NCBI RefSeq assembly: GCF_001484195.1
Contig: NZ_LLYW01000011.1
Coordinates: 1-42,874 of the forward strand
DNA from: Thermococcus celericrescens
Lineage (GTDB): Archaea > Methanobacteriota_B > Thermococci > Thermococcales > Thermococcaceae
DNA length: 42,874 bases
Direction: 5' to 3'
The notes under the pieces were generated by a model. It was not told the origin of the DNA. It ran no database searches and saw only the letters and a program-made list of their open reading frames with translations. A program made the position numbers and the translations under genes. Shown piece by piece: positions 1 through 42,874 of the stretch (positions are counted from its first letter, which is position 1; each line of letters starts with the position of its first letter).

Positions 1-425
1 TCATTGGGAGTTGCCTGAAGGCAACTCTCGTAGCTCCAGTAGAAGCCGAGCCTGTTGCTGTCAACGACACTAAGGACACCGTCAATCCAGTCCTTCCAGT
101 AGGAATTATTGAATCCCTTGGACGGGTTATCCCTCGGTTTTTTACTCCCGTACTTGTAGAACGGAATCGGCACGTAGTAATTCATACTGCCTACCCTTGA
201 TGAGAGCCACAAAGCCATGCGAAGCCCATCATCATAACCGTTTCCAGTGTAATTGATTCCCTTTCCTTCTCCACTGAGGAAGACTACCCTGTCAAAACCC
301 CTCTTCTTGAACCACTGGACGGCTTCATCATAAGAAGTTGGCCGTTCCCCTCCAAAGGTCATCCTCGACTCATAAGTTCCAGCATCCTCATTCCACTCCA
401 CCCACCACAGACCAAACTTCGACAT
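1..425 (-). CDS. Unrecognised protein, 5' part only (runs off left edge)
   Basis: An open frame starts at ATG (425-423) and stays open to base 3, so only about the first 141 residues are present. The start follows GGTGAT by five bases and a TATA-like TTTTTATAT (467-459) on the same strand. The product begins MSKFGLWWVEWNEDAGTYES and has no signal peptide or membrane segment in the visible part. It is rich in Trp, Tyr and Gly and contains GFYWSYESCLQ near the left edge. This faintly recalls DUF4855-type proteins, which are glycosidase-like, but I cannot confirm the family without the C-terminus. No function is claimed. Confidence 0.7.
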   Translation of the reverse strand, partial: MSKFGLWWVEWNEDAGTYESRMTFGGERPTSYDEAVQWFKKRGFDRVVFLSGEGKGINYTGNGYDDGLRMALWLSSRVGSMNYYVPIPFYKYGSKKPRDNPSKGFNNSYWKDWIDGVLSVVDSNRLGFYWSYESCLQATPN

Positions 426-436
426 AAGAAATCACC

Positions 437-467
437 AACTACGAGTAGTTAATAGCCCATATAAAAA
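437..467 (-). promoter_or_regulatory. Promoter of the left-edge gene with a palindrome near its transcription start
   Basis: TATA-like TTTTTATAT reads on the minus strand at 467-459, so transcription would start near 436-440. A 14-base inverted repeat, AACTAC-GA-GTAGTT (437-450), lies exactly there. That position suits a repressor operator, but no regulator is identified. Confidence 0.4.
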
Positions 468-601
468 CCTTTTGGTTAAACAAAACCATTAAAAACACCC
501 CAAAAGTTCCAAAATAAGTCAAAATCATGGGATAGTAACCGATTACTCCCCGGTATCCATGAAGAAGTGTAGGATTGTTCACCATTTTTCTGTCAAAAAA
601 G

Positions 602-655
602 GCTTAAATATCATAAGTTTTTAACATTTTAACGTCAAAATCTGAGGTGATTGTT
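602..655 (+). promoter_or_regulatory. purT promoter and ribosome binding site
   Basis: TATA-like GCTTAAAT (602-609) is followed by a stretch close to that in front of purD (here CATAAGTTTTTAACA, there CTTAAGTTTTTGACA). Transcription would begin near 630. GAGGTGA (644-650) is the Shine-Dalgarno site; it overlaps a GTG at 647, so ATG 656 is the start. Confidence 0.5.
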
Positions 656-1951
656 ATGATCAAGCCCCGGGATGAACTCGGAACGGCCACAACGGATTCT
701 GCCCAGAAGATACTCCTCCTCGGAAGCGGCGAGCTGGGAAAGGAGATAGCCATCGAGGCTCAGAGGCTGGGTGTGGAAGTCATCGCCGTTGACCGCTACG
801 CCAACGCCCCGGCGATGCAGGTTGCTCACCGCTCCTACGTGGGAAACATGAGGGATGCCGACTTTCTGTTTTCCGTGATTGAGCGTGAAAAACCCGATGC
901 CATAATCCCCGAGATAGAGGCGATAAATCTCGACGCTCTCTTCGAGCTGGAGAAGGACGGCTACTTCGTTGTCCCGAACGCCAGGGCCACGTGGATAGCG
1001 ATGCACCGCGAGAGGACGCGGGAGACCCTCGCGAAGGAAGCCAAAGTTCCGACGTCACGCTACGCCTACGCGACTACTCTAGACGAACTCTACGAGGCCT
1101 GCGAGAGGATAGGTTACCCTTGCCACACAAAGGCCATAATGAGTTCCTCCGGCAAGGGTTCATACTTCGTTAAGGGGCCAGAAGATGTCCCGAAGGCCTG
1201 GGAAGAGGCCAAGAAGAAGGCTCGCGGTAGCGCGGACAAGATAATCGTCGAGGAGCACATTGACTTTGACGTTGAGATGACCGAGCTTGCTGTGAGGCAC
1301 TACGATGAGAACGGTGAAATCGTCACGACCTTCCCGAAGCCGGTCGGCCACTACCAGATTGACGGGGATTATCATTCCAGCTGGCAGCCGGCTGAGATAA
1401 GCGAAAAGGCCGAGCGCGAGGTTTACAGGATAGCCAAGCGTATAACCGACGTCCTCGGCGGCCTCGGACTGTTCGGCGTCGAGATGTTCGTTAAGGGCGA
1501 TAAGGTCTGGGCCAACGAGGTTTCGCCGAGACCCCACGACACGGGAATGGTGACCCTTGCCTCCCACCCAACGGGCTTCTCCGAGTTCGGACTGCATCTC
1601 AGAGCGGTTCTTGGACTTCCGATTCCCGGAGAGTGGGTCGAAGAGTACCGTCTGTTCCCTATCCTAACGCCCGCAGCTACTCACGTAATCAAGGCCGACG
1701 TTTCAGGTTACTCCCCACGCTTCCGCGGCTTGGCTAGAGCCATGAGCGTCCCCAACTCGACGATTCGTCTCTTTGGAAAGCCTGAGGCATACCCTGGCAG
1801 AAGGCTGGGTGTTGCGCTCGCGTGGGACAGGGATATCGGGGAGGCAAAGAGACGTGCCGAGATGGTGGCGCATATGGTTGAGCTTAGAACCAGGAGTTCA
1901 GAGTGGCACTCCCAGGATTATGAAAAAGCCGGTCATCTCTGCGGGTTCTAG
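656..1951 (+). CDS. purT: Formate-dependent phosphoribosylglycinamide formyltransferase PurT
   Basis: PurT is an ATP-grasp enzyme that forms formyl-GAR from GAR, formate and ATP, the third step of purine synthesis, without folate. The 431-residue product has the usual length. The N-terminal Rossmann-like half opens with ILLLGSGELGKE. The ATP-grasp domain carries SSSGKGSYFV, the dimetal-site segment VEMFVKGDKVWANEVSPRPH and then HDTGMVTL, all characteristic of PurT. I start at ATG 656, five bases after GAGGTGA; the GTG at 647 lies inside that site. The gene stands alone on the plus strand in front of the convergent purE. With the PurP genes downstream, it makes both formyl transfers of this pathway formate-dependent. 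Confidence 0.95.
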   Translation: MIKPRDELGTATTDSAQKILLLGSGELGKEIAIEAQRLGVEVIAVDRYANAPAMQVAHRSYVGNMRDADFLFSVIEREKPDAIIPEIEAINLDALFELEKDGYFVVPNARATWIAMHRERTRETLAKEAKVPTSRYAYATTLDELYEACERIGYPCHTKAIMSSSGKGSYFVKGPEDVPKAWEEAKKKARGSADKIIVEEHIDFDVEMTELAVRHYDENGEIVTTFPKPVGHYQIDGDYHSSWQPAEISEKAEREVYRIAKRITDVLGGLGLFGVEMFVKGDKVWANEVSPRPHDTGMVTLASHPTGFSEFGLHLRAVLGLPIPGEWVEEYRLFPILTPAATHVIKADVSGYSPRFRGLARAMSVPNSTIRLFGKPEAYPGRRLGVALAWDRDIGEAKRRAEMVAHMVELRTRSSEWHSQDYEKAGHLCGF

Positions 1952-1972
1952 CCCCTCCTCTCTTTGTTTAGG

Positions 1973-1990
1973 GTATGCACCAATGCATAC
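1973..1990. repeat. Perfect inverted repeat GTATGCA-ccaa-TGCATAC
   Basis: Seven-base arms with a four-base loop lie 22 bases after the purT stop codon. It may be a 3'-end hairpin of the purT messenger or a protein site. No T-run follows directly, so it is not a classical terminator. Confidence 0.5.
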
Positions 1991-2161
1991 AATCGGTCCA
2001 ATAGTTTGGATAAAATCCGAAAAATTTAAATTTTAGTATTCCAACTACACGCGTCTGGTGTTTGCTGGAATAAGATGCTTGAATGATGGGCCGATTTAAA
2101 TATATGGATGAAACAAGTCGTGTGGAATAATACGTTGTGCGGGTTAAAATATTGGAATCGG

Positions 2162-2172
2162 GGGGTTTCCCC
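2162..2172 (-). terminator. Possible 3' hairpin of purE
   Basis: GGGG-AAA-CCCC on the minus strand lies 20 bases past the purE stop (2192). A T-rich stretch follows only further on, so this is a weak terminator candidate. Confidence 0.3.
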
Positions 2173-2191
2173 TCATTTCATTATATTTTGG

Positions 2192-2623
2192 CTACATTCT
2201 TCCCTTTTCGCGGTATTCCTCAAGCTTTTTTCTAAGCTTTTCATCCCCTAGCGCCAGGATCTCAACCGCCAGCAGGGCCGCGTTCTTTCCGTTGTCTATC
2301 CCCACTGCAGCAACCGGAACTCCGGGCGGCATCTGGGCTATGCTGAGGAGGGCGTCGAGGCCGTTGAGCTTCGCCGAAACGGGGACTCCTATAACGGGCT
2401 TAACTGTGTGGGCCGCTATCACACCTGGCAGCGCGGCGCTCAGACCTGCGATGGCGATGAAAACGTCGTAGTCTTTCTTGGCCAGCTCCTCAACCTTTTT
2501 TGGGTTCCTGTGGGCCGAGGCGACCTCAACGTCGTACTCAACGCCGAACTCGTCGAGAACTGCCGTAACCTTCTCCGCTATATGGGAATCGCTCCTGCTT
2601 CCCATCACTACAAGCACCTTCAT
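2192..2623 (-). CDS. purE: 5-(carboxyamino)imidazole ribonucleotide mutase / AIR carboxylase PurE
   Basis: PurE makes CAIR, either by moving the carboxylate of N5-CAIR (class I) or by carboxylating AIR with CO2 (class II). The 143-residue product has the family signature [14 protein letters not shown] near its start, SAHRNP with the catalytic His, then [16 protein letters not shown] and PVIGVPV. ATG 2623 follows GGTGG by five bases; the longer frame would start at a GTG inside the Shine-Dalgarno region. No purK is visible in this window, so the class cannot be settled from context. It is divergent from purD with 105 bases between starts. A TATA box (2661-2654) leaves only a short leader. Confidence 0.93.
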
Positions 2624-2653
2624 GGACTCCACCGGAGGAAGTTCACTTCGGCC

Positions 2654-2661
2654 TTTATAAA
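2654..2661 (-). promoter_or_regulatory. purE TATA box
   Basis: TTTATAAA on the minus strand lies about 31-38 bases before the purE start. A short inverted repeat, GAAGT-TC-ACTTC (plus 2639-2650), lies between the TATA box and the expected transcription start. Confidence 0.5.
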
Positions 2662-2687
2662 TTTTGCCATTTCAATGTAAAAACAAA

Positions 2688-2707
2688 GCTTAAAAACTTA
2701 AGTTTTT
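2688..2707 (+). promoter_or_regulatory. purD-operon promoter overlapping a 16-bp palindrome
   Basis: TATA-like GCTTAAAA (2688-2695) overlaps the perfect palindrome AAAAACTTAAGTTTTT (2692-2707). Transcription would start near 2715, ahead of GGTGA (2719-2723) and ATG 2729. The region closely matches the purT promoter. Confidence 0.5.
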
Positions 2708-2728
2708 GACAAATATATGGTGAAGCTC

Positions 2729-4045
2729 ATGAAGGTTCTGCTCGTTGGAGGCGGCGGTAGGGAGAACGCCATCGGTGAGGCGCTCGTGAGAAGCGGCGCC
2801 GAGATGTACGTCGTTTCGAAGCACAGAAACCCCGGGCTGGCAAGGCTCGCAAAGGACTACAGTCTGGCCAGGGAAACGGATATCGAGAAAGTTATCGAAC
2901 TCGCCAGGGGATGGGGAATAGAACTTGCCTTCATAGGCCCGGAGGCGCCACTTGAGAAAGGTATAGTTGATTCCCTTGAGCGTGAGGGCATCCCCGCGGT
3001 TGGACCGACTAAGGATGCCGCCCAGATTGAGACCAACAAGGCCTTTGCCCGCTCCCTCATGGAGAAGTATGAAATCCCCGGCAGGAAGCTCTTCCGTGTC
3101 TTTGAGGACGTCTCTGAGATGCGTTCGTGGATAGACGACTTTGGAAGGCCGGTCGTTGTGAAGCCCCTCGGTCTCACCGGTGGAAAGGGCGTTAAAGTGG
3201 TCGGCTACCAGCTGAGGGACAACGAAGAGGCCAAGGCCTACGCCGAGGAGCTCATCAGGAAGGATGGAAGGGTTCTCATTGAGGAAAGAACCGACGGCGT
3301 TGAGTTCACCTTCCAGGTCTTCACGGACGGGAAGAGGGTAATCCCGATGCCCCTCGCCCAGGACTATCCCCACGCCTACGAGGACGATAAGGGCCCCATA
3401 ACCGGCGGCATGGGGAGCTACTCATGTTCAAGCCACGTTCTCCCCTTCGTTCCGAGAGAGGACTATGAAAAGGCCCTTGAAACTTTGAAAGCGACCGTTG
3501 AAGCCATGCGGAAGAACGGAACGCCCTACAAGGGGATCCTCTACGGCCAGTTCATGCTCTCCAAAGACGGTCCCGTCATAATCGAGTACAACGCCCGCTT
3601 CGGCGACCCCGAGGCCATGAACGTTCTCCCCCTCCTCAGGACGGGCCTGCTTGAGATCGCTGAGGGAATCGTTGACGGCAACCTTAGGAAGGCGGAGTTT
3701 GAGAACAAAGCCACCGTTGTCAAGTACCTCGCTCCAAAGGGCTATCCCCTGGGCCCGGTTAAGGGGGTTAAAGTTCAGGTGGACGATAAGGCGGTGGAAG
3801 AGGCGAGAGCGAAGCTCTACTACGCCTCCATTGACGAGAACTTCACGCTCCTCGGCTCCCGTGCCATAGCGGTCGTTGGAATCGCCGATACGCTCGAAGA
3901 GGCGGAGAAGATGGCCCAGAATGCCGTCGGTTACGTGAAAGGTGAGCTGTTCTATCGCAGAGACGTGGGCACGAGGGAGAGCGTTGAGAAGAGGATTAGG
4001 CTGATGAGGGAGTTTGGAAAGGAGTTCGAGCCGAATTCATGCTGA
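2729..4045 (+). CDS. purD: Phosphoribosylamine-glycine ligase PurD (GAR synthetase)
   Basis: PurD joins phosphoribosylamine and glycine with ATP, the second step of purine synthesis. The 438-residue product starts MKVLLVGGGGRENAI, the usual N-terminal nucleotide-fold signature. The sequence has IGPEAPLEKGIVD, the ATP-grasp lysine region VVVKPLGLTGGKGVKV and the glycine/ATP site ITGGMGSYS, followed by EYNARFGDPEA. I start at ATG 2729 rather than ATG 2717, because GGTGA (2719-2723) lies between them at correct spacing and because PurD proteins begin at this MKVLLVG. This gene heads an operon with the PurP paralog, whose start lies 10 bases after its stop. Confidence 0.95.
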   Translation: MKVLLVGGGGRENAIGEALVRSGAEMYVVSKHRNPGLARLAKDYSLARETDIEKVIELARGWGIELAFIGPEAPLEKGIVDSLEREGIPAVGPTKDAAQIETNKAFARSLMEKYEIPGRKLFRVFEDVSEMRSWIDDFGRPVVVKPLGLTGGKGVKVVGYQLRDNEEAKAYAEELIRKDGRVLIEERTDGVEFTFQVFTDGKRVIPMPLAQDYPHAYEDDKGPITGGMGSYSCSSHVLPFVPREDYEKALETLKATVEAMRKNGTPYKGILYGQFMLSKDGPVIIEYNARFGDPEAMNVLPLLRTGLLEIAEGIVDGNLRKAEFENKATVVKYLAPKGYPLGPVKGVKVQVDDKAVEEARAKLYYASIDENFTLLGSRAIAVVGIADTLEEAEKMAQNAVGYVKGELFYRRDVGTRESVEKRIRLMREFGKEFEPNSC

Positions 4046-4055
4046 GGTGGTTGGG

Positions 4056-5198
4056 ATGATAAGCCGCGATGAGATCTTGAGCGTTCTTGAAAGATACGAT
4101 CCGGAGAAAATCACCGTTGGAGTCATAGGAAGCCACTCCGCGCTGGATATAGCCGACGGGGCAAAGGAGGAAGGTCTTCCGGTTCTCGTTGTCGCCCAGA
4201 GGGGCAGGCACAGGACCTACGCCGAGTACTTCAAGCTTCGGAAGACGAGGGATGGCTTGACCAAGGGCTTCATTGACGAGGTTATGGTCCTTGAGAAGTT
4301 CGCCCAAATCGTTAACGTCCAGGAGGAGCTGGTAAAGAGGAACGTTATCTTCGTCCCGAACCGCTCCTTCGTGGTCTACACTGGCATTGATAGGGTTGAG
4401 AACGACTTCCGCGTTCCGCTCTTCGGCAGCAGGAACCTCCTCAGGGGCGAGGAGAGGAGCGAGGAGAAGAGCTACTACTGGCTCCTTGAGAAGGCCAGGC
4501 TTCCCTATCCCGAACCCGTAAAGCCGGAGGAGATTGATGAGGTTGGCCTCGTCATCGTCAAGCTCCCTCATGCCAAGAAGAGGCTTGAGCGCGGCTTCTT
4601 TACGGCAGCAAGCTACAAAGAGTTCCGCGAGAAGGCCGAGAAGCTCATCAAGCTCGGCGTAATCACCGAGGAGGACCTCGCGAAGGCCAGAATCGAGCGC
4701 TACATCATTGGGCCGGTCTTCAACTTCGACTTCTTCTACTCGCCGATCGACGGAGAGATTGAGCTTTTGGGCATAGACTGGCGCTTTGAGACGAGCCTGG
4801 ACGGCCACGTGAGGCTTCCCGCTCATCAGCAGTTGACCCTTCCGGAGCACCAGTTCGAGCCTGAATACACCGTCACCGGTCATGCCTCTTCAACCCTCAG
4901 GGAGTCTCTTCTTGAGAAGGTCTTCCACATGGCCGAGTGCTATGTGAAGGCCACTCAGGAGTACTACTCCCCGGGAATCATCGGGCCCTTCACCCTCCAG
5001 ACAGCCGTTGATAAAGACCTGAACTTCTACATCTACGACGTCGCTCCAAGAACCGGCGGGGGAACCAACATCCACATGGCGGTGGGGCACCCCTACGGAA
5101 ACGCCCTCTGGAGGAAGCCGATGAGCACCGGAAGGAGAGTTGCCCTTGAGATTAAGCGCGCCCTTGAGCTCGACGAGCTTGGGAAGGTTGTCACGTGA
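4056..5198 (+). CDS. PurP-family ATP-grasp ligase (FAICAR synthetase paralog, long form)
   Basis: The 380-residue product belongs to the PurP family, which makes FAICAR from AICAR, formate and ATP in archaea. It shares the overall plan of the second PurP (8267-9262): SHSALDIADGAKEEG near the start, FVPNRSFVVYTGI, FNFDFFYSPIDGEIELLGIDWRFE, PEYTVTGHASSTLRESLLE, and APRTGGGTNIHMAVGHPYG at the end. It is about 50 residues longer, with an extended N-terminus. Where the other copy has [12 protein letters not shown] in its ATP lysine loop, this one has KLPHAKKRLERGFF. PurP paralogs are known to have diverged, so AICAR formylation is not certain here. The start follows GAGGTGG (4044-4050). Confidence 0.85.
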   Translation: MISRDEILSVLERYDPEKITVGVIGSHSALDIADGAKEEGLPVLVVAQRGRHRTYAEYFKLRKTRDGLTKGFIDEVMVLEKFAQIVNVQEELVKRNVIFVPNRSFVVYTGIDRVENDFRVPLFGSRNLLRGEERSEEKSYYWLLEKARLPYPEPVKPEEIDEVGLVIVKLPHAKKRLERGFFTAASYKEFREKAEKLIKLGVITEEDLAKARIERYIIGPVFNFDFFYSPIDGEIELLGIDWRFETSLDGHVRLPAHQQLTLPEHQFEPEYTVTGHASSTLRESLLEKVFHMAECYVKATQEYYSPGIIGPFTLQTAVDKDLNFYIYDVAPRTGGGTNIHMAVGHPYGNALWRKPMSTGRRVALEIKRALELDELGKVVT

Positions 5199-5208
5199 GG
5201 TGGTTGAA

Positions 5209-5451
5209 ATGAAGTGGAAGGTTACCGTCATCGTTCGCCTCAAGGAAGGCCTCAACGACCCCGAAGGAAGGGTCATCGGAAACGCCCTCAGGAACCTCGG
5301 CTACGCGGTGGAGAATCTGCGCGTTCCCAAGCACTTCGAGTTCGAGCTGGAGAGCGAAGAACCGGAGGAAGAGGTCGAGGAGATGTGCAGAAAGCTCCTT
5401 GCCAACCCGCTCATCCACGATTATGAGTACAGCATCGAGCCGGTGAGCTGA
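5209..5451 (+). CDS. purS: FGAM synthase subunit PurS
   Basis: PurS is the small subunit that bridges PurQ and PurL and channels ammonia in formylglycinamidine ribonucleotide synthase. The product is 80 residues, typical for the family. It starts [20 protein letters not shown] and continues with [17 protein letters not shown] and a C-terminal [17 protein letters not shown] 5209 follows GAGGTGG by six bases. The longer open frame into the preceding gene is chance. It lies between the PurP paralog and purQ with very short gaps, so the three FGAM synthase subunits would be made together. Confidence 0.95.
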
Positions 5452-5452
5452 G

Positions 5453-6124
5453 ATGGTCCGCTTCGCTGTGGTCGTGTTCCCTGGAACAAACTGCGACTTC
5501 GAGACTGAGAGGGCGATAAGGAAAGCGGGAGCGGAAGCCGAGAGGGTGTGGTATAAGACCTCACTCAAAGACTACGACGGCGTCGTCCTCCCCGGCGGCT
5601 TCAGCTACGCAGACTATCTCAGAGCTGGAGCCATAGCGGCAAGGCAGGAGATAATGGATAAGGTGAGGGAGTTTGCCCGGGAGGGAAGGCCTGTTTTGGG
5701 GATATGCAACGGCTTTCAAATCCTCACAGAGACGGGTCTCCTTCCGGGGGCACTGAGACCGAACAGGATTCCGCGCTTCCTCTGCAGGTGGGTGCACCTT
5801 CGCGTTAACGACGTCGAAACGCCGTTCACCTCGCTATACGAACCCGGGGAGGTCATAAGGATGCCAATAGCCCACGCGGAGGGCAACTACTACGTGGACG
5901 ACCCATCGAAGGTCAGAACCGTCTTCCAGTACAGCGACGGGAAAGGAAACGTGAGCGAGGAAGCAAACCCCAACGGTTCGGTTCTCAACATAGCGGCGAT
6001 AGTCAACGAGAGGGGCAACGTTCTCGGAACCATGCCCCACCCAGAGCGCGCGAGCGACCGTTTTTTGGGCAGTGAAGACGGCCTGAGGCTCTTCAGGAGC
6101 ATGGTGGAGTGGGCGAGGAGGTGA
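5453..6124 (+). CDS. purQ: FGAM synthase glutaminase subunit PurQ
   Basis: PurQ is the class I glutamine amidotransferase that supplies ammonia to PurL. The 223-residue product starts [16 protein letters not shown]. The oxyanion and nucleophile segment is [17 protein letters not shown], with Cys85 in [13 protein letters not shown]. The His-Glu pair of the catalytic triad is His196/Glu198 in TMPHPERA. The start lies one base after the purS stop and four bases before purL begins to follow, so purS-purQ-purL are tightly packed. Length and motifs match the short archaeal and Gram-positive PurQ rather than the fused large PurL. Confidence 0.96.
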
Positions 6125-6128
6125 GGAG

Positions 6129-9262
<3,134 letters not shown>

Positions 9263-9288
9263 ATTTGTTTAATATGTTGCAGGATAAG

Positions 9289-9297
9289 TTTATAAAT
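9289..9297 (+). promoter_or_regulatory. TATA box of the GMP synthetase genes
   Basis: TTTATAAAT lies 37 bases before the start at 9334. A small inverted repeat, GCCC-aaatgg-GGGC (9302-9315), lies between it and the ribosome site GGAGG (9320-9324). Confidence 0.55.
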
Positions 9298-9333
9298 TGA
9301 CGCCCAAATGGGGGCAAAAGGAGGATGGTAGTG

Positions 9334-10257
9334 ATGTGGGAGCGCTTTATAGAGGAGAAGGTTGAGGAGATTAGAAATACGGTTGGCGATGGCAAGGCTA
9401 TCATAGCACTGAGCGGTGGCGTTGACAGCTCAACAGCGGCGATCTTGGCTCACAAGGCAATAGGTGAGAGGCTTCACGCCGTTTTCGTCAACACAGGTTT
9501 CATGCGGAAAGGCGAGCCGGAATTCGTGGTGAAGACCTTCAGGGATGAGTTTGGCCTCAACCTCCACTACGTTGATGCGAGCGAGCGCTTTTTCAGCGAG
9601 CTTAGGTGCATTACCGACCCGGAGGAGAAGAGGAAGATAATAGGCAGGGTCTTCATAGAGGTGTTCGAGGAGGTTGCGAGGGAAATCGACGCGGAGTTCC
9701 TGATTCAGGGAACTATCGCTCCCGACTGGATCGAGAGCAAGGGGAAAATCAAGAGCCACCACAACGTTGGCGGCTTACCCGAGAGGCTCAACCTCAGGCT
9801 GATAGAGCCGCTCCGTGACCTCTACAAAGACGAGGTCAGGGAGCTTGGCATGGAGCTTGGTCTGCCGGAGAAGATATACAACCGCATGCCCTTCCCGGGG
9901 CCCGGCCTTGCCGTCCGCGTCCTCGGCGAGGTTACGCCGGAGAAGGTTGCCATCGTTAGAGAAGCTAATGCCATAGTCGAGGAGGAGATTGAGAAGGCCG
10001 GACTGAAACCCTGGCAGGCCTTCGCCGTTCTTCTCGGGGTCAAGACCGTCGGCGTTCAGGGGGACATAAGGGCCTACAAGGAAACGATAGCCGTTCGCGT
10101 CGTTGAGAGCCTCGACGGCATGACTGCGAACGCGATGGCCGTCCCCTTCGATGTCCTCCAGAGGATAGCCTTCAGGATAACGAGCGAGATTCCCGAGGTT
10201 GGGAGGGTGCTATACGACATCACCAACAAACCTCCAGCAACGATTGAGTTTGAGTGA
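9334..10257 (+). CDS. guaAB: GMP synthase, ATP pyrophosphatase (PP-loop) subunit
   Basis: This subunit adenylates XMP and aminates it to GMP with ammonia from the separate glutaminase. The 307-residue product starts [20 protein letters not shown], has the PP-loop SGGVDSS at residues 27-33, and carries [18 protein letters not shown] and [18 protein letters not shown]. It ends with [12 protein letters not shown], typical for this subunit. ATG 9334 follows GGAGG by nine bases; ATG 9325 abuts that site and is less likely. In Thermococcales the two GMP synthetase domains are separate proteins, as here. The synthetase gene comes first and the glutaminase follows nine bases later. Confidence 0.95.
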
Positions 10258-10266
10258 GGTGGTCGC

Positions 10267-10836
10267 ATGATAGTCATCATGGACAACGGCGGCCAGTACG
10301 TCCACAGGATTTGGAGGACTCTGAGGTACCTCGGCGTCGAGGCAAAGATAATCCCCAACACGACGCCGCTTGAGGAGATAAAGGCCATGAAACCGAAGGG
10401 CATAATCTTCTCGGGCGGCCCGGACATCGAGAGGACCGGCAACTGCTCCGCTATTTTGGAGCATTACAACGAGTTCAACGTTCCAATTCTTGGCATCTGC
10501 CTGGGTCACCAGCTGATAGCGAAGCACTTTGGCGGAAAGGTTGGAAAGGGCGAAAAGGCCGAGTACAGCCTCGTTGAGGTGGAGATACTGGAGGAGAACG
10601 GGATCTTCCGTGGGCTTCCAAGGAGGCTGAAGGTCTGGGAGAGCCACATGGACGAGGTGAAGGAGCTGCCTGATGGCTTCAGGCTCTTGGCCAGGAGTGA
10701 GACCTGCCCGGTCGAGGCCATGAAGCACGAGAGCCTTCCCATCTACGGCGTGCAGTTCCATCCAGAGGTTGCCCACACCGAGCACGGCTCCGAGATATAC
10801 CGCAACTTTGCTGAGCTTTGCGGGGAGCTCAGCTAG
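10267..10836 (+). CDS. guaAA: GMP synthase, glutamine amidotransferase subunit
   Basis: This is the class I glutaminase that feeds ammonia to the synthetase subunit just upstream. The 189-residue product has [17 protein letters not shown] at its start and [11 protein letters not shown] as oxyanion segment. The nucleophile is Cys78 in [12 protein letters not shown], and His165/Glu167 in [14 protein letters not shown] complete the triad. ATG 10267 follows GAGGTGGTC. The 3' end overlaps, on the other strand, a well-formed C/D-box RNA candidate (10824-10887), whose D box and closing stem lie within the last codons. Confidence 0.95.
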
Positions 10837-10887
10837 TCGGTTCTCTCCTCATCTTTTCTCTGCAACGGGTTCTTTCATCATCGCTCC
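10824..10887 (-). ncRNA. Candidate C/D-box guide sRNA antisense to the 3' end of guaAA
   Basis: Read on the minus strand: GGAGC (10887-10883), box C GATGATGA (10882-10875), a 12-base guide, a box D'-like CAGA (10862-10859), three bases, box C'-like AAGATGA (10855-10849), a 16-base guide, box D CTGA (10832-10829) and GCTCC (10828-10824). The outer GGAGC/GCTCC pair perfectly and touch the C and D boxes, as in archaeal kink-turn sRNAs. The C-to-D span of 54 bases is normal and the 12-base C-D' guide is the usual length. The weak point is D', CAGA instead of CTGA. A TATA-like TTTAAA lies upstream at 10939-10934. Nop5 and fibrillarin, its partners, are encoded later in the window. Confidence 0.6.
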
Positions 10888-10996
10888 GTCCAGCATGTGG
10901 AATCCCCTCTGAAAAGTCTTGCTGGTTACGACTTTAAATTGCCCTCCAGAAAACTTTTTAAAATTTCAATGTTTACTCTTATTGGTGATAGTTAGC

Positions 10997-11272
10997 TTGG
11001 GGCACACGGTGTACTACCGCACCAGGATTGATAGCTGGAAGGAATTCAAGGAGTTCCTAGAAAAGGTCTGCGAAGGGCTTAGCTTTCGTTTTGTTGAGGG
11101 AGAAGACGCCGTTCTAATCCTTCCTGAATGCTACGGTGTCGAGCCCCTGGAGATAAAGAAGATGGGTAGGGGATTCGTCAAGACAAACCTCGTTGAACCC
11201 TGCCATTCTATCTATCTGCTCGTGCTTCATTCGGTTTCTTCTTTCGGTTCAGTCGAGCTCTGGGAGGACTGA
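10997..11272 (+). CDS. Small hypothetical protein, probable TTG start
   Basis: The frame is open from 10919, but GGTGAT (10984-10989) lies seven bases before a TTG at 10997, which I take as the start. This gives 91 residues beginning (M)GHTVYYRTRIDSWKEFKEF. TATA-like elements precede it (TTTAAA near 10933, TTTTTAAAA at 10955-10963). The product is soluble-looking and I do not recognise the family. It has two Cys, one in PECYGVE and one in EPCHS. Its last 46 bases overlap the end of the convergent membrane-protein gene. Codon use resembles neighbouring real genes. Confidence 0.6.
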   Translation: MGHTVYYRTRIDSWKEFKEFLEKVCEGLSFRFVEGEDAVLILPECYGVEPLEIKKMGRGFVKTNLVEPCHSIYLLVLHSVSSFGSVELWED

Positions 11273-11985
11273 CCGAGATAGACCTCCAGTATCCTTACGG
11301 GTCTGGCGCTCCTGAAGGTTCTATCCTCCACGAGAACCTTCACAACTCTTCCAGGCTCCGCTTCCTCGACCGCCGGGAGCCAGTAGAAGCCCGGCTTGAT
11401 GTTGGCCGCCATGTCGTCGTGGATGAAGACCCTGACCATGTCGCCCTTGACTTCCTCGACCGTCCCGTAGGTGTAATCCCTTCCAAAGGTTGCCTTGAAG
11501 TAATGGCGGAAGAGGAGAACCGCCAGCGCTATTATCCCGACGTAGACGTAGTAGTGGTAGATTTCTGGAGAGGCAAGCTCCAGCAGGGAGTATCCGAGGA
11601 AGGCGAGAAAAGAGATGGCGGAAATTCCGTAGTAGAAAATCCTGTATGGTTTTTCTTCGATGAGAAAGTTACCGTAGCGGATGAGGAAGTGGCGGAGGTA
11701 GAGGAAGTATGGGATTGAAACCGCCAGCAGGTAGAGGGGAGTGCCTGTTAGGAAGACAATAACGAAGTTGATCGCGAGGTAAGTCACGAAGCAGAGCTGG
11801 AGGTGGAGGCTGATGAGTTCGTGAATTGTGAACCTTTTGCCTTTAATGATCCGGTGGGACAGGCGAAGAGACGGGGGATTATTAGAGGGAGTGGGGATAA
11901 GGAATCCCTTGACTTTTCCTTTTAGATATTTGGGGAACCTTTCGGCGGCCAATCCTAGCTGATATAAATGGTCTTCAAGGTTCAT
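11227..11985 (-). CDS. Multi-pass membrane protein, DUF2101-like, last gene of the pilin operon
   Basis: The 252-residue product has about four membrane segments: roughly residues 58-80, 82-100, 115-135 and 140-160. A basic region comes before them (KGKVKGFLIP, SHRIIKGKRF). A soluble C-terminal domain of about 85 residues follows, with YTYGTVEEVKGDMVRVFIHDD and VVKVLVEDRTFRSARPVRIL, a beta-rich look. This resembles the DUF2101 proteins of Thermococcales; I recall that family from memory only. It starts 18 bases after the stop of the prepilin-like gene and follows GAGGGGGT. Its position suggests a role in assembly or anchoring of the pilin-like proteins, which is inference. Its 3' end overlaps the convergent small gene. 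Confidence 0.8.
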   Translation of the reverse strand: MNLEDHLYQLGLAAERFPKYLKGKVKGFLIPTPSNNPPSLRLSHRIIKGKRFTIHELISLHLQLCFVTYLAINFVIVFLTGTPLYLLAVSIPYFLYLRHFLIRYGNFLIEEKPYRIFYYGISAISFLAFLGYSLLELASPEIYHYYVYVGIIALAVLLFRHYFKATFGRDYTYGTVEEVKGDMVRVFIHDDMAANIKPGFYWLPAVEEAEPGRVVKVLVEDRTFRSARPVRILEVYLGQSSQSSTEPKEETE

Positions 11986-12003
11986 TTTATTTGACCCCCT
12001 CTT

Positions 12004-13101
12004 TTACTGTCCGAATATCAACTTTTTTGTGATTGTATCGAGTTTAAACGAGGGATACGGTGGTACCGGGTCACCGATTATACAGTTGGTGCCTTCGACT
12101 GCACATTTGAGGAAATAGTACGAAGCACTGGTATAACTTGAGGGGACGCTTGCCCCTATACTTGTCAGCGCACCCAGCAGTGTTGGGTCTATGCTCGGAT
12201 CGGGAACCATGAAAGTTTCAAGTCCAACTGGAAGCGTCTGGGTAAACCCTAAATCCCTCTGAAACTCCTCAGCTAAGATTGTGTAGTACTCATGCTGGTT
12301 CATACTGCCCTCGAATCTCTCGAGTATTGTCGGATAATACATCCCCGCCGATGAGTTGTCCGGGAGACCAACGTAACACCAGTCGAGGACAAGTCCATCC
12401 ACGTCACCTTGATTGGATATGTTATAGTACCCGTAGGTTTCCCCTGGAAATGGTATTTTGCACGGGGTTATAACTCTCGTGTACAGTCCGTTCAGCTCTC
12501 TGACGATGAAGGGGTCTTCAAAACCGACAATGCTGACAACTGAGTATATGTACTTGTCATTTCCCGCGGGAATATCTCCCGAGTACCGCACGACTCCAGA
12601 GCCATCTATGATTGTTATGTTCTTTATTTTCACCCTGACGGCGACGTGGAACGAGTCGAGGGGCCCAACTGTGACTTCCAGGTGTCTGTTTATGAACTCC
12701 TCGGGATCAGACGGTTCTATATCCATTCCGATGGAGTTGAGATAGGAAACAGTATTGATGAACCAGTCCCTTATCGTGATGTCCCCCATACTGCTCTGGG
12801 AAACCCCATTTAGGGTTCCCTCAACCATCAAGCTTTCAAGCTCCCGGGACGCGTTGTTCACGAAGTTATTGTTGATTACGTATTCCGTTAGGGTTAAATA
12901 GGCCCTTTTAAAGCTCAGCTCCACAATGTTCTGGAGGTCATCCTGGATGTTGTTTATGCCGAAGTACTGCCTCTCGACCAGGGTTCTCTGGGATTGGGAT
13001 GTAATGATATAGCTGGAGGCCTCCTGGTACGTGGCCGCGAGAAGGAGGAGGGGGATAATGAGAAGCAGTACCGTGACGTTGAGCAGATAACCCCTGCGCA
13101 T
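12004..13101 (-). CDS. Prepilin-like surface protein (365 aa)
   Basis: The N-terminus, MRRGYLLNVTVLLLIIPLLL, has a short basic head, RRG and a hydrophobic stretch, the shape of an archaeal class III (prepilin) leader. It lacks the acidic residue near +5 that most class III leaders have. The rest (about 335 residues) is predicted outside the cell. It starts with a helical stretch (QSQRTLVERQYF, DDLQNIVELSFKRAYLTL), then has a Tyr/Ser/Pro-rich part with N-glycosylation-type sequons (NNAS, NITI, NISN, NSSA). There are four Cys in the exported part, which could form disulfides. The start overlaps the stop of the previous gene (TGATG), so the two are probably coupled. Family unknown to me. Confidence 0.8.
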   Translation of the reverse strand: MRRGYLLNVTVLLLIIPLLLLAATYQEASSYIITSQSQRTLVERQYFGINNIQDDLQNIVELSFKRAYLTLTEYVINNNFVNNASRELESLMVEGTLNGVSQSSMGDITIRDWFINTVSYLNSIGMDIEPSDPEEFINRHLEVTVGPLDSFHVAVRVKIKNITIIDGSGVVRYSGDIPAGNDKYIYSVVSIVGFEDPFIVRELNGLYTRVITPCKIPFPGETYGYYNISNQGDVDGLVLDWCYVGLPDNSSAGMYYPTILERFEGSMNQHEYYTILAEEFQRDLGFTQTLPVGLETFMVPDPSIDPTLLGALTSIGASVPSSYTSASYYFLKCAVEGTNCIIGDPVPPYPSFKLDTITKKLIFGQ

Positions 13102-15707
13102 CAGTCACCCCTCCATATCCGCAAGGTCACCTGTATGGCTTCTCCCGTTGCCGGTACGTTCTTTATTCCAATCGCCTTACCCGCCAGACCTTTAAGCTCT
13201 ATGCGGATGGGGTTTTCTTCCGTGCCTGGCATCAGGGTGTTATCGAGTTTTATCTGATCTACTGGATGCTCTTTTGCTCCCAGTTGAACAAAGAGGCGAT
13301 AGATGGCATCGTCCAGGGCATATTTCCATGGTTTGAGGCCGTAGGTCGTTATTGGTTTTGGACTCTCGCTTGGTGGGCAGTTCCCTATGACAACCGTACC
13401 CGATTGTGGAGTACCTGTGAGGTTATAGTAGTACGTCAGGTTGTAGCCGCAGGCATTGTCCTGGGCGTAGTAGGTGAAGATGTTTCCATAGGGTGCGTAT
13501 CCTTTGAGGAAGTAGTGGACGATGGCGCGGCTATCATCGACCCTGAACGTATAGTAATCGTCATCGCTGAGAATTTTGAATGTATTTGTTGACCCATTTA
13601 CCATGATGTAGTCTGCAATCTTGGTGTAGGCGAGCCTGATTAGATAGAGGTCTATGGGAAAGCTTAGAAATTCCCGTGTAGTGGGCCCTTCATAAACATG
13701 AATTGAGTTGTCTGTATCTACATAATCGCCCTGGAAGAGTATTGCCGTCCACACATCAACGTACCACGGCTGTGCTTTGTCGGGCAGGTAATAATCGAAA
13801 TGCATCTCTGTATCGCTGTCTGAGCTGAGTTCGTGCGTCTCTTCTATAGGTATCGTGAACCTCGTAGTTGTAACCTTCGGTATGTAGGTGATGTTTATGT
13901 ACGAGTCTGGATAGCCGTAGAGAACCCTTTCGTTGTTCCAGTTGTAGTTGTAGTCCTGGCCGGCATATCTCACCGGGCGATGACTATAGCTGGCGTCATA
14001 GTAGGCGTCGAGCATGATTATCAGATTGAAGTTTCTTTTACTAAGCTCCTGCAGGGTTACATACTTTGTTAGATTGCCCACGAGTGTGGCGTTGTCTATA
14101 GTTACTGTGCTCAGTCCAGGTGAGACGCTCGTGTTCTCGTATATCAGGTTCAGGCCAGTCCCGTTTGAGTAATAGACCCTGACCTCGTGGACGCCTTCGA
14201 CGGTGAGCTTTATGTTTATGCCCGTAACGTTGCCCGGGACGAAGAGGGAGTTGAGGTAGTATATTCCGGTTCCCTTACTTGTTATGTTGTAGAGCTTAAC
14301 CAGACCGGGGTCATCGACCTGAGGCGATGAGGTCGTGTACTTCAGGCTTATCCAGCTACCGCTTCCAAAGCCCATTTCATCCCCATAAGGGTTCGTAAAC
14401 TCTGCCTCTAAGAGATTGTCCCCTCCGATGAGTTGGTTGGATATGTTCGTAGACCAAACTGGATTCCCGTTTAGGGTAAAACTTACAGGTTCACCGAATC
14501 TAGTGGCGTAGTTGAGCAGTCCACTTATGTCTGAAGCGTCGAGGGGAAGTTTGAATCCAATACTAACATCAAGAGAGTTATCATTATAATCCCACATACT
14601 ACATGTATACGAGGGTATAAGAACACTGTAGACCGCATCGTCAATGTCTGGAACGGTCGTGTACGCTCTTGACGAGGAGATGTACCACTTTCGTATTATT
14701 GGAAAAATAACCCAATAGTAATCCCAGCTAGCCTCAATGTAAACCCCACTGTCAATGTACACAACTGCTTGGTTCCCGCTGGCATCCTCGTATACTATGG
14801 CCCAGACTTCATAACTTGTAGTAGAACGGGAGAACTCACTGTTTAAGTACAATCTGATGGTATTTACTCCATCATTTATTACAATGCGACCAGCGTATCC
14901 GTAACCATCCACATAAATATTGTCATAATAAACACTCCACCCGTTTAAATCCTTATCAACGTCCACACTTCCCCCGCTGTAGCTACCGCTGAGCTGGAAC
15001 CTCCCAGATTGGACTGTACTGCTGTCGCCTGGAACAGTCTGATACTCAATATAAAGGGACGAAACCGTTAGAGGGTAGTCTATGTAATCCTCTGATTGAA
15101 CCGGCTTCGAACAGTAATACCCCCCCGCTAGAACCCTCTGTATTCCAACGAGCTTTTCCTGGGACGTTACCAGCTTGGTGAGGTACGCCTTCGCCACGTA
15201 TCCCCTCGGCGTCTCATTGGAGACGTATCCGCTGACCATAACAGTTGCGGAGCCAACGTCGCTCGCGTTCTCGTAGGAGTTGTCGAAGGTGAGATACGGG
15301 CTGGTGTAGTTGTTTATTATCAGCTGGTACTTGTAGCCGCCTGCGAGGTTGTCGAGGAGGTACTTCATTATGGTCTCAGCTTTCTGTTTATAATCCGTTG
15401 AGTTTAACGCCCAGTACGTTGCGACTATCTGGAGCGGTGGCATTTGGGGATTTACGTAGGTCAGATCCAGAACCGGGTCTGTCCCGTTTATCCAAGTCTC
15501 TATCTGGGTGGGGGATACTAAATTACTTAATGGGACGGTTCTAAAGGCTTCCAGAAGATTCTCCGCCACTTGTTTGTTTTCTCCCCGAATCTGGGTCGTG
15601 TAAATGCCCGAAGCGTTGCTGGTTACCCCTATTATGCCAACGACTACTATCGTCACAAGCGTTACCGCGAGCAGAGCGTCGAGCGTGAAGATGAATCCCC
15701 TTCGCAT
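13101..15707 (-). CDS. Very large prepilin-like surface protein (868 aa)
   Basis: The ATG at 15707 follows GGTGAGG; the open frame extends seven codons further upstream without better signals. The product begins MRRGFIFTLDALLAVTLVTI: RRG, an acidic residue at +6 and about 20 hydrophobic residues, as in archaeal prepilins. More than 800 residues follow outside, with many N-glycosylation-type sequons (NAS, NGT, NYT, NET, NIS, NLT) and repeated beta-rich Tyr/Thr/Ser stretches. This is far larger than a normal major pilin, so it is more likely an adhesin or tip-like subunit. The composition is more AT-rich than the flanking genes. I know no named family for the body. Confidence 0.8.
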   Translation of the reverse strand: MRRGFIFTLDALLAVTLVTIVVVGIIGVTSNASGIYTTQIRGENKQVAENLLEAFRTVPLSNLVSPTQIETWINGTDPVLDLTYVNPQMPPLQIVATYWALNSTDYKQKAETIMKYLLDNLAGGYKYQLIINNYTSPYLTFDNSYENASDVGSATVMVSGYVSNETPRGYVAKAYLTKLVTSQEKLVGIQRVLAGGYYCSKPVQSEDYIDYPLTVSSLYIEYQTVPGDSSTVQSGRFQLSGSYSGGSVDVDKDLNGWSVYYDNIYVDGYGYAGRIVINDGVNTIRLYLNSEFSRSTTSYEVWAIVYEDASGNQAVVYIDSGVYIEASWDYYWVIFPIIRKWYISSSRAYTTVPDIDDAVYSVLIPSYTCSMWDYNDNSLDVSIGFKLPLDASDISGLLNYATRFGEPVSFTLNGNPVWSTNISNQLIGGDNLLEAEFTNPYGDEMGFGSGSWISLKYTTSSPQVDDPGLVKLYNITSKGTGIYYLNSLFVPGNVTGINIKLTVEGVHEVRVYYSNGTGLNLIYENTSVSPGLSTVTIDNATLVGNLTKYVTLQELSKRNFNLIIMLDAYYDASYSHRPVRYAGQDYNYNWNNERVLYGYPDSYINITYIPKVTTTRFTIPIEETHELSSDSDTEMHFDYYLPDKAQPWYVDVWTAILFQGDYVDTDNSIHVYEGPTTREFLSFPIDLYLIRLAYTKIADYIMVNGSTNTFKILSDDDYYTFRVDDSRAIVHYFLKGYAPYGNIFTYYAQDNACGYNLTYYYNLTGTPQSGTVVIGNCPPSESPKPITTYGLKPWKYALDDAIYRLFVQLGAKEHPVDQIKLDNTLMPGTEENPIRIELKGLAGKAIGIKNVPATGEAIQVTLRIWRGD

Positions 15708-15712
15708 TAGCC

Positions 15713-17602
15713 TCACCTTCTCGGCCACACCCAGAGCCTTATAACTCCCATCTGTCTCACGGGCTTAAGGTAGGCGTCGAGATTCCCGATGTCCTCTATG
15801 GTAACCTCCGGAAATCCTTCAAGGCTGTATGCCCACACTGTGAATGTAACGCTTTTATCGAGTTCTGCTGGGGGGACGAGACAGGACAGCGACATGGTGG
15901 CATAGTTATTGTTAATCTCGATCTCGCAGTTTTCCGGTGTTCCTGAGATGTTGTACGTCGGATAGATTTTAGTCATGTTAGCTCCATAAATCCACCCGTC
16001 CTGTGTCTTGAAGAACGCCACAATTGAATGTCCCGTGTAATCCGGCGTTGTGAACACCGATAGTAGTGTCAGGTTTCCCTCATCCACTCCACCTGGGAAC
16101 GTGATGTTTACCATACCGCTAGTGTACTGGTCAATCGTTCCGGAGTATGCCTCCTTGGGCAATTCATCCGGCGTTAATGTGTACTTATGGGAATAGACTT
16201 TTTTTAACGTTGGAACCCGTCTTTCCGTATATTCAATCCATGGGGCTGAGTTTTTCGAGCCTTGGATTGTTTTCTCATCGGTTACTGAGGTGCAGTTTAT
16301 GACTGCTACCTCTTCCCCGTTGATTGAGACGTCAAAAAACGACGGGAGCTGGTAGGTTACGTTGATGCTCGAAATCCTTAGCTCTACCCCGGATTCTCCC
16401 GCGTAAAGGATGCACGGGGGTGCAACGTCCTCAAACGAATACCCATCATCGAACTGGTCCAAGCTTCCGCCGTTGATTGTGAGGCGGTCGGCGTTGTCTA
16501 TTATCTTAGCGTTGTTTATGTAAACATCATCATTCCAAACATACCACCAAATATCCGTCTGAGCTATAGGCACCCAGTCCCCGTTTACATTAACATGCCA
16601 GCTGGATTCTTCTAGGGGGTCTCCGGTTATCGCAAACCAGTATCCATCAAAGTGAATGTAAACAGCATCGGCAGTTATATCCCCTCCTGGTGAGGTTCCT
16701 TGTCCTCTGCCAAGGGAAATCGCTGGGCTCGAATCGTCGGGGTTGAAAATGTAGAGGGACCCTCCGTTTATTGTTAAATTTCCTTTATACACTTGAACGG
16801 TTCCGTTCACGTAAACACTGTGTCCGCTTACGGCTATGGAACTGGCTTGGGGATTCCCTCTTATCTCGATGTATAGATCTCCGTTGACGTAAACGTCTCC
16901 GGCGGAAACGGAAAGTTGGGCCCACTTTGTTAGTTCCAGATTTCCATCAACCGCGAAGTAGCCGGCGCTGAGGGTGACTTGATAAACCCCGTTCTGACCC
17001 TTTCCAATTATGAAAACTGGGTTTAAAATGCAGACCGAGCCGCCGCTGTTTGCGTACTGATTGTTGGCCCAGGGGCTTCCACTGGAACTCTGGAATTCAA
17101 ACTCCTCTGATGGGCAGTATGCGGTAACGTCACTGTCGGTGGGCAGTTCTGTGGGATCGCATGTTGTAATAAAACCCGGGAGCCCTCCCCGAACATTTCT
17201 CAACAAACTAGCCTCTAGGGTGTATTCCGTCAGGTAAGTTGCCAATTCGAAGTTGTTCCCGCTGGAAAGATTGCACAAAGCGTTTATTATTGATTTATTG
17301 TCTGAGGATACCATGGACATTAAGGTTTCGAGTTTTGTGTAATCAAGATAGCCCTCAATGGAATCCTGCAGTCCAACCATCCTTATGTTCTGGGAAGATA
17401 CATGCCAATTCTCCGGTTCCCCGGGGCTCTTTGTCAGGACATCCAGCATGTTGTCCGCTATGTTGGCCCTCTCATACCACCCGACCATAGAGGCTATCTC
17501 GCTCCTCAGGCTCTCCGAGGTCGCCGAGACCGTGCCGAGTATCATAATTACAAGAACTATCGAGATGAGCGCGTCCATTGAGAAGAGCTGGCCACGTCTC
17601 AC
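15713..17602 (-). CDS. Large prepilin-like protein with a beta-solenoid-like region (629 aa)
   Basis: I choose the GTG at 17602, six bases after GGAGGT; its GTGA overlaps the stop of the previous gene. The N-terminus MRRGQLFSMDALISIVLVIM has RRG followed by Q at +1 and D at +6, then a hydrophobic stretch. Residues of about 180-370 show short repeating turns such as FAVDGNLEL, VYVNGDLYIE, VYVNGTVQVYKGNLTINGGS and ADAVYIHFDG. This pattern of 10-20-residue strand-turn units suggests a right-handed beta-solenoid. The C-terminal part is beta-rich with sequons (NITF, NLTL, NISG). Probably a displayed adhesin-like subunit; function is inference. Confidence 0.8.
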   Translation of the reverse strand: MRRGQLFSMDALISIVLVIMILGTVSATSESLRSEIASMVGWYERANIADNMLDVLTKSPGEPENWHVSSQNIRMVGLQDSIEGYLDYTKLETLMSMVSSDNKSIINALCNLSSGNNFELATYLTEYTLEASLLRNVRGGLPGFITTCDPTELPTDSDVTAYCPSEEFEFQSSSGSPWANNQYANSGGSVCILNPVFIIGKGQNGVYQVTLSAGYFAVDGNLELTKWAQLSVSAGDVYVNGDLYIEIRGNPQASSIAVSGHSVYVNGTVQVYKGNLTINGGSLYIFNPDDSSPAISLGRGQGTSPGGDITADAVYIHFDGYWFAITGDPLEESSWHVNVNGDWVPIAQTDIWWYVWNDDVYINNAKIIDNADRLTINGGSLDQFDDGYSFEDVAPPCILYAGESGVELRISSINVTYQLPSFFDVSINGEEVAVINCTSVTDEKTIQGSKNSAPWIEYTERRVPTLKKVYSHKYTLTPDELPKEAYSGTIDQYTSGMVNITFPGGVDEGNLTLLSVFTTPDYTGHSIVAFFKTQDGWIYGANMTKIYPTYNISGTPENCEIEINNNYATMSLSCLVPPAELDKSVTFTVWAYSLEGFPEVTIEDIGNLDAYLKPVRQMGVIRLWVWPRR

Positions 17603-18105
17603 GATACCACCTCCCACGTCTCGCCAACGGTGACGTTGAACTCCACCAGTCTGCCCGCGTAATACAGGTGGCCACCATCGAGCCGGAATCCCCTCACGTC
17701 TTTAAGGTACTCCCTGAAGAATCTCCCAATGCCCTTGGCTATTTTGGAGTCCCTTGAGGAGTTCGAAGAAAGGTCATGCGTGAATTTTACGGTTATCGTA
17801 ACTTTCTCATCGCTTTCAGAGGTTACGCCAAGTCCGGCGAACCTGAACCCCACGCTTCCGTATTCTGTGTAATTCTTTATGATATCATTCAACGCCTCGT
17901 ACTCAGGTTTGTCGCTGATCACCCCTGTCTCGATGTAAACGGCGGCCTGGGCCGCGGCGTCCCTCACCGCCGCCAGCATAACGGAATCCCCGCTCTCCTG
18001 GGTGTAGAGCGGGATGATGACAACTACCCCCGCGAGGATTATCCCAACTATGAAGAGCATCTCGACTGAGGTTTGGCCCTTACGGCTTCCCGCTAACCTT
18101 GACAT
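17599..18105 (-). CDS. Class III prepilin (168 aa)
   Basis: The leader is typical: MSRLAGSRKG followed by QTSVEMLFIVGIILAGVVV, that is KG, Q at +1, E at +5 and a long hydrophobic helix. Prepilin peptidase (PibD/FlaK type, not in this window) would cut after KG. The exported domain of about 130 residues has a beta-rich character (GSVGFRFAGLGVTSESDEKVTITVKF) and a C-terminus ending VEFNVTVGETWEVVS. Size and leader fit a fibre-forming or minor pilin. The ATG at 18105 follows GGTGGG; the frame overlaps the end of the upstream gene by 26 bases, suggesting coupled translation. Confidence 0.85.
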   Translation of the reverse strand: MSRLAGSRKGQTSVEMLFIVGIILAGVVVIIPLYTQESGDSVMLAAVRDAAAQAAVYIETGVISDKPEYEALNDIIKNYTEYGSVGFRFAGLGVTSESDEKVTITVKFTHDLSSNSSRDSKIAKGIGRFFREYLKDVRGFRLDGGHLYYAGRLVEFNVTVGETWEVVS

Positions 18106-18529
18106 CCATCCCACCGGCGGTCTCGTTGTATTGGCAAACTATCCAGAGTTCGTTATTTGAGGGGGTGAGGGTAACCGTGCTGTTTGAGACGAGGGGCACG
18201 GGAATCCTCTGGACGGTCGTGTATTTCCCCCCGTTGATCTCCGCCTCGACCTTCAGTTCGTTGGATGTCTCGTTCAGTGTGACCCTTACGTACTCCCCGC
18301 TTTTCAGCTCGAATGGGACGGTCTTCTTAACCGCGAATCCATCGCCGGCGGCGTAGACCTTGGTCACGGTGTCCCTTAAGTCGATTGTGAAGACCTTCAG
18401 CCTGGTAGATGCGTCGAACGCCCTTGCCCCCTCAACCTCGTGGGTTGCGAGGCTTATCAGGCTGACCACGGTCAGCGTCATGAGGGTCACCGCAAAGAGA
18501 AGGTCGAGGCTCAGCTGTGCTTTTCTCAT
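18080..18529 (-). CDS. Class III prepilin-like protein (149 aa)
   Basis: The leader is very short: MRKA followed by QLSLDLLFAVTLMTLTVVS, with Q at +1 and an acidic residue at +5, and with Ala instead of Gly before the expected cut. The rest is a beta-rich domain (FAVKKTVPFELKSGEYVRVTL, LKVEAEINGGKYTTVQRIPV) of about 115 residues with a sequon near the end. The ATG at 18529 follows GGTGG by five bases; an upstream GTG (18538) is inside the ribosome site. The stop of the preceding gene lies one base before the start, so the pilin genes are stacked with almost no gaps. Confidence 0.82.
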   Translation of the reverse strand: MRKAQLSLDLLFAVTLMTLTVVSLISLATHEVEGARAFDASTRLKVFTIDLRDTVTKVYAAGDGFAVKKTVPFELKSGEYVRVTLNETSNELKVEAEINGGKYTTVQRIPVPLVSNSTVTLTPSNNELWIVCQYNETAGGMDVKVSGKP

Positions 18530-18530
18530 C

Positions 18531-19238
18531 TCATCCACCCGGGTTGATGTTTATCCTCAGCTCCTTGGCCGTTGTGTTGTATGACCACGAGTCGCCTCTG
18601 TTGGGGTTCCACTCAACGACGATTCTCAATTCAGAGGGCAAATCCGCTGGCTCCACGATTATACCGTATAGGGTGTACGTGGAGCCGCTTTTGGCCCCGC
18701 ACTCCTTGGAGAACTGCCCACTGGGATTATCAATGGATACCTGGGAGAATGGAGGGGAGGGTATTATCCTCCAGATTGAGCTGTTGTTGCTGAGCTTTTT
18801 TGAGTAGATTGCCGCGCCATGAAACACGTTCTTGTCGTCTCCGGTGGTGAGGGGTTCAAAGGGAGCCGTTTTGTTTGTGATGAACACGTAGGTGCCGGGT
18901 CTGCCCGACATGTTGCAGTACGTTATGAACACGGCGGGGTTCTTTACCCCTGATGCCCTCTCAACGTATCCGATGTTCTTCAGGTAGGTCAGCTTAACGT
19001 AGGTCGTCGCCTTTGAGCCCGGCCCCTGGGCGTACACCTGGCTTATCGTATTGGATATGGCGTTCGCCAGGCTCTTCTCCTCAAGGGCAATCTGGATCCG
19101 CAGGTTCTCAATCGATGGTGAGCCCTCACTGAAGGAGACGTTCCTCACGGAGTATATCAGGAGGATTGTGAGCAGCCCGAAGATGAACAGGAACTCGAGG
19201 GATATCTGGGCCCTCCCAGTGTTGCTTTTCTTGATCAT
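18531..19238 (-). CDS. Class III prepilin (235 aa)
   Basis: The leader MIKKSNTGRA is followed by QISLEFLFIFGLLTILLIYS: Q at +1, E at +5 and a hydrophobic helix, with Ala before the expected cut as in the next gene. The exported part is about 205 residues and includes a helical stretch (IENLRIQIALEEKSLANAIS). A Thr/Ser-rich beta part follows, with Cys in TYCNMS and KECGAKSG. The ATG at 19238 follows GGGAG by six bases. A TATA-like GATTAAATAG (about 19280-19270) lies in front, so the six pilin genes may also have their own promoter inside the operon. Confidence 0.82.
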   Translation of the reverse strand: MIKKSNTGRAQISLEFLFIFGLLTILLIYSVRNVSFSEGSPSIENLRIQIALEEKSLANAISNTISQVYAQGPGSKATTYVKLTYLKNIGYVERASGVKNPAVFITYCNMSGRPGTYVFITNKTAPFEPLTTGDDKNVFHGAAIYSKKLSNNSSIWRIIPSPPFSQVSIDNPSGQFSKECGAKSGSTYTLYGIIVEPADLPSELRIVVEWNPNRGDSWSYNTTAKELRININPGG

Positions 19239-19276
19239 ACATCTCTCCCTCAAATGGTATATCCACGAACATCTAT

Positions 19277-19906
19277 TTAATCGTTACTCTTCGGTTTTCC
19301 GGCGTTTACAACGGCAAAAAGGCCAGTTCCGAGCCGTTTCGTTTCAACACCGAAGTAGTCTCCGCTGAATATTTTGAACCTGTATCTCTCCGGCTGAAGG
19401 GAGTGCTTTTCCACTAGCCCGGCCAGTTCGTCGATGAAGAACTGCGTCAGCTCGTAGTATACCAGGTCGAGCCTCTCGCGGGTGATGTCTCGGACGAAGA
19501 GGACAACTGGAAGTGCTGCCAGCCCCGCGATAAAGTACGGCTGCCCCAGGATTGCCGTTGCGGCTGCAGTGGAGGCGATCAGTGCCCCTATAACTGCGTA
19601 GGCTATCTTTTCCCTCTTCTTTGCTTCCTTGATTTCCCTGACCTTTTCCTCCCAGATGTCGAGGAGCGCTGGATTGTAGAAATCAAATGCGGTATGGCGC
19701 TTTCCCTTCGCTATCCTCTCCCTGATGAGGTCGTCCCAGTCGTCCTTGTAGTAGATGACCTCCCCGTGGAGCTTCGCCCGCTCGGCATCGAGGGAGGAGA
19801 TAATCCTGATGATGTCCTCGGCGCTCTCGTGTGCTATGTGAGCGTAGACCTCCTTCTCGTCGAGGTCGAGGGCCACCTCAACGGAGTCCTTTATTGGCTC
19901 ACTCAT
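19277..19906 (-). CDS. Membrane protein of unknown family in the CetZ-pilin operon
   Basis: The 209-residue product has an acidic, soluble N-terminal half (MSEPIKDSVEVALDLDEKEV) and a charged helical stretch (EEKVREIKEAKKREKI). A membrane hairpin follows at about residues 103-137 (AVIGALIASTAAATAILGQ, FIAGLAALPVVLFV). The C-terminal cytoplasmic part of about 70 residues ends FAVVNAGKPKSND. Its start overlaps the end of the CetZ gene by eight bases, so the two are probably translated together. It could tie the tubulin-like protein to the membrane; this is a guess from position. I do not recognise a family. Confidence 0.75.
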   Translation of the reverse strand: MSEPIKDSVEVALDLDEKEVYAHIAHESAEDIIRIISSLDAERAKLHGEVIYYKDDWDDLIRERIAKGKRHTAFDFYNPALLDIWEEKVREIKEAKKREKIAYAVIGALIASTAAATAILGQPYFIAGLAALPVVLFVRDITRERLDLVYYELTQFFIDELAGLVEKHSLQPERYRFKIFSGDYFGVETKRLGTGLFAVVNAGKPKSND

Positions 19907-21071
19907 CCTTCTCCCTCCTGAGCTTTTTGCTTATCCTATCTATGTCCGGATACTCGCCGTCGGGGAATATATCCTTGAGCTCACTTCCTCCCCTGGCGTA
20001 CACGTCATCGAAGTCGGGCAGGCCGCTTAGGAGCTCCTTCTTTTTGTTCTCCGCTTCCTCCTTTGCCTCCATGAAGGACTGGGCGTACCGCTTGGCGGTG
20101 ATGATGATGTCCTCGATGCTCCTGCTCTCGTAGATGCCGCTGAGGAGCGTAACGACCTCGACTTCCCTCTCGCGCGGGTCCGGGTAGAAGCCGCGGAATA
20201 TCTGCTTGCCCCTTATCTTATTGGTGAGGTAGTTGAGCGCCTCGAATATGTCGGCGGCCTTCAGAACCTCCGGCGGCCCGTGAATCGCGACCAGTCCGTA
20301 CAGCGCCGATTCGATGTTCGCCTCAAGGTACAGGCCCTCGCTCTCGAAGGACCGGGTGATGAGCCTTGAAAGGCTTTTTATCCTGCCCGCGTCTGCCTTG
20401 GCGTAGCCGACCGTTGCAAAGCTTCCAAAGGCCTTGAGGACGAACTTCAGGTCGCTCGCGTCGAGGGTCTGCTCTCCTGGAACGTCAACCAGGGCCAAAA
20501 GGGACGCTATCCTCTCGACTATCGTGTAGTTTATCCTCTCGTAGGCTTTGCTTATGTCGTCGCCCCCTTCCTTGAGCTTGTTGTTGTCTATGGCTATTAT
20601 CGAGTCCGCTATCTTTGAGAGCTTGTCGATTGTTATCGCGGCGTTGATTGTGGGCCTTATCCCCTCCTCCTTGAGGGGGAGTGCACCGATGGCCACCACC
20701 AGGGAGTCAGGGTACTCCTCTTTGAGCGCCTCGGCCAGGACGGGTGTTCCTCCGGCGCCCGTTCCGCCGCCGAAGCCGAAGGTCAGGAAGAATATGTCGA
20801 CATCCTCGTAGCCGATTATTGAACCTATCTTGCGCATGACGAGGGGCAAATCGCGCTTCATGGCCTCCCTGCCGAGTATTGGGTTCGCGTTGACCCCCTT
20901 GCCGCCGGTTAGGCTCTCGCCTATGAGTATCCTCCGCTCATGGGGGACATGCTTGAGGTACTCCAGGTCGCCCCTGGATGTGTTCACAGCGAGCGCCTCA
21001 AAATCGACGAGGGAAAAGAGGTCGGCGATTTTAGTCCCGCACTGGCCGACCCCTATGATTAGAGCCCTCAC
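19899..21071 (-). CDS. CetZ-type tubulin/FtsZ superfamily GTPase
   Basis: The 390-residue product begins RALIIGVGQCGTKIADLF. The GQCG loop is the tubulin/CetZ form; FtsZ has GGGGN there. The GTP signature is FGFGGGTGAGGTP (GGGTGAGG at residues 101-108). The T7 loop keeps both acidic residues, Asp204 and Asp207 in TLDASDLKF, so filament GTPase activity is expected. The C-terminal tail (SFMEAKEEAENKKKELL onward) is charged and has no FtsZ conserved tail peptide. It starts with GTG after GGGGTGAT, seven bases after the toroid gene. CetZ proteins act in haloarchaeal cell shape and motility; here the gene sits inside a pilin operon. Confidence 0.85.
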   Translation of the reverse strand: MRALIIGVGQCGTKIADLFSLVDFEALAVNTSRGDLEYLKHVPHERRILIGESLTGGKGVNANPILGREAMKRDLPLVMRKIGSIIGYEDVDIFFLTFGFGGGTGAGGTPVLAEALKEEYPDSLVVAIGALPLKEEGIRPTINAAITIDKLSKIADSIIAIDNNKLKEGGDDISKAYERINYTIVERIASLLALVDVPGEQTLDASDLKFVLKAFGSFATVGYAKADAGRIKSLSRLITRSFESEGLYLEANIESALYGLVAIHGPPEVLKAADIFEALNYLTNKIRGKQIFRGFYPDPREREVEVVTLLSGIYESRSIEDIIITAKRYAQSFMEAKEEAENKKKELLSGLPDFDDVYARGGSELKDIFPDGEYPDIDRISKKLRREKDE

Positions 21072-21078
21072 TTCTCTA

Positions 21079-23322
21079 TCACCCCGCGTCCAGGAGCTTT
21101 ATCTCGTTGGGGTCAATGACACCGTTTCCGTTGGAGTCCTTCGCCTCGAGCACCAGGTATTTTCCGTGGAAGTACTTGAAGAGGCCAGAGGTGAATATGA
21201 GCTCCACAGCCCCGCTGCTCTGCTCGTCGAAGAGAACCATCAGCACGTGGCCGTCCTGAGTCCTGCCGGGTATTATGACTATGGTGCTGGCCAGGGGATA
21301 TGTTCTGCCGTTTACCGTCACCAGCTGACCCTTGACCTCGAGGGTCACCTCGCCGTTGTACCTCGAGACGTTGATGTCGCCGGGGGCGGCTAGGAAGATA
21401 TGGTTTCCATCCTCCACATTGGAAACCCCTTCCTTCAGGTCCACACTTGACCCGAATTCCTCGAGTTGGGGCGCGATGGTCTCGGAGACCGCCCTGTATT
21501 CCCCGGCGTAGTGAAGTTCCCACAATCCGCCGCGGAGGGCGTTTATGGTCTCGTAGAGAGTTACTCCCGGCAGGAACTTGACGTCCTTAATGAACTCGAG
21601 GGCAAGGGCGGTGTCCACGGTCGTCTTCGTCCCGTTGTGGAGGTTGTCAATGACCCACTTTAGGGCGTCGCCCTTTACGTCGTATCCGAGGGCGTCCAGG
21701 ACCTCCGCGGCCCGCACGGTGTACTCCATCGAACTCACTCCTAATGAAACCTCTCCCAGCATGTTTTCGCTTCTGCCAAAGTGTCCCCAGGAGCCGTCGT
21801 GGAGTCTCTGGGCCATCAGCCAGTCCGAGTGCGGGCCCAGCTTCTCAATATCTGTGATCCCCGTGAGGGACTCCAGAACTGTCACTGTGGTTGGGACGTT
21901 CTTTCCAACCATAACACTCAGCAGGTGGTTGAGTATTATGCCCCATCCGTCCGGGGTCACCGACAGGAGCCACTCCTTGGAGGCGTTGATGTCATCCCCC
22001 TTCGCGCCAAGCTCCAGCAGCAGGTCAAGACCCATCGCCGTTTCGTACGGCTGGGGTATGGAGAAGTACCCGGCCCACCTGCCAGGAAAGACCTCCAGAG
22101 AGCGCGTGAAGTTCAGGAGTTCCTCCTTTTCGTCGTCGCTCAGATCGCCAAACTCCGCGAGAAGCTTGACTGTGTAGTAATACTCTTCGGTTACGGTCCC
22201 GTGGAGTACCGCATTGTCCTTGGCGGCGGTCAGGTGTTCCCGCGCCCATTCTATGGCCAGGTCAACACTTTCCGGCACGGGGGTGCATGTCTTCAGCGCC
22301 CGAACCGCGTAGTAGGTTGCCTTCGCCGATCCGCGGGCCCCGGTGTGGATTCCCCAGCTCCCGTCGGGGTTCTGGCTTTCGGTCAGCGCTGAACACAGCT
22401 CCGCTTTGGGGTTGGTGAAGTTTCCTGAGAGCCGGTCAGCCACGCTTGAGAATGCCATAACCGCGTAGGCGGTGGGGGCGATGGAATCCGTATCGAGGAA
22501 CGGGCCCTCACTGCTGGTTAGATAATACGTCCCGTTGTCGTTGCCGACCAGTTCGAGAACCGTCAGCGCCCGCCCTGTGTCAAAGCTCAGCGGCTCGTAG
22601 AGAACCAGGGCGTAGGTGAGCATGGCCCTCTCCCTTTCGTTGAGTCCGTCAGAGGACAGGAGTTCCTTGCACCTCTCCAGATCCGCGGTCACGTTTCCGT
22701 AACCGATGGCTTTAAACGCTATGAGCCTCAGGGCCAGGTAGTCAGGTCTCAAATTCCTGGCCTTCTCCAGGTATTCGGCCCCGGCTTCGACCGCGATGCT
22801 GTTCTCGGGCGTTAAACCAATGCTCCCGAGTGCCCAGAGCGAGAGTGCGGTCGGGTAGAACTCCGTGGGGGAGTCCGCCAGATACCCCCATCCCTCCCCA
22901 TTAAACGCTGTTAGAAGATACGTCCTGCCATCCCGTATTGCTATTTCAATGTCGTTTTCGCTGATTCCGGTATAGTATTCCTTCGTAAGCTCTCTAACGG
23001 CCCCAAGGGCAATCAGAACAGTTGCAGTATCCTGAGGAGTGCTCACCTCGCCCCGGTAGTGGCCCCAGCCCCCATCCGGGTTCTGGATTTCGAGAAGCTC
23101 CTTCGTGACGTTCACTACGGCGGAGAGCGCGTCGGTACTGTTCTGGGCCTTTCCGACGGTGGAAACGAGGGCAGTTAAAAGCAGGGCTTTTTCGGGGACT
23201 TCGTTTGTGTCCGTCACGGTGTATGTGATGAATCCAAGGGACTCATCTATTACACTTGCGGCACTGGCATAAGGGAGCACAAAGAGCATGAACAGAATTA
23301 CGGCAGTTAACGTCCTCCTCAT
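21079..23322 (-). CDS. Secreted alpha-toroid (prenyltransferase/squalene cyclase-like fold) protein with EF-hand-like loop
   Basis: The 747-residue product has a signal peptide (MRRTLTAVILFMLFVLPYAS, with ASA cut site). A long helical body follows with repeated Gly-Trp motifs: QNPDGGWGHY, GEGWGYLAD, QNPDGSWGIH, GRWAGYF, DGWGIILNH and HDGSWGHF. This is the pattern of the alpha/alpha toroid of squalene cyclases and complement-like TED domains. No DxDD cyclase motif was seen, so binding rather than catalysis is likely. A beta-rich part follows (residues about 630-720). The C-terminus DSNGNGVIDPNEIKLL is a canonical 12-residue calcium-binding loop. It heads the CetZ-pilin operon. Confidence 0.8.
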   Translation of the reverse strand: MRRTLTAVILFMLFVLPYASAASVIDESLGFITYTVTDTNEVPEKALLLTALVSTVGKAQNSTDALSAVVNVTKELLEIQNPDGGWGHYRGEVSTPQDTATVLIALGAVRELTKEYYTGISENDIEIAIRDGRTYLLTAFNGEGWGYLADSPTEFYPTALSLWALGSIGLTPENSIAVEAGAEYLEKARNLRPDYLALRLIAFKAIGYGNVTADLERCKELLSSDGLNERERAMLTYALVLYEPLSFDTGRALTVLELVGNDNGTYYLTSSEGPFLDTDSIAPTAYAVMAFSSVADRLSGNFTNPKAELCSALTESQNPDGSWGIHTGARGSAKATYYAVRALKTCTPVPESVDLAIEWAREHLTAAKDNAVLHGTVTEEYYYTVKLLAEFGDLSDDEKEELLNFTRSLEVFPGRWAGYFSIPQPYETAMGLDLLLELGAKGDDINASKEWLLSVTPDGWGIILNHLLSVMVGKNVPTTVTVLESLTGITDIEKLGPHSDWLMAQRLHDGSWGHFGRSENMLGEVSLGVSSMEYTVRAAEVLDALGYDVKGDALKWVIDNLHNGTKTTVDTALALEFIKDVKFLPGVTLYETINALRGGLWELHYAGEYRAVSETIAPQLEEFGSSVDLKEGVSNVEDGNHIFLAAPGDINVSRYNGEVTLEVKGQLVTVNGRTYPLASTIVIIPGRTQDGHVLMVLFDEQSSGAVELIFTSGLFKYFHGKYLVLEAKDSNGNGVIDPNEIKLLDAG

Positions 23323-23340
23323 TCCCGTACACCTCTAACT

Positions 23341-23390
23341 ATCCCCTAGGGGATGAAAATAAATAAACTTTTTCCATATCCCGAGGGAAT
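23341..23390 (-). promoter_or_regulatory. CetZ-pilin operon promoter bracketed by two similar palindromes
   Basis: On the minus strand a TATA-like TTTATTTATT (about 23367-23358) lies between two related inverted repeats. ATTCCCTCGGGATA (23390-23377) is upstream and the perfect ATCCCCTAGGGGAT (23354-23341) is downstream, at the expected start of transcription. The gene starts at 23322 after GAGGTG. This layout suits cooperative repression by one dimeric regulator. Confidence 0.6.
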
Positions 23391-23405
23391 AAAAAGGAAA
23401 GGAGG
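23391..23405 (-). terminator. T-rich end of taw1
   Basis: CCTCCTTTCCTTTTT directly follows the taw1 stop codon on the minus strand. Such T-runs act as terminators in Thermococcales. Confidence 0.35.
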
Positions 23406-24407
23406 TCAGTGCTTTATGAATCTGCCGCCGATTCCGGTTCTGTGGGAATCGACGTCGTCGCGCATTATGAGCACGACCCTGCTCGGCTCGTACTCGTCCT
23501 CTATGTGGTAGCCAGGTAGGTGCTTCACCAGCTCCTCGGCGAAGGCTTTGATCTCCTCGTGCCGCGGCATGTTGTTGATGGTGAGCCTCTGCCTCGAGAA
23601 GCCGACGAACATGTACGCCTTGGCCTCGACGAACATCGGGTTGGCGAGCTTTATCAGCTTCGCGTAGCCCTCTGGATTGTTCATGTTCTCCCCCTTGACG
23701 AGGGTGAGCCTTATCACCGTCCTGGTCTGGGCGTCCTTCATGAGCCTGAGCGTCTCCTTTATCCTGTCCCAGCCGTCCGGAACCATGGGGACGTTAACCC
23801 TGTTGTAGGTCTCGATATCCGGGGCGGTGAGGGAGACGTAGAGCTGGCTCGGTAGCTTGTCCTCCTTTATCATCTCCTCAAGTCTCTCCGGGACGGTGCC
23901 GTTGGTGACGATGAAGGTCGTGAAACCGCGCTTGTGGAACTCCTCGACGAGGTCGCCCATGTAGGGGTACAGCATCGGCTCGCCGGACAGACTTATAGCG
24001 GCGTGCTTTGGATTCCACGCCTCCTCGAACTTCTTCATGTTTATGCCGGGCATGCCCTTGTAGCCGACGAGGAGCTTACGCTGGGCCTTTATGCTCTCCT
24101 CGACGATGAAGGCCGGGTCGTCCCACGGCTCCGGGAGCTCCGTGCCGAGGAAGCCCTCCATCGGGCGCCAGCAGAATATGCAGTTGTGGGTGCACCACGC
24201 TGTAACCGGCGTCATCTGCAGGCAGCGGTGGGAGTGTATGTTGTAGAACTTCTGCTTGTAGCAGAAGCGGTCGTGTTTTATGCTCTCCTTGAGCCAGTGG
24301 CAGAGCTTTACCGAGCTGTGCCTGCCCACGAGCGCGTAGTGCTGCTTCCTGAAGAGGCTCGCTATCTCCTCCGGCATGTTCGGGTTGGACTTGAACGTTA
24401 ACGCCAT
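23406..24407 (-). CDS. taw1: tRNA 4-demethylwyosine synthase Taw1 (TYW1)
   Basis: Taw1 is a radical-SAM enzyme that builds the tricyclic base of wyosine at position 37 of tRNA-Phe, using pyruvate. The 333-residue product has the SAM-cluster motif CTHNCIFC (Cys72, 76, 79). Cys36, Cys49 and Cys62, in KLCHWL, RFCYKQ and HRCLQM, are spaced as the ligands of the second iron-sulfur cluster of archaeal TYW1. AISLSGEPMLYPYMGD and YVSLTAPDIETYNRVN are family hallmarks. I start at ATG 24407, five bases after GGTGA. There is no flavodoxin domain, as usual in archaea. It stands as its own unit behind a TATA box near 24451-24463. Confidence 0.95.
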   Translation of the reverse strand: MALTFKSNPNMPEEIASLFRKQHYALVGRHSSVKLCHWLKESIKHDRFCYKQKFYNIHSHRCLQMTPVTAWCTHNCIFCWRPMEGFLGTELPEPWDDPAFIVEESIKAQRKLLVGYKGMPGINMKKFEEAWNPKHAAISLSGEPMLYPYMGDLVEEFHKRGFTTFIVTNGTVPERLEEMIKEDKLPSQLYVSLTAPDIETYNRVNVPMVPDGWDRIKETLRLMKDAQTRTVIRLTLVKGENMNNPEGYAKLIKLANPMFVEAKAYMFVGFSRQRLTINNMPRHEEIKAFAEELVKHLPGYHIEDEYEPSRVVLIMRDDVDSHRTGIGGRFIKH

Positions 24408-24450
24408 TAGCCTCACCTAATTCATCTCTCTGGGTTGGCTTTGAACGAGC

Positions 24451-24463
24451 CTTTTAAAAAGGT
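24451..24463 (-). promoter_or_regulatory. taw1 TATA box
   Basis: CCTTTTTAAAAGG on the minus strand, itself nearly palindromic, lies about 44-56 bases before the taw1 start. Confidence 0.5.
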
Positions 24464-24570
24464 GATGGGTCGGGTGTGTGGAGATGCCGTTTCGTCCGGA
24501 ATATTTTATTGTCGAAAAATAGTTCGGCAATGTGCGAAAATTTTAAAAGCTGCCCGTTGATTCTACCTCC

Positions 24571-24708
24571 ATGTTTGGACACATAAAACCGCGCCAGGAG
24601 ATTAAGGCAAGGGAGATTGAAATAGATTTCTTCGAGGAGGACGTGGGCTTCCCGGAGAGGCCAAAGGTGAAGCTCCTCTTTGAGATCAAACGTCACCGCC
24701 TTGCGTAG
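24571..24708 (+). CDS. Small ORF, probable leaderless transcript (45 aa)
   Basis: The product is MFGHIKPRQEIKAREIEIDF followed by FEEDVGFPERPKVKLLFEIK and RHRLA. No Shine-Dalgarno site precedes the ATG. TATA-like AAAATTTTAAAAG (about 24536-24548) is placed so that transcription would begin within a few bases of the ATG, which fits a leaderless messenger. The peptide is highly charged with no membrane segment. Its end overlaps the end of the convergent methyltransferase gene by 23 bases. Codon use looks gene-like, but the frame is short. It may also be the N-terminal remnant of a longer protein, cut off by the TAG at 24706. Family unknown. Confidence 0.5.
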   Translation: MFGHIKPRQEIKAREIEIDFFEEDVGFPERPKVKLLFEIKRHRLA

Positions 24709-25276
24709 TGGCGTTTATCAGCACTATGTCTTCAAAAAAGACGTGCACCCTAGCCGCTATTTTTCCCATCAAACCAACTTCTTCCAGCCTTCTCAGCGTT
24801 TCTTCCACCCCGGTTATCGAGCTCTGGACTATCTGGACGGTTCCGCCGGGTTTGAGGTAATCCCGCACCTCCCGAATGAACCGGTCGAGGACTTCCCTTC
24901 CGCCCTCGCCGCCAACCAGCGCCAGGTCTATCGGCTCCTCCGGCTCTCCGGGCAGGTAGGGGGCGTTGAAGGTTATGATGTCAAATTTCCCCTCAACCCT
25001 CTCAAACAGGTCGCTCACGCGAAACTCGACGTTTTTGATGCCGTTTATCCTCGCGTTCTCCCCCGCCAGCTCAACGGCCAGTGGGTTGATGTCCACTCCC
25101 AGAACGGAGCGGGCTTTTCTCGCCATCAGGAGTGCTATAAGCCCCGTTCCGGTGCCGACGTCGAGGGCCAGGTCGCCTTCCCTGACCGCGAGGTTCTCCG
25201 CCAGAAGGAACGTGTCCTCCGCCGGCTCGTAGACCTGGGGGTGGAGCTTGAGCTCGATGCCGTAGTAGGTTGGCAT
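24686..25276 (-). CDS. HemK2/Mtq2-like class I methyltransferase
   Basis: The 196-residue product has the SAM-binding motif LDVGTGTGLIALLMA (GTGTG at 41-45), VLGVDINPLAVELA as motif II and FDIITFNAPYLPGEP as motif IV. The N-terminal YEPAEDTFLLAENL is typical of the HemK2/Mtq2 branch, which methylates the glutamine of the GGQ motif of release factor aRF1 together with Trm112. The usual catalytic motif is NPPY; here it reads NAPY (104-107). Length fits archaeal HemK2. The start has only a weak ribosome site (GGTAC). It lies 72 bases after the rps27ae stop and probably ends that transcription unit. Confidence 0.82.
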   Translation of the reverse strand: MPTYYGIELKLHPQVYEPAEDTFLLAENLAVREGDLALDVGTGTGLIALLMARKARSVLGVDINPLAVELAGENARINGIKNVEFRVSDLFERVEGKFDIITFNAPYLPGEPEEPIDLALVGGEGGREVLDRFIREVRDYLKPGGTVQIVQSSITGVEETLRRLEEVGLMGKIAARVHVFFEDIVLINATTQGGDV

Positions 25277-25348
25277 GGTACCATCTGCCGTGCGGTTCTT
25301 TTCGACCTGCTGGAGGGGAGAAAAAGTTGTGCTGGAAGAGAAAAGAAA

Positions 25349-25522
25349 TCACTTCCTCTTCCACTCGGTGTAGCCGCAGCGGCCGCAGCTCCAGCGGTCC
25401 TTGTGCTCGGCCATGAAGACGCCCGGACCGCAGCGCGGGCAGAACTTGCCCTTCCTCTTGACCTTTCCACCCTGAACCTCGTAGAGCTTCCACTTCTGGC
25501 TGGTCTTCTTTCCCTTAGCCAT
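25349..25522 (-). CDS. rps27ae: 30S ribosomal protein S27ae
   Basis: The 57-residue protein starts [17 protein letters not shown] and has a zinc finger of four Cys: Cys28 and Cys31 in FCPRCGPG, Cys46 and Cys49 in [11 protein letters not shown]. It ends KRK. This is the archaeal S27ae without the ubiquitin-like domain of eukaryotes. GAGGTGG lies six bases before the ATG. It follows rps24e by 10 bases in the rpoE-spt4-dephospho-CoA kinase-rps24e-rps27ae operon, an order well known in Thermococcales. A T-rich stretch (GATTTCTTTTCTC) around the stop codon may end part of the transcripts. Confidence 0.97.
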
Positions 25523-25532
25523 CTAAACCACC

Positions 25533-25829
25533 TCACTCCTCCTCCTTCTGAATGAGGCCGTCCCTAACGAGGATGTATTCCGGCTCGATGTAGAGCATCC
25601 TCTCCCTGCTCTCGTAGGCCTTGGCGTAGCCCCTGCTGACGCGACTACCGAAGTAGCTCCTTATGTACTGGAGAACCACGGTCTCCGGATTGAGGTCGAG
25701 CATGGCAACGAGCTTGCCCTTGACGTCGGCCCTGCTCGGGGTGGCCTCTCCCTCGTGGATGACATCGAAGTATATCTCCTTCCTTCCGAGGAGCTTGTTC
25801 TCCCTTATCTCGGTAACCTTAATCTCCAT
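25533..25829 (-). CDS. rps24e: 30S ribosomal protein S24e
   Basis: The 98-residue product begins [19 protein letters not shown] and contains the S24e signature [20 protein letters not shown]. The central [21 protein letters not shown] and the C-terminal [13 protein letters not shown] are typical of the archaeal form. The start follows GGAGGTGAT by five bases and lies within the end of the dephospho-CoA kinase gene (11-base overlap), which suggests coupled translation. Confidence 0.97.
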
Positions 25830-26352
25830 CGTGAATCACCTCCATCTTCGACATGAGCTTTCCACACTTGAGCTTGCATTCGGGGGTTACCTTTATAAGC
25901 ACTACTCCCTCGTCCGGCTGGCCGTAGAGCACGAGAGTGCCCTCAGGGGCGTAGAGCACGGCGGGAATCGCCGCCAGGTCCTCCTCTCCGTACACCTTTA
26001 TGTAAACACGCCTGCCCCTCGCGGCCAGTCCAAAGCCCTTTCTGATTGCGTTTAATAAAGCTTTCGTTATGGTTCCGGCCGGGTTCTGGACGGTCATCAC
26101 GACCGAACCCGTCTCGATATCCGGGTTGTACTCGTGTCTTTTGGTTCTGTGGTCGTATATGGCTATGCTCGGCCTTATCCCGAGCTTGAGGACGTTTTCC
26201 GTGACGACGTCGCCTACCGTAACGACGCGCCTGGCCCTCTCAAGCTCACCCTTAAGCCTGATGTACGGCTCGGGGATCTCCCCCCGGATGAGCTCTCCGA
26301 GGGGGTCTTTGAGTTCCCTTCTAAGCTCGGGGGTGAGTACGAACCTCATCAT
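25819..26352 (-). CDS. GTP-dependent dephospho-CoA kinase (DUF359)
   Basis: This family phosphorylates dephospho-CoA with GTP in the last step of coenzyme A synthesis. It was established for the Thermococcus kodakarensis member, which has the same gene neighbours (spt4, S24e, S27ae). The 177-residue product has the conserved [21 protein letters not shown] with a key Asp, and [16 protein letters not shown]. The segment [16 protein letters not shown] and [14 protein letters not shown] complete the signature. The start could be ATG 26352 or 26349; 26352 makes an overlap with the spt4 stop. Cys residues in ECKLKCGK near the end are a small oddity without known role. Confidence 0.93.
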
Positions 26353-26537
26353 CTGACCCTTATGGCGTATTTGCCGGGGACTTTAACCCCCAGCTTCTGG
26401 GCGATCATGCTCTTCTCGGGGTCGGTGATTATCACCAGGTCGAACCACTCGTCGCTCAGATCCCTGCTGCCGCAGACCGGGCAGCGCTCCTCCGTGGTTA
26501 TGTAGTGGCAGTGCCTGCAGGCGCGCTCCTTCGCCAT
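26349..26537 (-). CDS. spt4: Transcription elongation factor Spt4 (RpoE'')
   Basis: Spt4 pairs with Spt5 (NusG-like) and clamps RNA polymerase on DNA during elongation. The 62-residue product has a zinc-binding site of Cys7, Cys10, Cys19 and Cys22 (RACRHCHYIT, RCPVCGSRDL), followed by DEWFDLVIITDPEKSMIA, which forms the Spt5-binding sheet. It overlaps the rpoE stop codon by one base, so the two RNA polymerase-associated genes are coupled. Confidence 0.96.
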   Translation of the reverse strand: MAKERACRHCHYITTEERCPVCGSRDLSDEWFDLVIITDPEKSMIAQKLGVKVPGKYAIRVR

Positions 26538-27097
26538 TACTCCTCAGCCTCCCTGCGCTTTTCCTTTTCCACCCAGTCCCTCTTTCCGAGGCCTGGCTGG
26601 CGCATGGTGAGGCCTATCTTGTTCTCCCTGATAACGCGGCTCTTGACGCTTATGGCTATTATCCTCGCCTTCGCCTCGTCGCCGAGCTTGAGGATCCTGT
26701 TGGTCTCCTTACCGATGAACTGCTTGTTCTTCTCGTCGAAGACGACGTAGTCGTCCATGAGCTGGCTGATGTGGACGAGACCGTCCATCGGGCCTATCCT
26801 GATGAAGGCACCGTATGGGGCAACATCGATGACCTCGCCCTCCACGACCTCGTGCATCTCAGGCTTCCAGACGAGGACGTTGAAGACGACCTCGTGGTAG
26901 GTTGCCCCGTCACCGGGGACGATAACCCCCTGCCCGATGTCCTCAACGTCCATGACCGCTAGAACAACGCCCTCGTCGCGGTCGTAGATCCCTTCGTAGG
27001 CCTCACGAAGGACTATCTTGGCGGCCTCCTTGGGATCCATAGTGAACATCCTGGGCGGAATCCTAACGACGTCCTTAATCTTGAGGAGCTTGTACAT
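26537..27097 (-). CDS. rpoE: DNA-directed RNA polymerase subunit E' (Rpo7)
   Basis: Rpo7 (RpoE') forms the stalk of archaeal RNA polymerase with Rpo4 and helps open DNA and bind the emerging RNA. The 186-residue product starts MYKLLKIKDVVRIPPRMFT, with an N-terminal truncated RNP domain (1-80). An S1 RNA-binding domain follows from about 82 (VEGEVIDVAPYGAFIRIGPM, then GLVHISQLMDDYV). A C-terminal basic tail ends the protein. GGAGG lies before the ATG. It heads the operon with spt4, 37 bases after the ppa stop. The Rpo4 gene is not in this window. Confidence 0.96.
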   Translation of the reverse strand: MYKLLKIKDVVRIPPRMFTMDPKEAAKIVLREAYEGIYDRDEGVVLAVMDVEDIGQGVIVPGDGATYHEVVFNVLVWKPEMHEVVEGEVIDVAPYGAFIRIGPMDGLVHISQLMDDYVVFDEKNKQFIGKETNRILKLGDEAKARIIAISVKSRVIRENKIGLTMRQPGLGKRDWVEKEKRREAEE

Positions 27098-27134
27098 GCC
27101 TTAACCTCCTTAGGGGAATAAGAGGGAAAAGAAA

Positions 27135-27671
27135 TCACTCCTTCTTGCCGAACTTCTCCTTGTAGAGCTCGATGGCGCGGAGGATCTCCCTCTTGGCCTC
27201 CTCGGCGTTGCCCCAGCCCTCTATCTGGGTGACCTTGCCCTGGAGCTCCTTGTACCTCTGGAAGAAGTGGGCAACCTCATCGAGGAAGGCCTTCGGGACG
27301 TCGTCTATGTCCTTCCAGTCGTCGAAGTACGGGTCCTCAACGGGGACGGCGAGGACCTTCCAGTCCTTGTCGCCGCTGTCCTCCATCTTCATTATGCCTA
27401 TCGGTCTCGCCTCTATGAGGGTGAGCGGGTAAACTGGCTCGCGCATGATGACCATGATGTCGAAGGGGTCGCCGTCGTCGTACCAGGTCTGCGGGATTAT
27501 TCCGTAGTCGACCGGGTAGAAGAACGGGCTGTAGAGCACTCTATCGAGCTTTATAAGGCCGGTCTTCTTGTCGAGCTCGTACTTGTTCCTGCTTCCCTTC
27601 GGAATCTCTATGAGAGCGTAAACGACCTCTGGAACCTCCGGTCCGGGCTCAAGCTCGTGGAACGGGTTCAT
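27135..27671 (-). CDS. ppa: Inorganic pyrophosphatase (family I)
   Basis: The enzyme splits pyrophosphate to drive biosynthetic reactions and needs magnesium. The 178-residue product has the family I signatures: [32 protein letters not shown] with the metal-binding Asp cluster, and [14 protein letters not shown]. Its length is typical of the bacterial/archaeal hexameric type. A TATA box lies upstream at about 27740-27727 (CAACTTTAAAAGCC) and GAGGTGG before the ATG. It is directly upstream of rpoE and may be co-transcribed with it. Confidence 0.96.
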
Positions 27672-27726
27672 CTCTAACCACCTCTTACCTCTTTAAGAAC
27701 TTCTAGCTTAGGCTTTCGAATAGGGC

Positions 27727-27740
27727 TTTTAAAGTTGTTG
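27727..27740 (-). promoter_or_regulatory. ppa TATA box
   Basis: CAACTTTAAAAGCC on the minus strand lies about 56-69 bases before the ppa start; the A/T core is the likely TATA element. Confidence 0.45.
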
Positions 27741-27754
27741 GTTAAGGAAATTGG

Positions 27755-27780
27755 AAAAAAGCGGGAGAAGAGGAAAGGCC
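27755..27780 (-). terminator. T-run behind the matrix-type operon
   Basis: After the stop of the last gene (27781) the minus strand reads GGCCTTTCCTCTTCTCCCGC and then six Ts. Archaeal polymerase stops readily at such runs. Confidence 0.45.
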
Positions 27781-28803
27781 TCAGTTGGCCTCCTTCCCTT
27801 CCCCTGGCAGGAGCTTTCTGTACTCGTATGACACCCCATTGTCGATTATTGCGTAGACTTCCTCGTCTCCCTCTATGTAGTGCAGGATTGGCTTATCTAT
27901 GAGCTCAAAGGTTGTCTCCAGGTCTTTGGGGGTCTTAAGCTCAACGACCTTCTCAACGGGGCCTGGAGCGCCTTTGACCACGTAGGGCCTTATCTTCGCC
28001 AGCTCGTCTTTAGGAGCCCTTGATGTGTAAACGTAGCCGAGCAGGGGTATCAGCATCAGCAGTGCCAGTACCGTGGTGACGGTCTGGGCCGTTCCAAGGG
28101 CACTTGTTATGCCAAGAACGCTTGCATCCTTCTCCGTCCTTACTGTCTCGGTGAGCGCTCTCTTCTCTGCCTTGCTGGTGTCCGTGAAGTAGTAAAGCTC
28201 TGCCGTTGAGTCCCTAACGAGTTCGACGGTGTGGTCGAAGTTCTCCCTTATCTCCCTGCCGCCGACGCTTCCGGTGCCCGTCACTGTGGTCTCAATGGTT
28301 ATCCTGTTCTTCAGCCTCTTCACACCGAGTTCGCTGGAGATCCTTTTGCTCGTGTTCTCGAAGCCCTTCATGTCCAGAACGTACTCCGCGGTGAATCCGC
28401 CGTCCGTCAGGTTTCCTCTCTCGTCGAAGAGCGGTTCCTCCCAGAGGACTATCTCCTCGCTGCCTTTGTTCACGTAGTACTCAGCCTTCACAACGATATG
28501 GTACGACCCCTCGCTCAGGGGCGGCTGTGATCTGTAGGTGTACGTCAGCAGGAACCGATCGACCAGCGGTATCGGGTAGTTGTCCATTGTCAATCTGTAC
28601 CCGTAGAGATCGTTGGGTTCGAGGTAGGCCTCGTGTTTCAGCGTTCCCTCTTCCCGATACGTTCCTATCTTATGCGTGGTGACTATGTACGGGCTTGCGC
28701 TCATGAGCTTCACGGAATAAAATCCGAAAACTATGAAGAGCACCAGGAATATCCCCAGCACTTCCTTCCTTCTGATAAATTTTGTAATACCTTCTTTATT
28801 CAT
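27781..28803 (-). CDS. DUF5305-like membrane-anchored protein
   Basis: The 340-residue product has an N-terminal membrane segment (about 15-33, VLGIFLVLFIVFGFYSVKL). An extracellular beta-rich part of about 200 residues follows, with YGYRLTMDNYPIPLVDRFLL, SYHIVVKAEYYVNK and RITIETTVTGTGSVGGREI. A second membrane segment lies near 240-260 (TTVLALLMLIPLLGYVY) and a cytoplasmic tail of about 80 residues ends the protein. This architecture matches DUF5305, which I recall as found next to archaeal signal peptidases. The start overlaps the previous stop by four bases (ATGA). It could be an anchor or assembly factor for the secreted proteins of this operon. Confidence 0.8.
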   Translation of the reverse strand: MNKEGITKFIRRKEVLGIFLVLFIVFGFYSVKLMSASPYIVTTHKIGTYREEGTLKHEAYLEPNDLYGYRLTMDNYPIPLVDRFLLTYTYRSQPPLSEGSYHIVVKAEYYVNKGSEEIVLWEEPLFDERGNLTDGGFTAEYVLDMKGFENTSKRISSELGVKRLKNRITIETTVTGTGSVGGREIRENFDHTVELVRDSTAELYYFTDTSKAEKRALTETVRTEKDASVLGITSALGTAQTVTTVLALLMLIPLLGYVYTSRAPKDELAKIRPYVVKGAPGPVEKVVELKTPKDLETTFELIDKPILHYIEGDEEVYAIIDNGVSYEYRKLLPGEGKEAN

Positions 28804-30176
28804 CCTTCACATGCCTCCGTGCAACAGTCAGATTCGATTTCAGCCACTTCATAGACGTCGGGCACCTCCGGACCATCCCCGCTACCATGGCAACCGCACG
28901 GGTAGACGTGAACGTACTTGGCGCAGCCATGACACTCACAGCCGGCAACGCAGGGGGTGCTGACCAGCATAACGTACTTGTGTGAGTTGGTGTGGATCCC
29001 ATCCGTATGTTCGTAGAGGTTGAGCTTGGCAACCTCATTGTGGGCCAGGTGGAGTGTCCAGGTAACGCGCGTCTCTCCATTTGGCATGACTTCTGTTGAG
29101 ACGGTACCTCTCGTTGGTATGTAGTTTGTGAGGGTGAACTGGGAGCCAATGTACTGTGTTACGACTAGGTCCCTCTCGTCTCCCCGGTTCTTTACTACGA
29201 TTCTGGTGTGGTAGTTTGCGGGAGTATCCCTGGGGAGGTGTCTAGCCCCGCTGATCCAGCGGTTCATTATGCACAGGTCGCAGTCTCCGTCCCCCTCACA
29301 GGTCGCGTGGACGGTTATGCTCTCACTCGTGATGCCGTATTCCACCAGCTCGGCCCCCTCGTTCAGGATGTAGTCTCCGCAGGACGTGAACTCCTGCTTG
29401 CCCGCTGGGTTGAGTTTGGTGTATATCGTCACGTTCATGTGGGCGCTCTCACCCGCCCCAAGGTGGACCTCCCAGGTGATGTGGTGCGCCGCCCCGGTCT
29501 GTGTTACCGTGTACGTTCCGGCGCTTGGATCTATCGACCCTATCTCGAACTCCCCCGGGATCACGTCCTTTATCGTAAGCGTCTGCTCCTCTCCTGGGTT
29601 CGTCACTGTGATTCTGAATGTCCACTCCGCGTACGTGTGGGTTGGAATCTCAAGCGGTCCGCTCAGGAGCTCCTTCTCTATCGTGGGTCCTCCCTTGATG
29701 ATCAGCTTTATGGGGCAGGTGGATATCGATGCGTCCCCGCCGTTCCATGTTGCGTACATATCAACCGGGACGATGTACTCCCCAGGTCCCACGTCCCCCA
29801 CGGTTACGTTTCCGAAGAACGTGTACTCCTCTTCGGATGCCAGAGTTCTCGACGCACCATCCTCAGTTTCTATGAACATCGTGACCCCCGCGGGGAGTCC
29901 CGAATAGTCTGGATATAGCGTAATCGTGACGTCCTTCCTGTCGTTGAGATAGTTTCTAATGGTCAGTGCATCGAAGTCAAGCTCCGAATTTTTATTGACC
30001 TCAATGACCGCCGCGTAGCCGTCTTCGCAGTCAAAGCCGAGATACTCCTGTTCGTGTGGTACCACCTGGACTTTGACCTCTCTGGTGGCCTCGAAGCTTA
30101 CAAAAGTCCCGCTTGAGCTGACGATAACCAGTGATGCCAGTGCGATTGTTATCAGTACTGCAATAATTCCCCTCAT
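28800..30176 (-). CDS. Large secreted protein: camelysin-like N-terminus, two DUF11-like domains, Cys-rich tail
   Basis: The 458-residue product has a signal peptide followed by SSSGTFVSFEATREVKVQVV, matching the mature starts of the DUF1102-type proteins upstream. Residues about 30-165 look like that fold. Two similar domains follow (about 170-285 and 300-400). Each has VTNPGEEQTLTIKDVIP or VKNRGDERDLVVTQYIG, then ITWEVHLGAGE or VTWTLHLAHNE, as in DUF11/CARDB-type surface repeats. The tail has nine Cys in about 50 residues (CVAGCECHGC, PCGCHG, DCCTEACEG). It probably caps or anchors the filament; this is inference. Four-base overlaps (ATGA type) join it to both neighbours. Confidence 0.78.
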   Translation of the reverse strand: MRGIIAVLITIALASLVIVSSSGTFVSFEATREVKVQVVPHEQEYLGFDCEDGYAAVIEVNKNSELDFDALTIRNYLNDRKDVTITLYPDYSGLPAGVTMFIETEDGASRTLASEEEYTFFGNVTVGDVGPGEYIVPVDMYATWNGGDASISTCPIKLIIKGGPTIEKELLSGPLEIPTHTYAEWTFRITVTNPGEEQTLTIKDVIPGEFEIGSIDPSAGTYTVTQTGAAHHITWEVHLGAGESAHMNVTIYTKLNPAGKQEFTSCGDYILNEGAELVEYGITSESITVHATCEGDGDCDLCIMNRWISGARHLPRDTPANYHTRIVVKNRGDERDLVVTQYIGSQFTLTNYIPTRGTVSTEVMPNGETRVTWTLHLAHNEVAKLNLYEHTDGIHTNSHKYVMLVSTPCVAGCECHGCAKYVHVYPCGCHGSGDGPEVPDVYEVAEIESDCCTEACEG

Positions 30177-31237
30177 ACCTTAAACACCTCCGATATTCCC
30201 CTGTGTTTTGAATGCCTCTTCCTCCTGATTCTAACAACATCTTCGTTCCCTATCCCAGAGAGTATGTACATCGTTCCGAGGAACGCTGAAACTACGGCCA
30301 GGATCGCCAGTAGGGGTGCCATCGGGTGCACCTCGTAGAGGGCGTCCATCACGGATCCCGGAAGTAGGGGGGGATATGCGTTTACCCGAATCTTGGTGGA
30401 GTACATGGCCGTTTGCTGAGGTGCCACAATGGTGACAGTGAAGTCTTTTTCACCGCCCCTGGGAAGACTGAAATCCTCACTCGAGATTTTTGTGACCGGC
30501 TCTGGGGCGGAGATGTAGTACCTCATGGGGTACATGTTGTTGTTCTTCACTGTAATTTCGGTCTGGAACTCTTCCCCCGGATGATACCAGCCCTCCCTTG
30601 CCCCGCCGGCTGAGGTTACGGAGTACTCTACCGGTATGACCTCCCACGAGACAAAGATGGATACGGCCACCATCAGCAGCAGGAACACCGAGGCGAGCAT
30701 GAAGAGCGTTCTGAACTTCACGGTGAAGAACCTCTTTCTCTTCCCTCTCCTCACCGCCTCACCGCCCCCGAAGGCTAGTATTCCGGCGACTATCAGAATG
30801 GCCCCCAGGAGTATTTTGCCCCTGTCCGAGAGACCGCTCTCGATGTAGTTGCCGACCTTAGGCACGGTTATCACGTGGCCGCCGGGGGCTATCACGGTCC
30901 CCCCGATCTGGTCCTTCTTTATTGGGGGTATGTTGCGGCTCTGCTGGTCGCTGGCCACGTTGTTGTCGCCCTTCGTTATGTATCCGTCTTCGGTTATTGC
31001 GACTACCCTGTGGACGGTCCACGTGCTTCCCATCTTGAACACTATAACATCCCCGATGTCGGGATTTCTCGCGAGGGGATTGATGAAGAACAGGTCGCCC
31101 TTGTCTATGGTGGGTGTCATACTCCCCGAGTAAGCGTAGGATACAAAAACTGGCCTGTCAAGGAGGGCCCCGGCAAGAGAACCTATGACCAGTATTCCGA
31201 GAACCGCGAGGATCGCGTACTCCACGAGGGTATTCAT
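30173..31237 (-). CDS. Archaeal signal peptidase I (S26B) with extra C-terminal domain
   Basis: The first 130 residues are a signal peptidase of the archaeal/ER type: Ser39 in YSGSMTP, His76 in WTVHRVV (in place of the bacterial Lys) and Asp91 in TKGDNN. An N-terminal membrane segment covers about 5-25. Residues about 140-160 and 178-200 are two more membrane segments around a basic linker (RRGKRKRFF). An extracellular beta-sandwich-like domain follows (about 205-300, with TEITVKNNNMYPMRYYISAP). A last membrane segment (310-332) and a basic tail complete it. General signal peptidases lack this C-terminal part. Its place in the operon suggests a dedicated SipW-like peptidase for these secreted proteins. 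Confidence 0.88.
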   Translation of the reverse strand: MNTLVEYAILAVLGILVIGSLAGALLDRPVFVSYAYSGSMTPTIDKGDLFFINPLARNPDIGDVIVFKMGSTWTVHRVVAITEDGYITKGDNNVASDQQSRNIPPIKKDQIGGTVIAPGGHVITVPKVGNYIESGLSDRGKILLGAILIVAGILAFGGGEAVRRGKRKRFFTVKFRTLFMLASVFLLLMVAVSIFVSWEVIPVEYSVTSAGGAREGWYHPGEEFQTEITVKNNNMYPMRYYISAPEPVTKISSEDFSLPRGGEKDFTVTIVAPQQTAMYSTKIRVNAYPPLLPGSVMDALYEVHPMAPLLAILAVVSAFLGTMYILSGIGNEDVVRIRRKRHSKHRGISEVFKV

Positions 31238-31743
31238 CCGCAGCTTCCTCCCCAGGCCTCTATGGTTATTTCACTCAGGTAATCCCCGAGCTGAAGCCCG
31301 GTGGTGTTCACCATCATGCCTATCTCGGCGCTCTCGTCCGCCCCGAGGGTGACCTCAATGATGTCCGCCCAGCTTCCGCCGAATGCGCCCTCAAAGAATC
31401 CCAGGTTCGAGGAGTCCGAACTTATCCTCACGCATATGGTTTCGTAACCGGTTTCACTCTGGTTGTTCGTTATCATGAAAACCCCATCAAAAACGTAGGT
31501 GCTGTTAACGCTCAATCCGTCTCCATCGCCCGGATAGAACGGGCTGTCAGGTGATATATCAACGACGAGAATTCCGTTATCCAGATATGAATACGGGGGG
31601 ATGGGGGAGTCCACAGAGAACTCTTCCCCATCCTGGGTCGCGTAAACTACCGTAATCGGGCCGGAGGAATGGAATCCCGCGACGCCTATGATCAGAATTA
31701 TCATGATTCCAATGCCTGCAATGATCTCTGTCTTTGTCCCCAT
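31234..31743 (-). CDS. Divergent DUF1102/TasA-like secreted protein (169 aa)
   Basis: The product has an N-terminal hydrophobic segment (about 7-24, IIAGIGIMIILIIGVAGF) and then a domain that follows the plan of its two larger paralogs. PIPPYSYLDNGILVVDISPD corresponds to their PYAYINDNGMLVIDLS, LSVNSTYVFDGVFMITN to SPNSTYVFEEVFGVSN, and EIGMMVNTTG to RIGMIINTTG. The cut site is less clear than in the paralogs. It follows a 68-base gap with a hairpin and overlaps the signal peptidase start by four bases. It may be a minor or cap subunit made in smaller amounts than the first two gene products. Confidence 0.8.
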   Translation of the reverse strand: MGTKTEIIAGIGIMIILIIGVAGFHSSGPITVVYATQDGEEFSVDSPIPPYSYLDNGILVVDISPDSPFYPGDGDGLSVNSTYVFDGVFMITNNQSETGYETICVRISSDSSNLGFFEGAFGGSWADIIEVTLGADESAEIGMMVNTTGLQLGDYLSEITIEAWGGSCG

Positions 31744-31773
31744 CTCTCTTCCCCCTTGAAGAATTTAGAAAGA

Positions 31774-31787
31774 GGAGCAAACGCTCC
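31774..31787 (-). terminator. Hairpin inside the matrix-type operon
   Basis: GGAGC-GTTT-GCTCC on the minus strand is followed by TCTTTCTAAATT, in the only sizeable gap (68 bases) of the operon. It could end or trim a share of transcripts after the first two genes. Confidence 0.4.
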
Positions 31788-31811
31788 ATAATGAAAGTTC
31801 TATCTGCTTAA

Positions 31812-32348
31812 TCAGCTCTCGCACTCGCCGGCCTCGGCGTAGAACTGTATCTGGCCGTCCAGTGAGTCGGGCGCGCTGATTCCGGTGGTGTTGATGATCA
31901 TTCCGATCCTGACGACATCGCCGGGCATAACGGTTAGGGTAAGGCTGCTGGTGCCGACGGTCTGGCCGGGCACGTAGTCGCCCTCAAAGAACGTAACCTC
32001 GTCGCCTCCACTGTAGGTGATCTCCATGCATATAGGCATCTGCTCCCAGAGGTCGTTGCTCACGCCGAATACTTCCTCGAACACGTAGGTGCTGTTCGGG
32101 CTGACGCCCTCACCGAATCCTTCCTGCCAGTTGGGGTTGTTGTGGCTGAGGTCTATGACGAGCATTCCGTTGTCGTTGATGTAGGCGTAGGGCTGGATTG
32201 GCCTCAGGTCAATGAGCTCGTTGTCGTCAGGGACGATCTGGATATGAACGTTCCTGTCTGCCTCAAAGTAAGCGAAGTTGGCACTGCTGGCGGTGACCGC
32301 TATCAGTAGTCCTGCTATAAGGACGAAAAGTCCGATTATCTTTTTCAT
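31812..32348 (-). CDS. DUF1102 / TasA-camelysin-like secreted protein (178 aa)
   Basis: The product starts MKKIIGLFVLIAGLLIAVTA with a signal peptide. Its mature start, SSANFAYFEADRNVHIQIV, resembles the TasA/camelysin/archaeal bundling-pilin family. The body has PYAYINDNGMLVIDLSHNNP, SPNSTYVFEEVFGVSN and IGMIINTTG, shared with the gene upstream (32354-32989). I start at ATG 32348 after GGTGAT; the longer frame begins in that site. There are few Cys: one pair (Cys near PICMEIT and near the C-terminal GECES) could form a disulfide. It is probably a filament or matrix subunit, by analogy with TasA and the Pyrobaculum bundling pilin. Confidence 0.85.
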   Translation of the reverse strand: MKKIIGLFVLIAGLLIAVTASSANFAYFEADRNVHIQIVPDDNELIDLRPIQPYAYINDNGMLVIDLSHNNPNWQEGFGEGVSPNSTYVFEEVFGVSNDLWEQMPICMEITYSGGDEVTFFEGDYVPGQTVGTSSLTLTVMPGDVVRIGMIINTTGISAPDSLDGQIQFYAEAGECES

Positions 32349-32353
32349 TTTGA

Positions 32354-32989
32354 TCACCTGCCCCCTCCGCAGTCAATGGGTGCGTCGTCAGCCGGCCAGG
32401 CCTTAACGGTTATGGTCACGTCGTAGCTGCCCAGGGTGTTTCCTGCCGCTAGCTCCATGCCAACACCGAGGGCCTCTCCGGGCTCAAGGTAGAAGCAAAC
32501 GTCCCCAACTGCGGTGTCTGAGTTGTACGGGATGGCGTTGCCATACGTGCTGTACATGTTCTCCTCAGGGTCGTAGAATGAGACCCTGCCGGGATCCGAG
32601 GATATGATCTCGACGACTATAACCTTGTTCTCCCAAAGGTGGTTGCTCACGTTGAAAACGTGGTCGAAGTTGTACCTGCTCTGTGGGCTCAGGCCGATTC
32701 CCTTGCCTATGTATCCCTCAAGTTCTCCCTGGTACTCTGCCCAGTTCGGGTCATCGTGCCCGGGCCAGTTCGGGTTGTTCTCTGAGAAGTCAATAACAAG
32801 TTGCCCCCCATCGTTGATGTAGGCGTAGGGCTGAACCGGCGTCAGGTCAATGAGCTCGGTGTCGTCAGGAACGACGGCAATGTGTGAGCTCCTCTGGACG
32901 CGGTAGTCCCTGAAGGTCGCGCTCGTGCCCAAAGCAAAGGCCGCCGCGATCATCAGCCCCAGCATACCGAGGGCCAAAATTTTCTTCAT
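32354..32989 (-). CDS. DUF1102 / TasA-camelysin-like secreted protein (211 aa), first gene of the operon
   Basis: The signal peptide MKKILALGMLGLMIAAAFAL precedes the mature start GTSATFRDYRVQRSSHIAVV. The core shares VPDDTELIDLTPVQPYAYIN, LVIDFSENNPNW and FDHVFNVSNHLWE with its neighbour, so the pair arose by duplication. It has an insertion of about 20 residues (GHDDPNWAEYQGELEGYIGK) lacking in the other copy. ATG 32989 follows GGGAGG by eight bases; the longer open frame lacks signals. A TATA box (about 33097-33086) gives a leader of about 75 bases. A good candidate for the major filament or matrix protein. Confidence 0.85.
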   Translation of the reverse strand: MKKILALGMLGLMIAAAFALGTSATFRDYRVQRSSHIAVVPDDTELIDLTPVQPYAYINDGGQLVIDFSENNPNWPGHDDPNWAEYQGELEGYIGKGIGLSPQSRYNFDHVFNVSNHLWENKVIVVEIISSDPGRVSFYDPEENMYSTYGNAIPYNSDTAVGDVCFYLEPGEALGVGMELAAGNTLGSYDVTITVKAWPADDAPIDCGGGR

Positions 32990-33030
32990 GGTGTTTTCCT
33001 CCCGAATATCAAAGTTGGCATCCCTCGACA

Positions 33031-33044
33031 CCGTCACTTGACGG
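33031..33044. repeat. Inverted repeat in the leader of the matrix-type operon
   Basis: CCGTCA-CT-TGACGG has six-base arms and lies between the expected transcription start (near 33065) and the ribosome site of the first gene. CGTCAC recurs at 33047-33052. It could be an operator or a leader hairpin. Confidence 0.45.
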
Positions 33045-33085
33045 CACGTCACCGAGACACTTGTACCTTATTAGGATGCTTCTGA

Positions 33086-33129
33086 TATATAGTAAATTCC
33101 GGGTTACTGCATGGTAATGCCTCATTACC
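33086..33129 (-). promoter_or_regulatory. Promoter of the matrix-type operon with upstream palindromic operator
   Basis: TATA-like TTTACTATATAT lies at 33097-33086 on the minus strand. The perfect palindrome GGTAATG-CCT-CATTACC (33113-33129) ends about 16 bases upstream of it, the place where archaeal activators bind next to the TFB site. Confidence 0.55.
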
Positions 33130-33156
33130 TGAAGCAGAACCGCTCCAACTGATTAG

Positions 33157-33182
33157 AAAAACCCAATTAGGGCCTCATTGGG
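33157..33182 (-). terminator. Intrinsic-type terminator of the regulator genes
   Basis: Immediately after the stop of the gene at 33183 the minus strand folds as CCCAAT-(9)-ATTGGG, followed by TTTTTCT. It separates the regulator unit from the matrix operon promoter. Confidence 0.55.
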
Positions 33183-33617
33183 CTAAATCAGCCTGCTTAT
33201 CTTCCTGTGATGCACCACGCTAATGGCCAGGTACACGATGGCTGCGAGGAGCAGGGGCAGGTTTTCCAGATACCACCCTGCGGCTATGAATATCAGCGAG
33301 GTACCCATGTAGAAGGCACTCCAGCTGATGTCGTGTTTGTTCACCACTTCCATGTAAACGGTAACATCGTCCGGTATTTTCAGGAGCGTAACGACACCGT
33401 GGTTGAACGCTATAACCCCCTCCCTCTCCAGTTTCGGGATGTGGGTCTGCATCAGGCTGACGTACACGCTTTTCCTGTGCCTTCTATCGGTGTCGCCTTC
33501 TTTTTCGGCTATATACTCGACTATGTCCCGCAGTTCCGCATGACCGTCCTTCTCCTGTAGGAACTCTATCATGAGCATCCGTCTGTCGTTCCCGAGTATT
33601 GCAGTCGTTGCCCCCAT
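33183..33617 (-). CDS. Winged-helix regulator with C-terminal membrane hairpin (DUF7344-like)
   Basis: ATG 33617 follows GGTGAT by three bases, giving 144 residues. Residues about 1-90 form a winged-helix domain (NDRRMLMIEFLQEKDGHAEL, RDIVEYIAEKEGD, YVSLMQTHIPKLEREGVIAF, NHGVVTLLK). This resembles the DUF7344 family of archaeal regulators. Two membrane segments follow (about 104-118 and 121-137), so the protein is a membrane-bound DNA-binding regulator and may sense the envelope. It lies directly upstream of the matrix operon and downstream of a second small regulator with four bases between them. Control of the matrix operon is inference from position. Confidence 0.8.
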   Translation of the reverse strand: MGATTAILGNDRRMLMIEFLQEKDGHAELRDIVEYIAEKEGDTDRRHRKSVYVSLMQTHIPKLEREGVIAFNHGVVTLLKIPDDVTVYMEVVNKHDISWSAFYMGTSLIFIAAGWYLENLPLLLAAIVYLAISVVHHRKISRLI

Positions 33618-33621
33618 GCTA

Positions 33622-33837
33622 TCACCGTAACCTGTAGTGCTTGCGCTTATTTCCATTCGTGTAGAATGCTTCAACCTTTTTTTGTTCAACCATTTTCCTC
33701 AGGGTTCTCTCCACCTTCTGCCGCGTGCAATCAAGTCCCATCTCGTTGAGGAACCTGGTTATGAACGCTACGCTTAGTGAACCGTGAACCTTGAGCAGGT
33801 TGGTGATTTCACTCTCCAAGCTGATGGTGCTGCTCAT
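33622..33837 (-). CDS. Small winged-helix DNA-binding protein (71 aa)
   Basis: The product starts MSSTISLESEITNLLKVHGS and continues LSVAFITRFLNEMGLDCTRQ, KVERTLRKMVEQKKVEAFYT and NGNKRKHYRLR. This is a complete small winged helix: three helices with the recognition helix around TRQKVERTL and a two-stranded wing. GAGGTGAAGGC precedes the ATG. It lies upstream of the membrane-bound regulator, with which it surely shares a transcript. Its promoter has two TATA-like elements; one (33887-33875) is embedded in the inverted repeat CACTTTAAAAGTG, a possible self-control site. Confidence 0.8.
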   Translation of the reverse strand: MSSTISLESEITNLLKVHGSLSVAFITRFLNEMGLDCTRQKVERTLRKMVEQKKVEAFYTNGNKRKHYRLR

Positions 33838-34242
33838 GCCTTCACCTCCATGTTAGGCAATCGGTGTGTAACATCACTTTAAAAGTGGGGTGACATTCTA
33901 TTTAAGGGTTCCTGAAAAGTTCGATTTTTGAATTTTCGGTAGTTTAATGGCTTATTCAGTTGATATGGGTCCTACAAGCAGATAAAACTGGTTTCTGTCT
34001 CCGTTCCTTCGACTTTCGAATGTCGTTTCTGCGGGATTTTTTGGATATTTTACAATACTTTAGTTAATCTGCGGCAGAATATGAGCGATTTTTCTGCAAT
34101 CTCGCGGAATCCCCTGATATTAAAAAAGGGACGCACATCCTAACAATGGCACATGATACGCATTGCGGTGTAATTTGAAGTTCGAAACTAGAACTTGGGA
34201 TAGGGGAGAAAGCGGGGTTCGAATGTCTGGAGCCCAGTTGAA
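33838..34242. other. 405-base non-coding stretch between the regulators and tRNA-Gln
   Basis: No credible protein gene is seen. The left end carries the regulator promoter: CACTTTAAAAGTG (33875-33887) and a TATA-like CCTTAAATAG further up on the minus strand. The centre is AT-rich with T-runs (near 34037 and 34092). A TATA-like GATATTAAAAAAGG (about 34116-34129) points right. Beyond it lie a hairpin AAGTTC-GAAACTA-GAACTT (about 34179-34197) and GCGGGGTTCGAAT, an inverted partial copy of the T-arm of the neighbouring tRNA. A short RNA reading toward the tRNA gene is possible. Confidence 0.35.
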
Positions 34243-34318
34243 TGGTAGCCCCGCGGGGATTCGAACCCCGGTCAAGGGATCCAGAGTCCCCTATGCTTGG
34301 CCGCTACACCACGGGGCT
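34243..34318 (-). tRNA. tRNA-Gln (anticodon CTG)
   Basis: Read on the minus strand the 76 bases fold as a full cloverleaf. The acceptor is AGCCCCG/CGGGGCT and the anticodon arm GGGGA-CTCTGGA-TCCCT puts CTG at 34-36. The T-arm is CGGGG-TTCGAAT-CCCCG, and ACCA at the 3' end shows that CCA is encoded. The D-stem has two G-T pairs. No intron. A TATA box (34354-34346) lies about 28 bases upstream. Confidence 0.95.
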
Positions 34319-34345
34319 GCACCCGTTGATAGGTTCCGGTATGGA

Positions 34346-34354
34346 TTTATAAAT
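34346..34354 (-). promoter_or_regulatory. TATA box of tRNA-Gln
   Basis: TTTATAAAT, nearly symmetrical, lies 28-36 bases upstream of the tRNA 5' end. It may also serve the divergent membrane-protein gene, which has another TATA-like GCTTATAAT at 34382-34390. Confidence 0.55.
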
Positions 34355-34423
34355 TTTATCCTTCCCCAGGCCGTTCGGAAAGCTTATAATCTTCCTCACC
34401 CAAAATAGTAACCGGTGGGACCC

Positions 34424-34680
34424 GTGGACTTCGCCCTCTTCGTGGAGCGGTACGGTTATAGGATTCTAGCGCTGGTTTTGGGGCCGCAATACTCGGGATA
34501 GTCCTCGCGCCCTTCGTGATGACCTTCTGGGCTTTCAGCAGTGGCGGCATTGCGGCCGCGGTTATAGCGGTGCTGGTGCTCGCCGTGGGCATTGCATGGA
34601 TGGTCGTTCCGAAGTTCTGGAATTTCGCCGACAAGACGAGACAGACCCATGTCGTTGAAGACTGGAACGAGGAAAACTGA
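34424..34680 (+). pseudogene. Small two-helix membrane protein with a -1 frameshift
   Basis: A GTG at 34424, four bases after GGTGGGA, opens VDFALFVERYGYRILALVLG and stops at a TAG (34499). The -1 frame from the same point continues AAILGIVLAPFVMTFWAFSS and on through a second membrane segment to NWNEEN-like TGA at 34678. Together they make an ordinary protein of about 85 residues: a short head, two membrane helices (about 15-38 and 43-65) and a charged tail. One extra base in TTTTGGGG (34476-34483) would restore it. This may be a real mutation, a sequencing error in a homopolymer or programmed slippage, since T TTG GGG fits the slippery pattern. Family unknown. Confidence 0.7.
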
Positions 34681-34716
34681 CATCCTCCCTGCCTTAAAGG
34701 GCGAGGCTTTCGGGAG
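34681..34716 (-). mobile_element. Possible IS200/IS605-type right-end remnant
   Basis: On the minus strand the region reads CCCGAAAGCCTCGCCCTTTA and then AGGCAGGGAGGATG, with an imperfect hairpin CCTC-GCC-loop-GGC-GAGG (34706-34684). I recall very similar sequences at the right ends of TnpB-carrying IS605 elements of Thermococcales, where they form the end of the guide RNA. No tnpA or tnpB frame is present nearby. It touches the stop codon of the frameshifted gene. Confidence 0.35.
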
Positions 34717-34879
34717 AAAAAATGTAACATCAAATTCTGCGCCGCAGGGGTTGATTCGACGTTTAAGCTGTATATAAAACGTAGAGGATACAGTAAGCCA
34801 TGTTTGACGCGAACTTGGTGAGATTTCTTTTTCAAGCTCGTCCTTCCAGTGGATGGGAAGTCCGCACTGTCCCGAAAAC

Positions 34880-34918
34880 TACTTAAACATTTTTGGGTAG
34901 CCTAATCAGGTGAGGTCG
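34880..34918 (+). promoter_or_regulatory. Promoter and start signals of the DtxR-type gene
   Basis: TATA-like ACTTAAACA (34880-34888) gives a transcription start near 34905. GGTGA (34909-34913) then lies five bases before TTG 34919, which decides that start over the GTG at 34910. Confidence 0.5.
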
Positions 34919-35356
34919 TTGGAGGTAAGCAAAAGGGAAGAGGAATACCTCGAGACCATGTACATCCTTCACAAGAACAAGGGGATTATCCGCGTCAAGG
35001 ACATCGCCAAGATGATGCGCGTCAAGCCACCGAGCGTCGTCGATGCTCTGAAGAAGCTCTCGGATAAAGGTCTGGTGGAGTACGAGAAGTACGACCGGAT
35101 TCTGCTGACGGACGCCGGCAGGGAGATAGCCAGGGCAACCTACTCGAAGCACCTGCTCCTCACGCAGTTCTTCATTGACATCCTCGGCATCCCGCCGGAG
35201 ATAGCCGAGCACGACGCATGCCAGTTCGAGCACTACGTCAGCGAGATAACCGTGCAGAGGATAAGGGAGTTTGCCCAGTACATACAGGAGCAGTGTCCCT
35301 ACGTTCTCAAGCAGTTCATCAAAGAGAAGCTGGCCGAGAACGCGGAGTCTGAGTGA
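34919..35356 (+). CDS. DtxR/MntR-family metal-dependent transcription regulator
   Basis: With a TTG start the product is 145 residues and begins (M)EVSKREEEYLETMYILHKNK, the classic opening of the DtxR/MntR family. The winged helix covers about 5-65 (IRVKDIAKMMRVKPPSVVDA, LKKLSDKGLVEYEKYDRILL). The dimerisation and metal-binding part follows, with candidate ligands in Cys/His/Glu of IAEHDACQFEHYVS. There is no SH3-like C-terminal domain, so it is the short MntR-like form. It probably represses metal uptake genes when manganese or iron is plentiful; its targets are not visible. It is convergent with the permease gene, and T-rich sequence lies between them. Confidence 0.9.
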   Translation: MEVSKREEEYLETMYILHKNKGIIRVKDIAKMMRVKPPSVVDALKKLSDKGLVEYEKYDRILLTDAGREIARATYSKHLLLTQFFIDILGIPPEIAEHDACQFEHYVSEITVQRIREFAQYIQEQCPYVLKQFIKEKLAENAESE

Positions 35357-35397
35357 CGCTCCCTTTTTGCTCTTCTTGTCTAATAAAATGAAAGAAC

Positions 35398-36777
35398 TCA
35401 GAAGGCCCCGCCCAGGTAGGCGAAGTAGGCCAGGAAGATTATCGAGAGGGCGTACATCAGCGGGTGTATCTCGTCCCTTCTGCCGCTGAAGAGCTTGAGT
35501 ATCGTGTAGCTGATGAAGCCGATGCCTATTCCGTCGGCTATCGAGTAGGTGTATGGTATGGTTATGAGCACGAGGAAGGCCGGGATGGCCTCGGTGTGGT
35601 CGGCAAAGTTCACATCCTTTATGGCGCTGAGCATGTAGTAACCGACTATGACGAGGGTCGGAGCGGTTGCAAAGGCCGGAATCGCCCCCGCCAGCGGCGC
35701 TATGAAGAGGCCTATGCCGAGGAAGAGCAGGCCGGTAACGAGTGCCGTCATTCCAGTCCTACCGCCCTCCTCTATTCCGGCTGCGCTCTCGATGTAGGTC
35801 GTGACCGTTGAGGTTCCGAGGATGGCTCCGACGGTCGTGCCTATCGCATCGGTGAGGAGAACCTTCTCGGCATCGGGAACCTTTCCGTCCTTCGTGATGA
35901 AGCCTGCCTTGGCGCTCAGACCCGTAACCGTTCCCAGTGTGTCGAAGAAGTCCACCATGAAGAATGCGAAGACAACTCCCAGCGCCCCTACGTTGAGGAG
36001 GCCCTGGAGGTCCATCTGCATGAATGTGTAGCTGATGTCGGGGGTCGAGAACAGGTGCTCGGGCCAGGGGGCGACGCCGGTGATCCAGCCGATGACGCTC
36101 GTAGTTATGATGGATATCAGGAGCGAGCCCTTAACGCGGAGCGCGATGAGAACCATCGCGAGGAAGAGGCCGAAGAAGAACAGCAGTATGTCGCCGCTCG
36201 CCAGAGCGGAGGTGTTCAACCCGGTGAACTGGAGCGTTCCTATCAGGTGGGTTTGGCCATCTATGACAAGCTCTGAACCCTGGGGGGCCACGACCTTGGC
36301 GGAGAGAAGGCCAACGTCGTTGAGGCCTATGAAGGTCAGGAAGAGCCCTATTCCTGCCCCTATCGCGTACTTCTGGCTCAGTGGAATCGCGTGGATTATC
36401 GCGCTCCTAACCTTTGTGACGCTGAGGACTATGAATATGAGTCCCTCCACGAAGACCGCCGCGAGGGCAACGCGCCAGTCGTAGCCCATACCGAGGACGA
36501 CGCTGTAGGCGAAGTAAGCGTTTAACCCCATTCCCGGCGCGAGGGCGAAGGGCTTCTTGGCATAGAGGCCCATCAGAATGGTCGCGAAGCCAGCGGCCAG
36601 GGCGGTAACCGCCACGAGGGAGTTGAAGGCATCCTTACCCATGGCATCGCTGAGTATGGAGGGGTTCACGAAGAGAATGTATGCCATCGTCATGAAGGTG
36701 GTAACGCCCGCCAGGATCTCGGTCTTCATATCCGTGCCGTGTCTATCAAACTCGAAGTAGTTCTCGAACCATCCCAT
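35398..36777 (-). CDS. Purine permease, NCS2/AzgA type
   Basis: The 459-residue product has about 12-14 membrane segments and the marks of the AzgA (adenine/guanine/hypoxanthine) branch of NCS2. These are the N-terminal MGWFENYFEFDRHGTDMKTE, then ILAGVTTFMTMAYILFVNPS, PFALAPGMGLNAYFAYSVV, VDFFDTLGTVTGLSAKAG, and DAIGTTVGAILGTSTVTTYI with ESAAGIEEGGRTG. It imports purine bases with protons, linking to salvage and thus to the synthesis cluster earlier in the window. ATG 36777 follows GGTGA by five bases. A TATA-like TTTAAAAAA near 36833-36824 precedes it. Confidence 0.93.
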   Translation of the reverse strand: MGWFENYFEFDRHGTDMKTEILAGVTTFMTMAYILFVNPSILSDAMGKDAFNSLVAVTALAAGFATILMGLYAKKPFALAPGMGLNAYFAYSVVLGMGYDWRVALAAVFVEGLIFIVLSVTKVRSAIIHAIPLSQKYAIGAGIGLFLTFIGLNDVGLLSAKVVAPQGSELVIDGQTHLIGTLQFTGLNTSALASGDILLFFFGLFLAMVLIALRVKGSLLISIITTSVIGWITGVAPWPEHLFSTPDISYTFMQMDLQGLLNVGALGVVFAFFMVDFFDTLGTVTGLSAKAGFITKDGKVPDAEKVLLTDAIGTTVGAILGTSTVTTYIESAAGIEEGGRTGMTALVTGLLFLGIGLFIAPLAGAIPAFATAPTLVIVGYYMLSAIKDVNFADHTEAIPAFLVLITIPYTYSIADGIGIGFISYTILKLFSGRRDEIHPLMYALSIIFLAYFAYLGGAF

Positions 36778-36901
36778 GAGCTTCACCCCATCGTTTTGAC
36801 TTGTTTCTGCCTAATAACTTGGTTTTTTAAAGATTTTTTGACGGAAAAATGTTAAAAGAAAGGGAAGATGGGGCGTGGGCACTGTTTGGACGGGCGGAAC
36901 C

Positions 36902-37858
36902 TTAACCCTTACCGCCCACCGCGGTGAAACCTTCCGCGTAGGCCTTCACGACTTCCTCTCCCTCACCGAGTATCATGAGAACCCTGACCAGGTCCAGACC
37001 CTTCACCTGGGCGAACTCCACGTAGAGGTATTCGTCGCCTTTGCGATATATGTATATCTCTATTTGTGAAAATATTTCGTTGGGGGTACTCTTTTCACTA
37101 GATACCATCGTGCTAAAACCTGCCTCGTCTATTTCGTCCAAAACCTTTTTGATAATTGTGTGGCTGTTGCAGTAACAGGGGCTCGTAAAGTTCTTCACCC
37201 ACAGTTCTGGATGGCCACAGACACTTAGATAGTCGATTACTTTACTGCAATAAACATGATCCCATTTGTCCCAACTAGTATTAGCCAGTGGAATGGCATA
37301 TGTTGCCATATGCACCCTTCCGGGTGGCAGTTCTGATTCATAGTTTACAGTTTTTAGAAATATGCATCTCTCGTTTGTAAGGTCGATCTGGGAAGAGGTT
37401 GATATGCATAGGCCCAAATCGTGAAAACCCTTACTTGTAGAGTTGTTATCTAGGGTAGCTTCTCCTCCTTGGATGTAACATGGAACGGTTATCCCAATTT
37501 CATGAGTCCAGTTTTGAAGGTACATCTTTCCTGTTGTTATGGATTTATTTAGGTCTGTCTTTGGAATTATTATTATGTTTTCATTAAATCTTACAGCTGA
37601 ATTATTGGGAAGTCTCTCTGATATAATAATGTTCCCAAAAGAGTTTAATCTTGGGATAGTATTCACATCATTTTTGCATTGATTTTCCATCAGATAGTGC
37701 TTCTCACTCTGATGGCCTTGACTTTGGGAAACATTAATCTGGCTTGGCAGACTACCATGACTGGAGACGTTATTGTTACTCGCTTCGTGATCTGCGTAAG
37801 TAATAGTCAGAATAAAAATAACAAAAAGCACTGAAATAATATAAAGAGTCTTATTCAT
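36902..37858 (-). CDS. Secreted protein of unknown family, partner of the C39-like peptidase
   Basis: ATG 37858 follows GGAGG; the product has 318 residues with a signal peptide or anchor (MNKTLYIISVLFVIFILTIT). An Asn/Ser-rich stretch and a body with eight Cys follow (in NQCKN, VPCYI, LGLCIS, ERCIF, VYCSKV, SVCGH and PCYCN). The C-terminal 80 residues are an alpha/beta piece with KGDEYLYVEFAQVKGLDLVR. I recognise no family. The start overlaps the stop of the peptidase gene by four bases, so the two act together, perhaps as inhibitor, propeptide or substrate. The gene is much more AT-rich than most of the window, suggesting transfer or fast evolution. Confidence 0.75.
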   Translation of the reverse strand: MNKTLYIISVLFVIFILTITYADHEASNNNVSSHGSLPSQINVSQSQGHQSEKHYLMENQCKNDVNTIPRLNSFGNIIISERLPNNSAVRFNENIIIIPKTDLNKSITTGKMYLQNWTHEIGITVPCYIQGGEATLDNNSTSKGFHDLGLCISTSSQIDLTNERCIFLKTVNYESELPPGRVHMATYAIPLANTSWDKWDHVYCSKVIDYLSVCGHPELWVKNFTSPCYCNSHTIIKKVLDEIDEAGFSTMVSSEKSTPNEIFSQIEIYIYRKGDEYLYVEFAQVKGLDLVRVLMILGEGEEVVKAYAEGFTAVGGKG

Positions 37859-39132
37859 TTTCGGGGTACCTCCTCCAGTGAAGTTGGGCATATTCCTGAT
37901 GGACAGGAATTTGGTTTGACAGTAACTATTGTTGCTCCCGGTAGGCTGTCAACGATCACCCAGTCGGAAGTTGGTCTGCCATTAAGCCACGGTGCCCATG
38001 TAGTATGAACGTAAATATAACGGGTGCCATCACTGTACTCACGATATCCAGCGAAAGTTACTGAATGAAAGTCGTTAACTGGCAGCTCATTCACGAAATT
38101 AAAGTGATATGCACTCAGAATCCCTGGTCTTCCCATATCAACTTCGTTTTTTATTATTGAAAATACACTGTTTTCATTCAAGTCATTGTACGTTGTAGTA
38201 GTGTAGAGATACCTAGGAGGATCTGGTAACACTTCTTTGGCCTCCCAATAAAAGTTCTCAATTCCTGGTCCTATATTTGAGGTAGCAGTTCTTGCCTCGA
38301 TGTCATCACTTGTTTTCATTGTACGGTGGAGAATATCTATTATTGCTTCTCTATACCAATCACTTCGGTATTGGATCTCATAGTATCCAACTATCATTGA
38401 TGCTGCTATCGGTGCACAACCGTCCCAATCCTTCCATGGATCTTCGGCGGGTCCTATGTACTCCCACGGGTCAGCATCGCGAGGTTGGGGAATGTTGGAC
38501 TTTGTCCCCAGATCAGTTGATGTCCATGCTGGGACGCCGTAGATTATCTTTTGGGAAGTTATTGTTGCCAGTGGTGCAATGTAGTCGATTTTGTCAGTTG
38601 AGGTTAACGTTTCAACAGTTACCCACTGCTTCTGATTGTCCTCTGCTTTGTTTTCCAAAGCCAAAGTGTATCTGCTTGGTTTTCTGTATTCCCTGCCCTT
38701 CATGTCCACAATCTTGTCTCCAGTTAAAATGCCGTAGTTCAGTCCGCTGAAGTATGCGGGGCGGTAGGTTTTTACTCCTTTTCTCGTGGCGAGTTCTTTC
38801 ATTAGGTCGCTTGGGGTCTTCTCGCCAAAGCCTGCCTCCAGGATTGCCGGTGGTAGGTTCCTGTTGGCTGACACTATTATGTAGCCTATGGTTTTTCCAT
38901 TCTTGACCATTCTGAATTCGTAAGCTGCTAATCTACCGTCGGGGAAGTAGAGGGGTGTTGGGTTGGTTGGGATTGCCCCGTTGAATTCAGGGAACTTGTG
39001 GAGTTCCCTGAGTGCGAGTGCTTTAACCGTGGCTAAGGGCACTGCCTCTGGCTTGTCAAATGGGACTGCCGTCACGACCCCCTCTAACAAAAGAAGTCCG
39101 ATGAGTAACACCACAGGGGCCTTCCAGTTCAT
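37855..39132 (-). CDS. Secreted C39-like (papain-fold) cysteine peptidase
   Basis: ATG 39132 follows GGAGGT. The 425-residue product has a signal peptide (about 1-23). Residues 25-110 look like a propeptide/PepSY-like domain (AVPLATVKALALRELHKFPE, LAAYEFRMVKNGKTIGYIIV), as in streptopain-type peptidases. The catalytic domain has Cys in WDGCAPIAASMIVGYYE, the position of the C39 nucleophile. His lies in NDFHSVTFAGYRE, and a Trp-rich end follows (TTWAPWLNG, SDWVIVDS), where the third residue would lie. The C-terminus has a Cys pair (NSCPSGICPTS). Substrate unknown. The 3' half is AT-rich, the 5' half less so. Confidence 0.85.
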   Translation of the reverse strand: MNWKAPVVLLIGLLLLEGVVTAVPFDKPEAVPLATVKALALRELHKFPEFNGAIPTNPTPLYFPDGRLAAYEFRMVKNGKTIGYIIVSANRNLPPAILEAGFGEKTPSDLMKELATRKGVKTYRPAYFSGLNYGILTGDKIVDMKGREYRKPSRYTLALENKAEDNQKQWVTVETLTSTDKIDYIAPLATITSQKIIYGVPAWTSTDLGTKSNIPQPRDADPWEYIGPAEDPWKDWDGCAPIAASMIVGYYEIQYRSDWYREAIIDILHRTMKTSDDIEARTATSNIGPGIENFYWEAKEVLPDPPRYLYTTTTYNDLNENSVFSIIKNEVDMGRPGILSAYHFNFVNELPVNDFHSVTFAGYREYSDGTRYIYVHTTWAPWLNGRPTSDWVIVDSLPGATIVTVKPNSCPSGICPTSLEEVPRK

Positions 39133-39431
39133 AACCTGCACCTCCAATGGAAAATTGCATTACAAAATATACTGTTGGATTATTTAACCCTTTCTATCAC
39201 TCGAAGTGAAACTCCAGCCAAAACCAAGTTATACTAGTATGAACATCAGACCGTTGCACATATGTAACCTTGTGTGATGTGGATTAATGCCCCCTTAAAA
39301 ACCCGGACCAACCGGATTTCTCAAATGCCCGGCGCATCCCCACAAAGGTTAATACCGAACGAATACACGCAAGGGTTTAAAACGCCTAACCCTTTTATAC
39401 TTCGGAAACAAAAACTGAGAGGGTGATGATG
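39133..39431. other. Intergenic region between the divergent peptidase and nop5 genes
   Basis: No gene is seen in about 300 bases. The minus-strand peptidase probably uses TATA-like sequence near 39180-39187 (GGTTAAATAATCC). The nop5 promoter is the TATA-like CTTTTATAC (39392-39400) with a start near 39420. A 10-base palindrome ATACTAGTAT (39231-39240) lies in between. Confidence 0.45.
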
Positions 39432-40709
39432 ATGAAAGCTTACGTGGCTGAGAACGTCAGGGGCATCTATGCCTTTGACGAGAGCGGTAATCTCATTGAT
39501 CAGAAGGTCTTCTCCGGAAGGCCGGAGGTGAGCCTCGACAGGCTTTTGAGGGGCGAGCCAAGCGACGAGCTGGTTTCTTTCCTTGACGAGCTTAGGGAGA
39601 GGGGCTACGACGAGTTTGTTGTGGAGGACTCTGAGCTGGGAAGGGCGCTGAAGGAGCTCGGCTACAACGCAACCGCCGAGTTCCCGAACATCGCCGGAGA
39701 GAAGCTCCGCTCAAGCCCGGAGGAGTTCCTCGGCGAGAACTGGTTCGACGAGTACTTTGGGGTTGGCGTCTCCTTGACCAGGCTCCGCATACAGGAGCAG
39801 AGCGGGGCAAGGGACAAGATGATAATCCAGGCCATCGAGGCCCTTGACGACATAGACAAGGTCACCAACCTCCTCGTCTCCAGATTGAGGGAGTGGTACG
39901 GCCTGCACTTCCCGGAGCTCGATGAGATACTCCCGAGGCACGAGCAGTACGTGGCGTTCGTCAAGACCGTTGGCTCGAGGGACAACGTCAGCGAGGAGAG
40001 GCTCAGGAGCCTTGGTTTCCCGGATTCCAAGGTGGAGAAGATACTGAAGGCTGCGGAAACGTCAATGGGTGCTCCGCTCGGCAAGTTCGACAGCGACATC
40101 ATAATGAAGCTGGCCAGCGAGATAAACGACCTCTACAAGCTCAGGAAGGAGATAGAGGACTACCTGGAGATGGCCATGGACGAGGTCGCACCGAACCTGA
40201 AAGCTTTAGTCGGTGCCAAGCTCGCCGCCCGCCTTATGAGCCTCGCGGGAGGTCTCAAGGAGCTCGCCATAATGCCCGCCTCGACGATACAGGTCCTCGG
40301 TGCCGAGAAGGCCCTCTTCAGGCACCTGAGGAGCGGTGCCAAACCTCCGAAGCACGGCGTCATCTTCCAGTATCCAGCTATAAACCGCTCGCCGTGGTGG
40401 CAGAGGGGTAAGATCGCGAGAGCTTTGGCAGGAAAGCTCGCCATAGCGGCGCGCGTTGACTACTTCTCCGGCGAGTACATAGCAGAGGAGCTGAAGCAGG
40501 AGATAGAGCAGCGCATCCAGGAGATAAAGCAGAAGTACCCGAACCCGCCCAAGAGGAAGGCCAAGCCTGAAAAGAAGAAGAAAAAGAAGAAGTTCAAGGG
40601 CAAGGAGAAGAAGGGTAAGGGCTTCGGCGGCAAGAAGAAGGAAAAGGCCGGAAAGGGTAAGAAGGGCGAGAAGGGCGGAAAGAAAAAGAAGAAGGGCGGC
40701 AAGAGGTGA
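39432..40709 (+). CDS. Nop5 (Nop56/58-like), C/D-box sRNP core protein
   Basis: Nop5 holds the C/D guide RNA, L7Ae and fibrillarin together for 2'-O-methylation of rRNA and tRNA. The 425-residue product starts MKAYVAENVRGIYAFDESGN. Its N-terminal fibrillarin-binding domain covers about 1-120, a coiled coil about 125-250, and the NOP domain follows with VGAKLAARLMSLAGGLKELA, MPASTIQVLGAEKALFRHL and PPKHGVIFQYPAINRS. The last 50 residues are a run of Lys with Gly and Glu (KPEKKKKKKKFKGKEKK), usual for archaeal Nop5. Three ATGs follow GGGTGATG; 39432 fits the spacing and the known N-terminus. Fibrillarin follows five bases later. Confidence 0.95.
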   Translation: MKAYVAENVRGIYAFDESGNLIDQKVFSGRPEVSLDRLLRGEPSDELVSFLDELRERGYDEFVVEDSELGRALKELGYNATAEFPNIAGEKLRSSPEEFLGENWFDEYFGVGVSLTRLRIQEQSGARDKMIIQAIEALDDIDKVTNLLVSRLREWYGLHFPELDEILPRHEQYVAFVKTVGSRDNVSEERLRSLGFPDSKVEKILKAAETSMGAPLGKFDSDIIMKLASEINDLYKLRKEIEDYLEMAMDEVAPNLKALVGAKLAARLMSLAGGLKELAIMPASTIQVLGAEKALFRHLRSGAKPPKHGVIFQYPAINRSPWWQRGKIARALAGKLAIAARVDYFSGEYIAEELKQEIEQRIQEIKQKYPNPPKRKAKPEKKKKKKKFKGKEKKGKGFGGKKKEKAGKGKKGEKGGKKKKKGGKR

Positions 40710-40714
40710 GGTAG

Positions 40715-41395
40715 ATGAGGATTAAGAAGCACAAGTTCCCCGGTGTTTACGTCTTCGTTGATGAGGACGGGAGCGAGAGGATAGCCACCAAGAACCTCGT
40801 TCCGGGCCAGAAGGTCTACGGCGAGAGGCTGATAAAGTCTGAGGGTGAGGAGTACAGGATATGGAATCCGAGCAGGTCGAAGCTCGGTGCGGCCATACTG
40901 AACGGTCTCGAGAACTTCCCGATAAAGCCAGGCTCAAAGGTTCTCTACCTCGGAGTCGCGAGCGGAACCACCGCCAGCCACGTCAGCGACGTCGTTGGCT
41001 GGGAGGGTAAGGTATTCGGCGTTGAGTTCTCCCCGCGCGTCCTGAGGGAGCTGGTGCCCCTCGTGGAGGAGCGCAGGAACCTCGTCCCGATACTCGGCGA
41101 CGCCACCAAGCCGGAGGGCTACCGCGCGCTGGTTCCCAAGGTCGACGTTATCTTCGAAGATGTCGCCCAGCCGACGCAGGCGAAGATACTCATAGACAAC
41201 GCGAAGGTCTTCCTGAAGAGTGGCGGCTATGCCATGATATCGGTTAAGAGCAGGAGCATCGACGTCACGAAGGAGCCCGAGCAGGTCTTCAGGGACGTCG
41301 AGAAGGAGCTTTCGACCTACTTCGAGGTCGTGGAGAGGCTCTCACTGGAACCCTACGAGAAGGACCACGCGCTCTTCGTTGTCAGGAAGCCGTGA
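40715..41395 (+). CDS. flpA: Fibrillarin (rRNA/tRNA 2'-O-methyltransferase)
   Basis: Fibrillarin is the catalytic subunit of the C/D-box sRNP. The 226-residue product lacks the glycine-arginine-rich head of eukaryotes, as all archaeal ones do. It starts [20 protein letters not shown]. The SAM-binding core includes [39 protein letters not shown] (residues 76-95), [15 protein letters not shown] and [18 protein letters not shown]. Catalytic Lys is expected in [15 protein letters not shown]. The pair with nop5 is the common order in Thermococcales. T-rich runs follow the stop codon. Confidence 0.97.
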
Positions 41396-41524
41396 AAGTT
41401 TTACCCGTTTTTGCCATTTTTATCGCTTATTGTCGAAAAACTCTTTTACTTTTACCGAAAGGCTTTTATAACTCCCCCTTTAACCTTAGGCGAAGTTATG
41501 TTCAACTTTTGTAGGTGATGTCCC
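41396..41524 (+). promoter_or_regulatory. End of flpA and promoter of the HMG-CoA synthase operon
   Basis: Four T-runs within 41399-41455 serve as the likely flpA terminator. TATA-like TTTTATAA (41464-41471) follows, giving a start near 41495, and GGTGATG (41514-41520) precedes ATG 41525. Confidence 0.5.
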
Positions 41525-42577
41525 ATGGGAAAACTCCTGAAGCCAAACCGTGAGGTTGGTATCGTCGGCTACGGTGCCTACGTGCCGATGTATAGAATCA
41601 AGGCCGAGGAGATCGGAAGGGTCTGGGGGGTCAGCAGCTACCCCATCCAGGAGAAGTCCGTTCCGGGTCTCGACGAGGACACGATAACCATTGGAATTGA
41701 AGCGGCGAGGAACGCCCTCAAGAGGGCTAAGATTGATCCCAAGCTGATAAGAGCCATCTGGCTAGGAACCGAGAGCAAGCCCTACGCGGTCAAGCCGAGC
41801 GGAACCGTTATAGCGGAGGCCATCGGTGCCACCCCAGACCTCAACGCAGCAGATTTTGAGTTTGCCTGCAAGGCTGGAACCGAGGCTCTCCAGGCGGCCA
41901 TAGGATTTGTCGGTTCTGGAATGGCTGACTACGCGATGGCGATCGGTGCGGACACTTCACAGGGGAGGCCCGGCGACCATCTGGAGTTCACGGCCTCAGC
42001 GGGTGGTGCCGCTTACATAGTCGGCCCGAAGAGCTCCGACACCCTCGCTTACTTCGAGGCGAGCTACTCCTATGTTACAGACACGCCAGACTTCTGGAGG
42101 AGGCAGCACGAGCACTATCCGAGGCACGGCAACCGCTTCACCGGTGAGCCGGCCTACTTCCACCAGATAATAAGCGCCGCCAAGGCCCTAATGGACGAGA
42201 TGGGCTACAGCCCGAGCGACTTTGACTACGCCGTCTTCCACCAGCCGAACGTCAAGTTCCCGCTCACTGCCGCCAAGATCCTTGGAATCCCGAAGGAGAA
42301 GGTTCTTCCGGGACTCCTCAGTGGAGTCATCGGCAACACCTACAGCGGCGCGACCCTCGTCGGTGTCTCAGCCGTCCTCGACATAGCCAAGCCCGGCGAC
42401 AGGATTCTCTGGGTGAGCTTCGGAAGCGGTGCCGGAAGCGACGCCTTCAGTCTCGTCGTGCAGGACGCCATCGAGGAAAAGAGGGATCTGGCTCCAAAGA
42501 CGATGGACTACGTGAACAGGAAGAAGTACATCGACTATGCCCTCTACGCGAAGGCGAGGAGGAAGTACATCGTCTGA
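41525..42577 (+). CDS. Hydroxymethylglutaryl-CoA synthase (archaeal)
   Basis: The enzyme condenses acetoacetyl-CoA and acetyl-CoA to HMG-CoA at the start of the mevalonate route to archaeal lipids. The 350-residue product has [20 protein letters not shown] near the start. Glu83 lies in [13 protein letters not shown], the nucleophile Cys115 in [15 protein letters not shown] and His239 in [12 protein letters not shown], a full catalytic set. [13 protein letters not shown] is the C-terminal signature. In thermophilic archaea this enzyme forms one channelling complex with the thiolase and a DUF35 protein. The thiolase follows after 10 bases, and the DUF35 gene would be expected just beyond the window. 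Confidence 0.96.
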
Positions 42578-42587
42578 GGTGGTCGAG

Positions 42588-42874
42588 ATGAGGAAGGCGG
42601 TCATAATTGGTGCCGGAATGGTTCCGGTTGGCGAGCACTGGAAGCTCTCACTTAGGGACATTGCAGTTGAGGCCCTCCTCAACGCGATGGACGACGCCGG
42701 AATCGATAAGGTTGACTCCCTGTACGTTGGAAATATGGCGTCCGGCTCCTTCGTCGAGCAGGAGAACCTCGGTGCGCTCATAGCGGACTGGGCCGGACTC
42801 GGGAACATCCCCGCCGTTAAGGTCGAGGCCGCCTGTGCCAGCGGCGGTGCCGCGGTGCAGGAAGGTGCTAAGGC
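42588..42874 (+). CDS. Acetyl-CoA C-acetyltransferase (thiolase), 5' part only
   Basis: ATG 42588 follows GAGGTGG by five bases, and the frame stays open to the window edge, so about the first 95 residues are visible. They read MRKAVIIGAGMVPVGEHWKL and continue with IAVEALLNAMDDAGIDKVDS and LYVGNMASGSFVEQENLGAL. The nucleophile Cys83 lies in VEAACASGGAAV, the thiolase hallmark. It makes acetoacetyl-CoA for the HMG-CoA synthase encoded just upstream. Truncated only by the window edge. Confidence 0.93.
   Translation, partial: MRKAVIIGAGMVPVGEHWKLSLRDIAVEALLNAMDDAGIDKVDSLYVGNMASGSFVEQENLGALIADWAGLGNIPAVKVEAACASGGAAVQEGAK

Follow-up and report, generated by a model that had tools for sequence, protein, structure and literature searches.

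A conserved CetZ–prepilin operon of Thermococcales whose predicted pilus-tip genes are exchanged between species

Gene content and promoter of the locus

The window analysed is a stretch of 42,874 nucleotides from Thermococcus celericrescens (contig NZ_LLYW01000011.1). The list of open reading frames and the family searches identify ten co-directional minus-strand genes at 11227–23322 (Table 1). The initial annotation had read these as genes for a toroid protein, CetZ, a membrane protein, six prepilin-like proteins and a DUF2101 protein; all ten open reading frames are present at the coordinates it gave, and the family matches and signal sites agree with the contents that it assigned. The recurrence of the same proteins in the same order in more than 80 genomes puts these coding assignments far beyond chance. 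By computation, the arrangement is operon-like. The toroid gene is separated from cetZ by 7 bp, cetZ overlaps mem209 by 8 bp and mem209 is followed by pil1 after 23 bp. The prepilin genes overlap by 8 bp (pil1/pil2), 35 bp (pil2/pil3), 19 bp (pil3/pil4), 16 bp (pil4/pil5) and 1 bp (pil5/pil6), and a gap of 18 bp precedes the DUF2101 gene.

Table 1. Coordinates of the operon genes and of the predicted promoter within the window
Feature	Position	Strand	Basis or remark
Predicted archaeal promoter, BRE/TATA (GGAAAAAGTTTATTTAT)	23359..23375	-	Upstream of the first gene (toroid)
Secreted alpha-alpha toroid protein, 747 aa	21079..23322	-	Pfam SQHop_cyclase_N 7.9e-8
CetZ, tubulin-superfamily GTPase, 390 aa	19899..21071	-	Tubulin 1.9e-30, CetZ_C 5.5e-16
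mem209, membrane hairpin protein of 209 residues	19277..19906	-	Alignment; start overlaps the cetZ stop
pil1, prepilin, Glu at +5	18531..19253	-	Class_IIIsignal 2.1e-5
pil2, prepilin, Asp at +5	18080..18538	-	Class III signal site
pil3, prepilin, Glu at +5	17599..18114	-	Class_IIIsignal 1.1e-4
pil4, large prepilin, 634 aa, Asp at +6	15713..17617	-	DUF7305/bactofilin-like beta-helical region
pil5, large prepilin, 875 aa, Asp at +6	13101..15728	-	First gene of the strongly co-inherited, predicted tip pair
pil6, candidate tip pilin, short form without DUF2341 insert	12004..13101	-	Class III site without acidic +5/+6
DUF2101 membrane protein, closes the operon	11227..11985	-	PF09874 5.6e-76

The promoter pattern is matched once in the whole window, where shuffled sequences are expected to give 0 matches, and its GGAAAA-GTTTATTTAT core is kept upstream of most aligned toroid genes. 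The toroid gene is present in 83 of 85 loci with room for it, and the two genomes that have lost it (G019 and G072) exhibit a TATA-like promoter directly before cetZ. The whole operon is probably transcribed from this one conserved predicted promoter. The toroid protein is predicted from its sequence to contain a Sec-type signal peptide, toroid repeats and a C-terminal EF-hand/dockerin-like calcium loop (DSNGNGVIDPNE). Its identity as a squalene cyclase was ruled out, as the protein lacks the DxDD motif, carries a signal peptide for secretion and gives only partial toroid matches.

The Tubulin and CetZ_C matches of CetZ both lie above the cut-off, with the FtsZ model falling far under it. The best relative of CetZ among solved structures is H. 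volcanii CetZ1 (151.8 bits), with no FtsZ scoring above 93.7 bits. The GGGTGAG nucleotide loop and the T7-like LDASDLK motif show little or no variation across 26 aligned orthologues, and a GLPDF(D/E)D motif is found near the C-terminus in 88/88 orthologues. Homology suggests that the protein is a polymer-forming GTPase. Alignment of mem209 identifies a conserved helical cytoplasmic N-domain, a two-helix membrane hairpin and a short C-domain, and its AlphaFold2 model (mean pLDDT 82.5) is an all-helical hairpin that does not match any solved structure at E ≤ 0.001. Assignment of mem209 to a known family was rejected because no Pfam, NCBIfam or PDB match was acceptable. Outside Thermococcaceae no convincing relatives were found; weak matches in three genomes of the same class cover the C-terminal third only and are not trusted.

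Two of the six pilins match Class_IIIsignal in this genome, and almost all pil1 to pil5 proteins keep a class III signal site that has an acidic residue at +5 or +6. The pil1 product features Gln+1 and Glu+5 in 82/82 orthologues, pil2 has Asp+5 in 72 of the 74 orthologues with the site, pil3 has Glu+5 in 76/76 and pil5 has Asp+6 in 73/73, with a weak DUF7288 match in 3/18. The only pilin of the six without an acidic residue is pil6 (0/74 at +5/+6), whose gene ends the pilin cluster in every complete locus and whose length ranges from 359 to 1217 aa, its short forms being smaller than pil4 and pil5. A tip minor pilin is recognised in the literature by the lack of an acidic +5 residue, a large size and the last position in the cluster (PMC5207764); pil6, which is large in most species, agrees with these signatures. 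Due to the absence of the acidic +5/+6 residue, pil6 is likely the first (tip) subunit, and its computed signature makes it a GspK/PilY1-like tip candidate. DUF2341, described as a domain of PilY-type tip proteins in PMC4858521, is identified in 14/21 pil6 orthologues, where the alignment reveals it as an insert. The AlphaFold model of the short pil6 (pLDDT 71) exhibits a long pilin-like first helix and matches no known tip pilin at E ≤ 0.001; a fold match to GspK was not found at the same threshold.

Conservation across Thermococcales and exchange of the predicted tip

The locus is a genuine operon that almost all Thermococcales share. The order from cetZ to the pilins is kept in 82 of the 83 loci with room for pil1, in 76/76 for pil5 and in 73/73 for pil6, and the DUF2101 gene is found at the operon end in 51 of 52 loci with room. 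The comparison of gene order proposed in the initial annotation finds CetZ apart from the pilins in one of 83 loci only, against its refuting condition of separation in most relatives, and its description of CetZ as locked to the pilins by gene order stands as an order-wide linkage but is too strong, as the exceptional locus (G045) splits between mem209 and pil1. In this lineage, represented by one metagenome-assembled genome, the toroid gene, cetZ and mem209 stay together as one unit away from pil1–pil6, so physical linkage of the CetZ pair with the pilins is dispensable. The flanking genes, a radical-SAM gene upstream and guaA downstream, likewise hold their places in most genomes; as these genes are unrelated, constancy of the neighbourhood by itself says little about function. 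In one genus (g3) the upstream flank is replaced and cetZ is still joined to the pilins. Within Thermococcales cetZ and the pilins are co-universal, and phylogenetic profiling there is no test of dependence.

CetZ is almost as conserved as FtsZ, with a mean core identity of 88% versus 92% for FtsZ in the same genomes. The identity of mem209 follows that of CetZ across genomes (rho 0.76), and the two genes overlap by 4–8 bp in most loci, the gap between the toroid gene and cetZ being 4–26 bp. The very high conservation of CetZ and of the mem209 N-domain, this overlap and the joint retention of both genes in G045 fit the proposal of the initial annotation that CetZ may position or scaffold the filament base, with mem209 as its membrane link.

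The identities of pil5 and pil6 do not follow that of CetZ (rho 0.04 and 0.08, respectively), while the two correlate with each other (rho 0.68). The short-type pil5 and pil6 form one clade in their own trees, and at least seven state changes are forced on the CetZ–mem209 tree. The pil4/5–pil6 end has been computed to be exchanged between species repeatedly, and the operon combines an almost unchanging cytoplasmic part with predicted pilus-tip genes that are swapped between species. The operon is still intact with pilins diverged to 25–50% identity and whole tip genes swapped in place.

The initial annotation had also reported that no pilus ATPase or platform gene is present. This holds for the operon but not for the genome, in which a PilB (with an intein) and two TadC proteins are encoded at a separate locus (G000:C30) and differ from the archaellum set, which is on C17; this PilB is the only one of non-archaellar type. 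A motor-less filament is ruled out by this separate locus. The same TadC is found in 93/94 genomes and lies at least ~32 kb from cetZ wherever both are on one contig, although in clade 1 pili the ATPase and platform genes commonly, if not always, share an operon with the pilins. A search with PF01478 found no prepilin peptidase in the genome. The operon also survives in genomes without an archaellum: the archaellum platform gene is absent from 11 of 74 good genomes, and ten of these 11 keep cetZ, nine with the pilins visible on the contig.

Proposed role of the operon

The operon is best read, with a probability of roughly 0.55, as encoding the minor pilins (for priming or the tip) of the clade 1 type IV pilus of Thermococcales, whose probable cytoplasmic base would be CetZ and mem209; the clade 1 placement is taken from PMC4858521. 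A class III prepilin peptidase would cut pil1–pil6, which would form the first complex of the filament. The tip subunit would be pil6, with an adhesin-like DUF2341 domain in most species and with pil4 and pil5 adjoining it, and the PilB and two TadC engine, and probably the major pilins, would be supplied from elsewhere in the genome. We infer that CetZ acts at the pilus base in contact with mem209. The pair would be the invariant cytoplasmic base. In it, mem209 would anchor a polymer of CetZ at the membrane, and the invariant GLPDF(D/E)D motif of CetZ is a possible point of attachment; the polymer would gather or place the pilus machines. The toroid protein would presumably have a role in this system as well. 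Contact with surfaces, other cells, DNA or viruses, any of which the tip may bind, may explain why the outward end is swapped from species to species. More tentatively, the tubulin-family polymer may be a structural part of the pilus, with CetZ and the Thermococcaceae-specific mem209 forming a base for interchangeable tips (pil4/5–pil6) that recombination has traded between species.

If CetZ does serve the pilus, a tubulin-family protein would be built into a type IV filament system. Tip exchange on an unchanging base would reveal which part of archaeal pili is under selection, a comparable focus of selection being known for bacterial adhesins, and the tip variants are natural material for testing what the tip binds. 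The literature search found no experimental work in Thermococcales on any protein of the operon. As genetics are available in T. kodakarensis and P. furiosus, the relation of CetZ to the pilus is testable at once.

A possible but rather unlikely alternative is that CetZ and mem209 make up a general cytoskeletal module for shape, membrane organisation or division; its shared transcript with the pilins would have historical or regulatory reasons, and it would leave the pilus untouched. The near FtsZ-like conservation of CetZ, the separate toroid–cetZ–mem209 unit of G045 and the likewise conserved radical-SAM and guaA flanks are consistent with this, as is the occurrence of CetZ without pilus linkage in Archaeoglobales and Methanosarcinales, reported in PMC9856176. 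Methanogen clade 1 pili are in turn described without CetZ in PMC4858521, and since each occurs apart in other archaea, neither strictly needs the other. A general module is argued against by the cetZ–pilin join kept in g3, by the tight overlaps and single predicted promoter, and by haloarchaeal CetZ2, which adjoins another pilus type and so repeats the association independently (PMC9856176).

It is unlikely that the pilus serves mainly for DNA uptake in natural competence, with CetZ and mem209 powering or placing retraction at the uptake site. Transformation of Methanococcus maripaludis, which has a clade 1 pilus, needs pilus genes and a DUF2341 gene, and natural competence is also described for T. 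kodakarensis and P. furiosus (PMC10133366). The long pil6 form carries this same domain, but the short forms do not, and adhesion, recognition or virus escape explain the tip exchange at least as well. CetZ is very improbably the archaellum-associated cytoplasmic sheet or cone (polar cap) of Pyrococcus and Thermococcus; the cap lies beneath the archaellar motors and its protein was not identified in PMC5517150, but the retention of the operon in archaellum-less genomes rules out a polar-cap or archaellum function as the main role of CetZ, and literature on the archaellum regulator EarA gave no link to the operon. Equally improbable is mere synteny of close relatives with no functional meaning, for although adjoining housekeeping genes are co-conserved in most genomes, the operon stays intact despite pilin divergence, in-place tip swaps and rearrangement of the upstream flank.

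Comparison with known systems

The pairing of CetZ with pilins, of which the initial annotation knew no description, is already published, as is the scaffold idea. The linkage in Thermococcales is described in Makarova 2016 (PMC4858521), there citing Szabo 2007, and in Brown & Duggin 2023 (PMC9856176), who also proposed that CetZ scaffolds the assembly of type IV pili. The published locus likewise features arCOG02202 (CetZ), the squalene-cyclase-like arCOG03396 and five to six predicted pilins in conserved order. New relative to the available parts of these accounts are the extent of order conservation with the G045 split, the separate engine, the retention in archaellum-less genomes, the pil6 signature with the acidic-residue pattern, the tip exchange, the predicted promoter, and the conservation and restriction of mem209.

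The VARTIG hypervariable module (PMC8416519) was rejected as a counterpart, since none of the ten proteins matches an Ig-domain family and the gene order is fixed; the likeness is confined to the exchange of surface parts. In haloarchaea, CetZ2 with the PilB2/C2 regulon (subclade 4F) also adjoins pilin genes, but its CetZ belongs to another subfamily and its pilus to another clade, and the cluster itself contains the ATPase and platform genes (PMC9856176). Bacterial GspHIJK and PilY1 tip complexes are similarly encoded in a minor-pilin cluster whose last member is usually large and without Glu5, and the Thermococcales tip candidate shares a PilY1-like domain with them; in contrast, a GspK fold match was not detected and DUF2341 is built into pil6 itself. 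The clade 1 Epd pilus of Methanococcus maripaludis has the same ATPase and two TadC proteins, DUF515 gene, class III signal pilins and DUF2341 protein, and DUF515 and DUF2341 are also found in M. jannaschii. Unlike the Epd pilus, the Thermococcales system has its engine and minor pilins at separate loci, with CetZ, mem209 and the toroid protein added.

Layout and conservation of the cetZ-pilin operon

The ten ORFs of the Thermococcus celericrescens operon were borne out as initially annotated. Eight of the nine junctions overlap or are ≤20 bp apart, the exception being mem209-pil1 at 23 bp, and the arrangement is the layout of a predicted single transcription unit. A BRE/TATA element of strong archaeal type, GGAAAAAGTTTATTTAT (23359-23375, minus strand), is located immediately upstream of the toroid gene. 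It is the only match to this promoter in the whole window, and its core is also found upstream of most toroid genes examined. Two loci (L089 and L098, from genomes G019 and G072) have lost the toroid gene and carry a TATA-like promoter directly 5' of cetZ.

Genes of the cetZ-pilin operon and their coordinates in the window
Gene	Position	Strand
toroid	21079-23322	minus
cetZ	19899-21071	minus
mem209	19277-19906	minus
pil1	18531-19253	minus
pil2	18080-18538	minus
pil3	17599-18114	minus
pil4	15713-17617	minus
pil5	13101-15728	minus
pil6	12004-13101	minus
DUF2101	11227-11985	minus

Of 94 genomes from the order Thermococcales, many of them MAGs, 89 yielded cetZ, in a search where two FtsZ-like paralogues also give weak matches in most genomes; the five without a match are 73-91% complete. 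Gene order was surveyed at 87 loci using the window's ten proteins, with counts restricted to contigs with room. The gene for mem209, a membrane hairpin protein of 209 residues, follows cetZ at 85/85 loci, and pil5 (76/76), pil6 (73/73) and the toroid gene (83/85) are similarly retained. The proposed linkage of cetZ to the pilins holds rather than being broken in most relatives, with pil1 present at 82/83 cetZ loci. Synteny alone is modest evidence, because flanking genes unrelated to the operon are likewise conserved in most genomes. In genus g3 the upstream flank has been replaced, yet cetZ remains joined to the pilins.

The operon is split in one MAG (G045, 74% complete), exactly between the cetZ-mem209 pair and pil1. 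On contig C80 (L130), rSAM-toroid-cetZ-mem209 leads into a 99-residue ORF, after which come a gene for a small membrane protein and ABC transporter genes, and contig C36 (L184, 3123-11472) carries an intact pil1-pil6 adjoining an indolepyruvate-oxidoreductase-like gene. Wrong binning cannot account for the split, since either contig by itself shows the separation; misassembly of both contigs could. In this stretch of C80 (3634-3933, 3172-3615), the 99-residue ORF is helical and overlaps the mem209 stop, at the usual pil1 start.

CetZ, mem209 and the toroid protein

The CetZ core exhibits a mean identity of 88% between genomes; one FtsZ compared across those genomes reaches 92%. A GLPDF(D/E)D motif near the C-terminus is present in 88/88 sequences, at the position where FtsZ bears its partner-binding peptide. 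The solved CetZ 3zid ends with a weakly similar stretch, so the motif may be older than the pilin link. The N-terminal domain of mem209 is helical, spans about 90 residues and has 82% mean identity; beyond it, alignment and single-chain structure prediction place two hydrophobic helices that form a hairpin, and then a variable remainder. The sequence and structure libraries searched held no known relatives of mem209, and no functional studies of these operon proteins in Thermococcales were found in the literature searched.

Toroid alleles of the window and L049/L051 are 91-96% identical, and those of the window and L044/L045 about 35%. Strongly diverged alleles occur among species with CetZ 94-97% identical, and toroid divergence tracks that of pil3 (rho 0.78).

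The pil4-pil6 end of the operon

Almost all orthologues of pil1-3 have Glu/Asp at +5, and almost all of pil4-5 have Asp at +6. The acidic +5/+6 residue is absent from pil6, the last pilin gene of the cluster, in 74/74 orthologues. A large bacterial minor pilin that lacks Glu5 and whose gene closes the cluster has been proposed as the first (tip) subunit (PMC5207764). DUF2341 was identified in 14/21 pil6 orthologues, and Makarova 2016 (PMC4858521) links this domain to PilY tip adhesins. The window's pil6 is a short form whose alignment lacks the DUF2341 block between shared ends. Although this pil6 is without DUF2341, the same genome encodes a second DUF2341 protein, apparently Sec-secreted (L155:904-2583, contig C49).

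Short pil6 (359-377 aa) occurs in 11/75 and is accompanied by a long pil5 (843-878 aa) in 10/11; in the remaining case, L065, it is pil4 rather than pil5 that is long. Unusually long pil4 (818-918 aa) was observed in three short-pil6 genomes (L065, L078, L113), as though extra domains were moving between pil4, pil5 and pil6.

Between L081 and L062, toroid to pil3 are 81-94% identical and pil4 to pil6 32-36%; between L057 and L058, toroid, CetZ and mem209 are 97-99% identical and pil4-pil6 32-43%. The window and L113 share 68-74% identity in pil5-pil6, 85% in CetZ and 30-59% in other parts. These pairwise identities directly show tip exchange between species. Quick trees with SH-aLRT support, in which long branches were noted, place the same 11 short-type sequences in one clade (support 100) for both pil5 and pil6, and the short type needs seven changes on the CetZ + mem209 tree, all forced by supported branches. 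Across 26 genomes, whose pairs are not independent, rank correlation with CetZ identity was 0.76 for mem209, 0.04 for pil5 and 0.08 for pil6, and that between pil5 and pil6 was 0.68. A literature search of limited extent found no earlier report of this exchange.

The pilus engine and comparison with known systems

The initial annotation that the operon has no pilus ATPase or platform gene is correct for the operon itself and does not extend to the genome, which encodes two clear secretion ATPases. One lies with the archaellum platform on contig C17; the other, on contig C30, is interrupted by an intein and accompanied by DUF515 and two TadC platforms. This intein carries a LAGLIDADG endonuclease and sits within the ATPase domain (L011:8946-12425). 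C30-type TadC is present in 93/94 genomes; wherever one contig holds both it and cetZ, their coordinates put them about 32 kb or more apart. The archaellum platform gene is missing from 11/74 good genomes, and 10 of these 11 retain cetZ; nine of the ten show pilins, and the contig of the tenth ends after pil1 begins. Further class III signal ORFs on C35 (115748-116298) and C17 (15613-15690), with open frames of 159, 144 and 56 codons, may be major pilins.

The clade 1 type IV pilus is described in Makarova 2016 (PMC4858521) as comprising an ATPase, two TadC, minor pilins and DUF2341 proteins; on that description and gene content, the C30 engine and the operon match it. The view that no such system had been described does not stand. 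Makarova 2016, with reference to Szabo 2007, already records the linkage of CetZ to pilins in Thermococcales. Brown & Duggin 2023 (PMC9856176) reports all 15 Thermococcales cetZ regions as pilus-associated with conserved order, and already suggests scaffolding of pilus assembly for CetZ, so the CetZ-pilin operon is a correct rediscovery. This known linkage is sharpened here by a probable cytoplasmic base that stays constant, an engine encoded elsewhere and a tip that travels between species.
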